From NCBI GenBank assembly GCA_014859105.1, contig JACUUX010000014.1, positions 1 to 55,114 of the forward strand: a stretch of 55,114 nt of DNA, in the 5' to 3' direction. Position numbers and translations under genes: made by a program. Under the pieces are notes generated by a model, which was not told where the DNA came from, did not search any database, and worked only from the letters and a program-made list of their open reading frames with translations. The stretch's first letter is position 1. Each line of letters begins with the position of its first letter. The stretch is from Nitrospirota bacterium (lineage in GTDB: Bacteria > Nitrospirota > Thermodesulfovibrionia > Thermodesulfovibrionales > SM23-35). Shown here piece after piece: positions 1 through 55,114 of this stretch.

Positions 1-98
1 GAAGAAACTAAGACCTGAATAAAAAGGGATTGCGACGGTTCAGCCCCCTCTTTAGTCCCCACAACATGAAGAAACTAAGACCTGATTAAAAAGGGATT
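1..98. CRISPR. End of a CRISPR array (two repeats, one spacer)
   Basis: A 36-nt unit at 1-36 (begins GAAGAAACTAAGACCTGAAT, ends GGGATTGCGAC) recurs at 68-98. The second copy has one mismatch and its last five bases have diverged. The 31-nt stretch between them (37-67) is unique. Length, spacing and a degenerate terminal copy are typical of the trailer end of an array, so most of it should lie left of the window. The reverse complement (GTCGCAATCCC...TTTCTTC) resembles repeats of class 1 systems. No cas gene is in the window, so the subtype is unknown. Confidence 0.75.
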
Positions 99-349
99 AT
101 CAATTTCAGAGAGAAAAAAACATCATTATGGGGTTGAGCAAAAATGCATATTTCTATGAGAACAGCACGCCGACTGGCGAGAAGCATGGACTGACTTCGG
201 TCTTTCGGTCAATGGATTTGGGTCACAAACCGGTCACCAAATAGCTTCCCATCCTTTATTGTCAATGGTCTTTGTTAACAAATAATTAACACACTTTTTA
301 CAGGAAATATCTTTCAAAATCAATGTATTATAAATTATTCATTTTTTCC
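99..349. other. Gene-poor stretch between CRISPR end and first gene
   Basis: No convincing gene. A 38-codon open frame (128-244, plus) exists but has only a weak ribosome binding site and no recognisable similarity. The segment 244-349 is AT-rich and leads into a promoter-like sequence. Confidence 0.4.
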
Positions 350-378
350 TTGACATCCACAATATATTGTGTTTAAAC
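350..378 (+). promoter_or_regulatory. Promoter-like sequence with an embedded 12-bp palindrome
   Basis: A consensus -35 TTGACA (350-355) is followed after about 16-17 bp by a weak -10 (TTTAAA/TTAAAC). The spacer contains the perfect palindrome ACAATATATTGT (359-370), positioned where a repressor would block polymerase. It lies upstream of the small gene at 435 and the restriction-modification-like operon. The assignment is inferred from sequence only. Confidence 0.4.
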
Positions 379-434
379 TTCTAAAACATAATAATTTATA
401 CAAGTTATTGATAATAGAAGGAAAGAATTTTGTT

Positions 435-587
435 ATGGCTAAAAATCCACCTTATGGAGATAATCACAGACACGGTGCAGTTAGAAATAGTTCACAAGTT
501 TATAATCCGCATAATGACTGTTGGGTTAAAAGAGATACAGACACCGGAAGGTTCATTGACCAGAAAGCGGATAAGAATCCGTTTTAA
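435..587 (+). CDS. Small conserved protein, C-terminus probably frameshifted
   Basis: A 50-residue protein starting MAKNPPYGDNHRHG. The ATG at 435 is preferred over an upstream in-frame GTG (369) because AGAAGGAAAG precedes it at normal spacing. It is hydrophilic, with many Asn, Asp and Arg, and has no signal peptide or membrane segment. I recognise it as a widespread small-protein type but know no function. The stop at 585-587 follows a run of four T. Dropping one T lets the frame continue as KGVRKEK to a TAA at 607-609, which looks like the natural end of the family. So either a +1 frameshift truncated the gene or there is a base-calling error. It precedes the restriction-modification-like operon by 33 bp. 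Confidence 0.6.
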   Translation: MAKNPPYGDNHRHGAVRNSSQVYNPHNDCWVKRDTDTGRFIDQKADKNPF

Positions 588-620
588 AGGTGTAAGAAAG
601 GAAAAGTAACTCATAGTCCT

Positions 621-1928
621 ATGAAGCTAAAGATTTTATCTGTAGACTTTCCAGTAGAAGGAAAAGGAATAGAAAATTATAGCTTTTATGAGGCTCCAGC
701 CTTTTCAGATTATGATGTTGTAATTATAGACCCACAGAATATTTCAGGTTTGTGGAACAAAATCAAACCTGAGCGTGACGGAAGCCTTCACACATATACA
801 TCACAGGATGGAGGATTTGGTAAAAGATTGACATCTTCGATGTCTCGAAAAAAAGATGAATTAAGATCTCTTCTGAAGATTACAGAAGGAATCGTTGTAT
901 GCATTTTACGAAATCAGGGCCACAAACTCAAATTATACGAGGGTTATAACTCATGGACAATTGATAGATACAGTTGGCTGCCTATTGGTTTTCGTCCTAT
1001 TTCACGACAAGGGAAAGAAATTAAAATCATAAATAAACATCATCCGTTTAACCAGTATTTAAACGCATTTAAAGATTCTCTTTATTTTGAAGCAGTTTTA
1101 GAACGTTACCGGGAAATGCTGCCCATTGCCACTAACAAAGTAGGAGAACTGATTGCGGTTGAATATCCGATAGACCAAGGGAGATTGATATTTTTACCTT
1201 CTTTAAACAATCCTGATTCTGAAAAGGTGGGAGGAGTATTAATAGATTCTTTGAAAGGCTCATTTAAGTGGAACATTCCAGATGATAAGCCGGCTTGGCT
1301 TTCAACTTATAGCCTACATGGAGAAGATAAAATAATTGCTGAGATAAAAGAAATCGATGATGAGATTTCAAAAATAGAAAAGAGAAAAGAAGAGCTTGAA
1401 TCCGAACATAACCGACTCGAGTTGCTTAAAAGCCTTCTTTATGAACAAGGTAAATATAGCTTAGAGCCTGCTGTTAGAGAGGCATTCAAGATTTTAGGAT
1501 TCAATGTTCTTGAACCTGATGAGTATGATGAAGAATATGATCTATTCTCTAAAGAAGAAGATTTAATTGTTATAGGCGAAATAGAAGGCTCAGAGAAACA
1601 AGTGGACATTGCAAAATATAGACAACTGCTTGATTATGTTGATCGAGAGGAAACATCAAATGCCAGTAAAGTAAAGGGAGTACTTATCGGAAACGGATTT
1701 ATAAAAATAAAGCCTGAGGAAAGGGATGAACAATTTACGGAAGCAGCGATTAGGGGTTGTAGGGCCAGAAAATTTTGTAGAATTACAACCTATGAACTAT
1801 ATAAAGCAGTGCAAGCGGTATTAAGTGGAACTATTCGGAAAGAAGAAATTAAGGGACAAATTTTAAATTGCGAAGATGAATTCAAATTGACTATTTTGGA
1901 AAGTAAAGAGGTATTTTGTGACAATTAG
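621..1928 (+). CDS. Putative PD-(D/E)xK-fold protein of a restriction-modification-like operon
   Basis: A 435-residue soluble protein. The N-terminal ~230 residues are not recognisable to me. Residues ~240-275 form a charged coiled coil (EIDDEISKIEKRKEELE). The C-terminal third looks like a restriction-endonuclease fold: a helix with AFKILGFNV, then acidic YDLF and GEIEGSEKQV (around residue 318), then KYRQLLDYV. The catalytic core position reads E-x-E rather than E-x-K, so the fold may bind DNA without cleaving it, or may cleave by a variant mechanism. The ATG at 621 has a GGAAAAG upstream. It overlaps the next gene by 11 bp, so the two are probably translated together. It could be the specificity or sensor subunit; that role is inferred from context only. 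Confidence 0.6.
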   Translation: MKLKILSVDFPVEGKGIENYSFYEAPAFSDYDVVIIDPQNISGLWNKIKPERDGSLHTYTSQDGGFGKRLTSSMSRKKDELRSLLKITEGIVVCILRNQGHKLKLYEGYNSWTIDRYSWLPIGFRPISRQGKEIKIINKHHPFNQYLNAFKDSLYFEAVLERYREMLPIATNKVGELIAVEYPIDQGRLIFLPSLNNPDSEKVGGVLIDSLKGSFKWNIPDDKPAWLSTYSLHGEDKIIAEIKEIDDEISKIEKRKEELESEHNRLELLKSLLYEQGKYSLEPAVREAFKILGFNVLEPDEYDEEYDLFSKEEDLIVIGEIEGSEKQVDIAKYRQLLDYVDREETSNASKVKGVLIGNGFIKIKPEERDEQFTEAAIRGCRARKFCRITTYELYKAVQAVLSGTIRKEEIKGQILNCEDEFKLTILESKEVFCDN

Positions 1929-3282
1929 TGATATTCCTTTTGGTGCACAATTTTCACCTAATCAGATTGATTTATCTCGATTACTTTCGCTATGCGAAGA
2001 ACATCCAGGCAATCGAAAAGAATTAGAGGCAGCAATACAGCGAGAATTCTTTAGTGCTAAAGGCGGAGATGCTTATAATCAGGCAAAACTTGCAAATAAT
2101 GCCGCACTTGGAATGATTGCCTACGGAATTATTGATCGAAAAGGCAACCTAACAGATCTGGGTAAAGAACTTTTATTACTGAAAGATAATACCTCGCAAC
2201 TTTACAAACGGTTTGCTCAACATATTCTCCTTAAATTAAGAGGTTTAGATTTAGTCCAGACAGCACAAGATATGCAAACAAGAGGTGAGCGGTTTGACCT
2301 TATAAAGTTTCGGCACTGGCTTGAAGAAAGAGGGATCCGTGTTCCTCGCGGTGCTGTTCATATGAGTAGTATGAGATTATGGTTGGAGAAGGCTGAACTT
2401 ATTACATCTACAGATTGGCAGATTGATTACTCAAGATTAGAATCTTTAATTGGTGTAGGAACAACAGAAATTGATACATTGGCAATGCTTTCACCGGGGC
2501 AAAAGGCATACTTAAAAACTATATCAAATATACCTACTAAAGGACCATATCCAGCAAATGAAATTGAAAAATTAGCTACCCAACTTTACGGTGTCAAATA
2601 TAATGAAAAGATGCTGCCTAAGCAGATTTTATATCCATTACAGTATGCTGGCTACATTGAAATTACAAAACCAACAGGAGGTCGTGGAGCTAAACCTTTC
2701 TTAGTAAAACCTACCGAGAAACTGAAAAAGGAATTAATAGCTCCACTTCTTGAAGCATTAGAAAAACAAGCAACATCCGATTTGAGACCTCTTTTGAGAA
2801 AGCCTTTGGGAGATATTTTAAAAGATCTCACTCATAAGAATAAATACATTAAAGGATTAGCACTTGAGGCCTTAGCATTTTATCTGATGAGGCTCATTGA
2901 CTTGACTTATATTGCTACACGTTTGCGTGGTCAAGCAACTGGAGGGGCTGAAGTAGATTTAATATTTGAAGGGACACGGTTTATTTTTAGTAGATGGCAA
3001 ATACAATGTAAAAATACTCCTACAGTTCACCTTGATGATGTTGCAAAAGAAGTCGGGCTCACTCACCAGCTTAAATCAAATGTAATAATGGTCGTGTCCA
3101 CCGGCAGTATTGGTGAAGAAGCACGCAAGTTTGCGCATCATGTAATGAATACAACAAATTTGGATATTATTCTTGTGGATAGGACTGACTTAGAGAAAAT
3201 AAAACAAAACCCTATACATATTTCGGTAGTTCTCGATAGAGAGGCAAAAAGGGCTATGCAGATTAAGAAACTGGAGCTTTAG
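1918..3282 (+). CDS. Mrr-like restriction endonuclease
   Basis: A 454-residue protein starting at GTG inside the preceding gene. The C-terminal domain has a plausible PD-(D/E)xK nuclease site: EALAFYLMRL helix, then GGAEVDLIF (Asp near residue 345) and WQIQCKN (Q-x-K near 362), followed by a strand ending VMVVSTGSIG. This Asp...Gln-x-Lys pattern matches the Mrr/restriction endonuclease family 4 core. The N-terminal ~270 residues probably hold winged-helix recognition segments (for example ALGMIAYGIIDRKGNLTDLG). It lies two bases before a DNA methyltransferase gene, as expected for a type II-like system. The target sequence cannot be predicted. Confidence 0.75.
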   Translation: MTISDIPFGAQFSPNQIDLSRLLSLCEEHPGNRKELEAAIQREFFSAKGGDAYNQAKLANNAALGMIAYGIIDRKGNLTDLGKELLLLKDNTSQLYKRFAQHILLKLRGLDLVQTAQDMQTRGERFDLIKFRHWLEERGIRVPRGAVHMSSMRLWLEKAELITSTDWQIDYSRLESLIGVGTTEIDTLAMLSPGQKAYLKTISNIPTKGPYPANEIEKLATQLYGVKYNEKMLPKQILYPLQYAGYIEITKPTGGRGAKPFLVKPTEKLKKELIAPLLEALEKQATSDLRPLLRKPLGDILKDLTHKNKYIKGLALEALAFYLMRLIDLTYIATRLRGQATGGAEVDLIFEGTRFIFSRWQIQCKNTPTVHLDDVAKEVGLTHQLKSNVIMVVSTGSIGEEARKFAHHVMNTTNLDIILVDRTDLEKIKQNPIHISVVLDREAKRAMQIKKLEL

Positions 3283-3284
3283 AG

Positions 3285-4277
3285 ATGATAGCTGAAAAAG
3301 TTAAACCATATTATGAAACAAAACGGGGTTCTGCATATCTTGGAGACGCCCTTGATTTGCTCGATATTATTGATAAAGGCACTGTCGATTTAATAATGAC
3401 TTCGCCACCCTTTGCCCTAAGACGGAAAAAAGAATATGGCAATGTGGATGCTGAAAAATATGTTGATTGGTTTCTACCTTTTGCAAAGAAGTTTTATGAT
3501 GTACTAAAACCAAAAGGGAGTTTGGTCATAGATATTGGAGGAAGCTGGGAACCAGGGAACCCTGTAAAAAGTCTCTACCATTATGAGCTACTTCTTTCTC
3601 TCTGCAAAATGCCTAAACATAAGTTCTATTTAGCTCAGGAGTTTTTTTGGTACAATCCTGCTCGGCTACCAACCCCAGCAGAGTGGGTTAACGTCAGAAG
3701 AGAGCGTGTAAAGGATGCTGTTAATTGTATCTGGTGGCTTTCAAAAGACCCTCATCCAAAGGCAAATAACCGCAATGTACTACAGCCTTATAGCGAGAGT
3801 ATGTTGGAATTATTAAAACGAGGATATAAGGCTAAGTTGAGGCCTAGCGGTCATGATATTTCAACAAAATTTAGTAAAGATAATAATGGTGCTATCCCTC
3901 CTAACTTACTTGAGATAGCCAATACAGAATCAAATAGTAGGTATTTGAGGGTTTGTCGTCAATTTGGTATAAAACCTCATCCAGCCCGATATCCTGCTGG
4001 TGTCCCCGAGTTTTTTATAAAGTTTTTAACAGACCCTAACGATCTTGTTGTTGATCCTTTTGCAGGATCAAATGTTACAGGAGAGGTTTGTGAGAAACTT
4101 GGTCGTAGATGGATTTCAATAGAACTAATTGAGGATTATTTGAAAGGGTCTAAATATAGATTCAGTGAGTTTTGTTTTGAGGATTGGGAAGAACTTAGCG
4201 GGCAAAGGAGTTTTTTCATTCGAGAAAGGAGTGGCTGTTACGGAGCAACTAATAGTAAGAAATTTAAAAAATCGTAG
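3285..4277 (+). CDS. Site-specific DNA methyltransferase (N4-cytosine/N6-adenine class)
   Basis: A 330-residue methyltransferase of the N6_N4_Mtase family. Catalytic motif IV is TSPPF near residue 40. The SAM-binding motif I is DPFAGSNVTGE near residue 260. Motif IV before motif I is the beta-class order. It would protect host DNA against the adjacent endonuclease. A GGAG Shine-Dalgarno lies in the end of the preceding gene, and the gap is 2 bp, so the three genes 621-4277 are almost certainly one operon. The final ~25 residues are basic and degenerate. The methylated base cannot be assigned from sequence, although TSPPF is compatible with N4-cytosine. Confidence 0.88.
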   Translation: MIAEKVKPYYETKRGSAYLGDALDLLDIIDKGTVDLIMTSPPFALRRKKEYGNVDAEKYVDWFLPFAKKFYDVLKPKGSLVIDIGGSWEPGNPVKSLYHYELLLSLCKMPKHKFYLAQEFFWYNPARLPTPAEWVNVRRERVKDAVNCIWWLSKDPHPKANNRNVLQPYSESMLELLKRGYKAKLRPSGHDISTKFSKDNNGAIPPNLLEIANTESNSRYLRVCRQFGIKPHPARYPAGVPEFFIKFLTDPNDLVVDPFAGSNVTGEVCEKLGRRWISIELIEDYLKGSKYRFSEFCFEDWEELSGQRSFFIRERSGCYGATNSKKFKKS

Positions 4278-4313
4278 AAAAGATAATGATTTTTATAAAA
4301 AAGGGGGAAAATA

Positions 4314-6536
4314 ATGGATTTAATTAAAGGTCTGAGCTTATCGCCAAATGCACTGAAAGTACTCGAAAAAAGATACCTTAAAAAGAACGAAGAGGGAAAG
4401 GTAGTCGAGACACCTGAGAGTCTTTTCAGGAGAGTTGCAAAGTCTGTCGCAGAGGCAGACATGCTTTATGGAAAGTCAGAGACTGAGGTAAAAGAAATTG
4501 AAGAACAGTTTTACAGGATGATTACTTCTCTTGAGTTTCTTCCCAACAGCCCTACACTCATGAACGCTGGAAGGAGGCTCGGCCAGTTAAGTGCCTGCTT
4601 TGTCATTCCCGTAGAAGACTCCATGGAGTCCATATTCGATGCAGTAAAAAGTACTGCAATCATACATAAATCAGGGGGTGGAACAGGCTTCAGTTTTTCA
4701 AGATTAAGACCTATGGGAGACATCGTTGGCTCTACAAAGGGTATCTCTTCAGGCCCTGTTTCTTTTATGACAGTCTTTGATACAGCCACAGAAGCAGTCA
4801 AGCAGGGAGGAACGAGGAGAGGTGCAAATATGGGTATTCTGAGAATCGACCACCCGGATATCATCAGCTTTATTACCTGTAAGGATGATAATACAAAATT
4901 CAATAATTTCAACATATCTGTTGCGCTGACCGACGGGTTTATGAATGCTGTTGAGGAAGACCTGTCGTACAACCTTATTAACCCAAGGACAAAGAAGGTA
5001 ACGAATACCCTCAGGGCAAGAGAAGTTTTTAATCTTATTGTTGAACATGCATGGAAAAACGGTGAACCGGGCATTGTCTTTATCGACAGGGTAGATGCAT
5101 CGAATCCTACCCCTAATATAGGACATATCGAGTCTACCAACCCCTGCGGTGAACAGCCACTTCTTCCCTATGAATCCTGTAACCTCGGCTCGATCAACCT
5201 TGCAAAGATGGTAAAGGCAGACACCGCCGGGATTGACTGGGATAAACTCAGAGATATCATATGGAAAGCAGTGCATTTCCTCGACAATGTCATAGATGTC
5301 AATAAATACCCCCTTTCAAAAATAGAGGAGATGACAAAGGCAAACAGAAAGATAGGTCTCGGTTTGATGGGGTGGGCAGATATGCTGATACAGATCGGGA
5401 TTCCTTACAATTCTGACAGGGCAGTAATAATTGCAGAAGAGGTGATGGAATACATACAGAGAGAGGGTAAGGTCGCATCCGAAGCACTTGCAGAAGAACG
5501 CGGGGTTTTCCCTAACTATAAAGGAAGCATTTATGATGGAAAGATAAGGCTGAGAAACGCTACTGTTACAACCATAGCACCAACCGGCACCCTGTCGATA
5601 ATCGCCGGATGCTCGTCGGGTATCGAACCGCTCTTTGCGGTCTCCTTTGTGAGAACCGTAATGGAAGGTACAAAGCTGATCGAGATAAACCCTTACTTTG
5701 AGAAGGTTGCAAAAGAGCGCGGGTTCTGGTCAAGGGACCTGATGGAGAGAATAGCTGACAGAGGATCCGTACAGGACTTTGACGAGGTCCCTGCAGACGT
5801 CAAGGCCGTCTTTGTGACCGCCCACGATATCACCCCACTCGAGCATATAACCATGCAGGCCGCTTTCCAGAAATTTATCGACAACGCCGTCTCAAAGACC
5901 GTGAACTTCCCGCACAACGCAACCCCGAAAGACGTAGAGGAAGTGTACCTCCTCGCATACAAGCTCGGCTGCAAGGGGGTCACAGTTTACAGGGACGGTT
6001 CAAGAGAAGATCAGGTGCTCACGAGAGGCAAAAAAACCGATGCGCAAAAGGCTGTTGATTCCTGGCAGAAGATTGTGCCGAGAAAAAGGCCCGATGTCAT
6101 TAAAGGCTCAACAAGGTTCACTAAGACCGGTTGCGGCAACCTTTATGTCACCATTAATGAGGATGAAGAAGGACATCTCTTCGAACTCTTTACTTCAATG
6201 GGTAAAGCAGGCGGATGTGCCGCAAGCCAGTTGGAAGCTATCGGCAGACTCGTCTCACTCGCATTCAGATCCAACATCGAACCCGATGAGGTTATTAAAC
6301 AGCTTAAGGGAATCTCATGCCATTCACCGATATGGCATGAAGGCGGCAAGATCCTTTCCTGTTCCGACGCCATTGCAAAGGCCCTTGAAAAGTACAATAC
6401 AAAGGGTAAAAAGGGCAACGGGGACAGCGGAAAAGTGGTCATGCTGATGGGCGCATGCCCCGAATGCGGCGGCGCTGTGGAACGCGAAAGCGGCTGCCTT
6501 GTCTGTCATAACTGCGGGTTTACGAAGTGCGGGTAA
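4314..6536 (+). CDS. nrdJ: Adenosylcobalamin-dependent (class II) ribonucleoside-diphosphate reductase
   Basis: A 740-residue class II ribonucleotide reductase, which makes deoxyribonucleotides using adenosylcobalamin and needs no oxygen. Visible landmarks: LPNSPTLMNAG; SACFVIP with an active-site Cys near residue 95; KSGGGTGFSFS; GGTRRGANMG; the NPCGEQ motif near 275 carrying the catalytic Asn, Cys and Glu; and APTGTLSIIAG. A TSCPD domain occupies ~610-690 (TGCGNLYVTI...GGCAASQLEA). The tail is a zinc-ribbon (CPECGG...SGC..CHNCG) ending KCG, the usual shuttling cysteine end. The start has AAGGGGGAAAATA before the ATG. The 3' end is notable because two decayed copies of it lie downstream (7001 and 7266). 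The gene is flanked by defence genes on both sides. Confidence 0.97.
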   Translation: MDLIKGLSLSPNALKVLEKRYLKKNEEGKVVETPESLFRRVAKSVAEADMLYGKSETEVKEIEEQFYRMITSLEFLPNSPTLMNAGRRLGQLSACFVIPVEDSMESIFDAVKSTAIIHKSGGGTGFSFSRLRPMGDIVGSTKGISSGPVSFMTVFDTATEAVKQGGTRRGANMGILRIDHPDIISFITCKDDNTKFNNFNISVALTDGFMNAVEEDLSYNLINPRTKKVTNTLRAREVFNLIVEHAWKNGEPGIVFIDRVDASNPTPNIGHIESTNPCGEQPLLPYESCNLGSINLAKMVKADTAGIDWDKLRDIIWKAVHFLDNVIDVNKYPLSKIEEMTKANRKIGLGLMGWADMLIQIGIPYNSDRAVIIAEEVMEYIQREGKVASEALAEERGVFPNYKGSIYDGKIRLRNATVTTIAPTGTLSIIAGCSSGIEPLFAVSFVRTVMEGTKLIEINPYFEKVAKERGFWSRDLMERIADRGSVQDFDEVPADVKAVFVTAHDITPLEHITMQAAFQKFIDNAVSKTVNFPHNATPKDVEEVYLLAYKLGCKGVTVYRDGSREDQVLTRGKKTDAQKAVDSWQKIVPRKRPDVIKGSTRFTKTGCGNLYVTINEDEEGHLFELFTSMGKAGGCAASQLEAIGRLVSLAFRSNIEPDEVIKQLKGISCHSPIWHEGGKILSCSDAIAKALEKYNTKGKKGNGDSGKVVMLMGACPECGGAVERESGCLVCHNCGFTKCG

Positions 6537-6570
6537 AAAATTGACATTGTAAAGAATAGATCATTAATCT

Positions 6571-6762
6571 ATGGGCAAGAAGGAATTTTTAAAACAGATG
6601 GAAAGCCTGAACAGAAAAATCAGTGAACATGAGGCAAAAATAAAAATAGAGCGAAATAAATCTTTTCCTGGTGCAGGAAGGATTAAATACTGGGAAAGAG
6701 AAATTTTAGCCTTTAAGGATGCATTAGAGAAGGCGAAGAAAAGATTAAGGAGAGGAAGATGA
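6571..6762 (+). CDS. Small coiled-coil protein of unknown function
   Basis: 63 residues, strongly basic and predicted to be almost all helix (FLKQMESLNRKISEHE, then ILAFKDALEKAKKRLRRGR). It has no membrane segment and no cysteine, and I do not recognise a family. It begins 34 bp after the nrdJ stop. A TTGACA sits at 6541 but a good -10 and Shine-Dalgarno are not evident. Its TGA overlaps the ATG of the next gene (ATGA), so the two are translationally coupled. Together they form the first cassette between nrdJ and the first decayed nrdJ 3'-end copy. Confidence 0.6.
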   Translation: MGKKEFLKQMESLNRKISEHEAKIKIERNKSFPGAGRIKYWEREILAFKDALEKAKKRLRRGR

Positions 6763-6989
6763 AGACAGCAGAAAAAATAATTTTAAATGAAACACTCTCA
6801 ATACTCCTTAAAGAACTTGCTGAGGAGTGTCAGGAGGCATTGAAGCTGATTTTACAGCTTCAGGTAAAGGGCCTATCATCTGAGCAAATTGCCTCTATAC
6901 TTTCAGAGCTTGCCGTATCAACAGTCCATCTTCACGCACATACCGCTGGCCTCCAGGATTTAATTAACGATGAAATTGAGAGGCTATGA
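6759..6989 (+). CDS. Small helical protein of unknown function, coupled to preceding gene
   Basis: 76 residues, acidic and leucine-rich, probably an all-helical bundle (LLKELAEECQEALKLILQLQ...LSSEQIASILSELAVSTVHLHAHTAGL). It overlaps the stop of the upstream basic coiled-coil protein by ATGA. A basic/acidic pair of small helical proteins encoded this way could form a complex. That would fit an antitoxin/toxin or phage-type accessory pair, but nothing in the sequence identifies a known family. The gene ends 12 bp before the first decayed nrdJ 3'-end copy. Confidence 0.6.
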   Translation: MKTAEKIILNETLSILLKELAEECQEALKLILQLQVKGLSSEQIASILSELAVSTVHLHAHTAGLQDLINDEIERL

Positions 6990-7000
6990 TAAGTAGAACA

Positions 7001-7037
7001 CTTTGCCATAATTGCAGGGTTTACAAAATGCGGGTAG
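7001..7037 (+). pseudogene. Decayed second copy of the nrdJ 3' end
   Basis: The sequence reads CTT TGC CAT AAT TGC, one extra A (7016), then GGG TTT ACA AAA TGC GGG TAG. Without that A it encodes LCHNCGFTKCG-stop, the NrdJ C-terminus. It differs from the resident gene mostly at synonymous positions (TGT/TGC, AAC/AAT, ACG/ACA, AAG/AAA). No other part of nrdJ precedes it. It is best explained as a 3' end left behind by an insertion or replacement at the end of nrdJ. Confidence 0.8.
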
Positions 7038-7043
7038 AGCAAA

Positions 7044-7229
7044 ATGAAATTTATAGTTAGAAGATATTTTTCAGGCTATTGTAGTTGCGAAATAGAAGCA
7101 GAAAATGAAGATGAAGCATATGAAAAGGCTGTTAATTTACCTATAGACCAAGGTGAGATATTAAGTACTTTAGAAGAATGGACGGATAGTGATGAAGTAG
7201 AGCTTGATTTATATGGTTTAAATCTATGA
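7044..7229 (+). CDS. Small acidic protein of unknown function
   Basis: 61 residues beginning MKFIVRRYFSGYCSCEIEAE, then NEDEAYEKAVN. This strand-strand-helix pattern (a substrate-like sheet followed by an EDEAYEKA helix) resembles small DpnD/PcfM-like or DUF-type accessory proteins that are common on mobile elements. The resemblance is loose and I assign no function. It starts 7 bp after the stop of the second nrdJ-tail copy and its Shine-Dalgarno is weak. A 21-codon frame (7226-7291) overlaps its stop by ATGA, but that frame lies over the third nrdJ-tail copy and is probably chance. Confidence 0.55.
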   Translation: MKFIVRRYFSGYCSCEIEAENEDEAYEKAVNLPIDQGEILSTLEEWTDSDEVELDLYGLNL

Positions 7230-7265
7230 GATTGGTAGAGAAAAGAATAAAGAAAGTTTTAGAAG

Positions 7266-7339
7266 GTGATGGGAAATATTTTGAAAAATAAAAGTGGCTG
7301 TACCAGCTGCCATGATTGCGGGTTGCGAAATGCGGTTAA
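7266..7339 (+). pseudogene. Decayed third copy of the nrdJ 3' end, from a divergent nrdJ
   Basis: Read in the frame of AGT GGC TGT, this encodes GNILKNKSGCTSCHDCG, then (after one missing base near 7324) AKCG and a TAA at 7337-7339. It aligns with the resident tail GGAVERESGCLVCHNCGFTKCG. Cysteines and glycines are conserved, there are several synonymous changes, and some replacements differ. So it derives from a NrdJ coding sequence that evolved separately, not from a recent duplication. It has no start and only the last ~24 codons. Confidence 0.8.
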
Positions 7340-7345
7340 GGGTTG

Positions 7346-7391
7346 GAATATAGTATTCTATATGGTATTCTTTTTTTATCAGAATAGTATT
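7346..7391 (+). promoter_or_regulatory. Operator-like repeats upstream of the RHH/MazF module
   Basis: GAATA-TAG-TATTC (7346-7358) is an inverted repeat. GTATTC recurs at 7353-7358 and 7365-7370, 12 bp apart, and the inverse GAATAG lies at 7382. Closely spaced half-sites just before an antitoxin gene are typical of ribbon-helix-helix autoregulation. Binding by the downstream antitoxin is inferred. Confidence 0.45.
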
Positions 7392-7407
7392 ACAAGGAGG
7401 CTATAAA

Positions 7408-7683
7408 TTGCCTGTTGTGAAACTTGGGATAAGTTTCCCTGTAGAACTTGTTGAAGAAATAGACAAAATATCAAAAGGTTTAAAAAAGAGCAGAAGCGAA
7501 GTTGTCAGAGATGCTATTACTAAAATGATTAGTGATTACAAAAAACAGCAGGCGATTGAAAAGGCAGAGAAAATTTATAAAGAGATAGCAGAGGATGAAA
7601 AGCGTCTTGCAGAAGATTTTTTAAGCATTTGCGCAGAGCCTGTTGCAAGATACAAAACCGGTAAGAAAGTAAAAACTAAATGA
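7408..7683 (+). CDS. Ribbon-helix-helix (CopG-type) antitoxin
   Basis: 91 residues. The N-terminal beta strand and two helices (VKLGISFPVELVEEIDKI, then KKSRSEVVRDAITKMI) are the ribbon-helix-helix DNA-binding fold. The charged C-terminal half (EKAEKIYKEIAEDEKRLAEDF) would be the toxin-neutralising tail. The start is a TTG at 7408 with a perfect AAGGAGG at 7394-7400. The last codon overlaps the toxin start (ATGA). It should bind and inhibit the MazF-like toxin encoded next and repress its own promoter through the GTATTC repeats. The module directly follows the third nrdJ-tail copy. Confidence 0.85.
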   Translation: MPVVKLGISFPVELVEEIDKISKGLKKSRSEVVRDAITKMISDYKKQQAIEKAEKIYKEIAEDEKRLAEDFLSICAEPVARYKTGKKVKTK

Positions 7684-8039
7684 AGCAGCCCAAAAGGGGT
7701 GAGATATATTTTCTTGATTTCAGTCATTCTAAAGGCAAGGAAATGAAAGGGCCACATCCGGCTCTTGTTATTCAAAACGATGTAGGTAACAAAGTTGGAA
7801 GTCTTACAATAGTTGCTGCTATAACAAGCAATCTCAAAGTTGCTGACCTTCCAGTTGGTGTATTAATAAAACCAAAAGAAAGCGGACTTCTCAATGAATC
7901 TGTTGTCCACCTTGGACAGATATATACCATTGATAAAGAAAGACTCGAAAATCTTGTCGGGACACTTTCCAATAACAAAATGGTTGAAATTGATAAAGCT
8001 ATAAAGATAAGTCTTGGTTTAAAGGAGTTTTGGGAATAG
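7680..8039 (+). CDS. MazF/PemK-family mRNA-cleaving toxin
   Basis: 119 residues of the PemK/MazF SH3-like barrel: RGEIYFLDF at the N-terminus, PALVIQND, TSNLKVADLPVGV, and LGQIYTIDKERL. Family members are ribonucleases that cut mRNA at short motifs. Length and motif order match intact toxins, so it is probably functional. It overlaps the antitoxin stop by four bases. The family can be assigned but the cleavage sequence cannot. Confidence 0.9.
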   Translation: MKQPKRGEIYFLDFSHSKGKEMKGPHPALVIQNDVGNKVGSLTIVAAITSNLKVADLPVGVLIKPKESGLLNESVVHLGQIYTIDKERLENLVGTLSNNKMVEIDKAIKISLGLKEFWE

Positions 8040-8080
8040 AGGAGAAATTACTAAGAAACAGGAACAATGGATTTAATGTC

Positions 8081-8290
8081 ATGAAAGAATTAACTGATAA
8101 ACAAATTGAAAGACAGGATTTCGTTGATAATGCCATTTTCAACCTCATTCAATCTCTCAACACCACAGACAAGACAATTAATTGGGATATAGAAATGATC
8201 GGCGAGATAAGAGATGTTATTGCAGAATGGATGATTGAAAGATTGAATATTACAGATGAGCAGAAATTTTATCCATATTTAGAGCATTAG
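8081..8290 (+). CDS. Small acidic protein preceding the methyltransferase-SNase gene
   Basis: 69 residues from the ATG at 8081 (MKELTDKQIERQDFVDN). An upstream in-frame TTG at 8030 would overlap the toxin gene and is less likely. It is rich in Asp, Glu and Ile and predicted helical (IGEIRDVIAEWMIERLNI). No cysteine, membrane segment or known motif is seen. It ends 12 bp before the methyltransferase-nuclease-domain gene, so it is probably its operon partner and perhaps an accessory subunit. I have no functional assignment. Confidence 0.6.
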   Translation: MKELTDKQIERQDFVDNAIFNLIQSLNTTDKTINWDIEMIGEIRDVIAEWMIERLNITDEQKFYPYLEH

Positions 8291-8302
8291 AGCAGGCTAT
8301 CT

Positions 8303-9574
8303 TTGAAAAAACTTATGAGCATTAAGACCACCATAATTATCGGCGATAGCAGGAAGATGAAAGAGCTTAAGGATGAGTCTGTTCATCTTATTATCACCTC
8401 TCCGCCTTATTGGCAACTGAAGGACTACGGTAACGGGAGTCAAATAGGGTTTAATGACAGTTACGAGGACTACATAAACAATCTCAACCTTGTCTGGAAT
8501 GAATGTTACAGGATTTTACATGAAGGCTGTCGCTTGTGTGTAAACATCGGTGATCAGTTTGCGCGGTCGGTGTATTATGGCCGGTATAAGATCATTCCAA
8601 TAAGAGAAGAAATCATTAAATTCTGCGAAACCATTGGTTTTGATTACATGGGCGCTATTATCTGGCAGAAGGTTACTACATGTAATACAACAGGAGGAGC
8701 AACGGTTATGGGGTCTTTCCCTTATCCACGCAACGGTATCATAAAGTTAGATTATGAGTTTATTTTGATATTTAAAAAGCTTGGTGACCCTCCAAAAGTC
8801 AGTCGTGATATTAAAGAAAAGTCAAAGCTTACAATCGAGGAATGGAACGAATATTTTTATGGTCACTGGAATTTCGCTGGAGAAAGACAGGATAAACATC
8901 TTGCCATGTTTCCTGAGGAACTTCCAAAAAGATTAATAAAGATGTTCAGTTTTATCGGGGATACTGTCCTTGATCCATTCTTAGGCAGCGGGACAACCTG
9001 TCTTGCAGCAAAAAATCTCGGAAGAAACGCAATCGGGTGTGAGATTAATAAGGAATTTCTTCCAGTAATAAAGGCAAAGTTAAAAACCACTGATATTGAA
9101 ATAATATTTCAGGAAATGCCAAAGGTTAATTTTAAGGATGAAATCAAAAAGCTTCCATACATTTTTAAAGACCCTGTTAAGTTTGATAAGAAAATTGACC
9201 CGAAGAAATTGAGATTCGGTTCAAGAATCGATCATTCAGACCATTCGAGGGAAAAATATTACACTGTCAAAGAAATCCTGAGCCCCGAAGTTCTTGTTCT
9301 TGACAACGGACTGAGAGTCAGACTTATTGGCGTAAAAGAGAAAAAAGAAGCCAATGGAGAGGCTATAAGATTTTTATCGGAGAAACTTAAAGGTGAAAAA
9401 GTCTTTATGAAATACGACAGCATTAAATACGATAAAGACGGGAATCTATTATGCTACCTTTATTTAAAAAACAAGACTTTTATTAATGCCCATCTGATTA
9501 AGAATAAATTAGCATGGGTGGATACATCCCTTAATTTTAAATATAAAAGCAAATTTCTTGACATTCAAAAGTAA
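8303..9574 (+). CDS. DNA methyltransferase fused to a staphylococcal-nuclease-like domain
   Basis: 423 residues with two parts. Residues 1-265 are a beta-class N6/N4 DNA methyltransferase: GDSRKMKEL, catalytic TSPPYW near residue 33, and SAM motif DPFLGSGTT near 226. Residues ~318-421 look like an SNase (OB-fold) domain: VLDNGLRVRLIGV, helix AIRFLSEKLKGEKV, then YDKDGNLLCYLYL and AHLIKNKLAWV. The Arg of VRLIG is kept. The Asp/Glu cluster after it is altered (KEKKEA) and the second catalytic Arg position (usually GR before LAY) is Asn, so nuclease activity is doubtful and the domain may only bind nucleic acid. The start is TTG at 8303 or ATG at 8315. No separate endonuclease gene adjoins it. 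Confidence 0.85.
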   Translation: MKKLMSIKTTIIIGDSRKMKELKDESVHLIITSPPYWQLKDYGNGSQIGFNDSYEDYINNLNLVWNECYRILHEGCRLCVNIGDQFARSVYYGRYKIIPIREEIIKFCETIGFDYMGAIIWQKVTTCNTTGGATVMGSFPYPRNGIIKLDYEFILIFKKLGDPPKVSRDIKEKSKLTIEEWNEYFYGHWNFAGERQDKHLAMFPEELPKRLIKMFSFIGDTVLDPFLGSGTTCLAAKNLGRNAIGCEINKEFLPVIKAKLKTTDIEIIFQEMPKVNFKDEIKKLPYIFKDPVKFDKKIDPKKLRFGSRIDHSDHSREKYYTVKEILSPEVLVLDNGLRVRLIGVKEKKEANGEAIRFLSEKLKGEKVFMKYDSIKYDKDGNLLCYLYLKNKTFINAHLIKNKLAWVDTSLNFKYKSKFLDIQK

Positions 9575-9617
9575 AGGGTGAGAACTGATTAGAGTTGGTC
9601 CATAAATGTCTTTTGTC

Positions 9618-9693
9618 GTCATGCCGGACTTGATCAGGCATCCAGGAGGCATTGAAAACACTGGATTCCGGCTTAAGGATTGCCGGAATGACA
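9618..9693. repeat. REP-like palindromic repeat (GTCATGCCGG... type)
   Basis: Begins GTCATGCCGGACTTGATC and ends GATTGCCGGAATGAC, with an internal ATCCAG...CTGGAT pair. As RNA or single-stranded DNA it folds into a branched hairpin. The same family occurs at 9755 and 54279. A REP-associated transposase gene starts at 55048 and may be the kind of enzyme that spreads such elements. Confidence 0.75.
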
Positions 9694-9754
9694 GCCACAC
9701 AAGGTTGAGTTACGGAAAGACACTATTTAGAGTCTTTGTATAAAGTCTTATTTT

Positions 9755-9823
9755 GTCATTCTCCGGCTTGACCGGGGGATCCAGAACTTATTAAAAAGAC
9801 TGGATTCCCGCCTTCGGCGGGCT
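9755..9823. repeat. REP-like palindromic repeat, incomplete
   Basis: Starts GTCATTCTCCGGCTTGACCG and continues with ATCCAG...CTGGATTCCCGCC and a CCCGCCTTCGGCGGG hairpin. It lacks the closing GGAATGAC found in the other copies. It abuts the end of the toxin gene on the minus strand and could act as its transcription stop. Confidence 0.65.
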
Positions 9824-9834
9824 ATTACTTTCCA

Positions 9835-10188
9835 CTATGTCTCAAGAAAATCTATTGTATATGCCTCTAATTCATCTTCAGGATGTTTTGTGTGATATTT
9901 GATTATGGCTTTAGCAATAACGGAAAATTTATCACCAGGCAGGGTATGCGGGATGATAAGCACTCCGGCATGAGACCGATGTTCATTAAAGAATTGAACT
10001 GTCAGGCGTATAAAATCATTTTTGTTGCGGGTTATAAGACATCTGCCCTCGGATGAGGACCGCTCCAATTGTTCTAAATCATTGACCTGTAACATACCAA
10101 CCTCATGGGCGCTGATGGCATCTATATGGAATTTTCTGAGTATCTCAGAGATCTTAGGACTGAGATCCTCATCAAGGTAATATTTCAA
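9835..10188 (-). CDS. DUF5615-family PIN-like toxin
   Basis: 117 residues: KYYLDEDLSPKISEIL at the start (acidic LDED typical of DUF5615), SAHEVGMLQVNDLEQLERSSSEGRCLITRNKNDF in the middle (written in two parts in the family as ...D.e.l..A...gr.l.T.d.dF), then HAGVLIIP. Conserved Asp residues form the PIN-like metal site. These proteins are predicted ribonuclease toxins paired with DUF433 antitoxins, exactly the arrangement here. The start overlaps the stop of the upstream antitoxin gene. Confidence 0.88.
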   Translation of the reverse strand: MKYYLDEDLSPKISEILRKFHIDAISAHEVGMLQVNDLEQLERSSSEGRCLITRNKNDFIRLTVQFFNEHRSHAGVLIIPHTLPGDKFSVIAKAIIKYHTKHPEDELEAYTIDFLET

Positions 10189-10604
10189 CGACTTCCTCTA
10201 ATAAGAAAAGGGTATCTTTTATGAATATGCTCTTTGGTCAATCCTTCGTTCTGTTTAATGAGGCGGTCAATCTCTCCCTTATATACCATATAATAGCCTA
10301 CAGCAGCTCTGAGTTGCTGCTCAGTAAGCCAGTGATAAGCCTGACGCAGCCGGGCAAAATCCTCGGCAATACCTTTGTATGTTGCAATTACCTCCCAGAC
10401 CTCTATTCCTGTCCCTGCAATCCTTGCCCTCCTTCCCGTAGTTCCTTCAGTAAAAATAATACCCGGACAGCGTTTCATTCTCACAGCTTCTTCAAGCAGC
10501 TCATTTGCCACAGCAGAAAAGTCTTTGCCTGAATCTCTTGATATCTGTTCAATCTCTTTAAGTGTTTTTTCCTGTATCCTGATGCTTTTTTGAATTGTTG
10601 GCAT
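10185..10604 (-). CDS. DUF433 antitoxin with N-terminal RHH segment
   Basis: 139 residues. The N-terminal part (SIRIQEKTLKEIEQISRDSG, then FSAVANELLEEAVRM) looks like a ribbon-helix-helix DNA-binding module. The C-terminal part (RRARIAGTGIEVWEVI, LTEQQLRAAVGYY) is a DUF433 domain. DUF433 proteins neutralise DUF5615 toxins. Upstream (minus strand), a GGGGGGAGATAC Shine-Dalgarno lies close to the ATG. It is the first gene of the pair, as is usual for antitoxins. Confidence 0.85.
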   Translation of the reverse strand: MPTIQKSIRIQEKTLKEIEQISRDSGKDFSAVANELLEEAVRMKRCPGIIFTEGTTGRRARIAGTGIEVWEVIATYKGIAEDFARLRQAYHWLTEQQLRAAVGYYMVYKGEIDRLIKQNEGLTKEHIHKRYPFLIRGSR

Positions 10605-10816
10605 AAGTATCTCCCCCCTTTATCAATTGGGTTTCATTGTATGACATTATATTACATTGTGATGATGATTAATGTCAAGCAGGGGCTGAAAATAACTTGA
10701 TTAATACAATACACTTGCCCCTGATAAAAAGCAGTGAAATTTATCTATTCAAAACAAGTTACGGGATACCGATACATTTTGGGATTGGCATATATAAGAC
10801 CTTTTAATCCAGATTA
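10605..10816. other. Intergenic stretch without recognisable gene
   Basis: AT-rich DNA between the DUF433 antitoxin start and the inverted repeat element at 10817. It should contain the minus-strand promoter of the toxin-antitoxin pair, but no clear consensus was picked out. Confidence 0.3.
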
Positions 10817-10960
10817 TTCATAAAATTATTGGCAGATACAGTATTTAAGCGGGTTTAAATTCTTTCGAAGAAAGAATTTACCTCGGAGACCTCGATTTCT
10901 CGAGGACGAGAATGAGCGGAAATACTGTATCTGCCAATATATTCAAAATTTATTAATTAA
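10817..10960. repeat. Inverted pair of the TTGGCAGATACAG repeat (MITE/REP-like element)
   Basis: The left arm carries TTGGCAGATACAGTATTT (about 10829-10846) and the right arm its complement AAATACTGTATCTGCCAA (about 10919-10936). Outside the arms, both sides keep related AT-rich flanks (ATAAAATT / TAAATTTT). The centre has a perfect hairpin with arms AAATTCTTTC and GAAAGAATTT (about 10857-10879) and the CGCTCATTCTC box also found in the copies at 44470 and 47570. It is therefore a small non-coding mobile-element-like unit. Confidence 0.7.
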
Positions 10961-11026
10961 AGACTTAGGTGACCGTATTGACTAAGATATCGATACTTGT
11001 CGTACGATTGGTGAAGCCTTCCTGTT

Positions 11027-12127
11027 TTATGCCCACCCTGCTTCCCTTGCACTTTTGATGACAACATCTTTTAATGCTTGTATGAATGCCGGATGGATGT
11101 TTAATGAATCGGTCCTTTTTAGATTAATACCGAATTTTTCAGCATAATTCCTGTAAAGGATATCTATCTCGTAGAGGGTCTCTATGTGGTCTGAAACAAA
11201 ACTTACAGGAACTACAAGAATGTTCTTGATACCTTGTCCGGCGAGTTCTTCAAGCTTTTCCTCTGTTGAGGGTGAAAGCCACTTAACGGGGCCGCTTTTG
11301 GATTGATAACTTAAATGCCATTTTAAGTGTATCCGTTCTGTTATCTCCCGGATAGTCCCTGTTGTTTGCTCTACATAAGGGTCTCCATTTTCAATAATTT
11401 TTTCAGGAAGACTGTGGGCACTGAAAAGTACATGAATATCCTCGGAGGATGAAGGATGGGGGATGAGGGATGATGTATAAAATGACTCAATGCCTTTTTT
11501 TACTACATCAACAAGAGCTTCTATATACATGGGGTGATTAAACCAGGATGGGACAGAAAATACTTCAATCGGATACTCAGCTAAAACCTGTTTTAACTTC
11601 ATGAGCGACGAGCCTGACGTTGTAATTGAATACTGCGGATATAAGCTTAAAGCAATCAGCTTTTTTATCCCATCTTTAGAGATTTGAGGAATTATATTCT
11701 CTATCAAAGGGTGCCAGTATCGCATACCGATATAGACCTTAAAGGATACACCCTCCCGATTTCCTTCCTTGGTAGGGGAGGGTATTGACTGCTGACTGCT
11801 GACAGCTGACTGCTGATTAAGTGCTTTTTCAAGATCTTTTGCCTGAGCTCTTGTTATCTCCAGAATTGGCGATTTTCCACCTATGAGTTTGTAAGCTTTT
11901 TCAGTCTTTTTTGCCCTAATTGTTGATATCAACCATGCAAGAGGTTTCTGCATAAAAGAAGGACCTAACTGAATTATCTGTCTGTCAGAAAATAGATTGT
12001 AAAGGAACGGTCTTACTGCCTGAATAGAATCAGGGCCACCAAGATTAAGAAGGATGACACCAAGGATTTCATGGGGTAAGTTCTCACCAACTCTTTGCCC
12101 CCCTTTGTTTTTAACTTTTTCTTCCAT
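11027..12127 (-). CDS. hemH: Ferrochelatase
   Basis: 366 residues, somewhat longer than the usual ~320. It inserts ferrous iron into a porphyrin. Family motifs: VILLNLGGPDS at the start, LYPQYSITTSGS, the catalytic-His region FSAHSLPE, and VVPVSFVSDHIETLYEID. The extra length is from two in-frame repeat inserts: Gln/Ser-rich plus PSPTKEGNREG (DNA 11750-11818) and SSLIPHPSSSED (about 11445-11480). Both lie at surface-loop positions and leave the motifs intact. The gene overlaps the end of hemE by 17 bp. Next to an AhbD-like gene, its substrate may be coproporphyrin rather than protoporphyrin (inference). Confidence 0.93.
   Translation of the reverse strand: MEEKVKNKGGQRVGENLPHEILGVILLNLGGPDSIQAVRPFLYNLFSDRQIIQLGPSFMQKPLAWLISTIRAKKTEKAYKLIGGKSPILEITRAQAKDLEKALNQQSAVSSQQSIPSPTKEGNREGVSFKVYIGMRYWHPLIENIIPQISKDGIKKLIALSLYPQYSITTSGSSLMKLKQVLAEYPIEVFSVPSWFNHPMYIEALVDVVKKGIESFYTSSLIPHPSSSEDIHVLFSAHSLPEKIIENGDPYVEQTTGTIREITERIHLKWHLSYQSKSGPVKWLSPSTEEKLEELAGQGIKNILVVPVSFVSDHIETLYEIDILYRNYAEKFGINLKRTDSLNIHPAFIQALKDVVIKSAREAGWA
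11750..11818. repeat. Repeat insert inside hemH
   Basis: Contains a CCCTCCC...GGGGAGGG palindrome followed by tandem GACTGCT-type heptamers. Translated in frame, it gives a low-complexity loop (AVSSQQS, PSPTKEG). Similar palindromes occur between genes at 50557 and 54871, which supports insertion into the coding sequence. Confidence 0.7.
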
Positions 12128-13142
12128 AATAATGTACAGCTTCGACCATCGCTATAACATTTTCAACGGGCGTTTGAGGCAATATTCCGTGACCAAGGTT
12201 GAATATATGGCCATTTGCAACTTCGGCTTTCCATAATATGTCTTTAACCCGGTCTTCAAGTTTTTCTTTTGGCATAAAGAGAGCACACGGGTCAAGATTT
12301 CCCTGTACGACTGTTTTTTTACCGAGTTTCTTTATTGCATCAGAAATGTCGATCCTCCAGTCTATCCCTATAACATCTGCCCCCGATTTCTTGACTTCCT
12401 GGAGAATCCCCGCACAATTATTAACAAAATATATTATGGGAACCCCTTCTTTCTTTATATCAGAGATTGTCTTTTTTAGATAAGGCAGAACAAATTTTTT
12501 ATAATCAAAGGGTGCGAGTATACCTGCCCAGGTATCAAAAATCTGTACTGCCTGAGCACCAGCCTTTATCTGTGCAGAAAGATAGGAGGTAATTGTTACA
12601 GTCAGTTTCTCCATGAGATAGTCAAATACTCCACTGTGCTGGAACATCATCTTTTTCGTATTTAAAAAATTCTTTGAAGTTCCACCTTCGATCATATAAG
12701 TGGCAAGTGTAAATGGTGCCCCGGAAAAACCTATCAGGGGAACTTTATTTTCCAGCTCTTTCCTGAGAATACTTATTGTTTCTAAAATAAAGGGTAGATC
12801 TACTTCTATGTCAGGAATAATTAATTTCTCAACAGCAGACTTACTTCTGACCGGTTCGCTAAGGACAGGGCCTTCTTTATCAGAAAATTCGAGTCGCATT
12901 CCCATTGATTCAACCGGAACAAGAATATCAGAAAAGAGAATGGCTGCATCAACTCCGAGAATATCAACAGGCTGAAGAGTGACCTCAGCAGCGAGTTTGG
13001 GTGTTTTGCAGAGAGTCAGAAAGTCAACATTAGCTCTTATAGCCTGGTATTCAGGAAGATATCTTCCGGCCTGACGCATAATCCAAACAGGTATGTAATC
13101 AAGATTCTCGCCACGACATGCTTTAAGAAAAGTATCATTCAT
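12111..13142 (-). CDS. hemE: Uroporphyrinogen III decarboxylase
   Basis: About 343 residues. It removes four acetate carboxyls from uroporphyrinogen III to give coproporphyrinogen III. Signature segments: VWIMRQAGRYLPEY (substrate-binding Arg), ILFSDILVPVE with the catalytic Asp, GFSGAPFTLATYM, IFDTWAG, and FNLGHGILPQTP. I chose the ATG at 13142 because GAGGTAGAG precedes it. An upstream in-frame start (13190) would add 16 residues absent from the family. It lies between the AhbD-like gene and hemH, in one minus-strand operon. Confidence 0.95.
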   Translation of the reverse strand: MNDTFLKACRGENLDYIPVWIMRQAGRYLPEYQAIRANVDFLTLCKTPKLAAEVTLQPVDILGVDAAILFSDILVPVESMGMRLEFSDKEGPVLSEPVRSKSAVEKLIIPDIEVDLPFILETISILRKELENKVPLIGFSGAPFTLATYMIEGGTSKNFLNTKKMMFQHSGVFDYLMEKLTVTITSYLSAQIKAGAQAVQIFDTWAGILAPFDYKKFVLPYLKKTISDIKKEGVPIIYFVNNCAGILQEVKKSGADVIGIDWRIDISDAIKKLGKKTVVQGNLDPCALFMPKEKLEDRVKDILWKAEVANGHIFNLGHGILPQTPVENVIAMVEAVHYYGRKS

Positions 13143-13186
13143 ATCTCTACCTCTTTTATACAGATGTTTGACAGATGTTCTGTCTT

Positions 13187-14275
13187 TCAATCAGGGGACT
13201 TCGCTTTCCTGGCCCTAAGTTTTGCAGGCATATAGCTGCAAAATGGTTCCTCCTCAAGATAATCGCCATATACTGAATAAGCCCTTGCCCTGCAACCACC
13301 GCACACAGTCAAATATTCGCACGAGCCGCATTTGCCCTTGTATTTTTTGAAATCACGGAGTTCTCTGAAAAGCACTGAATTTTCCCATATATCCCTGAAT
13401 GACTGCTTTTTAAGGTTTCCCGCGGGTTTGGGGAAGTAACTGCAGGGGAGCACATTTCCGTCAACGTCGATGAGTGCTATAAATTGCCCTGCAATACAAC
13501 CCTTTGAGCCGCCTGTAGAAAATTTTAAGGTTCTTCTCTCAAATTTTGTGCCTTCTTCTTTTGACTTCTGGAGAACTATTCTGTAATAATGTGGCGCACA
13601 GGTTGGTCTTACGAGTAAATCTTTTTCATCCTTTTCCATCAGATAATGCCAGTTAAGTATTTTTTCATAATCTTCTTTTGATATGAGTTCATTAAGTATC
13701 TCCTCGCCTCTACCCGTGGGGACAATCATAAACAAATACCATGCGGTCGCACCCAGTTCCTTTGCAAGCCTGTATACTTCAGGAATCTCATCCTGATTCC
13801 TTTTTGTAAAAGAAGAATTTATGATAAATTCAATGCCATATTTTTTAAAAAGACCCGTCGCATTTATAGTACCTGCAAAAGCACCTTTCTGTTTTCTGAA
13901 GTCGTCATGAACTGATTCAACCGAACCGTCGAGGCTTAGTGAAACTATTTTTATCCCCGAACTCTTTATCTTTTCGCAGATTTCGTCAGTAACAAGGGTC
14001 CCGTTTGTTGCGAGGCACATTCTCAAACCCCTGTCTGTACCATATCGGGCAATTTCAAAAACATCTTTTCTTAAAAGTGGTTCCCCGCCGGAAAGGACTA
14101 TAACAGGTTTTGCAAAATCATTGATGTCATTAATTATTCTGAATGCCTCTTCAGTTGGGAAATCAGGGTGGGCTTGTACCTTCAATTGAGATGCGGAACG
14201 GCAGTGAATACATTTAAGATTACATCTTCTTGTTATTTCCCAGGCTATCCATTTGGGTACAAATTCAGCTATCAT
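13187..14275 (-). CDS. ahbD: AhbD-like radical SAM heme synthase (SPASM domain)
   Basis: 362 residues. The radical SAM cluster motif is CNLKCIHC near residue 18, with SGGEPLL and SLDGS after it. The C-terminal SPASM-type cysteine region has C-x2-C-x5-C-G-G-C-R-A-R-A-Y and EEPFC, binding one or two auxiliary Fe-S clusters. The opening [11 protein letters not shown] and closing CGGCRARAY...EEPFC match AhbD, which oxidatively decarboxylates Fe-coproporphyrin III to heme b. NirJ and other SPASM maturases are close relatives, so the symbol is provisional. It is the first heme gene after hflX and is followed by hemE and hemH. That context supports a porphyrin role. Confidence 0.75.
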
Positions 14276-14312
14276 TATTGTCTCAATCAGATTTTTTTCA
14301 TCTTTTTATTAA

Positions 14313-15944
14313 TTATACCCTTGCTTCTGCGAATTTGCTATTCCAAAGATAGGCTTGTATTGCCTTCAGCAGTAAGTTGAATGTTGAAGGATCAAGGGCA
14401 GAGATTGTAATAGCATCATAACGTATGGCAAGGTTCTTTGCCTCTCCAAAGTGCAACTTATCTATTTTATTGAAGACTAAAAGTCTTGGCTTTTCATATA
14501 AATTGAGTTCTCTCAGTATACTTTCAACCGACTCTATATGATGTTCAAAGCGGGGGTTTGCCGCATCAACGAGGTGTAAGAGAAGATTGGCATCTTCGAG
14601 TTCTTCAAGAGTGGCTCTAAAAGCAGCCATAAGGTCTTTTGGAATGTCTCTTATGAAACCGACTGTGTCAGTAATTATAACTTCTCTCTCTCTTGGAAAA
14701 CGAAGCCTTCTGCTTGCGGTGTCAAGCGTTGCAAAAAGTTTATCCTCAACAAATACAGAGCTCTTTGTTAGGGAATTGAGAAGTGCGGATTTCCCGGCAT
14801 TCGTATAGCCTATGATGGAGACTATCGGTATGCCCTGTTCGACCCTTCTGTGTTTGCGCTGTCTCCTTGCTTCGCTGAGGGCTCCGAGTTCTTTTTCCAG
14901 GAGAACAATTCTGTCGCGCACTCTCCTTCTGTCTATTTCGAGTTTCATTTCACCCGGTCCTCTTCCACCGATACCGCCCATTAGACGTGACATCGCTGTG
15001 CCTTTGCCTGTCAATCTCGGAAGTCTATATTTTAGCTGTGCAAGCTCCACCTGAACCTTTCCGTCTCTGCTATGGGCACGTTTTGCAAATATATCAAGTA
15101 TAAGTTGAGAGCGGTCGACTACCTTAAGTTCTGTGAGCTCAGCTATTGCCTTTACCTGAGATGGACTGAGTTCCTGGTCGAATATCAGAAGAGTTGCCCC
15201 TTTGTTCAGGGCATTAATAATTAGTTCTTTGATTTTTCCCTCACCCATTAAATACCTGGGGTTGATCTCTTTTGGTCTCTGGATAATGCTGTCAAGAACA
15301 AGAACATCACTTGATTGTGCGAGTTCCATGAGTTCGTTCAGGGAATCTTCCTGCTCATGTTTTGGACTTACAGAGACACTCACCAGGATAGCCCTCTCCC
15401 TTCTCTCATCCGGACTGAATAGCCTGTGCCTCTCCATCTCATCTTCAAGAGACCTTATAAAAGGCAGGAAATCAAATTCGAAATTATAGAAGTTATTGGA
15501 GTGCATTATCTCAAATGGTCTGGTTCCATCTGGCAGCAGGTAAGCAACAAATATGTTTCCCGGTAATCCATTCCTTACGCCTATCGCAGCGATAAGGTCA
15601 AGTCTCAGCAATGCGAGATCGGTAAGGTCATCCTGTGTCAGTGATTCTTCATATAAGTGCGTGTGTACGAGCCTGAGTCCCCTTAATGCCTTTCTACCCA
15701 GGCGGTAATCCGTCAGTTCCGGAATAAATATACCCCTTGCGTTACCCACAATTACGTGAGTTATGTTTCCATCCCTGTTGATTAGTATTCCAATCTGGCA
15801 GTTTATTTCGGAGGAGATTTCTGTCAGATATCTTGCAAGGTCGGATGTTATTAATTCTCGATGTACTTTTCTCCTGTAAATTCTTTCAAGAGATTTTATA
15901 TAACGGGCATTAAGCCCTGATAAATTTCCGTAAATTGCTGGTAT
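14313..15944 (-). CDS. hflX: GTPase HflX (non-AUG start)
   Basis: A ribosome-associated GTPase that splits stalled 70S ribosomes. Motifs: glycine-rich GGIGGRGPGEMKLE linker, GYTNAGKSALLN (G1), DTVGFI (G3), NKID (G4). The frame stays open for 65 codons upstream of the first ATG/GTG/TTG (15749). Those codons encode the expected family N-terminus (IYGNLSGLNARYIKSLERIYRR...). No ATG, GTG or TTG occurs there. A perfect AGGAGG (15951-15956) lies six bases before an ATA codon (15944-15942) that opens PAIYGN. I therefore place the start at ATA. It is 543 residues long and is followed 37 bp later by the AhbD-like gene. Confidence 0.88.
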   Translation of the reverse strand: MPAIYGNLSGLNARYIKSLERIYRRKVHRELITSDLARYLTEISSEINCQIGILINRDGNITHVIVGNARGIFIPELTDYRLGRKALRGLRLVHTHLYEESLTQDDLTDLALLRLDLIAAIGVRNGLPGNIFVAYLLPDGTRPFEIMHSNNFYNFEFDFLPFIRSLEDEMERHRLFSPDERRERAILVSVSVSPKHEQEDSLNELMELAQSSDVLVLDSIIQRPKEINPRYLMGEGKIKELIINALNKGATLLIFDQELSPSQVKAIAELTELKVVDRSQLILDIFAKRAHSRDGKVQVELAQLKYRLPRLTGKGTAMSRLMGGIGGRGPGEMKLEIDRRRVRDRIVLLEKELGALSEARRQRKHRRVEQGIPIVSIIGYTNAGKSALLNSLTKSSVFVEDKLFATLDTASRRLRFPREREVIITDTVGFIRDIPKDLMAAFRATLEELEDANLLLHLVDAANPRFEHHIESVESILRELNLYEKPRLLVFNKIDKLHFGEAKNLAIRYDAITISALDPSTFNLLLKAIQAYLWNSKFAEARV

Positions 15945-15969
15945 ATAAATCCTCCTGTCGTCTATATTT

Positions 15970-16245
15970 TATTTATATTATATCAGATATTGTACTATAT
16001 GGATTAAGTTTAAATACTAAATCACAGATAATCTTTACGGCCTGTAGTTCTCAGGGCAAGCCCGGAGCTTTCACGTGGAAAAAGTTTTTAAAGGCAGCCA
16101 GGGGGGAATCTGACTGCCTCTGGAAGTGATGGTGAGAAAGGCAACCAGAGAATGGATGCCTGATGGGGAGGAATCTTTATTAAATTGTGCTTTTCCCTAT
16201 CTTATTAAAAAATTATGAAGAACTAATGAATAAAATATGAAGAAA
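15970..16245. other. Unexplained intergenic segment, possibly a structured RNA or gene remnant
   Basis: The stretch from about 16030 to 16180 is richer in GC than its flanks and contains nested complementary arms (GGCAG...CTGCC near 16090-16120 and CTCTGG...CCAGAG near 16115-16150). No known RNA family is recognised, and no open frame is convincing. It lies between the hflX start and the terminator after atpE. It could be a small RNA transcribed rightward into that terminator, or a decayed element. Confidence 0.3.
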
Positions 16246-16250
16246 GTTTG

Positions 16251-16285
16251 AAAAAAAAAGGCAGGCTTTTCGCCTGCCTTTTTTT
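16251..16285. terminator. Bidirectional intrinsic terminator
   Basis: A GGCAGGC stem (16260-16266), a short T-rich loop and GCCTGCC (16272-16278), with an A-run on the left and a T-run on the right. It can terminate atpBE on the minus strand and any plus-strand transcript from 15970-16245. Confidence 0.9.
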
Positions 16286-16297
16286 GTTTTTAAATTC

Positions 16298-16654
16298 TTA
16301 TTGAAGGAGCGCTCCGAAAGGATTCACGAAGATGACAATAAGCACTACGACAAGGGCGTAAATTGCGAGTGACTCGATCATAGCAAGACCAATGATGAGA
16401 GTTGTCAGAATCTTACCCGATGCCCCTGGATTCCTTGCTGTTCCTTCGCATGCTCCACCTATGCCGTTGCCCATGCCGATGCCTGTACCAAGTGCTGCTA
16501 GTCCCATTCCAATAGTACAGCCGAGCGCGGCCAGTGAGTAATATAAAATGTTTGATGTTTTTCCGGCTGCTGCAGCTTCCTGAGCGAAGCATAAAGGAGC
16601 TAACATCAAAATAAGACCGACGGCAAGAAAACTTACAATAACCGCTTTTTTCAT
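16298..16654 (-). CDS. atpE: ATP synthase F0 subunit c with N-terminal signal-like extension
   Basis: 118 residues, longer than the ~80 of a minimal c subunit because of an N-terminal hydrophobic segment ending LCFAQEAAAA, which resembles a cleavable signal peptide. Two transmembrane helices follow. Helix 1 is glycine-rich (GMGLAALGTGIGMGNG) and the loop has ARNPGA. Helix 2 carries the ion-binding Glu in AMIESLAIYALVV. The ES...Y pattern is shared with sodium-type rings, but the helix-1 Gln used for sodium binding appears to be Met, so proton coupling seems more likely (inference). AAAGGAGG precedes the start. The gene is followed by the terminator at 16251. Confidence 0.95.
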   Translation of the reverse strand: MKKAVIVSFLAVGLILMLAPLCFAQEAAAAGKTSNILYYSLAALGCTIGMGLAALGTGIGMGNGIGGACEGTARNPGASGKILTTLIIGLAMIESLAIYALVVVLIVIFVNPFGALLQ

Positions 16655-16684
16655 TAATACTACCTCCTTTCCTAAATTTTGTAA

Positions 16685-17377
16685 TTAATGTGCCTCTTCA
16701 ACGGCACCAGCAAAATAGCACATTGTTAAAAGAGCAAAGACAAGAGCCTGGACAACACTCACGAGAAGACCAAGGCCTAAAATTACTGTAGGTACGATCC
16801 ACGGCGAGATAATACCGAGGACAATGAGTAATATATGTTTACCTGTCATATTTCCAAAAAGTCGGACAGTAAGTGTGAGGGGCCTTACAAAATGGCCGAT
16901 AAGTTCAATAAAAAACATCATAATCATGAGAGGAAGGGCTGCGATTGAACGAATAGGGCCGAGAAAATGGTATATATAATGGACACCATGAACTTTTATG
17001 CCATAGAAATTATACAGTAAAAATACAGGTATGGCCATTGCTGCATTTGTATTTACGTTGGCTGTTGCTGCAGTAAACCCCGGAATAAGACCCATGAGGT
17101 TACATGTAAGGATAAAGATGAATATAGTACCAATGAAAGGAAATAGTTGCCTGCTCCATTTGTGTCCTATGGTTTCATCTGATAATTTCAATACCGCCTC
17201 GACTATCATCTCCAGGACATTCTGGACGCCTCTCGGTACCAGACGCAATGACCCTCTTATAACAAGAGCTACAGCTATTAAAAGGATTGAAGCAAGAAAA
17301 GCGTGACTGACGTTATGAGGGATAACTTCAGGATTAATTATTGCATCCATCAAAAGAACTTCATGCAAACCTTCCAT
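16685..17377 (-). CDS. atpB: ATP synthase F0 subunit a
   Basis: 230 residues with about six hydrophobic segments. The essential Arg lies in PLTLTVRLFGNMTGKH, and the final helix has VVQALVFALLTMCYF. It forms the ion half-channels beside the c-ring. GAGGAGG lies just before the ATG. atpB and atpE stand alone here, and the remaining F0/F1 genes must be elsewhere, a split arrangement known from several phyla. Expression is probably from the strong promoter at 17409-17437. Confidence 0.96.
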   Translation of the reverse strand: MEGLHEVLLMDAIINPEVIPHNVSHAFLASILLIAVALVIRGSLRLVPRGVQNVLEMIVEAVLKLSDETIGHKWSRQLFPFIGTIFIFILTCNLMGLIPGFTAATANVNTNAAMAIPVFLLYNFYGIKVHGVHYIYHFLGPIRSIAALPLMIMMFFIELIGHFVRPLTLTVRLFGNMTGKHILLIVLGIISPWIVPTVILGLGLLVSVVQALVFALLTMCYFAGAVEEAH

Positions 17378-17408
17378 TTATGCCTCCTCATTGGAAAAAG
17401 TACGCATA

Positions 17409-17437
17409 ATATTACATACTCTTCTTTGAAAAGTCAA
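17409..17437 (-). promoter_or_regulatory. Promoter of atpB-atpE
   Basis: On the minus strand, -35 TTGACT (17437-17432), a 17-bp spacer, and -10 TAATAT (17414-17409). The predicted start is near 17402, giving a leader of about 25 nt that contains the atpB Shine-Dalgarno GAGGAGG. Confidence 0.75.
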
Positions 17438-17487
17438 GAGAAGAATTGGCTGGTAGTAAGTACTTGTTTTTTAATTGTTTATTTAAA

Positions 17488-17772
17488 TTATTCAATAGAA
17501 GCGGGGGAGATATCAGGGTCTATAGTATAAGCCTCTTTGAAATATTTTACTGAATCAGGATATTTCTTCATTTTATAGTATGCATAACCAAGAAGATAAT
17601 ATGCATAAGGATCTGGTTTCTCTTTCAGATACTCTTTTAGCTGCCCGGCGGCAGTCTTGTAGTCTCCCTTCTTATATAACAACAGGGCTTCCTCATAATT
17701 GGCAACATCTGCAAAAGCTACGGAACCTATGAAAGATACAGTTATAATTAATGATATTATAAAACTTTTCAT
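17488..17772 (-). CDS. Small exported TPR protein
   Basis: 94 residues. The N-terminal signal peptide (SFIISLIITVSFIGSVAFA) is followed by two tetratricopeptide-like helical hairpins: NYEEALLLYKKGDYKTAAGQL, shown here in its two parts NYEEALLLYKKGDY and KTAAGQL, and then AYYLLGYAYYKMKKYPDSVKYF. It is probably a periplasmic scaffold or partner. It starts 9 bp downstream of the penicillin-binding protein stop on the same strand, so it is likely co-transcribed with it and may serve peptidoglycan synthesis. No specific family is recognised. Confidence 0.75.
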   Translation of the reverse strand: MKSFIISLIITVSFIGSVAFADVANYEEALLLYKKGDYKTAAGQLKEYLKEKPDPYAYYLLGYAYYKMKKYPDSVKYFKEAYTIDPDISPASIE

Positions 17773-17781
17773 AAATCCTCC

Positions 17782-20091
17782 TTAATCATAATTAAGATTT
17801 GATTCTTTTTCTCTTAATTTAGGTACAGAAAGATAGGGTGCAAATTCTTTTGGCTCGGTACCTTCCTTAAAGTATTCTGTTATAGCTGCTGATGTATCTA
17901 TTGCCAGAAGACCGTTTTCCGGGTCTATTTTACAGCTTACTATGCCCTCCGGCACAGAAAATTCTTCAGGTTCTGAACTAAGGAAAGTATTCATAAAATC
18001 TACCCATATGGGTGAAGCTGCCCTGGCTCCTGTTTCATGCCGACCAAGCGGCCTCATTTCGTCAAAACCGACCCATACAGCAGCAACAAGGTCTGTGGTA
18101 TAACCAACAAACCATGCATCTCTGTATTCGTTCGTTGTTCCGGTCTTACCGGCAACCGGCCTGCCGAGTGCCTTTGCCCTCCATCCCGTACCGTTTTTTA
18201 CAACATCTTCCATCATAGAAGTTATCATAAAAGCAGTCTGTGGACTTATAACCTCTTTTGACTCCGGTTCATTGCTTTCTATAATCCTGCCCTTTGAATC
18301 CACTATATATTTGATTGCTAAAGGTTTCGGTTTCATACCGTAACTTGCGAATACACCATATGTTAAAGCAAGATCAAATGGACTCATGCTGAGCGAACCA
18401 AGAGAAATAGTCAGGTCTGATGGCATGTATCCATCGATACCTATATTCCTTGCACAATCAATTACATAATTTATGCCTATTGATTCAACTAATCTTACTG
18501 TAACGACGTTTCTTGAATAAGTCAATGCTTCCCTTAAAGTTGTGGGTCCATAATACTTATGGTCATAATTTTCTGGCTTCCAGACGCCTTTTGAACCACC
18601 GTGATAGCTTATAGGCTCGTCTATTAAGATACTCGCAGGGGTGTAGCCGTGATCCAGGGCACATGCATATATTATGGGTTTGAAGGCAGACCCTGGCTGC
18701 CTTCTTGCATATAATGCCCTGTTAAAGTCACTTTTTATATAATCATACCCCCCGATAAGTGCTCTTATAAATCCGGTTTCCTGTTCGATAGCGACCAAAG
18801 CTCCCTCGACTTCGGGTTCCTGTTCAAGTGTGAGTCTAACATTATTCCCGCGAATGCTTTTGATGCTGATCTTGACTACGTCACCGGGTTTAAGTATCTG
18901 GTTCAATGTAAAGTTCTTTAAATTTTTGAAAGTACCTCTTTTAGGGTCAACCACCCTTGATGCCCATCTTGCATCCTCAATAGAAAGTTTTCCTATGATT
19001 CCCCTCGTTTTGATCAAAACTTCTTTTTCACTGACCTTTAGAACGAGTCCGGAAGATATATCCCCGGGATTGGTAACAACAAGACTTGTAAGCTCCTTAC
19101 TTTCCATCTCTTTTTCAATATCGATGTCCTTTCTGTGTTCTAACGGGCCGCGCCATCCCCTTCTCTTGTCAAGTTCTTTGAGCCCTTGCTGAAGAGCTTT
19201 TGCAGCATAAATTTGAGCTTTTCTGTTTAAAGTTGTATATACTTTCAAACTCCCCTTATAAACTGTTTCCTCACCATATTTTTCTTCGAGATATCCTTTT
19301 ATATAGTCAATAAAATAATTATTGGCCTCCATCCCCTTCCTCGCGCTGGAGAGATATACGGGCTGTTTCAGTGCATTTTCTTTCTCGGATTTAGTGATAT
19401 AACCCTCTTCTTCCATGCGGGAAAGAACTATTTGCTGTCGTCCTTTGGCCCTGGAAAGATCATTGTAAGGTGAATATGTGGAGGGAGCCTTTATTAGGCC
19501 TGTAATAAGGGCAGCTTCGGGTAATGTAATATCTTTTGCTGACTTTCCGAAATAGGTTCGTGAAGCCATCTCAACGCCATATGCACCATGACCGAAATAA
19601 ATCTTGTTAAGATAAAGTTCCAGTATTTCTTTCTTGCTCAGGTTCTTTTCTATCTTTATTGCAAGTGCTGCCTCTCTGAGCTTTCTTTTTAGCGTTTTTT
19701 CAGGCGTCAGGAACATCACCTTTGTAAGTTGCTGTGTTATTGTGCTTCCGCCTTCCTTAAGTACTCCCGAGATGACGTCCTTTATAAGTGCCCTTGCAAT
19801 TGCAAGATAATCAATACCTTTATGTTTCCAGAACCTTGAATCTTCAACTGAAATAACAGCATTTATCATATGTTCAGGTATTTTATCTACAGGTACGAAT
19901 ATGCCTTTCTCTGCCTTTAACTCGCCGATAAGGACATCGTCGTCGGCATATATTTTTGTACCTGCTTCTGGTTTGTACTCTTTCATCTCTTCGATCGAAG
20001 GAAGCCCTTTTGTAAACGCAAGGTAGGCTCCGGCAAAAACGCCTATTATGACAGAAAATATTGTGAAGATGATAATCAACTTTAATCGCAT
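17782..20091 (-). CDS. mrcA: Penicillin-binding protein 1A (glycosyltransferase/transpeptidase)
   Basis: 769 residues. An N-terminal membrane anchor is followed by a GT51 glycosyltransferase (VEDSRFWKHKGID, GGSTITQQL, KILELYLNKIYFGHG-like region) and then a transpeptidase. The latter has SAFK (S-x-x-K nucleophile) in RQPGSAFKPI, SRN in LTYSRNVVT, and KTGTT near residue 645. It polymerises and cross-links peptidoglycan at the outer face of the inner membrane. Length and domain order fit class A PBP1A. The ATG at 20091 lies only six bases after a near-perfect -10 box, so the message is probably leaderless. Confidence 0.95.
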   Translation of the reverse strand: MRLKLIIIFTIFSVIIGVFAGAYLAFTKGLPSIEEMKEYKPEAGTKIYADDDVLIGELKAEKGIFVPVDKIPEHMINAVISVEDSRFWKHKGIDYLAIARALIKDVISGVLKEGGSTITQQLTKVMFLTPEKTLKRKLREAALAIKIEKNLSKKEILELYLNKIYFGHGAYGVEMASRTYFGKSAKDITLPEAALITGLIKAPSTYSPYNDLSRAKGRQQIVLSRMEEEGYITKSEKENALKQPVYLSSARKGMEANNYFIDYIKGYLEEKYGEETVYKGSLKVYTTLNRKAQIYAAKALQQGLKELDKRRGWRGPLEHRKDIDIEKEMESKELTSLVVTNPGDISSGLVLKVSEKEVLIKTRGIIGKLSIEDARWASRVVDPKRGTFKNLKNFTLNQILKPGDVVKISIKSIRGNNVRLTLEQEPEVEGALVAIEQETGFIRALIGGYDYIKSDFNRALYARRQPGSAFKPIIYACALDHGYTPASILIDEPISYHGGSKGVWKPENYDHKYYGPTTLREALTYSRNVVTVRLVESIGINYVIDCARNIGIDGYMPSDLTISLGSLSMSPFDLALTYGVFASYGMKPKPLAIKYIVDSKGRIIESNEPESKEVISPQTAFMITSMMEDVVKNGTGWRAKALGRPVAGKTGTTNEYRDAWFVGYTTDLVAAVWVGFDEMRPLGRHETGARAASPIWVDFMNTFLSSEPEEFSVPEGIVSCKIDPENGLLAIDTSAAITEYFKEGTEPKEFAPYLSVPKLREKESNLNYD

Positions 20092-20097
20092 TCTAAA

Positions 20098-20127
20098 ATT
20101 ATACCTGTGATTTTAAAAAACTGTCAA
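20098..20127 (-). promoter_or_regulatory. Consensus promoter for the PBP1A gene, predicting a leaderless mRNA
   Basis: On the minus strand, TTGACA (20127-20122), an 18-bp spacer and TATAAT (20103-20098). Six bases separate the -10 from the ATG at 20091, so the transcript should begin at or next to the start codon. Confidence 0.8.
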
Positions 20128-20156
20128 AGTAACATTCGAAGGTTACATGGGTCACG

Positions 20157-20186
20157 TTGACTTGAAACTATTCATAAGGTTAATAT
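20157..20186 (+). promoter_or_regulatory. Promoter for dnaE, predicting a leaderless or near-leaderless mRNA
   Basis: TTGACT (20157-20162), an 18-bp spacer and TAATAT (20181-20186), with seven bases to the dnaE ATG at 20194. It diverges from the PBP1A promoter, with only about 29 bp between the two -35 boxes. No Shine-Dalgarno precedes dnaE. Confidence 0.65.
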
Positions 20187-20193
20187 TCTTATT

Positions 20194-23100
20194 ATGCATC
20201 AACATTCAGACTATGTTCCCCTCCATCTCCATACTGAATACAGCCTTCTTGATGGAGCAATACGCATAAAAGAACTTATTGAACAGGCGTCTGCCTTCAG
20301 GATGCCCGCAGTTGCGATTACTGACCACGGCAATTTATTCGGCGCTATAGAATTTTACAGACATGTGACAAAGGCCGGGCTGAAACCCATTATAGGATGT
20401 GAGGTCTATATTGCACCCGGAAGTCGGTTTGATAAAAAACATTCTCCAGACCTTGAAGAGGCATCATTCCATTTTATTCTCCTCTCGAAAGACAACTACG
20501 GTTATAAAAATCTTGTCTCTCTTGTTACAAAGGCTTATACAGAAGGATTCTATTATAAACCAAGAATTGACAGGAACCTGCTGGAACAATATAGCGGGGG
20601 TCTTATTGGTTTAACATCCTGCCTGAAGGGGGAAATTCCTTACTACCTGCAGAAAGGGATGATGGATAAGGCAAGGGAAAAGGCTATCGATTACAAAGAA
20701 ATACTGGGACAGGAAAATTTTTATATTGAAGTTCAGAATAATGGCATACCTGAGCAGGACGAACTGAACAGGAAATTAATTGAACTGGCAAAAGAGTTGC
20801 ATATCGGGATAGTGGCCACAAATGACTGCCATTATATGAGAAAAGAAGATTCTAAAGCACATGATGTGCTTCTTTGCATTCAGACAGGAAAGACTATTAA
20901 AGACAAGAGCCGTCTCCGCTTTAACTCGGACGGTTTTTATTTCAAGTCCCCGGAAGAGATGAAAGCTTTCTTTAAAGATATTCCGGAAGCCATCTTGAAC
21001 ACAAGGGCTATTGCCGAGAGATGTAATGTTGAATTCAAGCTGGGTGCCAACCTGCTCCCGGTATATGAACTCGAAAATGGTCAGACACCTGATTCATTGA
21101 TAGAGAAGCTGGTATATGAAGGGCATATAAATCGTTTCGGTGCCGAGCCGGGAGAAGTTTATAAAGAACGGCTTAAAAGAGAACTCGAAATTATACAGAA
21201 AATGAGGTATTCATCTTACTTCCTGATAGTCTGGGACTTTATCAGTTATGCAAAAAAGAAAAATATTCCCGTTGGTCCCGGAAGAGGCTCAGCAGCAGGG
21301 AGCCTCGTGTCATATTGTCTGGGAATCACGGATATAGATCCTGTCAAATATAATCTCCTTTTTGAACGTTTCCTGAATCCCGAGAGGATAAGTATGCCCG
21401 ATATCGATGTTGATTTTTGTAAAGACAGGAGATCGGAGGTTATATCATATGTTGCGGAGAAATACGGAAAAGACCATGTAGCACAGATAATAACGTTTGG
21501 AACAATGGCTGCAAAGGCAGCGATAAGGGATGTTGGCAGGGCGCTTGATTTTCCATATGGAGAGGTTGACAGGATTGCAAAACTGATTCCGAACACCTTG
21601 AATATAACAATTGAAGATTCATTAAAGATAGAGCCTCAATTGAAATCTTTGTATGATAGCAACTCCAGAATAAAGGAGTTGATAGATACTGCAATAAGAC
21701 TCGAGGGACTGAGCAGGCATGTTTCTACGCACGCCGCCGGTGTTGTAATCTCACCAGCTCCTTTAACAGAATACACGCCTCTTTATAAAAATCCCTCGGA
21801 CGCAAGCATTATGACTCAATTTGATATGAACGCGATAGAAAAGATAGGTCTCTTAAAATTCGATTTCCTGGGACTTAAGACACTCACGGTAATAGACAAG
21901 ACCCTGAAATATATCAGAGAAAACGGCAAAACCTTTTCAATTGAAAATATTTCATTTGAAGATAAAAAGACATATGAGCTTTTGAGTTCGGGGAATACAA
22001 CAGGAATTTTTCAGCTTGAGAGTTCCGGCATGAGAGACCTGCTGGTCAAAATTTCTCCTGACAGGTTTGAGGACATTATAGCGATTGTTGCCCTTCATAG
22101 ACCCGGTCCCATGGGCAGCGGTATGATCGATGATTTCATAAAAAGAAAAAAAGGCAAGATACCTGTTAAATATGAACTTGCCCAGCTTAAGGATATTTTA
22201 GACGAGACATACGGCATCATCCTTTACCAGGAACAGGTAATGAGCATAGCAAACAGGCTTGCAAATTTTACCATGGGACAGGCAGATATTCTCAGAAAGG
22301 CTATGGGCAAGAAAAAGCCGGAGGAGATGGAGAAACAAAAAGAATCATTTATAAAGAGTGCTAAATCAAACGGTATAAGTGAGAAAAAAGCCCTGAGAAT
22401 ATTTGATTTAATGGCATATTTTGCTGAATACGGTTTTAATAAGTCACATTCGGCAGCATATGCTTACCTTGCTTATCAGACAGCTTACCTGAAGGCACAT
22501 TACCCTGTTGAATTCATGGCTGCAACTCTGAGTGCTGATATGGACAATACAGATAAAATACTCAAGACAATAGCAGGATGCCGCGAAATGGCGATATCAA
22601 TACTCCCGCCCGACATAAACCAGTCCGGAAAAGAATTCAAAGTGATAGGTGATTCAATACGCTTTGGCCTTGAGGCAGTAAAAGGGGTTGGCTCAGCAGC
22701 TATTGATTCTATAATCGAATCGAGGAACGCGAAGGGGGCATTCTCTTCCATTTCAGATTTTTTTGAGAGAACAGACCAGAGAAAGGTTAATAAAAAAGTC
22801 GTAGAAAGCCTTATTAAGGCCGGTGCCTTTGATTCATTAGGTATTAAAAGGGCAAGGGCAATGGAAATCATGAGCAAATTTTTAAATGGGCCGAGGGTTC
22901 ATACCGCACGTGTTTTAGGCCAGCAAAGTATTTTCTGCGACTTGCCGGGAGAATCAATAGAGGATTTAAGTGAATGGGACAAAGAAGAATTTCTAAAATA
23001 TGAAAAAGAGGCCCTGGGATTTTACATAACAGACCACCCTTTAAAAAAATATAATAAATTACTTGAAGACATCGGGACAAAAACGATATCTGAACTTGAA

Positions 23101-23610
23101 GAGATACCTGATGGCAAGGAGTTGAAAGTAGGTGGCATAGTAACGGGCATTAAGAAGATTCAGACAAAAGCAAAAGCAGAAATAATGGCATATCTTACAT
23201 TAGAAGACCCGGAAGATAATGTTGAGGTAATAGTTTTTCCTGAGCTTTACAGGAACAGTGTGACAGTCCTTCAAAAAGATATCCCGCTTCTTGTGAAGGG
23301 CACGGTGGACAAAACAGAAAAAGGAATAAAAATTATATCCACGGAGATATCACGCTTAGATACAATCAAAGCAAAAAAGAACCACAAGATTGAGATAAAA
23401 ATTGATTATACTTCATCGGACAGAATAGATCTTCAAAGATTAAAGTCTTTTATCCTGTCAAAAAGCCATGGTTCATGTCGTCTTTATATCAGGGTGTTCC
23501 TTATCAATGCTGAGACATTGATAGAGACAGATATAAAGCTATCACCTGATATCGAAACTATAAACATGATAGAAGATATAGCAGGTAAGGGAGCAGTGTT
23601 TTTTCAGTGA
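20194..23610 (+). CDS. dnaE: DNA polymerase III alpha subunit
   Basis: 1138 residues, the replicative polymerase. The N-terminal PHP domain has [12 protein letters not shown] and ITDHGNLFG. The palm contains the two-metal Asp pair in PDIDVDF (near residue 405), preceded by [10 protein letters not shown]. The helix-hairpin-helix and OB regions follow, with [13 protein letters not shown] in the OB-fold (about 1010-1030). It is complete and of normal length for DnaE1. No alternative intein or split is seen. The stop overlaps the GTG of accA, so the two genes are coupled. Confidence 0.97.
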
Positions 23611-24590
23611 TAAGATATTACCTTGAATTTGAAGTACCTATCGAGGAACTCGAATTAAAGATAGATGAACTTAAAAGGATATCTGATGGAAGAGATATTG
23701 ATTTATCAGGTGAGATAAAGAAGCTTGAAAAGAAAGTAAAAGACCTCCGTTCAGAAATTTTTTCCTCACTTACACCCTGGCAGAAAATCCTGATAGCGAG
23801 ACATCCTGACAGACCTTATACATTAGATTACATAAATTTGATAACAGACGACTTTATTGAATTGCACGGTGACAGAAGATTTTCTGACGATCCTGCTATC
23901 ATTGCAGGAATAGCCAGGATTAATAATATACCCGTATTCATCATCGGCCATCAAAAAGGACGGGGCACAAAAGAAAGGATATACCGGAATTTTGGCCAGC
24001 CGCACCCTGAGGGATACAGAAAATCGCTCAGGGTTATGAAGCTCGCTGAAAAATTCAAGAGACCGGTAATAACCTTTATTGATACACCCGGGGCGTACCC
24101 GGGGATCGGTGCTGAGGAAAGAGGTCAGGCAGAAGCTATTGCAGTTAACCTTATGGAAATGTCAAGACTTAAGACTCCAATAATATCCATAGTTATTGGA
24201 GAAGGAGGAAGTGGCGGAGCCCTTGCCCTCGGTGTTGCAGACAGGTTATATATGCTTGAACATTCTATCTACTCTGTAATCTCGCCTGAAGGCTGTGCTG
24301 CAATTTTATGGAAAAAAAACGGTGACCTAGGCGCCGATGATTTTGCAAAGGCAGCGGATGCGCTCAAACTGACCGCCCAGGATCTGGTTAAATTCAAGAT
24401 AATAGACGGGATAATACCTGAACCACTCGGAGGGGCACATAGAGACCCTGAAGGAACTTCAAAAAAGATTTCTGAATATATCCTGACAGCTATTGAGGAA
24501 CTTAAAACAAAGACTCCCGGAAAACTCATAGAGGAGCGATACAAAAAGTTCAGGAAAATAGGCAGCTTCAGGGAAGAAAAAAAAGAATAA
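23607..24590 (+). CDS. accA: Acetyl-CoA carboxylase carboxyltransferase subunit alpha
   Basis: 327 residues. Together with AccD it transfers CO2 from biotin to acetyl-CoA, giving malonyl-CoA for fatty acid synthesis. Motifs: [53 protein letters not shown], and [12 protein letters not shown] forming the oxyanion holes. The GTG start overlaps the dnaE stop (GTGA). accD lies separately at 39108-39941 in this window, so the two halves are in different operons. Confidence 0.96.
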
Positions 24591-24622
24591 CTGCTGTTTA
24601 AATCGGATTTAATTGAATAACG

Positions 24623-26404
24623 ATGCTTAAAAAAATCTCTCGGTTACCTTCAAATCCCGGCGTTTATATCTTTAAAGATACCAAAGAAAAAGTACTTTAT
24701 GTCGGGAAGGCAAAAAATCTCCGTAACCGGCTGAAGAGTTATTTTCAGAAATCATCACAACTTGATGCCCGCAAGACAGCCATGATGAAAGATGTAAGGG
24801 AGTTCACTTATATTGTTACAGGTAATGAATTAGAGGCCTTTATACTCGAAGCAAATTTAGTAAAGCAACTCAAACCGAGATTCAATATTATCCTCAGGGA
24901 TGATAAAAACTATCCCTACCTTAAGTTGACTGTTAACGAAGAATGGCCGGGACTTGAAGTTGTGAGGAAGATTAAGAAAGATGGAGCATTATACTTTGGG
25001 CCATATGTACCGGCAGGCTCTATGTGGGAAATCCTTGCATTTATACGGAGAAACTTTCAGATAAGGGACTGTCGTTATCCTCTGGATAAACCAATGAGGC
25101 CATGTGTCCAGTATCAAATGGGGAAATGTCCCGGCCCCTGTGCCGGTTTGATAAGCAGGGAAGAGTACCTTAAATTAATTGAAGAGGTAAGACTTTTTCT
25201 CAGCGGTGAAAAAAGGGATTTGATGGACGGTCTCAAAAAGAAGATGATAAAACTTTCTGATGAAATGAGATTCGAAGACGCTGCCCGCATAAGGGACAGA
25301 ATCAGGGCACTTGAAAAGGCGTGGGAGTCACAGAAGATTGTATCGCCTGAACTCGAGGACATAGACGTAATTGGATTTTACAGGGACAACAGCGAGGCGT
25401 CATTCAATGTCTTCTTAATAAGGAATGGAGTAATGACAGGGTCAAAGGATTTCTTTATTAAAAGAGCAGGGCTTGTTTCCGAGAGTGATTTGGTAAATAT
25501 ATTCATTACACAATTTTATACAAATGAGATTATCCCCCCATATGAAATAATATTGCCTGTATTGCCTGAAGAATTGAAATCTCTTGAAATATGGCTAAGT
25601 CAACGTAAGGAAGAACCTGTAAAAATAACAGTTCCTGGATCAGGGAAGAAAAAGGAACTCCTCAATATGGCGTCAGAAAATGCTAAACTTGCCTACAGGT
25701 CTAAAAAGGAGATGAATACAGAGGAACTGCTGAATGATATAAAAGATAAACTTAAACTCGAAGAAACGCCGGAGGACATTGGAGCATTCGACGTATCGAC
25801 TATTTCAGGGAAAGAAGCTGCAGGGTCTTTTGTTTACTGGTCAGGTGGCGGGTTCAAGAAGGACTTTTATAGAAGATTGAAAATAAAAACAGTTGGTTCT
25901 AAAGATGATTATTCTATGACGGAGGAGATAATAGAAAGGATTATAAATAACCTCGAAGGCGTTCTGCCATGCCTTGTAATTATAGATGGAGGGAAGGGAC
26001 ATCTTGAAATAGCAAAAAAGGTTATGGACAAAAATATAACGGCATTAAAGAAAGCACCGGCTCTTATTTCAATTGCCAAAGACCCCGACAGGGCTTATCT
26101 GGCGCATTCAGATGTTATTGTGAAACTTGAAGACAGAAGCCGCTCCTCTCTTCTTTTAAAGAGAATAAGAGATGAGGCTCACAGGTTTGCCATTGGTTAT
26201 CACAGGAAATTGAGAGACAAGGAGCTTATGAAATCACCTCTTGAGAAAATTCCGGGCATAGGGAAGAAGAGAAGGCTTGAACTTTTGAGGGTTTTTGGTA
26301 GTATAGAGAATATAAAAAATGCAACGATTGATGAAATAAGTAAAGTTAAGGGTTTTAATAAAAAGAGTGCCGTGGTTCTTTTAAACGAATTAAGGAGGCC
26401 GTAA
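24623..26404 (+). CDS. uvrC: Excinuclease ABC subunit C
   Basis: 593 residues, makes the dual incisions in nucleotide excision repair. Order: GIY-YIG nuclease (PGVYIFKDTKEKVLYVGKA), a cysteine cluster (CPGPCAG with upstream CRYPLD and CVQYQMGKC), a UVR motif (MRFEDAARIRDRIRAL), the RNase H-like endonuclease domain (FDVSTISG, IIDGGKGHL), and a C-terminal helix-hairpin-helix pair (IPGIGKKRRLELLRVFG). It is full length. The ATG follows accA by 32 bp, and its last base is the A of the next gene's ATG. Confidence 0.97.
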   Translation: MLKKISRLPSNPGVYIFKDTKEKVLYVGKAKNLRNRLKSYFQKSSQLDARKTAMMKDVREFTYIVTGNELEAFILEANLVKQLKPRFNIILRDDKNYPYLKLTVNEEWPGLEVVRKIKKDGALYFGPYVPAGSMWEILAFIRRNFQIRDCRYPLDKPMRPCVQYQMGKCPGPCAGLISREEYLKLIEEVRLFLSGEKRDLMDGLKKKMIKLSDEMRFEDAARIRDRIRALEKAWESQKIVSPELEDIDVIGFYRDNSEASFNVFLIRNGVMTGSKDFFIKRAGLVSESDLVNIFITQFYTNEIIPPYEIILPVLPEELKSLEIWLSQRKEEPVKITVPGSGKKKELLNMASENAKLAYRSKKEMNTEELLNDIKDKLKLEETPEDIGAFDVSTISGKEAAGSFVYWSGGGFKKDFYRRLKIKTVGSKDDYSMTEEIIERIINNLEGVLPCLVIIDGGKGHLEIAKKVMDKNITALKKAPALISIAKDPDRAYLAHSDVIVKLEDRSRSSLLLKRIRDEAHRFAIGYHRKLRDKELMKSPLEKIPGIGKKRRLELLRVFGSIENIKNATIDEISKVKGFNKKSAVVLLNELRRP

Positions 26405-26967
26405 TGAAAAAAATTATTTTTTTATTTGTTTTGATACTTTTATTGCCTGTTTCTTCTTGGGCCGACTATAAAGTCTATCTTAAAAATGGCTCGGTGATAT
26501 CAGGAATTATTTCATATCAAGAAAAAGACGCAGACATTATTCTTTATTTGAGCACGGGTTCTATGGGCATACTGAAAAAAGATGTCCTGAAAATTGAAGA
26601 AACAGAGTCTTCATATGAGGAATTCAGCACGGAAAAAGCATCAGAAATGCAAGAGGAAAGAGAAGATATCACAGGATCACTTCCGGTGCAGTCTTCTGAT
26701 GATAAAGCTTCAAGATGGAATGCATTAAAAGCTGAGCTTGATTCAGTTATTACAGAAATCAGGTCAGCAGAAGAACAGGAGGCAAGTCTGGTATCATTGA
26801 TAAATGAGAAAACAGGCAGGAGATCTACTTATAACATTTATCAATTGAGACAATTAGAGAATGAGCTGGAGCCATTAAGGAAAGAGCTGTCAACAATTCA
26901 GCAGAAAAAGGCACAGCTCGTTCTGCGTAAAAACATCCTCGAAGATGAACTAATGAAAATGCAATAA
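26404..26967 (+). CDS. Exported protein with a C-terminal coiled coil
   Basis: 187 residues. The signal peptide (IIFLFVLILLLPVSSWA) is followed by a small beta-rich module (YKVYLKNGSVISGIISYQ, GSMGILKKDVLKIEE) of the kind seen in many delta-proteobacterial and Nitrospirota secreted proteins. A long charged coiled coil runs from about 105 to 187 (LKAELDSVITEIRSAEE, LENELEPLRKELSTI). It is probably periplasmic. The start codon shares one base with the uvrC stop codon. I assign no function. Confidence 0.75.
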   Translation: MKKIIFLFVLILLLPVSSWADYKVYLKNGSVISGIISYQEKDADIILYLSTGSMGILKKDVLKIEETESSYEEFSTEKASEMQEEREDITGSLPVQSSDDKASRWNALKAELDSVITEIRSAEEQEASLVSLINEKTGRRSTYNIYQLRQLENELEPLRKELSTIQQKKAQLVLRKNILEDELMKMQ

Positions 26968-26970
26968 GAA

Positions 26971-28050
26971 ATGAAGCAGGCAATTGAAAAATACCTTAAA
27001 AATGTCTTTGGCCCACCTGCCAGACTCCTTGAGTTCAAGAAGCTCGGGGCCGGTGTTCACGGAACAGGCTTTCTTATTGAAGTTGAAACGGAAAAAGGAA
27101 AAAAACAATACGTAATTAAAGACCTCGCTCCTGAGGGGCTCGGCCATGATAACCCTTCTGACAGGGCATCTGTCTTTCTTTGGGCACTGGACAATTATAA
27201 CAGCCTGCCAAAACATATAAAGGCAATAGATGTAATAGCACAGCATGAGGACGGCAGTATCCATTCAATCGGTGGTGGCAAAGAGTATTTTCTGCTCATG
27301 GAGAAGGCAGAGGGTGTGAATTATTTCAACGACCTGTCAGAATTTTCAAAAAAAGAACATCTCGATGAAATGGATGTAAAGAAGATCAGGCTGATGACCT
27401 CCTATCTTGCAGAAATACATTCTATGAAAAAGGATTCAAAGACCCTTTACCGGAAGAAGTTGAGAGATACAGTAGGACATGGAGAATGTTTAATGGGGGT
27501 TTTTGATTCATATCCTGATGGAACACTTGAATATGGTGAGATGGCTGAGATCGTCAAAAAGTCGGTAGAATGGATTGCAAAGTTAAAGCCAAAATACAAA
27601 AGGCTCTCACAGATACATGGAGATTTTCATCCCGGAAATATATGGTTTAATCCCCCCACCCCCCCTTTAGAAAAGGGGGGTAAGGGGGGATTTGAAATAG
27701 ATTTTGTCCTCCTGGACAGGAGCAGGGGGCCATGGGGTGACCCGGCTGATGATATTACGGCGCTAACAATAAACTATATTTTCTTTTCAGTAAAAAATCA
27801 TGGCGATGCCATAGGTTCCTACCTTGAAGGAATAAATCTGTTTTTTGATGAATATATAAAGGCATCAGGAGACAAAGAGATAAATGAAGTGGTTGCACCC
27901 TTTTTCGCATTCAGGGGCGCTGTAGTAGCAAATCCTATATTTTATCCCGAACTGACATCAGAACAGAGAAAGCTTATTTTCAGGTTTGTCCACAACGTCC
28001 TTGATGACGACGGATTCAGGCTTGAAAAGGTTAATGAGTATTTAAGATGA
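26971..28050 (+). CDS. Aminoglycoside-phosphotransferase-like kinase
   Basis: 359 residues with a protein-kinase-like phosphotransferase fold. The catalytic loop is QIHGDFHPGNIWF (Asp base and Asn metal ligand). The second metal site is in LLDRSRGPWGDPADD, where the usual single Asp is in an expanded motif. Between them an in-frame repeat insert encodes PPTPPLEKGGKGG (DNA 27649-27694). The N-terminal lobe has GAGVHGTGFLIEV and YVIKDLAPEG. The substrate is unknown, and such proteins in bacteria phosphorylate small molecules or sugars rather than necessarily antibiotics. It starts 3 bp after the previous stop. Confidence 0.8.
   Translation: MKQAIEKYLKNVFGPPARLLEFKKLGAGVHGTGFLIEVETEKGKKQYVIKDLAPEGLGHDNPSDRASVFLWALDNYNSLPKHIKAIDVIAQHEDGSIHSIGGGKEYFLLMEKAEGVNYFNDLSEFSKKEHLDEMDVKKIRLMTSYLAEIHSMKKDSKTLYRKKLRDTVGHGECLMGVFDSYPDGTLEYGEMAEIVKKSVEWIAKLKPKYKRLSQIHGDFHPGNIWFNPPTPPLEKGGKGGFEIDFVLLDRSRGPWGDPADDITALTINYIFFSVKNHGDAIGSYLEGINLFFDEYIKASGDKEINEVVAPFFAFRGAVVANPIFYPELTSEQRKLIFRFVHNVLDDDGFRLEKVNEYLR
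27649..27694. repeat. CCCCCC/GGGGGG palindromic insert inside the kinase gene
   Basis: AATCCCCCCACCCCCCC, a short AT centre, then GGGGGGTAAGGGGGGATT: a near-perfect hairpin translated as NPPTPPLEKGGKGGF. It sits between the catalytic loop and the metal-binding motif, where it would form an extra loop. Confidence 0.8.
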
Positions 28051-28716
28051 ATATTTTATGTACTTTTCCCAGTAAAATAAAAGCTCCCTTGTAGCCCTGA
28101 GGTCGCCGAGGCAGTATTTTGCAATATCAATGTAACGGCCGGCTTTAAAAAGTTCTTTGACCTCGTATCCTGTAATACCATCTTCCTTGGGACTTTTTAT
28201 CCCGAATGTCCTGCACCACATATCAAGGCTGAATTTTTTCCGGGAAGCGCCATAAAATGTAAGCTGGTCAAGCAGGTCTATATGAAGAATGTTGTATCTA
28301 TTAGGCATTAAATCCTTCTTAGGTACAGTCCTGTGAACAGCAGAACGTATGAGAATAAAAGGGCAGTCGAAGCCTCTGCCATTAAAGGTTATGAACTGGT
28401 CATAGTCCTTGATAGTATTCCAGAATTTCTCGATGATTTCCTTCTCCGTTCCTGTTTCATATCTTGCATTATCTTCTTCAAAGGGAAGGAGAGGTTCCCC
28501 TTTGTTCTGGAAGAATACGAAACCTTTTTCTGTGTCAGGATTGAGCAATCCTATGGTAACGATTTCGGCCGTAACTGGGTAGAAAGAAAGTTTATCTTTT
28601 ATCTCCTCTTTTTCATCTTCGCTTGCTGCGTAGCGGAGTAAGTATTCCTGTGTTACCACGTCGAGTGTTTCAAAATCCTTGGCGACTGTTTCTATATCAA
28701 AAATGATTCTTGCCAT
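28042..28716 (-). CDS. Predicted 3'-5' exonuclease (PolB exonuclease-like, DEDDy)
   Basis: 224 residues. The RNase H-like exonuclease motifs are visible: FDIET (Exo I, Asp and Glu), FNGRGFDCPFI (Exo II Asp), and YCLGDLRATREL (Exo III, Tyr then Asp). This matches the family of predicted exonucleases related to the PolB proofreading domain (DNA_pol_B_exo2). It is a stand-alone nuclease with no polymerase domain. It is the last gene of the ftsE-ftsX-envC-ctpA strand, 29 bp after ctpA, and overlaps the kinase gene's 3' end by 9 bp in convergent orientation. Confidence 0.85.
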   Translation of the reverse strand: MARIIFDIETVAKDFETLDVVTQEYLLRYAASEDEKEEIKDKLSFYPVTAEIVTIGLLNPDTEKGFVFFQNKGEPLLPFEEDNARYETGTEKEIIEKFWNTIKDYDQFITFNGRGFDCPFILIRSAVHRTVPKKDLMPNRYNILHIDLLDQLTFYGASRKKFSLDMWCRTFGIKSPKEDGITGYEVKELFKAGRYIDIAKYCLGDLRATRELLFYWEKYIKYSS

Positions 28717-28745
28717 TTCAAAGGGATTTTAATTTTTAGCTATAT

Positions 28746-30047
28746 TTAAGACGCCTTCGGCAACTCTTTAAAGACCTTCCATGTTTTGAGAAGGTCTATA
28801 GCCCGCTGAAGCTGAATATCCTCTTTTTCGTCAAGCTCGACAGGTATCATTTCTTCCTCTTCACGTGGTTTCTCTTCGATTTGTTTATTGTCGAGATGGC
28901 GCTCGAGGTCTATCTCTCTTATGGCCGGACGTTTTTTTTCTCCATCTTTTATTTCAGGCTTGACCACGATATCAGGGACAATACCTGTTGCCTGAATAGA
29001 TGTTCCTTTCGGTGTATAGTACCGTGCCGTGCTGAGTCTTAATGCTGAACCATCACTCATAGGAATTACAGATTGAACAGACCCCTTCCCAAAGGTCTGA
29101 ACGCCAATTACAACAGCCCTGTTCCAGTCCTTCAGTGCACCCGCAACTATCTCCGAGGCGCTCGCACTTCCCTGATTGACTACGACAATCATTGGCAGGT
29201 TCAATGTCGGGTTAGATTCACTGCTTCTATATTCGATCTTATGCCCTTTTTTGTCTTTTATAAATACAACTAACTTACCTGTTGGAATGAACTGACCTGT
29301 TACATCAACCGCGCTGTTGAGGAGACCGCCCGGATTATTCCTGAGGTCAAGAATGAGAGAATCTATATTATCCTTTTCAAGGTTATCTATAGCATTAGAC
29401 AGATCAGATGCAGTCTGTTCTTGAAACTGGTTTATCTTTATATAACCTATACTGTCTTCAAAAACATTTGATTTCACACTTTTTATCTTTATTATCTCCC
29501 GGATTATTGTAAAGTCCTTTGTCTCTGTCCAGCCTTCTCTTAATATCGCAATTTTTACCGGGGTAGAAGGAGTTCCTCTCATTTTACTTACAGCGTCATG
29601 AAGACTCATGTCTTTTGTAATTTCATCGTTTATCTTGATTATCTTGTCGCCTGCCTTTATACCGGCTTTGTATGCAGGTGTATCCTCGATTGGAGCTATA
29701 ACTGTAAGCATTCCTTCTTTAACGCCTATCTGTATCCCGATGCCTCCGAACTCTCCTTTCGTATCCACCTGCATCTCCTTATATTGTTCAGGCGTCAAAA
29801 AGGCAGAGTGGGGATCCAGAGTGGTAAGCATTCCTTTCATTGCACCGTATATAAGGTCTTTTGTTTTCGCCTCATCCACATAGTTCTTCTTTACAATAGA
29901 GAGAGCCTCTGTAAAGACCTTGAGTTCTTCATATACATCTTCCTCTGCGTCCACAATAAATTTGCCGATAAAAATACCTGCGGAAGCAAAGGCGAATATA
30001 AGAATAATTGTCAGAATTATTCTTTTTCTCAATATCTTGTTAACCAT
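28746..30047 (-). CDS. ctpA: C-terminal processing peptidase (S41, CtpA-like)
   Basis: 433 residues. The N-terminal membrane anchor is IILTIILIFAFASAGIFIG. It is followed by a PDZ domain (FGGIGIQIGVKEG...AGIKAGDKIIKIND) and the S41 serine protease with SASASEIVAG (catalytic Ser) and QTFGKGSVQS (catalytic Lys) about 25 residues later. It is a periplasmic protease acting on C-termini, often on cell-wall hydrolases. The position right after the EnvC-like gene supports a role in regulating peptidoglycan splitting. ftsE, ftsX, envC-like and ctpA form a classic conserved run. Confidence 0.94.
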   Translation of the reverse strand: MVNKILRKRIILTIILIFAFASAGIFIGKFIVDAEEDVYEELKVFTEALSIVKKNYVDEAKTKDLIYGAMKGMLTTLDPHSAFLTPEQYKEMQVDTKGEFGGIGIQIGVKEGMLTVIAPIEDTPAYKAGIKAGDKIIKINDEITKDMSLHDAVSKMRGTPSTPVKIAILREGWTETKDFTIIREIIKIKSVKSNVFEDSIGYIKINQFQEQTASDLSNAIDNLEKDNIDSLILDLRNNPGGLLNSAVDVTGQFIPTGKLVVFIKDKKGHKIEYRSSESNPTLNLPMIVVVNQGSASASEIVAGALKDWNRAVVIGVQTFGKGSVQSVIPMSDGSALRLSTARYYTPKGTSIQATGIVPDIVVKPEIKDGEKKRPAIREIDLERHLDNKQIEEKPREEEEMIPVELDEKEDIQLQRAIDLLKTWKVFKELPKAS

Positions 30048-30078
30048 CTTTTTAATCCTCCAGATTTATTTCTTAAAT

Positions 30079-31266
30079 TTATCTCTTTTTCAACCATTGT
30101 AGTGGATCAAGTGGCTTGCCTTTATACCGGAGTTCGAAATAAAGGCCAGGCGAATTCATAATACCTGAATCACCAACTCTTCCAATAACCTGTTTAACAT
30201 TTATTATATCTCCAACTTTGGTAAAAATCTCGGAGAGGCTTCCATATAATGTATGGTAGCCATCTCCATGATTTATAATAACAAGTTCGCCGTAGCCTTT
30301 GAACCACTCAGCATATACTACCCTGCCCTTATGTACTGCCTTTGCCAAAAGGTCGTTATCCGACCGGATATAGGTGCCGCTTCTGAAGATCGGGGTTTTA
30401 AACTGAGGGTCTTTCTGAGTACCGTAAGGGATGGCAACCCTTCCTTCAAGTGGCCATGGAAGTTTTCCTTTCAGCTTTGAAAAACCCTTTGCAAGATACT
30501 CGTCTTTTTTCTCTGATTCCCTTATTATCTCTAAGAGTCTCCTGGATGCGTCGTTTAACTCCCTGAGCATTTTTTTATAGGAAGACTCCTGTTTTCTTAT
30601 AGAGACGAGTAATATCTCCTTATCCTTTTTCTTTTTTGCGAGGGCAGCTTCCTGAGCTCTGAACCGCTCTCTACTTTTTATAAGTTCTGCCCTGAGTGTG
30701 TGTAACTCTTTGTCTTTTTCTCTCAGGTCTTCTAAGCTCTCCTTGTAATTACTTAATATCTTGTGTTCATAACCGGCAATATATTCAAGGTATTTCAATT
30801 TTCTTATTAACCGGGAAGCGTCATCTGTACCTGCAAATAACATTACTGCATCTGAATTCTGTCCATATTTATATATTGCATTGAGTTTTCTCTTTATCCA
30901 TTCATTGTACTTTTCAATATTCTTTTTGTTCTGTGAAATTTCAGATTCTACTTCAGCTATTTTTGATTCAATACCCGTGAGCTTTTTCCTGTATTTTCTG
31001 AGATATGCCTCTGCTTTTTTAAGTTCTTTGTCAGTATTTTCAATCTCATTGAGGATCGAGGATTCGCGTTTTTTGACCTCATTAAGTTTTTTCTTGTGTG
31101 TTTGTATTTCTTTCTGAATTTTTTTATATTCCTCCCGGGGTGATGTAGCAACGCAGAACGGAGCTGTAAAGACATGACAGAGAACAAAGGATATAAAACA
31201 GAAAATGAATATTTTTATCCGCAAGTATTTTGGCAGTATAATCTTAATTTTCTGTTTCATATTCAA
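30079..31266 (-). CDS. envC: EnvC-like murein hydrolase activator (degenerate M23 domain)
   Basis: 395 residues. After an N-terminal hydrophobic segment (IFIFCFISFVLCHVF) comes a long coiled coil (about 45-240) and a LytM/M23 domain. The zinc-binding residues of active M23 peptidases are replaced: the H-x3-D position reads RSGTYIRSD and the final H-x-H/HFE position reads YFELR. So it should not cut peptidoglycan itself but, like EnvC, activate amidases under control of FtsEX. Its start overlaps the ftsX stop by 4 bp. Confidence 0.85.
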   Translation of the reverse strand: MNMKQKIKIILPKYLRIKIFIFCFISFVLCHVFTAPFCVATSPREEYKKIQKEIQTHKKKLNEVKKRESSILNEIENTDKELKKAEAYLRKYRKKLTGIESKIAEVESEISQNKKNIEKYNEWIKRKLNAIYKYGQNSDAVMLFAGTDDASRLIRKLKYLEYIAGYEHKILSNYKESLEDLREKDKELHTLRAELIKSRERFRAQEAALAKKKKDKEILLVSIRKQESSYKKMLRELNDASRRLLEIIRESEKKDEYLAKGFSKLKGKLPWPLEGRVAIPYGTQKDPQFKTPIFRSGTYIRSDNDLLAKAVHKGRVVYAEWFKGYGELVIINHGDGYHTLYGSLSEIFTKVGDIINVKQVIGRVGDSGIMNSPGLYFELRYKGKPLDPLQWLKKR

Positions 31267-32138
31267 TATCTTATTCTCCCGATTGCTATATGCGCCCCCA
31301 ATATTCCAAGGAATAAACCGGTTAGAGGGAGGATAAAAGATAAATTTATAGGGAAAAATAATGCCTTTAAAAGCGGGATTGTAAGGCTTAACTTTAAAAT
31401 AACTGAATAATATAAAAGCAGTATGCCAACAAGGCTTAAAATACCACCAGCAAGACCCATTGCAGCACCTTCTATGATAAAAGGTGCCCTTATGAATCCC
31501 TTTGTAGCACCCAGCAGTTTATAGGTTTCGATTTCCTGTACCTTCCTGTAAAAAAGTAATTTTATTGTACTGTAACAGACAAAGATCATGCCGGAAATCA
31601 TGATTGCAGCAAACACAAAACCAGCGGTCTTCACCCCTAATCTTAAAGAATATATTGAAGATAAGAATTTTTCACCATACTCTATCTCATCTATTCCTTT
31701 AAGGTCTTTCATGACCGTCGTAAGCTGTTTCACAGTATCTGGCGAAACAGCGTCACTTTTCAGTTTTATTTCAATCGAATCAGGAAGCGGATTTTCACCG
31801 AGCCCTTCAAGGACATATTCTGTATTTTTTAAGGTTGCTTTGAGTTCTTTCAGTGCATCATCTTTCGGGATATATCTCACATTTTCTACGGAATTGTCTT
31901 TTTTAACAATAGCGATTATATTATTTAATTCTTCCTGCGGGAGGTTTTCCTTCAGAAAGACCATCACGGAAAACCTGTCCGGAAGTTTTTTGGTCAACAT
32001 GTCAACATTATAAATAGTTACTGCAATAATAGCGGTAAAAAGTAAACCGGCTGCTATCGTAAGGACAGAAAGCATGTTTATCCATTTTTCATGAAGCATG
32101 CTGGAGACCGCTAACTTGAAAGAATAAGGCAGAGACAT
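31263..32138 (-). CDS. ftsX: Cell division protein FtsX
   Basis: 291 residues, the membrane partner of FtsE. One N-terminal transmembrane helix (INMLSVLTIAAGLLFTAII), an extracytoplasmic domain of about 120 residues, and three more helices in the FtsX/MacB permease fold (AGFVFAAIMISGMIFVCYS, GLAGGILSLVGILLLYYS, LPLTGLFLGILGAHIAIG). The cytoplasmic ETYKLLGATKGFIRAPF loop contacts FtsE. Its start overlaps the ftsE stop by one base. Together with FtsE it should control the EnvC-like protein outside the membrane. Confidence 0.95.
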   Translation of the reverse strand: MSLPYSFKLAVSSMLHEKWINMLSVLTIAAGLLFTAIIAVTIYNVDMLTKKLPDRFSVMVFLKENLPQEELNNIIAIVKKDNSVENVRYIPKDDALKELKATLKNTEYVLEGLGENPLPDSIEIKLKSDAVSPDTVKQLTTVMKDLKGIDEIEYGEKFLSSIYSLRLGVKTAGFVFAAIMISGMIFVCYSTIKLLFYRKVQEIETYKLLGATKGFIRAPFIIEGAAMGLAGGILSLVGILLLYYSVILKLSLTIPLLKALFFPINLSFILPLTGLFLGILGAHIAIGRIRY

Positions 32139-32806
32139 TACCCGAGCTCCTCGCCTGCAAGATTACCGTTTTCAAGCTTAAACACCCTTCTCCCCGTATT
32201 TCTGAAAAGCTCTCTGTTATGCGAAGCTATCAGTATTGTTGAACCTCTTGCATTGATGTCTTTAAATGTCTTGATTATGCCGGCTGCTGTATCAGGATCA
32301 ACATTCCCTGTTGGCTCATCAGCGAGGATTATTGGTGGTTCAGTAACGATTGCTCTTGCAATAGCAACCCTTTGCTGTTCACCGCCTGATAATGCCTGCG
32401 GGTAACTATCTGCTTTGTGTCTGAGGTTTACTATTTTGAGTGCATCGAATACGCGCGATTTCAGTTCCCTGTCATCTTCTCCTCTTATTCTCAGAGCGAG
32501 GGCTATATTTTCAAAAACATTTCTATTGTTGAGCAGTTTGAAATCCTGAAAAACTACCCCGATATTTCTCCTTAAGAGAGGAATCTCCGAGTCTTTCAGA
32601 TTTTCCAGCTCACGTTCTGAAACAGTTATGTGGCCTTCATCCAGCTTTTCTGACAGGTATATCAGTTTAAGGAGTGTTGTTTTGCCTGAACCGCTTGGTC
32701 CGGTTATAAAAACCATTTCTCCTTTACTTACGGAGATGGTTATTTTTCTTAATGCTGTATGATTATCATAGTGCTTTGATACATCTTTAAAATCTATCAT
32801 GATCAA
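32138..32806 (-). CDS. ftsE: Cell division ATP-binding protein FtsE
   Basis: 222 residues, an ABC ATPase. Walker A is GPSGSGKTTLL, Q-loop GVVFQDFKLL, signature LSGGEQQRVAIARA, Walker B IILADEPTGNVD, and a switch His in LIASHN. It drives conformational change in FtsX to license septal peptidoglycan hydrolysis. It starts 50 bp downstream of the transketolase gene on the same strand. Confidence 0.96.
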   Translation of the reverse strand: MIMIDFKDVSKHYDNHTALRKITISVSKGEMVFITGPSGSGKTTLLKLIYLSEKLDEGHITVSERELENLKDSEIPLLRRNIGVVFQDFKLLNNRNVFENIALALRIRGEDDRELKSRVFDALKIVNLRHKADSYPQALSGGEQQRVAIARAIVTEPPIILADEPTGNVDPDTAAGIIKTFKDINARGSTILIASHNRELFRNTGRRVFKLENGNLAGEELG

Positions 32807-32856
32807 AAATACAAGAGAGGTTATGATACATCATTATTGGATTTTGCATTCAGATT

Positions 32857-33867
32857 CTATATTATAGCTTCCTTGATTGTTTTAACGATATTATGAGGCG
32901 TAAGGCCGTAAAGCTTCAATAATTCTTCCGGAGGACCGGAGCACCCGAAGTCGTCTTTTATTCCTATCCTGCAAATTTTAACAGGATGGACTTCAGAAAG
33001 GAGTTCACAAACTGCGCTCCCAAGCCCGCCTATAATCGAATGCTCTTCTGCGGTGACAATCAGTCTGCAGGACTTTGATGTCTCAAGTAATAATTCAGTG
33101 TCAAGTGGCTTTACAGTAGACATATTTATAACACCAACGTCTATTCCGTCATTTCTGAGAATCTCTGAAGCCTCGATTGATTTGTAAACCATAATACCCG
33201 AAGCTATTATATTTGCATCCCTGCCCATGTGGAAAACATGGGCATTCCCAATCTTAAATTCATAATCATCGGGCATAACAGCAGGAACCTTTGCCCTGCC
33301 GAGCCTTACGTAAACAGGACCATAATAATCAGCTATAACGTTGATAACCTTTTTTGTCTCACAGCCGTCTGATGGGACGATTACCGTCATATTTGGAAGT
33401 ACCCTCATAAGTGCAATGTCCTCTACAGCCTGATGAGATGCGCCGTCTTCACCCACTGTAATGCCACTATGTGTTGCAACGAGTTTTACATTGAGTTTTG
33501 AGTAGCATACAGTCTGCCTGATCTGCTCCCAGGCCCTTCCTGTTTCAAAAACTGCAAACGTCGAAGCAAAGGGAAGTTTGCCTGTAAGGGAGAGACCGCT
33601 TGCAGTCCCGATTAGATCCTGTTCTGAAACCCCTAAATTATAAAATCTATCCGGAAATGCCTTTGCAAACTTGCCTGTTTTTGTAGACCCTGACAGGTCT
33701 GCATCAAGAACAACCACCTCTGGCCTCTTTTTCCCCAGTTCTAAAAGGGCTTCTCCATATGCGTCTCTCGTTGCAATAAATCCCCCCTTATTACAGCCTT
33801 TTACTATGGAGAGGGGTGGATTTTGCTTCTCACTTTTTATTTCTGATAAATGTTCTCCAATTTCCAT
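32857..33867 (-). CDS. Transketolase, C-terminal subunit
   Basis: 336 residues, holding the pyrimidine-binding and C-terminal domains of a split transketolase. Visible: TRDAYGEALLELG, VVLDADLSGSTKT, the RFYNLGVSEQDLIGTASGL stretch (RFYNLGVSEQ carries the Glu that activates thiamine diphosphate), ATHSGITVGEDGASHQ and the C-terminal AEEHSIIGGLG. With the adjacent N-terminal subunit it transfers two-carbon units in the pentose phosphate pathway. The first ~30 residues contain NPPLSIVKGCNKGGF, which is a palindromic-repeat insert (33779-33822) and not part of the usual subunit. Confidence 0.93.
   Translation of the reverse strand: MEIGEHLSEIKSEKQNPPLSIVKGCNKGGFIATRDAYGEALLELGKKRPEVVVLDADLSGSTKTGKFAKAFPDRFYNLGVSEQDLIGTASGLSLTGKLPFASTFAVFETGRAWEQIRQTVCYSKLNVKLVATHSGITVGEDGASHQAVEDIALMRVLPNMTVIVPSDGCETKKVINVIADYYGPVYVRLGRAKVPAVMPDDYEFKIGNAHVFHMGRDANIIASGIMVYKSIEASEILRNDGIDVGVINMSTVKPLDTELLLETSKSCRLIVTAEEHSIIGGLGSAVCELLSEVHPVKICRIGIKDDFGCSGPPEELLKLYGLTPHNIVKTIKEAII
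33779..33822. repeat. Palindromic repeat insert at the start of the transketolase subunit gene
   Basis: AATCCCCCC at one end and GGGGTGGATT at the other, with an imperfect centre. Translated on the minus strand as NPPLSIVKGCNKGGF. It has the same form as the insert in the kinase gene at 27649. It lies between the start codon and the conserved TRDAYGEAL. Confidence 0.6.
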
Positions 33868-34697
33868 TAATCCCCGATTTCCTTTAAGGCCATATTTAAT
33901 TCTTCTTGAGTCGGTGCTATTCCATGGTATTGAACCTTTCCTTCAAAAAAGGATACACCTTTGCCTTTCACTGTTCTGGCTACTATCATGGTTGGTTTGC
34001 CTTTAATGGTCTCTGCTTCGTAAAGGGCGTTTGTTATTGCTTTCATGTCATGTCCATTGATATCAATTACATGCCAGCCGAAAGCTTCCCATTTGTCAAC
34101 AATCGGTTCAATATGCATAACGTCACAGCAATATCCATCTATTTGTAACCCGTTGTTATCAATAATTGCACACAAATTATCAAGCCTATAGTGAGAAGAG
34201 GTCATTGCTGCCTCCCACACCTGACCTTCCTGTATTTCACCATCTCCGAGAAGGCAATAGACCCGTGATTTCAGACCGTCAAGCTTCAGACCCATAGCGA
34301 CGCCGTTTGCTATGGAAAGGCCCTGTCCCAGAGAACCCGTGGATATTTCGACTCCCTGCAGCATTTTTGAACACGGATGCCCCTGGAGAGGGCTACCCAG
34401 TTTCCGCAGGGTTTTAAGTAATGACCTGTCGAAATATCCTGACAGGGCAAGAACTGCATACAGAAGCGGGGCAGCATGGCCCTTGGAAAGAATAAACCTG
34501 TCTCTTTCTATCCATTTGGGGTCTTTAGGATTATGCCTCATTTTGTAGAAATATAATGCAGTTACGATATCTGCTGCCGAAAGTGATCCACCTGTATGGC
34601 CAGAGCCGGCATCGGCAAGCATCTTAAGGATTTCTATTCTTAATGTTTTCGCCTTTTTGCTGAGGAAGTTTATATCAGGGGTGTCAGTATGCATCAT
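33867..34697 (-). CDS. Transketolase, N-terminal subunit
   Basis: 276 residues, the thiamine-diphosphate binding half. Motifs: GSGHTGGSLSAADIVTALYF, ERDRFILSKGHAAPLLYA, GSLGQGLSIANGVAMG, and the ThDP-binding GDGEIQEGQVWEAA...NNGLQIDG (G-D-G ... N). Family members work as a heterodimer with the C-terminal subunit. The stop and the next start share one base (33867), so translation is coupled. A four-base overlap also links it to the upstream DUF gene. Confidence 0.94.
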   Translation of the reverse strand: MMHTDTPDINFLSKKAKTLRIEILKMLADAGSGHTGGSLSAADIVTALYFYKMRHNPKDPKWIERDRFILSKGHAAPLLYAVLALSGYFDRSLLKTLRKLGSPLQGHPCSKMLQGVEISTGSLGQGLSIANGVAMGLKLDGLKSRVYCLLGDGEIQEGQVWEAAMTSSHYRLDNLCAIIDNNGLQIDGYCCDVMHIEPIVDKWEAFGWHVIDINGHDMKAITNALYEAETIKGKPTMIVARTVKGKGVSFFEGKVQYHGIAPTQEELNMALKEIGD

Positions 34698-35077
34698 CTG
34701 TTAGCCCTGTTCAATATGTAATTCAGCAGGACGTCATCAAGACTTTTTATTTTTTGGTTCTCATTTTCGATGCTTTCTTCAGGTTGATTTTCTGTCTTTT
34801 CTGAAAATTCTCCTGCCGGATGTTGTTCATCTGTATATTTTCCTGCTAAAAGACCTTTTATCATATCCTTATGCTGTTCCTTCATCATATTTCTGATTTT
34901 TTCCTCACAATCGGCATCTTCAATAATATGTGCATAACTGGTCTTTTTTGAGGCTATGATAGCACCTTTGAAAAAAAGAAGGGTTATTATTACGGGACTA
35001 TTTTTCCCGGTATCCTCTGTCTGAATATGAAATATTTTGTCTTTATAGGATATATTAGTATTATAACCTGCAAGCAT
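34694..35077 (-). CDS. Conserved hypothetical protein with a domain shared by the 44863 gene product
   Basis: 127 residues. The first ~80 form a compact alpha/beta module (MLAGYNTNISYKDKIFHIQT, ITLLFFKGAIIASKKTSYA, then MKEQHKDMIKGLLAGKY). The rest is Glu/Gln/Asn-rich and probably disordered, ending in a short helix (LDDVLLNYILNRANR). I recognise it as a type common in Geobacter and Nitrospirota, of unknown function. A related module opens the 259-residue protein at 44863-45642 (TTKIYLGGKIISKKEVEY...MQNQHEEVLTSL). It overlaps the transketolase gene by 4 bp and heads that operon. Confidence 0.7.
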   Translation of the reverse strand: MLAGYNTNISYKDKIFHIQTEDTGKNSPVIITLLFFKGAIIASKKTSYAHIIEDADCEEKIRNMMKEQHKDMIKGLLAGKYTDEQHPAGEFSEKTENQPEESIENENQKIKSLDDVLLNYILNRANR

Positions 35078-35152
35078 TACTTTAATTTTATTTTAATTAG
35101 TTATTTTGATTTATTATATATACCGTTAATAAAAAAAGAAAGGGTTCAAGAC

Positions 35153-35680
35153 ATGTCCGGCATAGCGATATGGATAACAGGGCTTCCCGGCAGCGGGAAA
35201 AGCACAGTTGCTGACGGATTTAAAAATATTCATCCTGAATTTATAGTTCTGAGAATGGATGAACTGAGAAAGATAGTGACACCCGAACCTGCTTATTCTG
35301 ATCCGGAAAGAGAAATAGTTTACAGGTCACTTGTATATATTGCCAGGACTCTGACGGAACTCGGGCACAATGTAATAATAGATGCGACAGGAAACATGAG
35401 AAGGTGGCGTGAGCTTGCAAGGCAATTCATACCAGGATTTATAGAAGTATATCTAAAATGCCCGATAGAGATATGTATGCAGAGAGAAAAGCAGAGGTTA
35501 GAAACACATGAGGCACCAAAGGAGATATATAAAAAAGGTGCGGCAGGCTGGCCTGTCCCTGGCATTGTTGTACCCTATGAAGAACCGCTTAACCCTGAGA
35601 TAACAATTGAAACAGATAAGACTTTACTGAAGGAGACAATAGCGCGTATAGATAAGGAAATATCAAAGCTTAAATCCTGA
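35153..35680 (+). CDS. cysC: Adenylylsulfate kinase-like protein
   Basis: 175 residues from the ATG at 35153, which has GAAAGGG upstream. An in-frame extension to 35027 lacks such a site. Walker A is GLPGSGKSTVAD. The later FIEVYLKCPIEICMQRE and VPYEEPLNPEITIET match APS kinase (CysC), which phosphorylates adenylylsulfate to PAPS. The lid segment (THEAPKEIYKKGAAGWPVPG) is divergent, and motifs such as the DGD...R of classical CysC read RMDELRK, so a related kinase with another substrate is possible. It stands alone on the plus strand, and its 3' end overlaps lptD by 11 bp, convergent. Confidence 0.7.
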   Translation: MSGIAIWITGLPGSGKSTVADGFKNIHPEFIVLRMDELRKIVTPEPAYSDPEREIVYRSLVYIARTLTELGHNVIIDATGNMRRWRELARQFIPGFIEVYLKCPIEICMQREKQRLETHEAPKEIYKKGAAGWPVPGIVVPYEEPLNPEITIETDKTLLKETIARIDKEISKLKS

Positions 35681-37622
35681 TGTTCTTGGTAATCCCTTTT
35701 AATTCAATCATTATGCCTATGTTAAAATCATCCGGTCTTTTATTAAACAGTATATTGAAACCCCAGCATTGTCTTATATATTTCAAATTCATTGTAATAT
35801 CCTTTGCCTCTTTTTCCTTTGCATCATACCAGATTCTTGTTTCTAAAAATAGGGGTTTATATGGATTTATCCCAATCCCTGCATTATAGAATGCTATATC
35901 CTCTTCCCTGTTATATCTCTGTGAGGCCAAGATTATAGCATTGAAGATGTTAACAGAAAGATCGGAATTTATGCTTTCAACTTTTCCCTTATGGACATCG
36001 TAATCTGTTTCGAGGCGTAAAGATATCGGCTTTTTTATACCGACCTCAACCTTGAACGGCTGAAATGCTCTATCTCCATGGTAAGAGTCAAAGCCCTGTG
36101 AAGCCCTTATAACAAGTAATTCTCTCCCATACCTGTTAGTTATCCTGTTAAGCAACGAAACCTCTACAAGGGATTTTTTTTTAAAAAGTTCTGTTGAATC
36201 AAATAAGGGAAGATCATTTCCTGAAATAGCAACAAATGTATAACTTAGAGAAGGCTCTAGTAGATGTGTAAATAATCTATATCTTTTTATGAGTCTCGTG
36301 TTTGCCTTGATATTATATCCCAGGCTTTCCCTGCGGAGGATGTTGCCTTCATTATATCGTTGAAGAGAATATACTGTTTCCCTGAGACCGAGTGTCTGTG
36401 CAATTATAATATCATTTCCAAAGGCATGGAATATTTTCGGGTAAATATCCAATCTCTGTCCGTAAATACCTTCTTCCCGCCAGAAATTCGACAGAGTTGC
36501 AGCGGAAGAAAATAAAATGCTGCCTACATTTGTTGGGTTAAGTATAAAACCTGTTTCAGGCAATTTCTGGGGGACTGGCAGATTCTTTTCTTTCAGATCT
36601 ATCCAGTATTGAGAAAGAAGGTAAGCACGTGAATTATCAAAGGAAACGGAGACTTCCCCATTTGATTCAAGGAAGCGGTTGGTGCGGACCTCGATATTAT
36701 CGGTAAACTCTCTGTAATAATCCTTTTCGTTTATATAATTTATATTAAGAAACCCGTTGATTTTCTCTGAAGGTCTGTGTTCATGACGCATCCTTATCTC
36801 ATAGAAATCTTTTTTAAGTTCCCTGTCTCTCAAGTGATAAAACCACCACCTGCCTTTTGCATCAAATGGTTCTATATATCTGTATTCGATTCCCTTACCT
36901 AAACCCCTCTTCGTGTAGTAATCCATATTAACGGTTAGATCCCGGTTTTCTGCGATTGCCCAGTAGAAAGGAATGTTTAAGTTAAATCCTCTTGATTCAC
37001 TTTGCCCTATCAAAAAGGTTAGAAATCCTGTCTTTCTCTCTGTCTGTATAGGTGCCCGGAAATAGGGCGTGTAGAGAACCGGAATATTTTTAATACGAAA
37101 AGTTACATTCCTTGCCTTGAGATGTTCCCCGATTACGACATCTATGTCTTTTCCCCTGAAACACCAAGCCGGGACAGGGCCATCACAGGTTGTAAAAGCA
37201 GCTTCAGGGCTCGAGTAATGTTTATCCCCCTTTTTTTCAATCGTTCCCCCTGAAATATGGTAATTGTCATTTTTAAAGAGGATTTCTGCATCATAAATTA
37301 TGCCTGTCCTGGCATCAAGGTTTAATTCTGCCTTAGTCGCTATAATTGATACATCTTTATCATTGTAAATGAACGATCCTGTAGCTGTGACTTCAGATGT
37401 CTTCTCGTTATATATTATTTCATCGGCTCCGATACTTATATCAACTTTCTTTATTTTTACATTATCTTTTGCGATATATGTAAAGGTCTCCTGATTATAT
37501 TCGAGGGTATCCGAAGTTATGGTGGTTGCGTCTTCTGCAGAGCAGCATGTAGATATCGGCAAATAGAAGACAGAGAAGAATAAAACAAGGATTATAAGTT
37601 TTTTATTTTTTCCATGCCTCAC
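35670..37622 (-). CDS. lptD: LPS-assembly protein LptD
   Basis: 650 residues. The signal peptide (LIILVLFFSVFYLPISTCC) is followed by an OstA/LptA-like N-terminal domain (DTLEYNQETFTYIAKDNVKI, GTIEKKGDKHY, TTCDGPVPAWCFRG). A long beta-barrel follows with alternating aromatic and polar strands, ending in a conserved region (LGYNIKANTRL, GFDSYHGDRAFQPFKVE). It inserts lipopolysaccharide into the outer leaflet, so the cell has an outer membrane with LPS-like lipid. It is last in the trpB-trpA-accD-folC-lptD run, with a 7-bp gap after folC. Confidence 0.9.
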   Translation of the reverse strand: MRHGKNKKLIILVLFFSVFYLPISTCCSAEDATTITSDTLEYNQETFTYIAKDNVKIKKVDISIGADEIIYNEKTSEVTATGSFIYNDKDVSIIATKAELNLDARTGIIYDAEILFKNDNYHISGGTIEKKGDKHYSSPEAAFTTCDGPVPAWCFRGKDIDVVIGEHLKARNVTFRIKNIPVLYTPYFRAPIQTERKTGFLTFLIGQSESRGFNLNIPFYWAIAENRDLTVNMDYYTKRGLGKGIEYRYIEPFDAKGRWWFYHLRDRELKKDFYEIRMRHEHRPSEKINGFLNINYINEKDYYREFTDNIEVRTNRFLESNGEVSVSFDNSRAYLLSQYWIDLKEKNLPVPQKLPETGFILNPTNVGSILFSSAATLSNFWREEGIYGQRLDIYPKIFHAFGNDIIIAQTLGLRETVYSLQRYNEGNILRRESLGYNIKANTRLIKRYRLFTHLLEPSLSYTFVAISGNDLPLFDSTELFKKKSLVEVSLLNRITNRYGRELLVIRASQGFDSYHGDRAFQPFKVEVGIKKPISLRLETDYDVHKGKVESINSDLSVNIFNAIILASQRYNREEDIAFYNAGIGINPYKPLFLETRIWYDAKEKEAKDITMNLKYIRQCWGFNILFNKRPDDFNIGIMIELKGITKNIRI

Positions 37623-37629
37623 TGATGAA

Positions 37630-39111
37630 CTATTCCCTCAGCGTAGTAAGTATACCCTTTGAACCTAACACCTCTTTCGCTTCACCAATAGTATAAAATG
37701 AGCCCGTAATAACAATAAGCGATGAATCATTTAATGCCGCTTCTTTTGCTTTTCCAAGTGCATCTTTGACTGTCGGGACAATCTTTATATTGAAAAAACC
37801 CATAGACTCTGCAATCCCGGCGAGTTTTTCAGGAGTAGCCGCCCTGCTGTATGCTGGAGAAGTGAGTATAATCTCTGAAGCAACTGTCAATAAAGGCTCC
37901 ATTACTCCCTTTATATCTTTATCAGACATGATGCCGAGGACTATTATAATTTTTTTAAATTTATCCATGAAAACTTTCTTAATTGATATTGAGATAGCCT
38001 CTGAAGCAGCAGGGTTGTGTGCACCGTCAATAAGAATTAAAGGCTGGCCTTCAATAATTTCAAGCCTTCCGGGCCATTTTACATTTTTAAGACCATTTCT
38101 GATGAAGTGAGACCAATTCGGATTGAGAGGTTTATTGTCCCCCTCACCCTTACCCTCTCCCGCCAGTGGAGAGGGTAAATCCCCTCTTGAGAGGGGTGCA
38201 GGGGTGTGTTCCCCTACTTCGACAGTAACCCCTTGACTTTCCCCTCCCTTGATGGGAGGGGTTGGGGAGGGTGAAAATTTAGAATTTATTTTATTAGAGA
38301 TGATTTTAACAGTTTTTATTGCAACAGAAGCGTTCTCCATCTGGTGCAGGCCTATCAGAGGTAACTCTAAATCATTGAGCATGGAGTCGTTATCTCTGTA
38401 ATCGAAGCTTATCCCTGATAAATCTTCTTTTTTCAGTGCCGTAAAAAAATTTCTGCCATAGATGTACAATTCAGCATCTTTTTCCTCTGCTTTCCTTTTA
38501 ATAACATCCATTGCCTCCGGATCCTGAGAGGAAACTAAAACGGGTATGCCTTTTTTTATAATTCCTGCCTTTTCATTAGCTATTTCTTTCAGTGATCTGC
38601 CGAGGAATTCTTTATGGTCGAAGCTTATGTTTGTTATTACGGATACCTCGGGCATGATGATGTTTGTAGCGTCAAGCCTGCCTCCCATGCCCACTTCTAT
38701 CACCGCTATATCAATATTTTTTCTTTTGAAATAAAGCATGGCCATTGCGGTTACCACTTCGAAAAATGTAGGATAAAAGTCCCCGATCTTCGTTGTAATA
38801 TCTTTAATTTCATCGGTAAGGTTAATAACCTCATGTCCGGATATTTCTTCTCCGTTAACTTTAATCCTCTCTGTAAAATTGATGAGATGGGGGGATGTAA
38901 AGAGGCCAACCTTAAGGCCTGCAGTTTGAAATATAGCTGCAATTATTGCTGAAGTCGACCCCTTGCCGTTTGTACCTGCTACATGTACAGAAAGAAAAGA
39001 CAAATGAGGATTCGCAAAGGCTGACATAAGTTGTGTTATATTTTCAAGCCCGAATTTGATCCCGTATTTCCGTAGATTATAGAGATAATTAATAGTCTCG
39101 CTGTAGCTCAT
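37630..39111 (-). CDS. folC: Dihydrofolate/folylpolyglutamate synthase with a large repeat insert
   Basis: 493 residues against the usual ~430. It adds glutamate to folates (and possibly to dihydropteroate). Motifs: HVAGTNGKGSTSAIIAAI (P-loop), GMGGRLDATNI, ITNISFDHKEFLGRSLKEIA, AGIIKKGIPV, and LIDGAHNPAASEA. The excess is about 50 residues, rich in Pro, Gly and Ser (PSPTPPIKGGESQG, PAPLSRGDLPSPLAGEG), encoded by several GC-rich palindromes between the two domains. The frame is kept and the motifs on both sides are intact, so the enzyme is probably active. It overlaps the accD stop by 4 bp. Confidence 0.93.
   Translation of the reverse strand: MSYSETINYLYNLRKYGIKFGLENITQLMSAFANPHLSFLSVHVAGTNGKGSTSAIIAAIFQTAGLKVGLFTSPHLINFTERIKVNGEEISGHEVINLTDEIKDITTKIGDFYPTFFEVVTAMAMLYFKRKNIDIAVIEVGMGGRLDATNIIMPEVSVITNISFDHKEFLGRSLKEIANEKAGIIKKGIPVLVSSQDPEAMDVIKRKAEEKDAELYIYGRNFFTALKKEDLSGISFDYRDNDSMLNDLELPLIGLHQMENASVAIKTVKIISNKINSKFSPSPTPPIKGGESQGVTVEVGEHTPAPLSRGDLPSPLAGEGKGEGDNKPLNPNWSHFIRNGLKNVKWPGRLEIIEGQPLILIDGAHNPAASEAISISIKKVFMDKFKKIIIVLGIMSDKDIKGVMEPLLTVASEIILTSPAYSRAATPEKLAGIAESMGFFNIKIVPTVKDALGKAKEAALNDSSLIVITGSFYTIGEAKEVLGSKGILTTLRE
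38135..38280. repeat. Cluster of GC-rich palindromes inside folC
   Basis: At least three adjacent units of the CCCCTC.../...GAGGGG family: CCCTCTCCCGCCAGTGGAGAGGG, written as arms CCCTCTCC and GGAGAGGG, then CCCCTCTTGAGAGGGG and CCCCTCCCTTGATGGGAGGGG. All are read through as coding sequence. The same units occur outside genes at 50557 and 54871. Confidence 0.85.
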
Positions 39112-39941
39112 AAAAGAAGTTCGAAAAGCTTTGCGAGTTTTTCCCTGAGGTTTTTTCTGTCAACGACTAAATCTATAAGTCCATGTTCAAGAAGTAAATC
39201 CGCCCTCTGAAAGGCATCAGGGAGCGGTTGCTTAATGGTCTGTTCTATGACTCTCGGCCCTGCGAAGCCGATCAAGCTCTTGGGCTCTGCGATAATTATA
39301 TCTCCTATTGTTGCAAAGCTTGCGGTAACGCCGCCGAATGTAGGGTCACATAAAATTGATATGTAAAGAATGCCGTTTTCCTTCAGCCTGCTTATAGAGG
39401 CAGCAACTTTTGCCATCTGCATGAGGGAAAAGATGCCTTCCTGCATCCTTGCACCTCCAGAGGAAGTAACAGTAATGAGCGGTAGTTTTTTTTCTATCGC
39501 CCTTTCTGCTGCCCTGGAGACCTTCTCACCCACAACAGAGCCCATGCTTCCGCCCATAAAAGAAAAGTCCATTATAACAAGACTGACTGGACAACCCTTT
39601 ATAAGTGCATCCCCTGAAATCACAGCTTCTTTAAGTCCGCTTTTTTTCTGGTTTTCCTTTAATCTGTCCTTATAAGATATTCTGTCGTTAAAATTAAGGG
39701 GATCAAGTGATACAATATTTTCATCAAATTCGATGAAACTACCTTCGTCAACAAGAAGCTTAAGCCGGTAGCGTGCACTGATCCTGAAATGATAATTGCA
39801 CTTGGGGCATACACTGAGGTTTCTGTCTATCTCTTTTTTATAAACAATCTCCCTGCAGTTGTCACATTTAACCCAGAGACCTTCCTGTATCTTACCCTTT
39901 TTATCAGTTCTTAATTCCTTTGTCTTTTTAAACCATGCCAT
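39108..39941 (-). CDS. accD: Acetyl-CoA carboxylase carboxyltransferase subunit beta
   Basis: 277 residues. A zinc ribbon has Cys26, Cys29, Cys45 and Cys48 (CDNC...CPKC). The crotonase-fold carboxyltransferase part has MDFSFMGGSMGSVVGEK, TSSGGARMQEG and GFAGPRVIEQT. It is the partner of AccA encoded at 23607-24590. The gene lies between trpA (15 bp upstream) and folC (4-bp overlap), a common accD-folC arrangement. Confidence 0.96.
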   Translation of the reverse strand: MAWFKKTKELRTDKKGKIQEGLWVKCDNCREIVYKKEIDRNLSVCPKCNYHFRISARYRLKLLVDEGSFIEFDENIVSLDPLNFNDRISYKDRLKENQKKSGLKEAVISGDALIKGCPVSLVIMDFSFMGGSMGSVVGEKVSRAAERAIEKKLPLITVTSSGGARMQEGIFSLMQMAKVAASISRLKENGILYISILCDPTFGGVTASFATIGDIIIAEPKSLIGFAGPRVIEQTIKQPLPDAFQRADLLLEHGLIDLVVDRKNLREKLAKLFELLL

Positions 39942-39956
39942 TTTCTACCTTCTTTA

Positions 39957-40736
39957 TCATTTTATTGCTTCTCTGAGGCTGATAAGGTAATTTTTCAGAT
40001 CGTCGGGATTTTCATGAAGTTTTTTGATTATTGCACTTCCAACTATAACACCGTCCGAAACTGCCGCTACTGCTGATGCTTCCGTGGGTGCAGAGACACC
40101 AAACCCCACAGCAACAGGTTTGTCGGTATATTTCCTTATTTTCGGTATCAATAAATCCATGGAGCCGTCAAGTAGAAGTGAAGAGCCGGTTATGCCTGTT
40201 ATCGAGACATAATAAATAAATCCACTCGATGCCTTTGCCACCTTCTTTATCCTGTCTTCGGTTGATGTAGGTGCAAGAAGGAATATTGTATCAAGCGACG
40301 CCTTTCTTGCATGCTTTATAAAATCTCCAGCTTCGTCAGGAGGTAAATCAGGGACAATCACTCCGTCAATACCCGAGTTTCTGGCGTCTCTAATAAAATC
40401 GTCAATGCCATATTTAAATACAGGATTGAAATATGTCATAAGCACTATGGGTATCCTGATTCTCTGTCTTATATCTTTTACAAAAGAAATGACCTTTTTC
40501 AGGGTTACACCATTTTTCAAAGACCTCTCGGAAGCACGCTGAATTGTTGGGCCGTCTGCAAGCGGGTCTGAAAAAGGCACACCCAGTTCGACTATATCCG
40601 CTCCACACACTTCAAATAAAAGCAAAATGTCTCTCGTTTTATCCAGAGACGGGTCTCCTGCCATAACATAGGGAATGAATGCCTTCTTGCCCTCTTTTTT
40701 TGATTTTTTAAATGCCTCTTCAATTCTTGATTTCAT
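39957..40736 (-). CDS. trpA: Tryptophan synthase alpha chain
   Basis: 259 residues, a TIM barrel that cleaves indole-3-glycerol phosphate to indole. The catalytic Glu lies in [18 protein letters not shown], and the catalytic Asp in [13 protein letters not shown]. Further landmarks are [21 protein letters not shown] and VAVGFGVS. It overlaps trpB by ATGA, which fits assembly of the alpha2beta2 complex that channels indole. Confidence 0.97.
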
Positions 40737-41935
40737 ATTACAATGCCCTTGATATTTGCAACATGCTGCACATCCTTATCCCCGCGTCCGGAAAGGTTTA
40801 CTATGATAATTTTATCTCTGGAAAGTCCCGGGGCAAGTTTTACAACCTCTGCGAGTGCATGGGCAGATTCAAGTGCGGGGATAATGCCTTCCTTTTCTGA
40901 TAAAAGCTCGAAACTTGCTAATGCTTCGGCATCTGTTGCATATGTATACCGGACACGTCCTCTGTCTCTCAGGAAAGAATGCTCCGGGCCTATAGAGGCG
41001 TAATCAAGGCCTGCTGATATGGAATGTGTTCCGAGGACATTACCATCGTCATCCTGCAAGAGATAACTCTTGCATCCCTGGAATACTCCAATCGAACCGC
41101 CTGCAAACCTCGCAGCATGTTCCCCCGTTTGTATACCTTTCCCTCCGGCTTCAACCCCTATCATCTTAATATTTTCACCTAAAAATTCATAGAAAAGTCC
41201 CATAGCATTACTTCCACCACCAACACAGGCTATAAGGTAATCGGGGAGTCTCCCTTCAGCATCGAGTATCTGCTTCCTCGTTTCCCTGCCGATGACCGAC
41301 TGGAATTCTCTTACTAAAAGCGGGAAAGGATGTGGCCCGAATACTGTGCCCAGGACATAATGGGTTGTTCTAACATTGGTCGTCCAGTCACGCAAAGCTT
41401 CGTTGATTGCGTCCTTTAATGTTTTTGAACCTGTAGGTACTTCTGTGACCTTCGCACCGAGAAGTCTCATCCTGAATACATTCAATGCCTGCCTTTTCAT
41501 ATCCTCTGTTCCCATATAAATCTCACAATCGAGGCCTGTGAGTGCTGCACCGGTGGCGGTAGCTACCCCATGCTGCCCGGCACCTGTCTCTGCAATAACT
41601 CTTTTTTTGCCCATCTTCTTTGCAAGCAGTGTCTGCCCCACAGCATTATTTATTTTGTGTGCACCGGTATGTGCGAGGTCTTCGCGCTTAAGATATACTT
41701 TTGCTCCTCCAAGATGTTCTGTAAGACGCTTTGCATAATAAAGCGGTGTGGGCCTGCCTATATAAGTTTTCTGCAGATGTCTGAGTTCGTTCAGGAAATT
41801 CCCATCTTTTCTAGAATACCGGAATGCATCCTCAAGCTCTTTGAGTGCAGGCATAAGGGTTTCTGGCACAAAACGGCCACCATATAAACCAAAATAGCCT
41901 TTTCTGTCAGGTAATTTTTTTATATTATCCTCCAA
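40733..41935 (-). CDS. trpB: Tryptophan synthase beta chain
   Basis: 400 residues, joins indole and serine using pyridoxal phosphate. [12 protein letters not shown], the PLP lysine in [24 protein letters not shown] and the phosphate loop VGGGSNAMG are all present. It is of the classical TrpB1 type. The first gene of the trpB-trpA-accD-folC-lptD operon. No leader peptide or attenuator could be identified in the 92 bp upstream. Confidence 0.97.
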
Positions 41936-41998
41936 TTTTCTAAATGGTTATTATAGCCCATATATAAATATTACACAAAATGAACCTGTTCATAAAAT

Positions 41999-42028
41999 TT
42001 GACAGACAAGAGATGATATTTTTATACT
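41999..42028 (+). promoter_or_regulatory. Promoter of the DUF3842 gene, predicting a leaderless mRNA
   Basis: TTGACA (41999-42004), an 18-bp spacer and TATACT (42023-42028). The GTG start follows after six bases (42035), with no room for a Shine-Dalgarno. Confidence 0.7.
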
Positions 42029-42034
42029 TATCTT

Positions 42035-42457
42035 GTGTTTAAAATAGCTGTGGTTGATGGCCAGGGAGGCGGAATCGGAAGCCTTGTTGTCAAAAGGTTG
42101 AGGGATGAATTTGGAGACCAGATCGAAATCCTTGCTCTCGGTACAAATGCTGCTGCAACCTCAGCAATGATGAAATCCAGGGCAAACAAAGGAGCAACCG
42201 GGGAGAACTCTATTGTCTGGAATGCAGGCAGGATAAATATGGTTATAGGGCCTCTCAGCATCGTTCTTCCTAATGCCATGCTTGGAGAATTGACGCCAAA
42301 AATGGCTGAGGCTATTGCATCATCCAGCGCAAAAAAAATTCTTCTGCCGTTAAACCAGGAAGGGATAGATGTAATAGGTGTTGAAAAAGAGCCACTACCC
42401 CACCTGATAGAGAAAATTCTCGAAATTGTCAGGCATGAAGTAGGAAAGGAGAAGTAG
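42035..42457 (+). CDS. DUF3842 family protein
   Basis: 140 residues beginning FKIAVVDGQGGGIGSLVVK, a Rossmann-like nucleotide-binding start (GQGGGIG), followed by ALGTNAAATSAMMKSRANKG and NMVIGPLSIVLPNAMLGE. It matches DUF3842, a family common in anaerobes and often found next to CooT-like genes. Biochemical function is unknown. The GTG at 42035 is the only plausible start before the motif. The CooT-like gene follows with one base between stop and ATG. Confidence 0.85.
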   Translation: MFKIAVVDGQGGGIGSLVVKRLRDEFGDQIEILALGTNAAATSAMMKSRANKGATGENSIVWNAGRINMVIGPLSIVLPNAMLGELTPKMAEAIASSSAKKILLPLNQEGIDVIGVEKEPLPHLIEKILEIVRHEVGKEK

Positions 42458-42458
42458 T

Positions 42459-42647
42459 ATGTGTGAAGCAAATGCCTATTTATATGAAAATGGAAAAGAA
42501 GAGCTTTATCTTGAGAATGTCGATATCATGAGACCCGAAGAAGGAAAGATTTATTTAAGAAACTTTTTCGGGGAACAGAAGGTCTTCGAAGGAGAGATAA
42601 AGGAAATTTCATTACTCAAGCACAAGATAGTCCTTGAAAAAAAATAA
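42459..42647 (+). CDS. CooT-like nickel-binding protein
   Basis: 62 residues, starting MCEANAYLYENG. CooT family members are small dimers that bind Ni(II) through the conserved Cys2 at the dimer interface. In Rhodospirillum, CooT helps mature carbon monoxide dehydrogenase. The residues after Cys2 (VDIMRPEEGKIYLRNFFGE) fit the family's beta-rich fold. AGGAAAGGAGAAG precedes the start. The coupling to DUF3842 is conserved in anaerobes, as I recall, and suggests a common metal-related task (inference). Confidence 0.85.
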   Translation: MCEANAYLYENGKEELYLENVDIMRPEEGKIYLRNFFGEQKVFEGEIKEISLLKHKIVLEKK

Positions 42648-42657
42648 AGGCTCGCTC

Positions 42658-42866
42658 TTCAACCCGAAAAATCCATTTATATAAAAAGGATAGCAGGAAC
42701 ATGTACATTAAAACCTCTCGAACGCAGGATTTGCGTCTGTGTGGCTATTTGAACGATAAAAATGAAAACATACATCTTAGCCGGGACATTAAACCTCTCA
42801 CAAAGGTGCTGCACAAGAGCTTTTTCTGCACATATGCCTGCCATTAATCGCATTTTTCGGGTTAAG
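42658..42866. repeat. MITE-like element with inverted termini
   Basis: TTCAACCCGAAAAAT (42658-42672) and ATTTTTCGGGTTAAG (42852-42866) are inverted copies with two mismatches. A second pair of related boxes (GCAGG...CAT and ATG.CCTGC) lies inside. The ~180-bp centre has no open frame but contains two similar words (ACATTAAAACCTCTC and ACATTAAACCTCTC). One isolated arm-like sequence (CCCGAAAAATGC) recurs at about 50720. It may be a small mobile element or a structured RNA. Confidence 0.5.
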
Positions 42867-42920
42867 AAATAGTCAATAGTATATTATTTTATTATTTTAT
42901 CCTGTTTAATTCTTCTTAGA

Positions 42921-43163
42921 CTATTTCTTGGATGCTTTTTTCTTTGATTCAGATTTTTTCTTTGTAGCTGTTTTCTTTTTTGCGACCTTCTTTTTTGATG
43001 CCTTCTTTTTAGGTTTTGCCGGTTTTTTCCCCATTGACACTATCTCTGTAACTTCGACACCGCAACAGTAAATGGGACTTAGCTTTGTCTCCATTGTTTC
43101 TGTTACAACAATTTCAGAACCGCAAAGTTCACACTCATAGGTTACTACTCTTGCATTCGCCAT
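42921..43163 (-). CDS. Desulforedoxin-like metal site fused to a lysine-rich tail
   Basis: 80 residues. The N-terminal 45 carry CELCG and YCCG, i.e. C-x2-C plus adjacent CC, the spacing seen in desulforedoxin-type Fe(Cys)4 sites. Residues ~46-80 are almost only Lys, Ala, Ser and Thr (KKPAKPKKKASKKKVAKKK), like the tail of histone H1 or bacterial HU-like extensions. The tail should bind nucleic acid or polyanions. The combined role is unknown. A GGAGGTCA Shine-Dalgarno precedes the ATG. Confidence 0.8.
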   Translation of the reverse strand: MANARVVTYECELCGSEIVVTETMETKLSPIYCCGVEVTEIVSMGKKPAKPKKKASKKKVAKKKTATKKKSESKKKASKK

Positions 43164-43322
43164 TTATTGACCTCCTTTTTTAATTAAAAAATATAATTAT
43201 TGTAATTATCCCATATTTACTCCTGAAATAGAAGATAATATTTTTTAACAATCAAAATCGGCTCTATTTAACCTGAATTTTTCAGTTGACAATTCATAGA
43301 CAAAAAAAGCAAAGTTTACAAA

Positions 43323-43781
43323 ATGGAAGAAAAAACATTAATGCTCTTTCTAAAGATCAGAGAGAGTTTCGATGAGGTTAAAGAGAAGGTCTCTCTGATT
43401 AAACCCTATTTTGAGCTCCTTTTTTTTTCTACAGGCTGGGCACTTAAACTGGAAGAATTTGAAAAAATATTAGGTTTTAAGCCAGAGTTTGTTTACAAGG
43501 GTGACCAACTCGTATATGCAATGTCGGTACTTTACAGGATAGACGATGATGTGACAACCGGGATTATTGCACATGAATTTGCCGAAATAGTTGCAAGAGA
43601 AAAGGGAATTACAGACCATGAATTGATTGACAGGATATGCGTGGAAAAGGGGTTCGGGGAGCAGCTTCTTTATGCGCTTCAGAATGATATACTGCCTGGC
43701 ATGGTAGAAAGAGATTTTATAGTTAGAGAAGATCTTGATGATAGAATAGAGAATTTGAAAAATTTACTAAAAAATAAATGA
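43323..43781 (+). CDS. Hypothetical protein with an HEFAE motif
   Basis: 152 residues, soluble. Central part TTGIIAHEFAEIVAREKG resembles the start of a metallopeptidase helix (HE..), but the third ligand of HExxH is missing, so zinc-protease activity is not supported. It has a helical C-terminus (LDDRIENLKNLLKNK). It overlaps the next gene by 4 bp (ATGA). I do not recognise the family. Confidence 0.65.
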   Translation: MEEKTLMLFLKIRESFDEVKEKVSLIKPYFELLFFSTGWALKLEEFEKILGFKPEFVYKGDQLVYAMSVLYRIDDDVTTGIIAHEFAEIVAREKGITDHELIDRICVEKGFGEQLLYALQNDILPGMVERDFIVREDLDDRIENLKNLLKNK

Positions 43782-44461
43782 AAAATCAGTACAAGAACCA
43801 CAGAACTTTCTGCATTCGCTGCGGCACCTGTTGTATAAAGGGTGGCCCCGTTCTGCATCATGAAGACAAGAAAATACTTCTCGAAGGCCATGCCGGTCAT
43901 CAGCACCTTGTTACTATCAGAAAAGGTGAAATGGCATTAAATCCTGCCAGTAATAAATTAGAGCTGATTAAGCGTGAACTTGTTAAAGTTATCGGGAAGG
44001 GAAAAGAGTGGTCCTGTTATTTTTATAATGAGAAAAAAGCCTCATGCGAGATTTACGACCACCGGTTTATAGAATGCCGCCTCTTAAAATGCTGGGATAC
44101 TTCTGAACTAAAAGCTGTCGTCGGGAAAAATACTATTATTCGTGCAGACATTATAAACTCCTCCGACCCCATAATGACGGTTATCGAGACCCATGAGAAA
44201 GAATGTCCCTGCTATGAATTAGAAAGATTGATATCAGAAATATCACGCGGAAAATACAAATCAAGGAACCTTGAAAGACTGACTGAAATGGTTAGAAAAG
44301 ACATATCCATACGCTCCTACGCAAGATCTGAATTAGGACTCAAGGAAGAATTTGAGCCATTCATTTTCGGCCGTCCTTTTTTTGAAATAATTACTACACG
44401 CGGCCTGACTTCACGAATATCTGATGATTCGCCGGGGAAAAGAGTCCCGGAAAAAAGATGA
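43778..44461 (+). CDS. YkgJ-family cysteine cluster protein
   Basis: 227 residues. The N-terminal FCIRCGTCCIKGGP (C-x2-C-x2-CC) and the later CEIYDHRFIECRLLKC fit the YkgJ (UPF0153) family, thought to bind zinc or an iron-sulfur cluster. The function is unknown. The C-terminal third is basic and variable. Its end adjoins a copy of the TTGGCAGATACAG repeat. It is translationally coupled to the upstream 152-residue protein. Confidence 0.8.
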   Translation: MKNQYKNHRTFCIRCGTCCIKGGPVLHHEDKKILLEGHAGHQHLVTIRKGEMALNPASNKLELIKRELVKVIGKGKEWSCYFYNEKKASCEIYDHRFIECRLLKCWDTSELKAVVGKNTIIRADIINSSDPIMTVIETHEKECPCYELERLISEISRGKYKSRNLERLTEMVRKDISIRSYARSELGLKEEFEPFIFGRPFFEIITTRGLTSRISDDSPGKRVPEKR

Positions 44462-44469
44462 TCTATCAA

Positions 44470-44530
44470 GGCTGAGAATGAGCAAAAATGCTGTATCTGC
44501 CAATATATATACAAAATTTATGATTTAAAA
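44470..44530. repeat. Copy of the TTGGCAGATACAG repeat
   Basis: On the minus strand, it reads ATAAATTTTG, TTGGCAGATACAGCATTTTT, then GCTCATTCTCAGCC. It matches the copies at 10817-10960 (an inverted pair) and 47570-47640 over about 60 bp. It lies between convergent genes (ykgJ-like and the membrane protein). Confidence 0.75.
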
Positions 44531-44533
44531 GGG

Positions 44534-44866
44534 TTAGATTCTTCTCGTTATGATGATTATAAGATAGGCGATGAGAAAATAGAGAGACACTCCTATCGAG
44601 AGCGAGGCGAAAAATCCTAATCTGTTCGTCAAGAATATGACGGCAAATATATAAGCCAGCCATGGGAAAAGCATGATTATAAGCCCTTTGGCATAGGAAA
44701 TAACTGCATTGTGACCTGATTCTAAATAGATTGTCAAAAAGGTTATAAGTGTTATAATCGGCAAGTTTGCAAAGAAGGCTGCAAGTAAACCTTTTGCGTG
44801 ACTGGCAAGGTATGTGACAAGACTTACAATAGTCCCACCGATTAAGAAATAAAGCAGATACTTCAT
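44534..44866 (-). CDS. Small integral membrane protein (DUF3147-like)
   Basis: 110 residues with four predicted hydrophobic segments: YLLYFLIGGTIVSLVTYLA, LPIITLITFLTIYL, GLIIMLFPWLAYIFAVIFL and SIGVSLYFLIAYLIIII. This is the pattern of DUF3147 inner-membrane proteins of unknown function. It overlaps the stop of the TPR gene by 4 bp and is probably its operon partner. Confidence 0.65.
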   Translation of the reverse strand: MKYLLYFLIGGTIVSLVTYLASHAKGLLAAFFANLPIITLITFLTIYLESGHNAVISYAKGLIIMLFPWLAYIFAVIFLTNRLGFFASLSIGVSLYFLIAYLIIIITRRI

Positions 44867-45642
44867 TTCGATGTTGATTTTAAAGAGGAACCGCTTTTTA
44901 ATTTATGAAGTATCATGCCAATATATTTATTTATGGGATTTGTCCGGGGTAAAGCTGACACAACTGGTTTCCTTCTTATGCCTATTTTTTTCATCTCCTG
45001 TATCAAATCTTTATTATCTTTATCGTAGGTTAGGCCCTTCCGGAATGCATTAACAGCGGTTTTTTTATTTCCGGATACAAGACATGCCCTTCCCAGATTA
45101 AGGTACAGGACAGGATAAAAGAACTCCCGGCCAAAAGGTATTTTCTTATCAAGCATTTCAAAAGCCCTCAAACAGATTTCTTTGCCATAGGAATAATTTC
45201 TATTAATAATGGCCTCGAGACAACCGTAATAAGAAAGCAGGAAAGGTTCATCAGGATATCTCTTGAGAGCAAATGAAAGGAGATCGATTGCATTTTTAAA
45301 ATCTTTTTTCATCAGATAGGTTTTTACTTCGTCTAAATAATCTGAAGGTGTTTTCTCTTTTTTTATATTTTTTACTTTAAGCGAGGTAAGTACTTCCTCA
45401 TGCTGGTTCTGCATGAATTCCGTCAATTTTTTCTCACTATCAGATGTGTTCGGGATATTCTGGTATTCGACCTCCTTTTTTGAAATTATCTTGCCGCCGA
45501 GATAAATTTTTGTTGTTATCATATTGCTTTTCTGTCCGAGATATTCTGTCATAACGAGATGTTTTTCCCCTTTGATAATAATGTGAGAACATAATTCTTT
45601 ATGGAGATTTAAAGTGATTTTTATGGCATTTTCCTTTTTCAT
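44863..45642 (-). CDS. TPR-like protein with a domain shared by the 34694 gene product
   Basis: 259 residues. The N-terminal ~80 (LHKELCSHIII, TTKIYLGGKIISKKEVEY, MQNQHEEVLTSLKV) resemble the module in the 127-residue protein at 34694-35077. The rest holds TPR-like helical pairs: DFKNAIDLLSFALKRYPDEP, YLNLGRACLVSGNKKTAVNAF and LTYDKDNKDLIQEM. The C-terminal basic stretch (RRKPVVSALPRTNPINKYIG) is typical of such proteins. It is likely cytoplasmic and probably a protein-interaction scaffold; its exact role is unknown. Confidence 0.7.
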   Translation of the reverse strand: MKKENAIKITLNLHKELCSHIIIKGEKHLVMTEYLGQKSNMITTKIYLGGKIISKKEVEYQNIPNTSDSEKKLTEFMQNQHEEVLTSLKVKNIKKEKTPSDYLDEVKTYLMKKDFKNAIDLLSFALKRYPDEPFLLSYYGCLEAIINRNYSYGKEICLRAFEMLDKKIPFGREFFYPVLYLNLGRACLVSGNKKTAVNAFRKGLTYDKDNKDLIQEMKKIGIRRKPVVSALPRTNPINKYIGMILHKLKSGSSLKSTSK

Positions 45643-45795
45643 TAAATATATTTCAGAATTAAATTAAATAAATACATTTTCTTAAAATACTTTCCTTGTA
45701 ACATATCCTTCAGGTTCTGCGTTTATCTGTGCTCAACATTCTTTTTATAATCTTACATTTTTATCATATTTTCAATAAAATATGTAGAGAATAAC

Positions 45796-46206
45796 ATGTT
45801 TAAAAGAAAAAAGCAGAAACTGAAAAGAGTTGTGTGTGCCGGGACGTTTGACCACCTGCATCCAGGACATATCGATTTTCTGAAACAGGCAAAAGCACTG
45901 GGAGATGAACTTTTAGTGATAGTTGCAAGAGATGAAAATGTCGAGCGGCTTAAGGGCTTAAAACCTGAGCATGAGGATTACAGAAAAGTGAACATGGAAG
46001 AGACAGGCATCCCCGATTTAGTAATACTTGGATATCTCGATAAAGACCCTATTTCCATCCTCAAAGAACTATCACCTGATGTTGTTGCACTTGGATATGA
46101 CCAGCGCGTAACTGAAGACGACATTAAGGCTGTCCTGCCTGATTGTAAAGTGGTAAGGCTGAACCCTTTTTATCCAGAAAAATTTAAATCTTCCTTTTAC
46201 AGATAG
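45796..46206 (+). CDS. Cytidylyltransferase-like nucleotidyltransferase (RibL/TagD type)
   Basis: 136 residues. The nucleotidyltransferase core begins VVCAGTFDHLHPGHIDFL, with the H-x-G-H motif (HPGH) that binds the nucleotide. It continues with LLVIVARDENVERLKG and ends with DVVALGYDQRV. The family includes glycerol-3-phosphate cytidylyltransferase (TagD) and archaeal FAD synthase (RibL). The GYDQRV end is typical of the RibL-like branch. The substrate cannot be decided. GTAGAGAATAAC precedes the ATG. Confidence 0.85.
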   Translation: MFKRKKQKLKRVVCAGTFDHLHPGHIDFLKQAKALGDELLVIVARDENVERLKGLKPEHEDYRKVNMEETGIPDLVILGYLDKDPISILKELSPDVVALGYDQRVTEDDIKAVLPDCKVVRLNPFYPEKFKSSFYR

Positions 46207-46303
46207 AGGACGGCTATTTTTAGAGACAGATTTTGCCTCACATCTGTATTTGACAATGAATCAGAATTTATGAAATAAACCGGGTAGCAAGATAAAAAAA
46301 TGT

Positions 46304-46639
46304 TTAATGATGGCTGGCTTCTGTATGACCTCCGGCGATGATGTAGATAGCATCAGCATTGCCAATATTTTCAAGAAAACATTCATTTTCGCCTTCAATG
46401 TAGAAAGCCGAACCTTCCTTAAGGGTGACTGAATAATATCCTGTCACTTCCAGATCTCCCTTTACAGCAAGCACAATTTCGGCGTGACCTTTTCCGGGTT
46501 TCACCAACCTTCTTTTTTCATTTAACTTGAGGATACCATAAATCATATAACATGCATGGTTGCCTGTTTCCTGATAGCCGAGGACATACTCACCGTTTTC
46601 AGAATTAAGAGCCTTGTTTTTAATTTCAAAGGTTTTCAC
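46304..46639 (-). CDS. Cupin-domain protein
   Basis: 111 residues with a single cupin barrel: GKGHAEIVLAVKGDLEVTG (first motif, G..H.E....G) and a second part GSAFYIEGENECFLENIG. Only part of the metal-binding His set is obvious, so catalytic activity is uncertain. It starts at a GTG (46639). It is encoded between the cytidylyltransferase and the kinase-like gene. Function unknown. Confidence 0.7.
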   Translation of the reverse strand: MKTFEIKNKALNSENGEYVLGYQETGNHACYMIYGILKLNEKRRLVKPGKGHAEIVLAVKGDLEVTGYYSVTLKEGSAFYIEGENECFLENIGNADAIYIIAGGHTEASHH

Positions 46640-46685
46640 TTTTTATATTCCCTGATTTTGTTCTTCTGTTTTCTCTATTGCAAAT

Positions 46686-47375
46686 CTAACTTTTGAGAAT
46701 TATGATGAATTCATCGAGAACCCTTTGCGCTTCCTTGCCGAGAGGGTCGCTCCATTCTTTCCTGTCGTCCTCACCTGCATGATTTACGATGGCATCAGTA
46801 TAGTAAGATGCAGCCTGCATTTCGTGGAATGCAGAACGTGCGCGTTCTTCTATTCTATGAGCAGGGTCTTCGCCACGCCTTTCAAGTTTTGCCTTCATAA
46901 CCTCATAGACAATCTGTTCAGAAGTTTTGTTCCCTGCTTCTGTCATATTCTGTATCTCGAATTCAGACAGCGGGGTTAAAAATACACTTCTGATATCGAA
47001 ATCCAGATCAGGCTGGCTTTTTACCCGGTCCGTCAATGCCCTGCCGAGTGCATGAAAAACTTCAATAAGGACAATGTCGTATGCCTGAAGAAGCTCACGC
47101 ACCTGCATGATATCAATAGCCTGAGCATCAGAGCGGACATCAGCAACGATGAATCTGCTGAGGTCGAGTTGACCGAACATACTGCGGGGGAAGAAATAGA
47201 AATCTATGCCATGCACCTCGTAGGTCTTTGTATCAGATTTTAACCTCGGCCTGCGGCTTGTGCAAAGGACCAGCTCAGCCAGCGTGATCTCCGGATGATA
47301 TCTTTTTACAGCATGTCTTAACGGCCCTTTGCCAACACACGATGGACCTGACAAAACAACGAGCTTTTTCTTCAA
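46686..47375 (-). CDS. Guanylate-kinase-like P-loop protein
   Basis: 229 residues starting at TTG (47375) behind GAAAGG. The P-loop is GPSCVGKGPL, in which the usual Ser/Thr after GK is Gly, as in adenylate kinases. A CTSRRPR segment resembles the GMP-binding TTR.PR of guanylate kinase. Later FIVADVRSDAQAIDIMQV and VLIEVFHALGRAL follow the Walker B region. It is probably a nucleotide or small-molecule kinase rather than the housekeeping Gmk. The substrate is unknown. Confidence 0.65.
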   Translation of the reverse strand: MKKKLVVLSGPSCVGKGPLRHAVKRYHPEITLAELVLCTSRRPRLKSDTKTYEVHGIDFYFFPRSMFGQLDLSRFIVADVRSDAQAIDIMQVRELLQAYDIVLIEVFHALGRALTDRVKSQPDLDFDIRSVFLTPLSEFEIQNMTEAGNKTSEQIVYEVMKAKLERRGEDPAHRIEERARSAFHEMQAASYYTDAIVNHAGEDDRKEWSDPLGKEAQRVLDEFIIILKS

Positions 47376-47569
47376 TCTTTGAACCTTTCGTCATTAATAA
47401 AGCATGTTCAAGTCTGAAACTTGAATCCGCTGAGGTTGATTATAACGGATTATATGCCAATATTAATAAACAATTTCGTTAATTTCCACTATTCTTTTTT
47501 TGCTAATAATTATGAGCCAGTAAATTAAGGCTCATTTTAAGTAAGTAATATTGGGCTCAATCTTTAGCC
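47376..47569. other. Intergenic stretch, no gene seen
   Basis: AT-rich DNA with a probable hairpin of TAAGGCTCATTTTAAG / GGGCTCAATCTTTAGCCC type near 47525-47570. It may serve as terminator for leftward or rightward transcripts. Nothing else is recognised. Confidence 0.3.
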
Positions 47570-47690
47570 CTTTTAATTCATAAATTTTGCATATATTGGC
47601 AGATACAGCATTTTCGCTGATTCTCAGCCCCGTTAGAAATGAACTTTCTAACAGGGCAAGCGGGAATGACAACCATTGGAACAGAGTTCG
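47570..47690. repeat. Copy of the TTGGCAGATACAG repeat with a hairpin
   Basis: Plus-strand copy: TTCATAAATTTTG, then TTGGCAGATACAGCATTTTC and GCTGATTCTCAGCC. It is followed by a hairpin with arms CCCGTTAGAAA and TTTCTAACAGGG (47629-47656) and by AGCGGGAATGAC, which matches the end of the REP-like repeats. So two repeat families are joined here. Downstream to 47808 the sequence is AT-rich without a gene. Confidence 0.7.
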
Positions 47691-47808
47691 CTATGAATAA
47701 TCCGGGTTAGGTCGAAATGTTTCGCGATAGTATCAAATGAATAAGATTTTTTTATTTATTTTTACCGGGGATATATAATCAGACAGGTAAAATGGATTTG
47801 ATTTTTTA

Positions 47809-48402
47809 TTATCCAATCCAGACAGTTTTCTTGAAATCCTTAACTCCCTCTAAAAGATGGTTAGTAGTGCCCCTGTACCCGACTTTTAATTCTGATTCAA
47901 GATTGAAATATTTGAGGCATGTTCCACAAGAGAATATTTCGACACCTTTTTTTTCAAGATCCTTTAAGATAGGAAGTATCTCTTCATTTAGAGTAGTGAG
48001 TTTTACTCCTGTATTCAGGAAGAAAATAGTAGTCGGGAACTCTTTATATGCTATAATCGTTTCAAAAAATGCCTTCATTAGTATTTTCCCTAATTCTTTT
48101 TCTTTGCCCATTGTATCCGAGGCTATTATAAGACAGAGTTCTTTTTCGGTACCTTTAACAGGCTTTTTTTCCTCCGGGGGTAGTTCGCAAGGATAGCCCT
48201 TTACAATCTTGACATTCCAGTAATTATTCTCTTTAAAAGTCTCTGAATAAAAACCATTTTTTGTGGCAAATCGTGCAACATTCTTCACCGATGCTTCATT
48301 GTCCAGGAGAATCTCAACTAATCCTTCATTTATTTTTGAGAGGGCTTCTTCTGCCATCATAACCGGCTTTGGACAACCAAAACCACGTGCATCAACAAGC
48401 AT
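47809..48402 (-). CDS. yedF: Selenium metabolism protein YedF (TusA + DsrE-like)
   Basis: 197 residues from the ATG at 48402, which is preceded by AAGGAG. The N-terminal ~75 residues are a TusA/SirA domain with DARGFGCPKPVM (Cys of the CPKP motif). The C-terminal part is DsrE-like (LCLIIASDTMG, FFLNTGVKL, FSCGTCLKYFNL). The two-domain layout is that of YedF, often near selenium genes. It may deliver sulfur or selenium as persulfide/perselenide. The Cys in CGTC is conserved. No selenium genes are next to it here. Confidence 0.9.
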   Translation of the reverse strand: MLVDARGFGCPKPVMMAEEALSKINEGLVEILLDNEASVKNVARFATKNGFYSETFKENNYWNVKIVKGYPCELPPEEKKPVKGTEKELCLIIASDTMGKEKELGKILMKAFFETIIAYKEFPTTIFFLNTGVKLTTLNEEILPILKDLEKKGVEIFSCGTCLKYFNLESELKVGYRGTTNHLLEGVKDFKKTVWIG

Positions 48403-48572
48403 ATCAATCTCCTTCAATAGACTTATATAATATTATTTATATTTAAGAAAATTAAAATCTAATAGATATTTTAAATGGTTTATCATTTATTGATAGATTT
48501 TTCTTTTATTAATTAAAATAATGATCACAAGTGATATATAAATTCTTTCAGGATTGTTCAAGATAAAACATT

Positions 48573-49337
48573 ATGGAAGTTGATAAAGTCATACATTCGG
48601 CTTGTACTGCAAGTGAAGAAGATCTGAAGTCCCTTGTGCACCATCCGTCTTCTAAGGTTATCTCGAAAATTCTATTGAATCTCAAGCTCACAGAAGAACT
48701 CGTAATAATTATAGCGAACAGAAAGAATGTTAACCCTGAAGTACTCGAATCTATCTCCGCTGACATAAGATGGAAAGATAGTTATCGGATAAAGTTAGCA
48801 CTCTGTAAGAACCCTAAAACTCCACAAAGAATTTCTCTTTCACTTGTAAAATCATTGAAAATATTTGATGTAGCAGATTTAACAAGGAATCAGAATGTAC
48901 CCATCAACCTGAGAATAAAAGCAGAGGCCGGTATCATTGAAAAAATATTATCGTTGCCATTGGGCATAAAAATGACACTTGCGAGAAGGTCAAGCAGTAA
49001 CATACTTGTTCGCCTTATAAAAGATGGTATGAAAGAGGTTGTTGCAATATGTCTTGACAGCCCTTATATAACAGAAGGTGATATATGTAAGATTATCAGT
49101 ATGAAAAAAATAACCACACAGGTTATCCGTCAGATAGCAAATCATCCAAAATGGTCATGCAGGTACAACGTTCAATGGGCGCTTGTATTGAACAATTATA
49201 CGCCGCTTTCCTGCGTAGTAAATTTTCTTAAAAATATAAAAACAACCGATCTCAAAGAACTTTACAATATTCCTGCATTACCTCCGAGTACAAAGCCGTT
49301 TATATATAGGGAACTTTTAGAGAGAGAAGAAGTATAA
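48573..49337 (+). CDS. HEAT-repeat-like helical protein
   Basis: 254 residues, all helical, built from repeats of about 25-30 residues of the pattern LxxLVxHPSSKVxxxIL... (for example LKSLVHHPSSKVISKILLN; IIANRKNVNPEVLESI; LALCKNPKTPQRISLSLVK; IRQIANHPKWSCRYNVQWA). The NPxxP and HP turns resemble DUF2336/leucine-rich variant repeats. It is probably a scaffold protein. It stands alone and ends 3 bp before the ychF stop, convergent. Confidence 0.7.
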   Translation: MEVDKVIHSACTASEEDLKSLVHHPSSKVISKILLNLKLTEELVIIIANRKNVNPEVLESISADIRWKDSYRIKLALCKNPKTPQRISLSLVKSLKIFDVADLTRNQNVPINLRIKAEAGIIEKILSLPLGIKMTLARRSSSNILVRLIKDGMKEVVAICLDSPYITEGDICKIISMKKITTQVIRQIANHPKWSCRYNVQWALVLNNYTPLSCVVNFLKNIKTTDLKELYNIPALPPSTKPFIYRELLEREEV

Positions 49338-49340
49338 CTT

Positions 49341-50420
49341 TTAAACATTAAACCTGAAATTAATAATATCACCGTCTTTGACTTCGTAAGACTTCCCCTC
49401 GAGCCTTAGTATTCCTTTTTCTCTTGCAGAATGCATATTGCCGGCAGAAATGAAATCATCGAATGATATAACCTCTGCCTTTATAAATCCTTTCTCTATA
49501 TCAGTGTGCACCTTGCCGGCTGCCCTGTGGGCAGTAATACCTTTTTGTATACTCCATGCTTTTACCTCATCCCCGGCAGTCGTAAAAAAGGTAATAAGAC
49601 CTAATAAACTAAAACACAAATGGATCAATCTGCCGGAGGCTGGTTCGGAAATATTAAAGTCATCAAGAAATAATCGAGCATCGTCAGGAGAAAGCTGTGA
49701 AATTTCCATCTCTATTTTACCGCACATGGTGAGAATGGGAAGTAACGGATAGCGTTTATGAATTGTATTTTTAAGTTCATTTATATAATCTGTATTTAAT
49801 TCATTTTCTCCAATATTTAAAACAATAATCTCGGGCTTGGTTGATAAAAACTGGAGCGGCTTCATTGCCCTGTGATCTTCTTCGTTGAATTCTACATCCC
49901 TGAGTGCTATGCCTTTATCAAGTAAATCCTTACATTTAAGAAGCAACTTTTTTTCTGATTCATCAGGTTTCTTGCCACGTTTTAAAGCCTGCTCCATTCT
50001 ATCAAGGCGTTTTTCTATGAATTCAAGGTCTCCAAAAATCAATTCAAGCTCGACTGTCTCTATATCACGTAACGGGTCAATTGTTCCTACTGGATGTATG
50101 ACCGAATTATCTTCGAATACCCTGACAACATGTACTATTGCATCAACGTCTTTTATCAAATCAAAAACTTTCCTGTTCTGCTCCGGTTCACCTTTTGTCA
50201 GACCTATGTAATCTATATATTCGATTGTTGCATGGGTTGTTTTTTTAGGTTTGAATATTTCCGAAAGTTTATCGAGCCTTGAATCAGGAACTTTTACAAC
50301 AGCCATGTTATGTATGCCTGAGGTGGTAGGATAAACGGTGGTATCAAGATTCTGACCCGTGATCGCATTAAAGACTGTTGTCTTTCCGGAGTTTGAAAGT
50401 CCTGCAAGTGCTACTTTCAA
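49341..50420 (-). CDS. ychF: YchF/Obg-like GTPase (redox-regulated ATPase family)
   Basis: 359 residues. The P-loop is GLSNSGKTTVFNAITG, followed by IEYIDYIGLTKGEPEQNRK (switch II) and IIVLNIGENELN at the G4 position. A coiled-coil insert (KRLDRMEQALKRG) and the TGS-like C-terminal domain (FFTTAGDEVKAWSIQKG, GFIKAEVISFDDF, YEVKDGDIINFRFNV) complete the YchF architecture. YchF proteins bind ribosomes and often prefer ATP. Sequence is rather divergent. The start is TTG (50420) with GGAGGAA upstream. Confidence 0.88.
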   Translation of the reverse strand: MKVALAGLSNSGKTTVFNAITGQNLDTTVYPTTSGIHNMAVVKVPDSRLDKLSEIFKPKKTTHATIEYIDYIGLTKGEPEQNRKVFDLIKDVDAIVHVVRVFEDNSVIHPVGTIDPLRDIETVELELIFGDLEFIEKRLDRMEQALKRGKKPDESEKKLLLKCKDLLDKGIALRDVEFNEEDHRAMKPLQFLSTKPEIIVLNIGENELNTDYINELKNTIHKRYPLLPILTMCGKIEMEISQLSPDDARLFLDDFNISEPASGRLIHLCFSLLGLITFFTTAGDEVKAWSIQKGITAHRAAGKVHTDIEKGFIKAEVISFDDFISAGNMHSAREKGILRLEGKSYEVKDGDIINFRFNV

Positions 50421-50556
50421 TGTATCTTCCTCCCCTCTATTATAGCGAATTCATCTTTTTAAAAATCTCTTAACCTGAAAAAGTAAGCATCATTTTTCCG
50501 TGGCGAAATATAAAAGAAGTCTCATTTTCCCATAATTTTCCGACTTATCACCAAAT

Positions 50557-50667
50557 TCTCCCCTCCCTTGACGGGAGGGGATTGAGGGGAGGGTGATTGA
50601 AAAATCTTGCTGTCCATTATCAATCACCCCCACCCTTGCCCTCCCCCATCAAGGGGGAGGGGATTAG
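50557..50667. repeat. Two inverted GC-rich palindromes between ychF and htrA
   Basis: Units CCCCTCCC...GGGAGGGG at 50559-50580 and CCCTCCCCC...GGGGGAGGGG at 50639-50662, joined through inverted AATCACCC / GGGTGATT flanks. The same family is inside folC, hemH and other genes. Around them (50421-50556 and 50668-50840) I see no gene, only the AT-rich htrA upstream region. Confidence 0.8.
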
Positions 50668-50840
50668 GGAGTATCCAGTCAAAAGGTAGATAGTTATCAC
50701 GGAATTGGAGATGCTATTCCCGAAAAATGCATTATTTGGTTCAATATGTAAAATATGAAGGTCATTTTTTTAGAGGTTTCGATAAATCACTTATGCATGT
50801 TATATTATTTATATTAACTTTCTAAAAAAGAGGAGGAAAC

Positions 50841-52304
50841 ATGGTTTTTAAAAATAGAGAATTATTTATTATCCGCAATTTTAAAAAGATACGGGTCATT
50901 TTAGGATTTGTCTTTTCCCTTAATTTCCTATTTTTGCCATATGTTCATGCCCGGGATTCCATCCCGCAAGAGTCTATAGATATTTTAATCAAAACAGGCC
51001 AGGCAATAGCCGAGATTGTAGAAGAGGTAAAACCGTCCATTGTACATATCTATACAACAAGGACTATAACGGTTCAGCGAAGGATAGACCCCTTCTTTGA
51101 CGATCCTTTCTCCAGAAGGTTTTTTGGAGAAGAATGGCCTTTCAGGGTACCAAGGGAACGTAAAACACTCAGCCTCGGTTCAGGGGTAATCGTTGATTCA
51201 AAGGGATATATTCTGACAACCAATCACGTTGTTCAGGGTGCTGAAGAGATACGGGTAACGCTTGTGGATAAGAGGGAGTTTGAAGGGAAGATTGTAGGGA
51301 CAGATCCTATGACCGATATCGCAGTAATAAAAATAGAAGCTGAAAACCTTCCTACGATCAGATGGGGCGATTCTGACAAAATGAGGGTTGGTGAGACAGT
51401 TCTTGCTGTAGGAAGTCCGTATGGATTAATAGGAACCGTAACAATGGGAATTGTTAGTGCTGTCGGGAGGGCTAATGTCGGCATCGCAGACTACGAGGAT
51501 TTTATACAGACAGATTCGGCGATAAATCCCGGCAATTCCGGGGGTGCGCTGGTTAATGTGAGGGGAGAACTTGTTGGTATTAACACTGCAATATTCAGCA
51601 TAACCGGAGGCTTTCAGGGTATCGGTTTTGCAATACCGAGCAATATGGCAAATACTGTAATGGATAGTCTTATAAAGAAAGGAAAGGTTGTAAGAGGATG
51701 GCTCGGTGTAACTGTTCAGGGTATAACACCGGAACTTGCCATGCAGTTCGATCTGAAAGAAGAAAAAGGCGCTCTTGTTTCTGATGTTCTGGAAAGTAGC
51801 CCGGCAGAAAAGGCAGGGATAAAAAGGGGAGATGTAATTATCGAATATGAAGGGAAAAGGATTGAAGAGTCATATCAGTTAAGAAATATGGTTGCCAATA
51901 CCACGCCGGGGAAAGAAGTAGGTGTAATAATTATTCGGGATAATGTAAAACAGACAAAGAAGGTTGTCATTGGCGAATTACCGTCTGATACGCAAAAAGC
52001 TTCAATAGGTGAATATGAAAATCTTCTGAAAGGAGTTACAGTTCGGGAACTTACAGAAGAAATTTACAGGACCTTAAATCTGCCAAAAAAGTTAAAGGGT
52101 GTTATAGTTACAGCTATTGACGAAAACAGTCCGGCAGCGATGGTTTTAATGCGTGGTGATGTTATACAGGAAATAAACAGAATGAGAATAAATAACGTCA
52201 GAGATTACGAGCAAGTGGTATCCATGATAGAACCAGGAAAAGATATGCTCCTTTTGATATTTAGAGGCGGGTCATCATTATATATAACACTCTCAATTAG
52301 ATGA
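50841..52304 (+). CDS. degP: Periplasmic serine protease of the HtrA/DegP family
   Basis: 487 residues. A signal anchor (VFSLNFLFLPYVHA) is followed by a trypsin-like protease domain with the triad His near residue 129 (TTNHVV), Asp near 158 (MTDIAVIK) and Ser near 231 (NPGNSGGAL). Two PDZ domains follow (GWLGVTVQGITPELA and GVIVTAIDENSPAAMVL). It degrades or refolds damaged envelope proteins. The ATG has a strong GAGGAGG. It is a single-gene unit ending at the hairpin at 52314. Confidence 0.95.
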   Translation: MVFKNRELFIIRNFKKIRVILGFVFSLNFLFLPYVHARDSIPQESIDILIKTGQAIAEIVEEVKPSIVHIYTTRTITVQRRIDPFFDDPFSRRFFGEEWPFRVPRERKTLSLGSGVIVDSKGYILTTNHVVQGAEEIRVTLVDKREFEGKIVGTDPMTDIAVIKIEAENLPTIRWGDSDKMRVGETVLAVGSPYGLIGTVTMGIVSAVGRANVGIADYEDFIQTDSAINPGNSGGALVNVRGELVGINTAIFSITGGFQGIGFAIPSNMANTVMDSLIKKGKVVRGWLGVTVQGITPELAMQFDLKEEKGALVSDVLESSPAEKAGIKRGDVIIEYEGKRIEESYQLRNMVANTTPGKEVGVIIIRDNVKQTKKVVIGELPSDTQKASIGEYENLLKGVTVRELTEEIYRTLNLPKKLKGVIVTAIDENSPAAMVLMRGDVIQEINRMRINNVRDYEQVVSMIEPGKDMLLLIFRGGSSLYITLSIR

Positions 52305-52313
52305 GTATAAGAT

Positions 52314-52346
52314 GTCCGGGTGGACTTTAAAGAGGGATGCCCGGAC
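52314..52346. terminator. Hairpin between degP and larC
   Basis: Stem GTCCGGG (52314-52320) with CCCGGAC (52340-52346) and a 19-nt loop, followed by a weakly T-rich stretch. It separates the convergent degP and larC genes. The large loop and interrupted T-run make it a moderate candidate. Confidence 0.5.
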
Positions 52347-52348
52347 AA

Positions 52349-53515
52349 TCATTTTATCTTTTTCATAATTTCTATAAGAGGAATATTTAGCTTTTTAGAG
52401 ATTCTTTTACAGTCTTCATATTCAGGGGATATTTTCAATATCTCATTTCCAAGCCTTGATTCTTTTACCCTAATTTTTCCAAATTCAGTGTTTATTTTTT
52501 TTATCTCACGTTTTAGAATTTTTCTCCGGGCTTCATAAGACCTCAGCCCTATTGTACTTGTTTCCTTCAGAATAATATTGATTATTTGATCTTTTTTCTC
52601 TTTATGGCAGAGTATGGTCATCTTTACCCCGGGCCTTCCTTTTTTCATCATTATATGTGTGAGATATACATCAAGTGCACCTGCTTTATATAACCTTTCA
52701 ATAACATATTCAAATATCTGAGGATTCATATCATCGATATTAGTTTCGATGACAGTTATAATATCATCTGTAGATTCTTTTTCTTGAGTTGAAATATTAC
52801 CTATAAAAATTCTCAGCACATTCGGTATATCCTTAAAATTATTGCTTCCTGCTCCTGTTCCTATTTTTTCGATTTCCATCAATGGTATATCTCCGAAACC
52901 CGAAGAAATTTCTCTGATAATCGCCGCACCTGTTGGAGTGGTAAGTTCAGAAGAAACAGCGCTTGAATATACAGGAACATTTCTTAAGATCTCTGCAGTA
53001 GCAGGAGCCGGGACAGGAAGAATGCCATGCTGAGTTTTTATAATACCACTGCCGAGATTTATAGGTGATGAATAAACCCCCTCTACATCAAGAATATTAA
53101 GGCCAATAACTGTTCCAAAGATGTCTACAATGCAATCAAGAGCACCAAGTTCGTGAAGATGTACTTCGTTAAATGATTTACCATGAACCTTTGCCTCTGC
53201 ATTGAAAAGTCTTTTAAAGACATTAAGTCCTTTCTGTTTCAGGTTATCTGAAAGTGAAGAATCATTAATTAATTTATTAATATCTTTCCAATTTTTGAAG
53301 CCCTGATAAGTTGATTTTGAATCTTGTATGACGTCTATCTTCCTTGCAACAAAATGGCTTCTCGTGACCTGTCTGTCAGTTAATTTATAGCCAGCAACAG
53401 GTATCTTCTTGAGTTCCCTTTCCAATTCTTTAATTGAGATGCCTGAATCCACAATTGCACCGAGACACATGTCACCGCTTATTCCAGAAAAGCAATCAAA
53501 ATAGGCTATCTTCAT
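52349..53515 (-). CDS. larC: Nickel-pincer cofactor biosynthesis protein LarC
   Basis: 388 residues. LarC inserts nickel into the pyridinium dithiocarboxylate pincer cofactor of lactate racemase-type enzymes, a CTP-dependent step. N-terminal IAYFDCFSGISGDMCLGA, then HFHE-like VHLHELGALDCIVDIFG, PVPAPATAEIL and ELTTPTGAA, with a C-terminal VIETNIDDMNPQIFEYV. Both LarC1 and LarC2 parts are in one frame here, without the frameshift seen in lactobacilli. The ATG at 53515 starts the family-conserved MKIAYFDC. A longer frame to 53566 is not supported. No larA/larE/larB adjoin it. Confidence 0.92.
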   Translation of the reverse strand: MKIAYFDCFSGISGDMCLGAIVDSGISIKELERELKKIPVAGYKLTDRQVTRSHFVARKIDVIQDSKSTYQGFKNWKDINKLINDSSLSDNLKQKGLNVFKRLFNAEAKVHGKSFNEVHLHELGALDCIVDIFGTVIGLNILDVEGVYSSPINLGSGIIKTQHGILPVPAPATAEILRNVPVYSSAVSSELTTPTGAAIIREISSGFGDIPLMEIEKIGTGAGSNNFKDIPNVLRIFIGNISTQEKESTDDIITVIETNIDDMNPQIFEYVIERLYKAGALDVYLTHIMMKKGRPGVKMTILCHKEKKDQIINIILKETSTIGLRSYEARRKILKREIKKINTEFGKIRVKESRLGNEILKISPEYEDCKRISKKLNIPLIEIMKKIK

Positions 53516-53650
53516 GGTAATTATTCCTGTGAGGTATTTTACCATCGAGCCATCTCTTTTACACATTTATTTGGTCTTTTTGAAATACATAGCACCCCTG
53601 CCTAATTTTTTTTTGATATATTTTGACTGTTTCGGGGTTTATTACATAGA

Positions 53651-53806
53651 AACTATTACTATCGTTTACGACAGTTGACCGGAGGGGATGAATCCAAAAG
53701 GGAATTTGTTCGTTTTTCCGAGAAGGCAGTGGATCTGTACAAAGGGGATTTTCTCGCCGAGGAATCTATGAAACCGTCGAACCATCCTTATCGGACCCGG
53801 ATATAA
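53651..53806 (+). pseudogene. Remnant of a BTAD-type transcriptional regulator
   Basis: An open frame without start codon encodes YYYRLRQLTGGDESKREF, then AVDLYKGDFLAEE and a stop. The LY.GDFL.E motif is characteristic of the bacterial transcriptional activator domain of SARP/LuxR-type regulators. Nothing else of the gene remains. It is broken at both ends. Confidence 0.5.
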
Positions 53807-53942
53807 AATGAAATCGTTTGTTCCGGACTTTTTCTATATCGCCGATATCTACGAAGACAGAACCGTCCGCAATAATATCCTCAGTGGCAATTACGAAAAT
53901 CTTATGCACTATGCGGGGTTCAGTATAGGTAAAAGGTTCTGA
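53772..53942 (+). pseudogene. C-terminal remnant of an outer-membrane beta-barrel protein
   Basis: A frame with GPGYKMKSFVPDFFYIAD, RTVRNNILSGNYEN and the end AGFSIGKRF. Alternating hydrophobic residues and a C-terminal Phe are the signature of the last strands of a barrel, most like OmpP1/FadL transporters. It overlaps the BTAD remnant in another frame, so two eroded genes are spliced together here. Confidence 0.4.
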
Positions 53943-53960
53943 AATGCAGAAGCCTGAATA

Positions 53961-53993
53961 GGTATTGACAAAGGTATAACCTTATGGTATCTT
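53961..53993 (+). promoter_or_regulatory. Promoter with GGTAT iterons for the second RHH antitoxin
   Basis: TTGACA (53965-53970), a 17-bp spacer and TATCTT (53988-53993). Three direct GGTAT repeats (53961, 53973, 53986) spaced 12-13 bp apart overlap the promoter. They are well placed for repression by the ribbon-helix-helix protein encoded next. The -10 ends six bases before the ATG, so the mRNA is probably leaderless. Confidence 0.6.
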
Positions 53994-53999
53994 TTGGGT

Positions 54000-54248
54000 A
54001 TGAAAACAGCCATATCAATCCCGGATGAAATATTCAGAGAGATAGAGAAGTTTGCCGAAGAACACAATTACTCAAGAAGTGAAGTGTTTGTTATAGCTGT
54101 TAAGGAGTTTCTTGAAAAACTCAAATCAAAGCAACTTTTAGATACCCTTAATGAGGTTCATCAGGATATCGAGACACTGGAAGATACCACTGTGAGAAAA
54201 AAGGCTATAAGGCACTATGTTAAAAAAGTTTTGAAAGAGCCTTATTAG
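54000..54248 (+). CDS. Ribbon-helix-helix antitoxin
   Basis: 82 residues from the ATG at 54000. The ribbon-helix-helix fold is clear: KTAISIPDEIFREIEKFAEE, then YSRSEVFVIAVKEFLEKL. The C-terminal tail is charged. The start at 54000 is favoured by its position against the promoter, and an upstream frame from 53994 would lie on the -10. Its partner is the MazF-like toxin at 54377, separated by a 128-bp gap containing a REP-like repeat, whereas such pairs normally overlap. Confidence 0.85.
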   Translation: MKTAISIPDEIFREIEKFAEEHNYSRSEVFVIAVKEFLEKLKSKQLLDTLNEVHQDIETLEDTTVRKKAIRHYVKKVLKEPY

Positions 54249-54278
54249 TGTATTGGATCCATAATAGCTTTACTTCTT

Positions 54279-54343
54279 GTCATTCCGGACTTGATCCGGA
54301 ATCCAGTCTTTTGAATCTGGCTTCCCGTTTACACGGGAATGAC
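54279..54343. repeat. REP-like palindromic repeat between antitoxin and toxin genes
   Basis: GTCATTCCGGACTTGATCCGGAATCCAG at the left (long arms CCGGACTTGATCCGG), a second stem CCCGTTTACACGGG, and GGAATGAC at the right end. It is the best-preserved copy of the family at 9618 and 9755. Its position breaks up the toxin-antitoxin operon. Confidence 0.85.
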
Positions 54344-54376
54344 AGCAGGCGTTATTGTAAAGACGAGTTAGAATGA

Positions 54377-54730
54377 ATGGATATAAAACAGGGCGATATC
54401 TACTGGGTTGATTTTGGTACGCCGGTAGGGTCAGAACCCGGATACAGGCATCTTCATGTTGTTATTCAAAATAATGTCTTTAATGCAAGTAAGATAAGCA
54501 CTGTGGTTGTCTGTGCCCTGACATCCAATCTCAAATGGGCAAAATCTCCTGGAAATGTATTGCTTAAAAAAGGAGAAGGCAACATTCCTAAGGACAGTGT
54601 TGTAAACATAACTCAAATCGAGACTGTAGACAAATCCTTCCTGACTGAAAAAATAGGGACTTTACAACCTTCAAGAATTAAGCAGATTATCGAGGGCATT
54701 AGGCTTTTGTTGGAGCCAAGAGAAATCTAA
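54377..54730 (+). CDS. MazF/PemK-family toxin
   Basis: 117 residues, with the MazF barrel: QGDIYWVDF, HVVIQNNVFN, VVVCALTSNLKWAKSPGNVLL and VNITQIETVDKSFL. The family cuts mRNA. The usual PR(P)-type loop reads GYRHLHVVIQN, with an extra His where most have a Pro, a small variation. The ATG at 54377 follows GAGTTAGAATG at poor spacing. An alternative would be translation initiated separately from the antitoxin because of the inserted repeat. Confidence 0.85.
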   Translation: MDIKQGDIYWVDFGTPVGSEPGYRHLHVVIQNNVFNASKISTVVVCALTSNLKWAKSPGNVLLKKGEGNIPKDSVVNITQIETVDKSFLTEKIGTLQPSRIKQIIEGIRLLLEPREI

Positions 54731-54870
54731 GGCCAATTTTCTCTCTTTTAAATCCGAACCTTACAGTCCGAAATCCGAAATTCAAACAATCCGTTCCCAA
54801 TCTGTTACCTCCCATGTGGTAATGTTTTCAAAAGTCAAAGAATGATAAAGAGGCTTCTGTGAGAACATTT

Positions 54871-54971
54871 ACCCCTCACCCTGTCCCTCTCCCACAAGGG
54901 GGGAGGGGATAGTTTCGGGAAGGTTTTTTCCATTGACTCCCCTCCCTGGATGGGAGGGGTTGGGGAGGGTG
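54871..54971. repeat. Two GC-rich palindromes of the CCCCTCCC family
   Basis: CCCCTCACC...CCACAAGGGGGGAGGGG (54871-54908) and CCCCTCCCTGGATGGGAGGGG, as arms CCCCTCCC and GGGAGGGG (54938-54960). The same words occur in folC and at 50557. The rest of 54731-55047 holds no gene. The GTGTCAGGTCTTGACTCTTGA stretch just before the transposase may be its regulatory region or element end. Confidence 0.75.
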
Positions 54972-55047
54972 GCTTGATTAGAGAGTGATGAAAATATGGT
55001 GTCAGGTCTTGACTCTTGACACAAAGTCACGATTTTATTATCCTATT

Positions 55048-55114
55048 GTGGTGGGAAGACCGCTCAGAATAGAATACCCGGGTGCCCTATATCACATAAC
55101 AAGCAGGGGAAATG
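55048..55114 (+). CDS. REP-associated tyrosine transposase (RAYT), start only
   Basis: The last 67 bases encode VVGRPLRIEYPGALYHIT and SRGN, the N-terminus of the Y1-transposase (IS200-like, REP-associated) family (RPLRIEYPGA.YH...RGN). The start is a GTG at 55048 or 55051. The remainder is beyond the window. Members of the family are linked to the spread of REP palindromes, and several REP-like repeats lie in this window. Confidence 0.8.
   Translation, partial: MVGRPLRIEYPGALYHITSRGN

Follow-up and report, generated by a model that had tools for sequence, protein, structure and literature searches.

Judged by sequence comparison, hflX, which encodes the ribosome-splitting GTPase HflX, starts at an AUH codon (AUA, AUC or AUU), and selection holds this start non-NUG across the whole phylum Nitrospirota. 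In the window, by which the whole 55,114-nucleotide stretch of a Nitrospirota bacterium analyzed here is meant, the codon is AUA. The reading favored below, which is considered probable though well short of certain, is that translation of Nitrospirota hflX relies on an obligatory weak AUH start behind a strong Shine-Dalgarno (SD) sequence, an arrangement that would make initiation depend on 30S subunits free of IF3, as in infC. The features of the locus are the following.

14313..15944, minus strand: hflX, 543 codons counted from the AUA, its stop ending at 14313, encoding the ribosome-splitting GTPase HflX
15942..15944, minus strand: AUA start codon of hflX; 173 of the 185 Nitrospirota loci have AUH at the homologous position
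15951..15956, minus strand: SD sequence AGGAGG, with a spacer of 6 to ATA
15969..15971, minus strand: in-frame stop TAA, eight codons 5' of the AUA
15977..15985, minus strand: candidate extended -10-like element TGATATAAT, which would give a 5' leader of about 25 nt
15747..15749, minus strand: first in-frame NUG of hflX, GTG at codon 66, not the start; conserved codons lie upstream, and it ends the third strand of the N-domain in the prediction
15411..15944, minus strand: HflX N-terminal domain, residues 1-178, predicted JAMM/MPN-like fold; a GTG start would cost it the first 65 residues

The product matches NCBIfam TIGR03156 (438.9 bits against a cut-off of 216.75) and carries the Pfam domains GTP-bdg_N (PF13167), GTP-bdg_M (PF16360) and MMR_HSR1 (PF01926), and structures of HflX bound to the 50S subunit rank first in a fold search. 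Re-reading of the window confirmed the arrangement on which the preliminary description had based its proposal of AUA initiation: on the minus strand, AGGAGG is followed by six bases, by ATA and then by CCA GCA ATT TAC, and AUG, GUG and UUG are absent from the first 65 codons of the frame. The -10-like element at 15977..15985 was not recovered by a strict two-hexamer promoter scan; among AUH-starting relatives, TANAAT ends 15-40 nt 5' of the start in 77 of 173. RNA structure or a riboswitch at the hflX start was rejected: an Rfam search of the window returned no match, and RNA folding of eight hflX leaders gave no consistent excess.

Homologous starts were read in hflX loci from named genome contigs, 60 relatives and a sample of 148 phylum genomes. 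Removal of duplicates left 185 distinct Nitrospirota loci, which are nearly all metagenome-assembled and are not phylogenetically independent; almost every named match carries the label Nitrospirae, Nitrospirota or Thermodesulfovibrionales. The start is ATA at 79 loci, ATC at 47, ATT at 47 and NUG at 12, with two loci (L133 and L208) hard to assign. All 173 AUH loci have an SD of at least 4 bases, with spacing mostly of 5-10 nt. An in-frame stop lies upstream of the start, with no NUG in between, at 139 of the 173, and at 112 of these 139 NUG is also missing from the first 20 codons. Family f1, to which the window belongs, uses mostly AUA, and family f23 uses AUU or AUC. The preliminary description had looked to close relatives for a possible ATG at this position, and none of 18 relatives from the window's family has NUG there. 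An assembly error at the ATA was rejected, given that AUH is common to many independent genomes.

It is hardly credible that hflX starts elsewhere, whether at the GTG at 15749 or at another codon near the SD, or that the ATA is such an error. The GTG is the first canonical codon of the frame, but codons 2-65 upstream of it have coding periodicity and form part of the N-domain core. Within f1, divergence of these codons is 21% at the first codon position, 10% at the second and 50% at the third; in the sequence upstream of the AUA the corresponding values are 72, 72 and 71%. The AUU at codon 4 is CTT, GTA or GTT in relatives, and an AUU directly after AGGAGG leaves no spacer. Residues 1-178 were modelled by AlphaFold as one domain (mean pLDDT 93, pTM 0.90). 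In this prediction residues 1-66 hold the first strand, a pair of helices and two more strands, all of which a GTG start would remove. Relatives, divergence pattern and N-domain model thus led to rejection of the GTG and of the neighboring AUU codons as starts. The 65 upstream codons encode the conserved HflX N-terminus, as was originally claimed; because their product is selected as protein and lies within the confidently modelled N-domain, hflX starts at the AUA, and initiation there is strongly supported by the relatives' AUH codons, the upstream stops, the codon-position divergence and the model.

A Pfam search with the N-domain (residues 1-178) returned no family matches. In structural comparison of residues 29-158, the nearest proteins were of the JAMM/MPN type, with JAMM proteases best (Z up to 8.1); most of the best 50 matches were JAMM/MPN proteins, at Z of 8.1 to 5.6, which is near the level of common arrangements. 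The JAMM metal motif is EXnHS/THX7SXXD (PMC300881). In the HflX N-domain, a conserved HTH at 94-96 is followed by conserved D106, T108 and D109, which differ from the motif in spacing and in the Ser, and the catalytic Glu of the motif was not identified in this domain.

Parsimony on an N-domain tree gives at least 39 start codon changes, about 31 of them among AUA, AUC and AUU and 6 from AUH to NUG. Third-position changes to G make up about 4 of 35 where one in three is expected (p 0.003), in a test that treats parsimony-reconstructed changes as independent and takes G to be as likely as the other two bases. The third base of the start differs in 12% of f1 pairs, against 50% at other third positions. 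One alternative is that Nitrospirota ribosomes tolerate AUH generally and that the codon drifts without regulatory meaning. Drift is compatible with the occurrence of at least four other AUH genes in the window's genome or family, and of a further GNAT case in the window's genome only. However, parsimony-inferred changes to G fall below the drift expectation, the neighboring genes at the same loci stay AUG or GUG (hemE, AUG at 92 of 93 and UUG at 1 of 93; a radical-SAM gene, AUG at 84 and GUG at 5, another 16 being left unassigned by the script), and a scan for AUH starts in 1.31 Mb, about 41% of the window's genome, yielded no more than a few strong cases from 1146 called ORFs. Drift is accordingly regarded as very improbable. 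The hflX SD is also longer than the SDs of hemE and the radical-SAM gene, in a comparison of related loci for which p values are optimistic. Two traits of infC-type genes are present in hflX, a conserved non-NUG start (173 of 185) and a strong SD that offsets the codon. The near-universal AUH among the sampled loci of the phylum suggests that the start is kept weak on purpose, as in the IF3 gene.

The 12 NUG loci comprise six that are leaderless-like, four that overlap an upstream stop and two that start with UUG. At four Magnetobacterium-like loci (among L064, L082, L085, L175, L179 and L185, the six leaderless-like AUG exceptions), TAAAAT ends 6 nt before the AUG, and at L179 and L185 GATAAT lies 6-7 nt before it; at L185, moreover, an upstream ORF adjoins the gene close to the end of the contig. 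TANAAT within 3-10 nt of the start occurs at none of the 173 AUH loci. A -10-like box 6-7 nt before the AUG fits leaderless transcripts, and the six exceptions look leaderless from their sequence. The four overlapping loci, all of family f16 (L479, L480, L481 and L211), join hflX to the upstream stop via ATGA, GTGA or TGATG, the upstream ORF having 196 codons or more, and the overlap suggests translational coupling. The two UUG loci (L205 and L216) have ordinary weak starts and count against control by IF3.

According to published work, initiation at codons other than AUG, GUG and UUG is repressed by IF3, which controls infC and sigR in this manner (PMC5472188). For model leaderless mRNAs, raised IF3 is inhibitory and infC mutations have an enhancing effect; the action of IF3 on leaderless mRNA varies with concentration and sequence (PMC9031893). 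Since AUH starts with an SD and leaderless starts are both classes reportedly repressed by IF3, hflX is probably co-controlled with infC. With a strong SD and a weak codon, hflX initiation would, like that of infC, track the 30S subunits that lack IF3. An excess of ribosomes over IF3 would lead to synthesis of both IF3, an anti-association factor that holds the subunits separate, and HflX, the factor that splits 70S ribosomes (PMC9067457); ample IF3 would repress both genes. Where lineages acquired AUG, the start would mostly have turned leaderless-like, a class also reportedly repressed by IF3, or have been coupled to an upstream stop. The reading predicts homeostatic control. The data fit the earlier suggestion that hflX translation may be kept low or coupled to initiation fidelity.

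The main rival is that AUH does no more than keep HflX at a constitutively low level, as is reported for E. coli pcnB, and that the level of IF3 is not sensed in physiology. In Staphylococcus aureus reporters, AUA and AUU starts give about 10% of AUG output (PMC13009471), in keeping with such a role. Outside Nitrospirota, hflX is annotated to start with UUG in E. coli and B. velezensis and with GUG in Listeria and Sinorhizobium, so weak starts are common for this gene (UUG in two organisms, GUG in two and AUG in three, the last being Collinsella, a Streptomyces plasmid and Fusobacterium). Among hflX records of the plasmid collection, that of Fusobacterium, with its AUG, alone carries the N-domain; no N-domain relative was found in the viral contigs searched, and blastn against E. 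coli gave no match. Yet a poor SD would be a simpler route to low output, and the SD of hflX is stronger than those of its neighbors; the usual weak starts, UUG and GUG, are nearly absent from Nitrospirota hflX; and the AUG exceptions mostly abandon standard initiation altogether. On balance, a constitutively low level, although a serious rival, is judged unlikely as the full explanation, and dependence on IF3-free 30S subunits is preferred.

Beyond what the preliminary description reported, the non-AUG start of hflX is phylum-wide and a second gene of the same window, trpB, also starts with AUA.

40736-41923, minus strand: trpB, AUA at 41923-41921 behind GGAGG, with TATAAT at 41955-41950

Orthologues of trpB have AUH in f1 and in certain other families, the remaining families having AUG; the gene has an AUH start yet no link to ribosome splitting, and it counts against the IF3 reading of hflX. 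Behind SDs of the GGAGGTG type, infC starts with AUA in the window's order and with AUH at nearly all loci read across the phylum, L461 being ambiguous; hflX and infC are both AUH in the same genomes. A second IF3 gene, a paralogue of infC (L281:13623, G000 C100), has AUA and is present in the window's genome and several family members. The thrS gene (AUU, L284:4488) adjoins infC (AUA, L284:6302) on G000 C45, both with AUH starts; thrS is AUH in the window's family, with GTC once (L303), and that of L284 has no TGS domain match. A yacP/Rae1-like NYN gene (NYN_YacP; L261:4715-5200, G000 C6) starts with AUU; yacP has AUH in almost every family sampled from the window's order and AUG elsewhere in the phylum. 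A family 2 glycosyltransferase gene (L402:6438, minus strand, G000 C103) has an apparent AUC start behind GGAGGT. The AUU start of the GNAT gene (C16) was rejected as a conserved case, the start being AUG in relatives. An unusual initiator tRNA was rejected: the one identified looks ordinary by eye, with CAU as its anticodon, C1 facing C72 and GGG/CCC in the anticodon stem.

A wider proposal, tentative and somewhat doubtful at present, is that IF3 controls a start-codon regulon whose members have AUH behind strong SDs: hflX, infC and the infC paralogue, joined in certain orders or families by the yacP/Rae1-like gene, thrS and trpB. In such a regulon AUH, leaderless AUG and stop-start coupling would be interchangeable reporters of the ratio of IF3 to ribosomes. 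For annotation, gene callers limited to AUG, GUG and UUG are likely to truncate hflX, yacP, thrS and trpB or to give them a wrong start.

Very few bacterial genes are known to keep a non-AUG start; among 61,358 reconstructed AUG starts, a single switch to AUU was seen (PMC5622118). The closest parallel to hflX is infC, which is autoregulated from AUU, AUA or AUC and shares with it the AUH codon, the strong SD, phylum-wide conservation and a product that acts on subunit association; infC is a different gene, and any control of hflX by IF3 would act in trans. With hflX, infC is joined by a second gene that keeps AUH phylum-wide and has a product acting on the step at which IF3 acts, the splitting of 70S ribosomes and the separation of their subunits. 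The pcnB gene of E. coli (cited in PMC13009471), which has an AUU start that limits its translation, is likewise a gene other than infC with a non-AUG start, but its product is not a ribosome-splitting factor. The sigR gene of Streptomyces resembles hflX in having a conserved non-canonical start, behind AGGAGGTG, that gene callers misannotate, and differs in that its start is GTC or GTT, is confined to one genus and has had its IF3 dependence shown experimentally (PMC5472188). In S. aureus, ccpN (AUA) and cvfC1 (AUU) also combine a conserved AUH start with an extended SD, whereas their functions are other than that of HflX and their starts were mapped by ribosome profiling (PMC13009471). No report of a non-AUG start for hflX was found in searches of open-access papers. 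Conserved AUH starts are already known (infC, pcnB, ccpN and cvfC1, together with sigR and its GTC), and hflX is a new case that is unusual for its phylum-wide depth.
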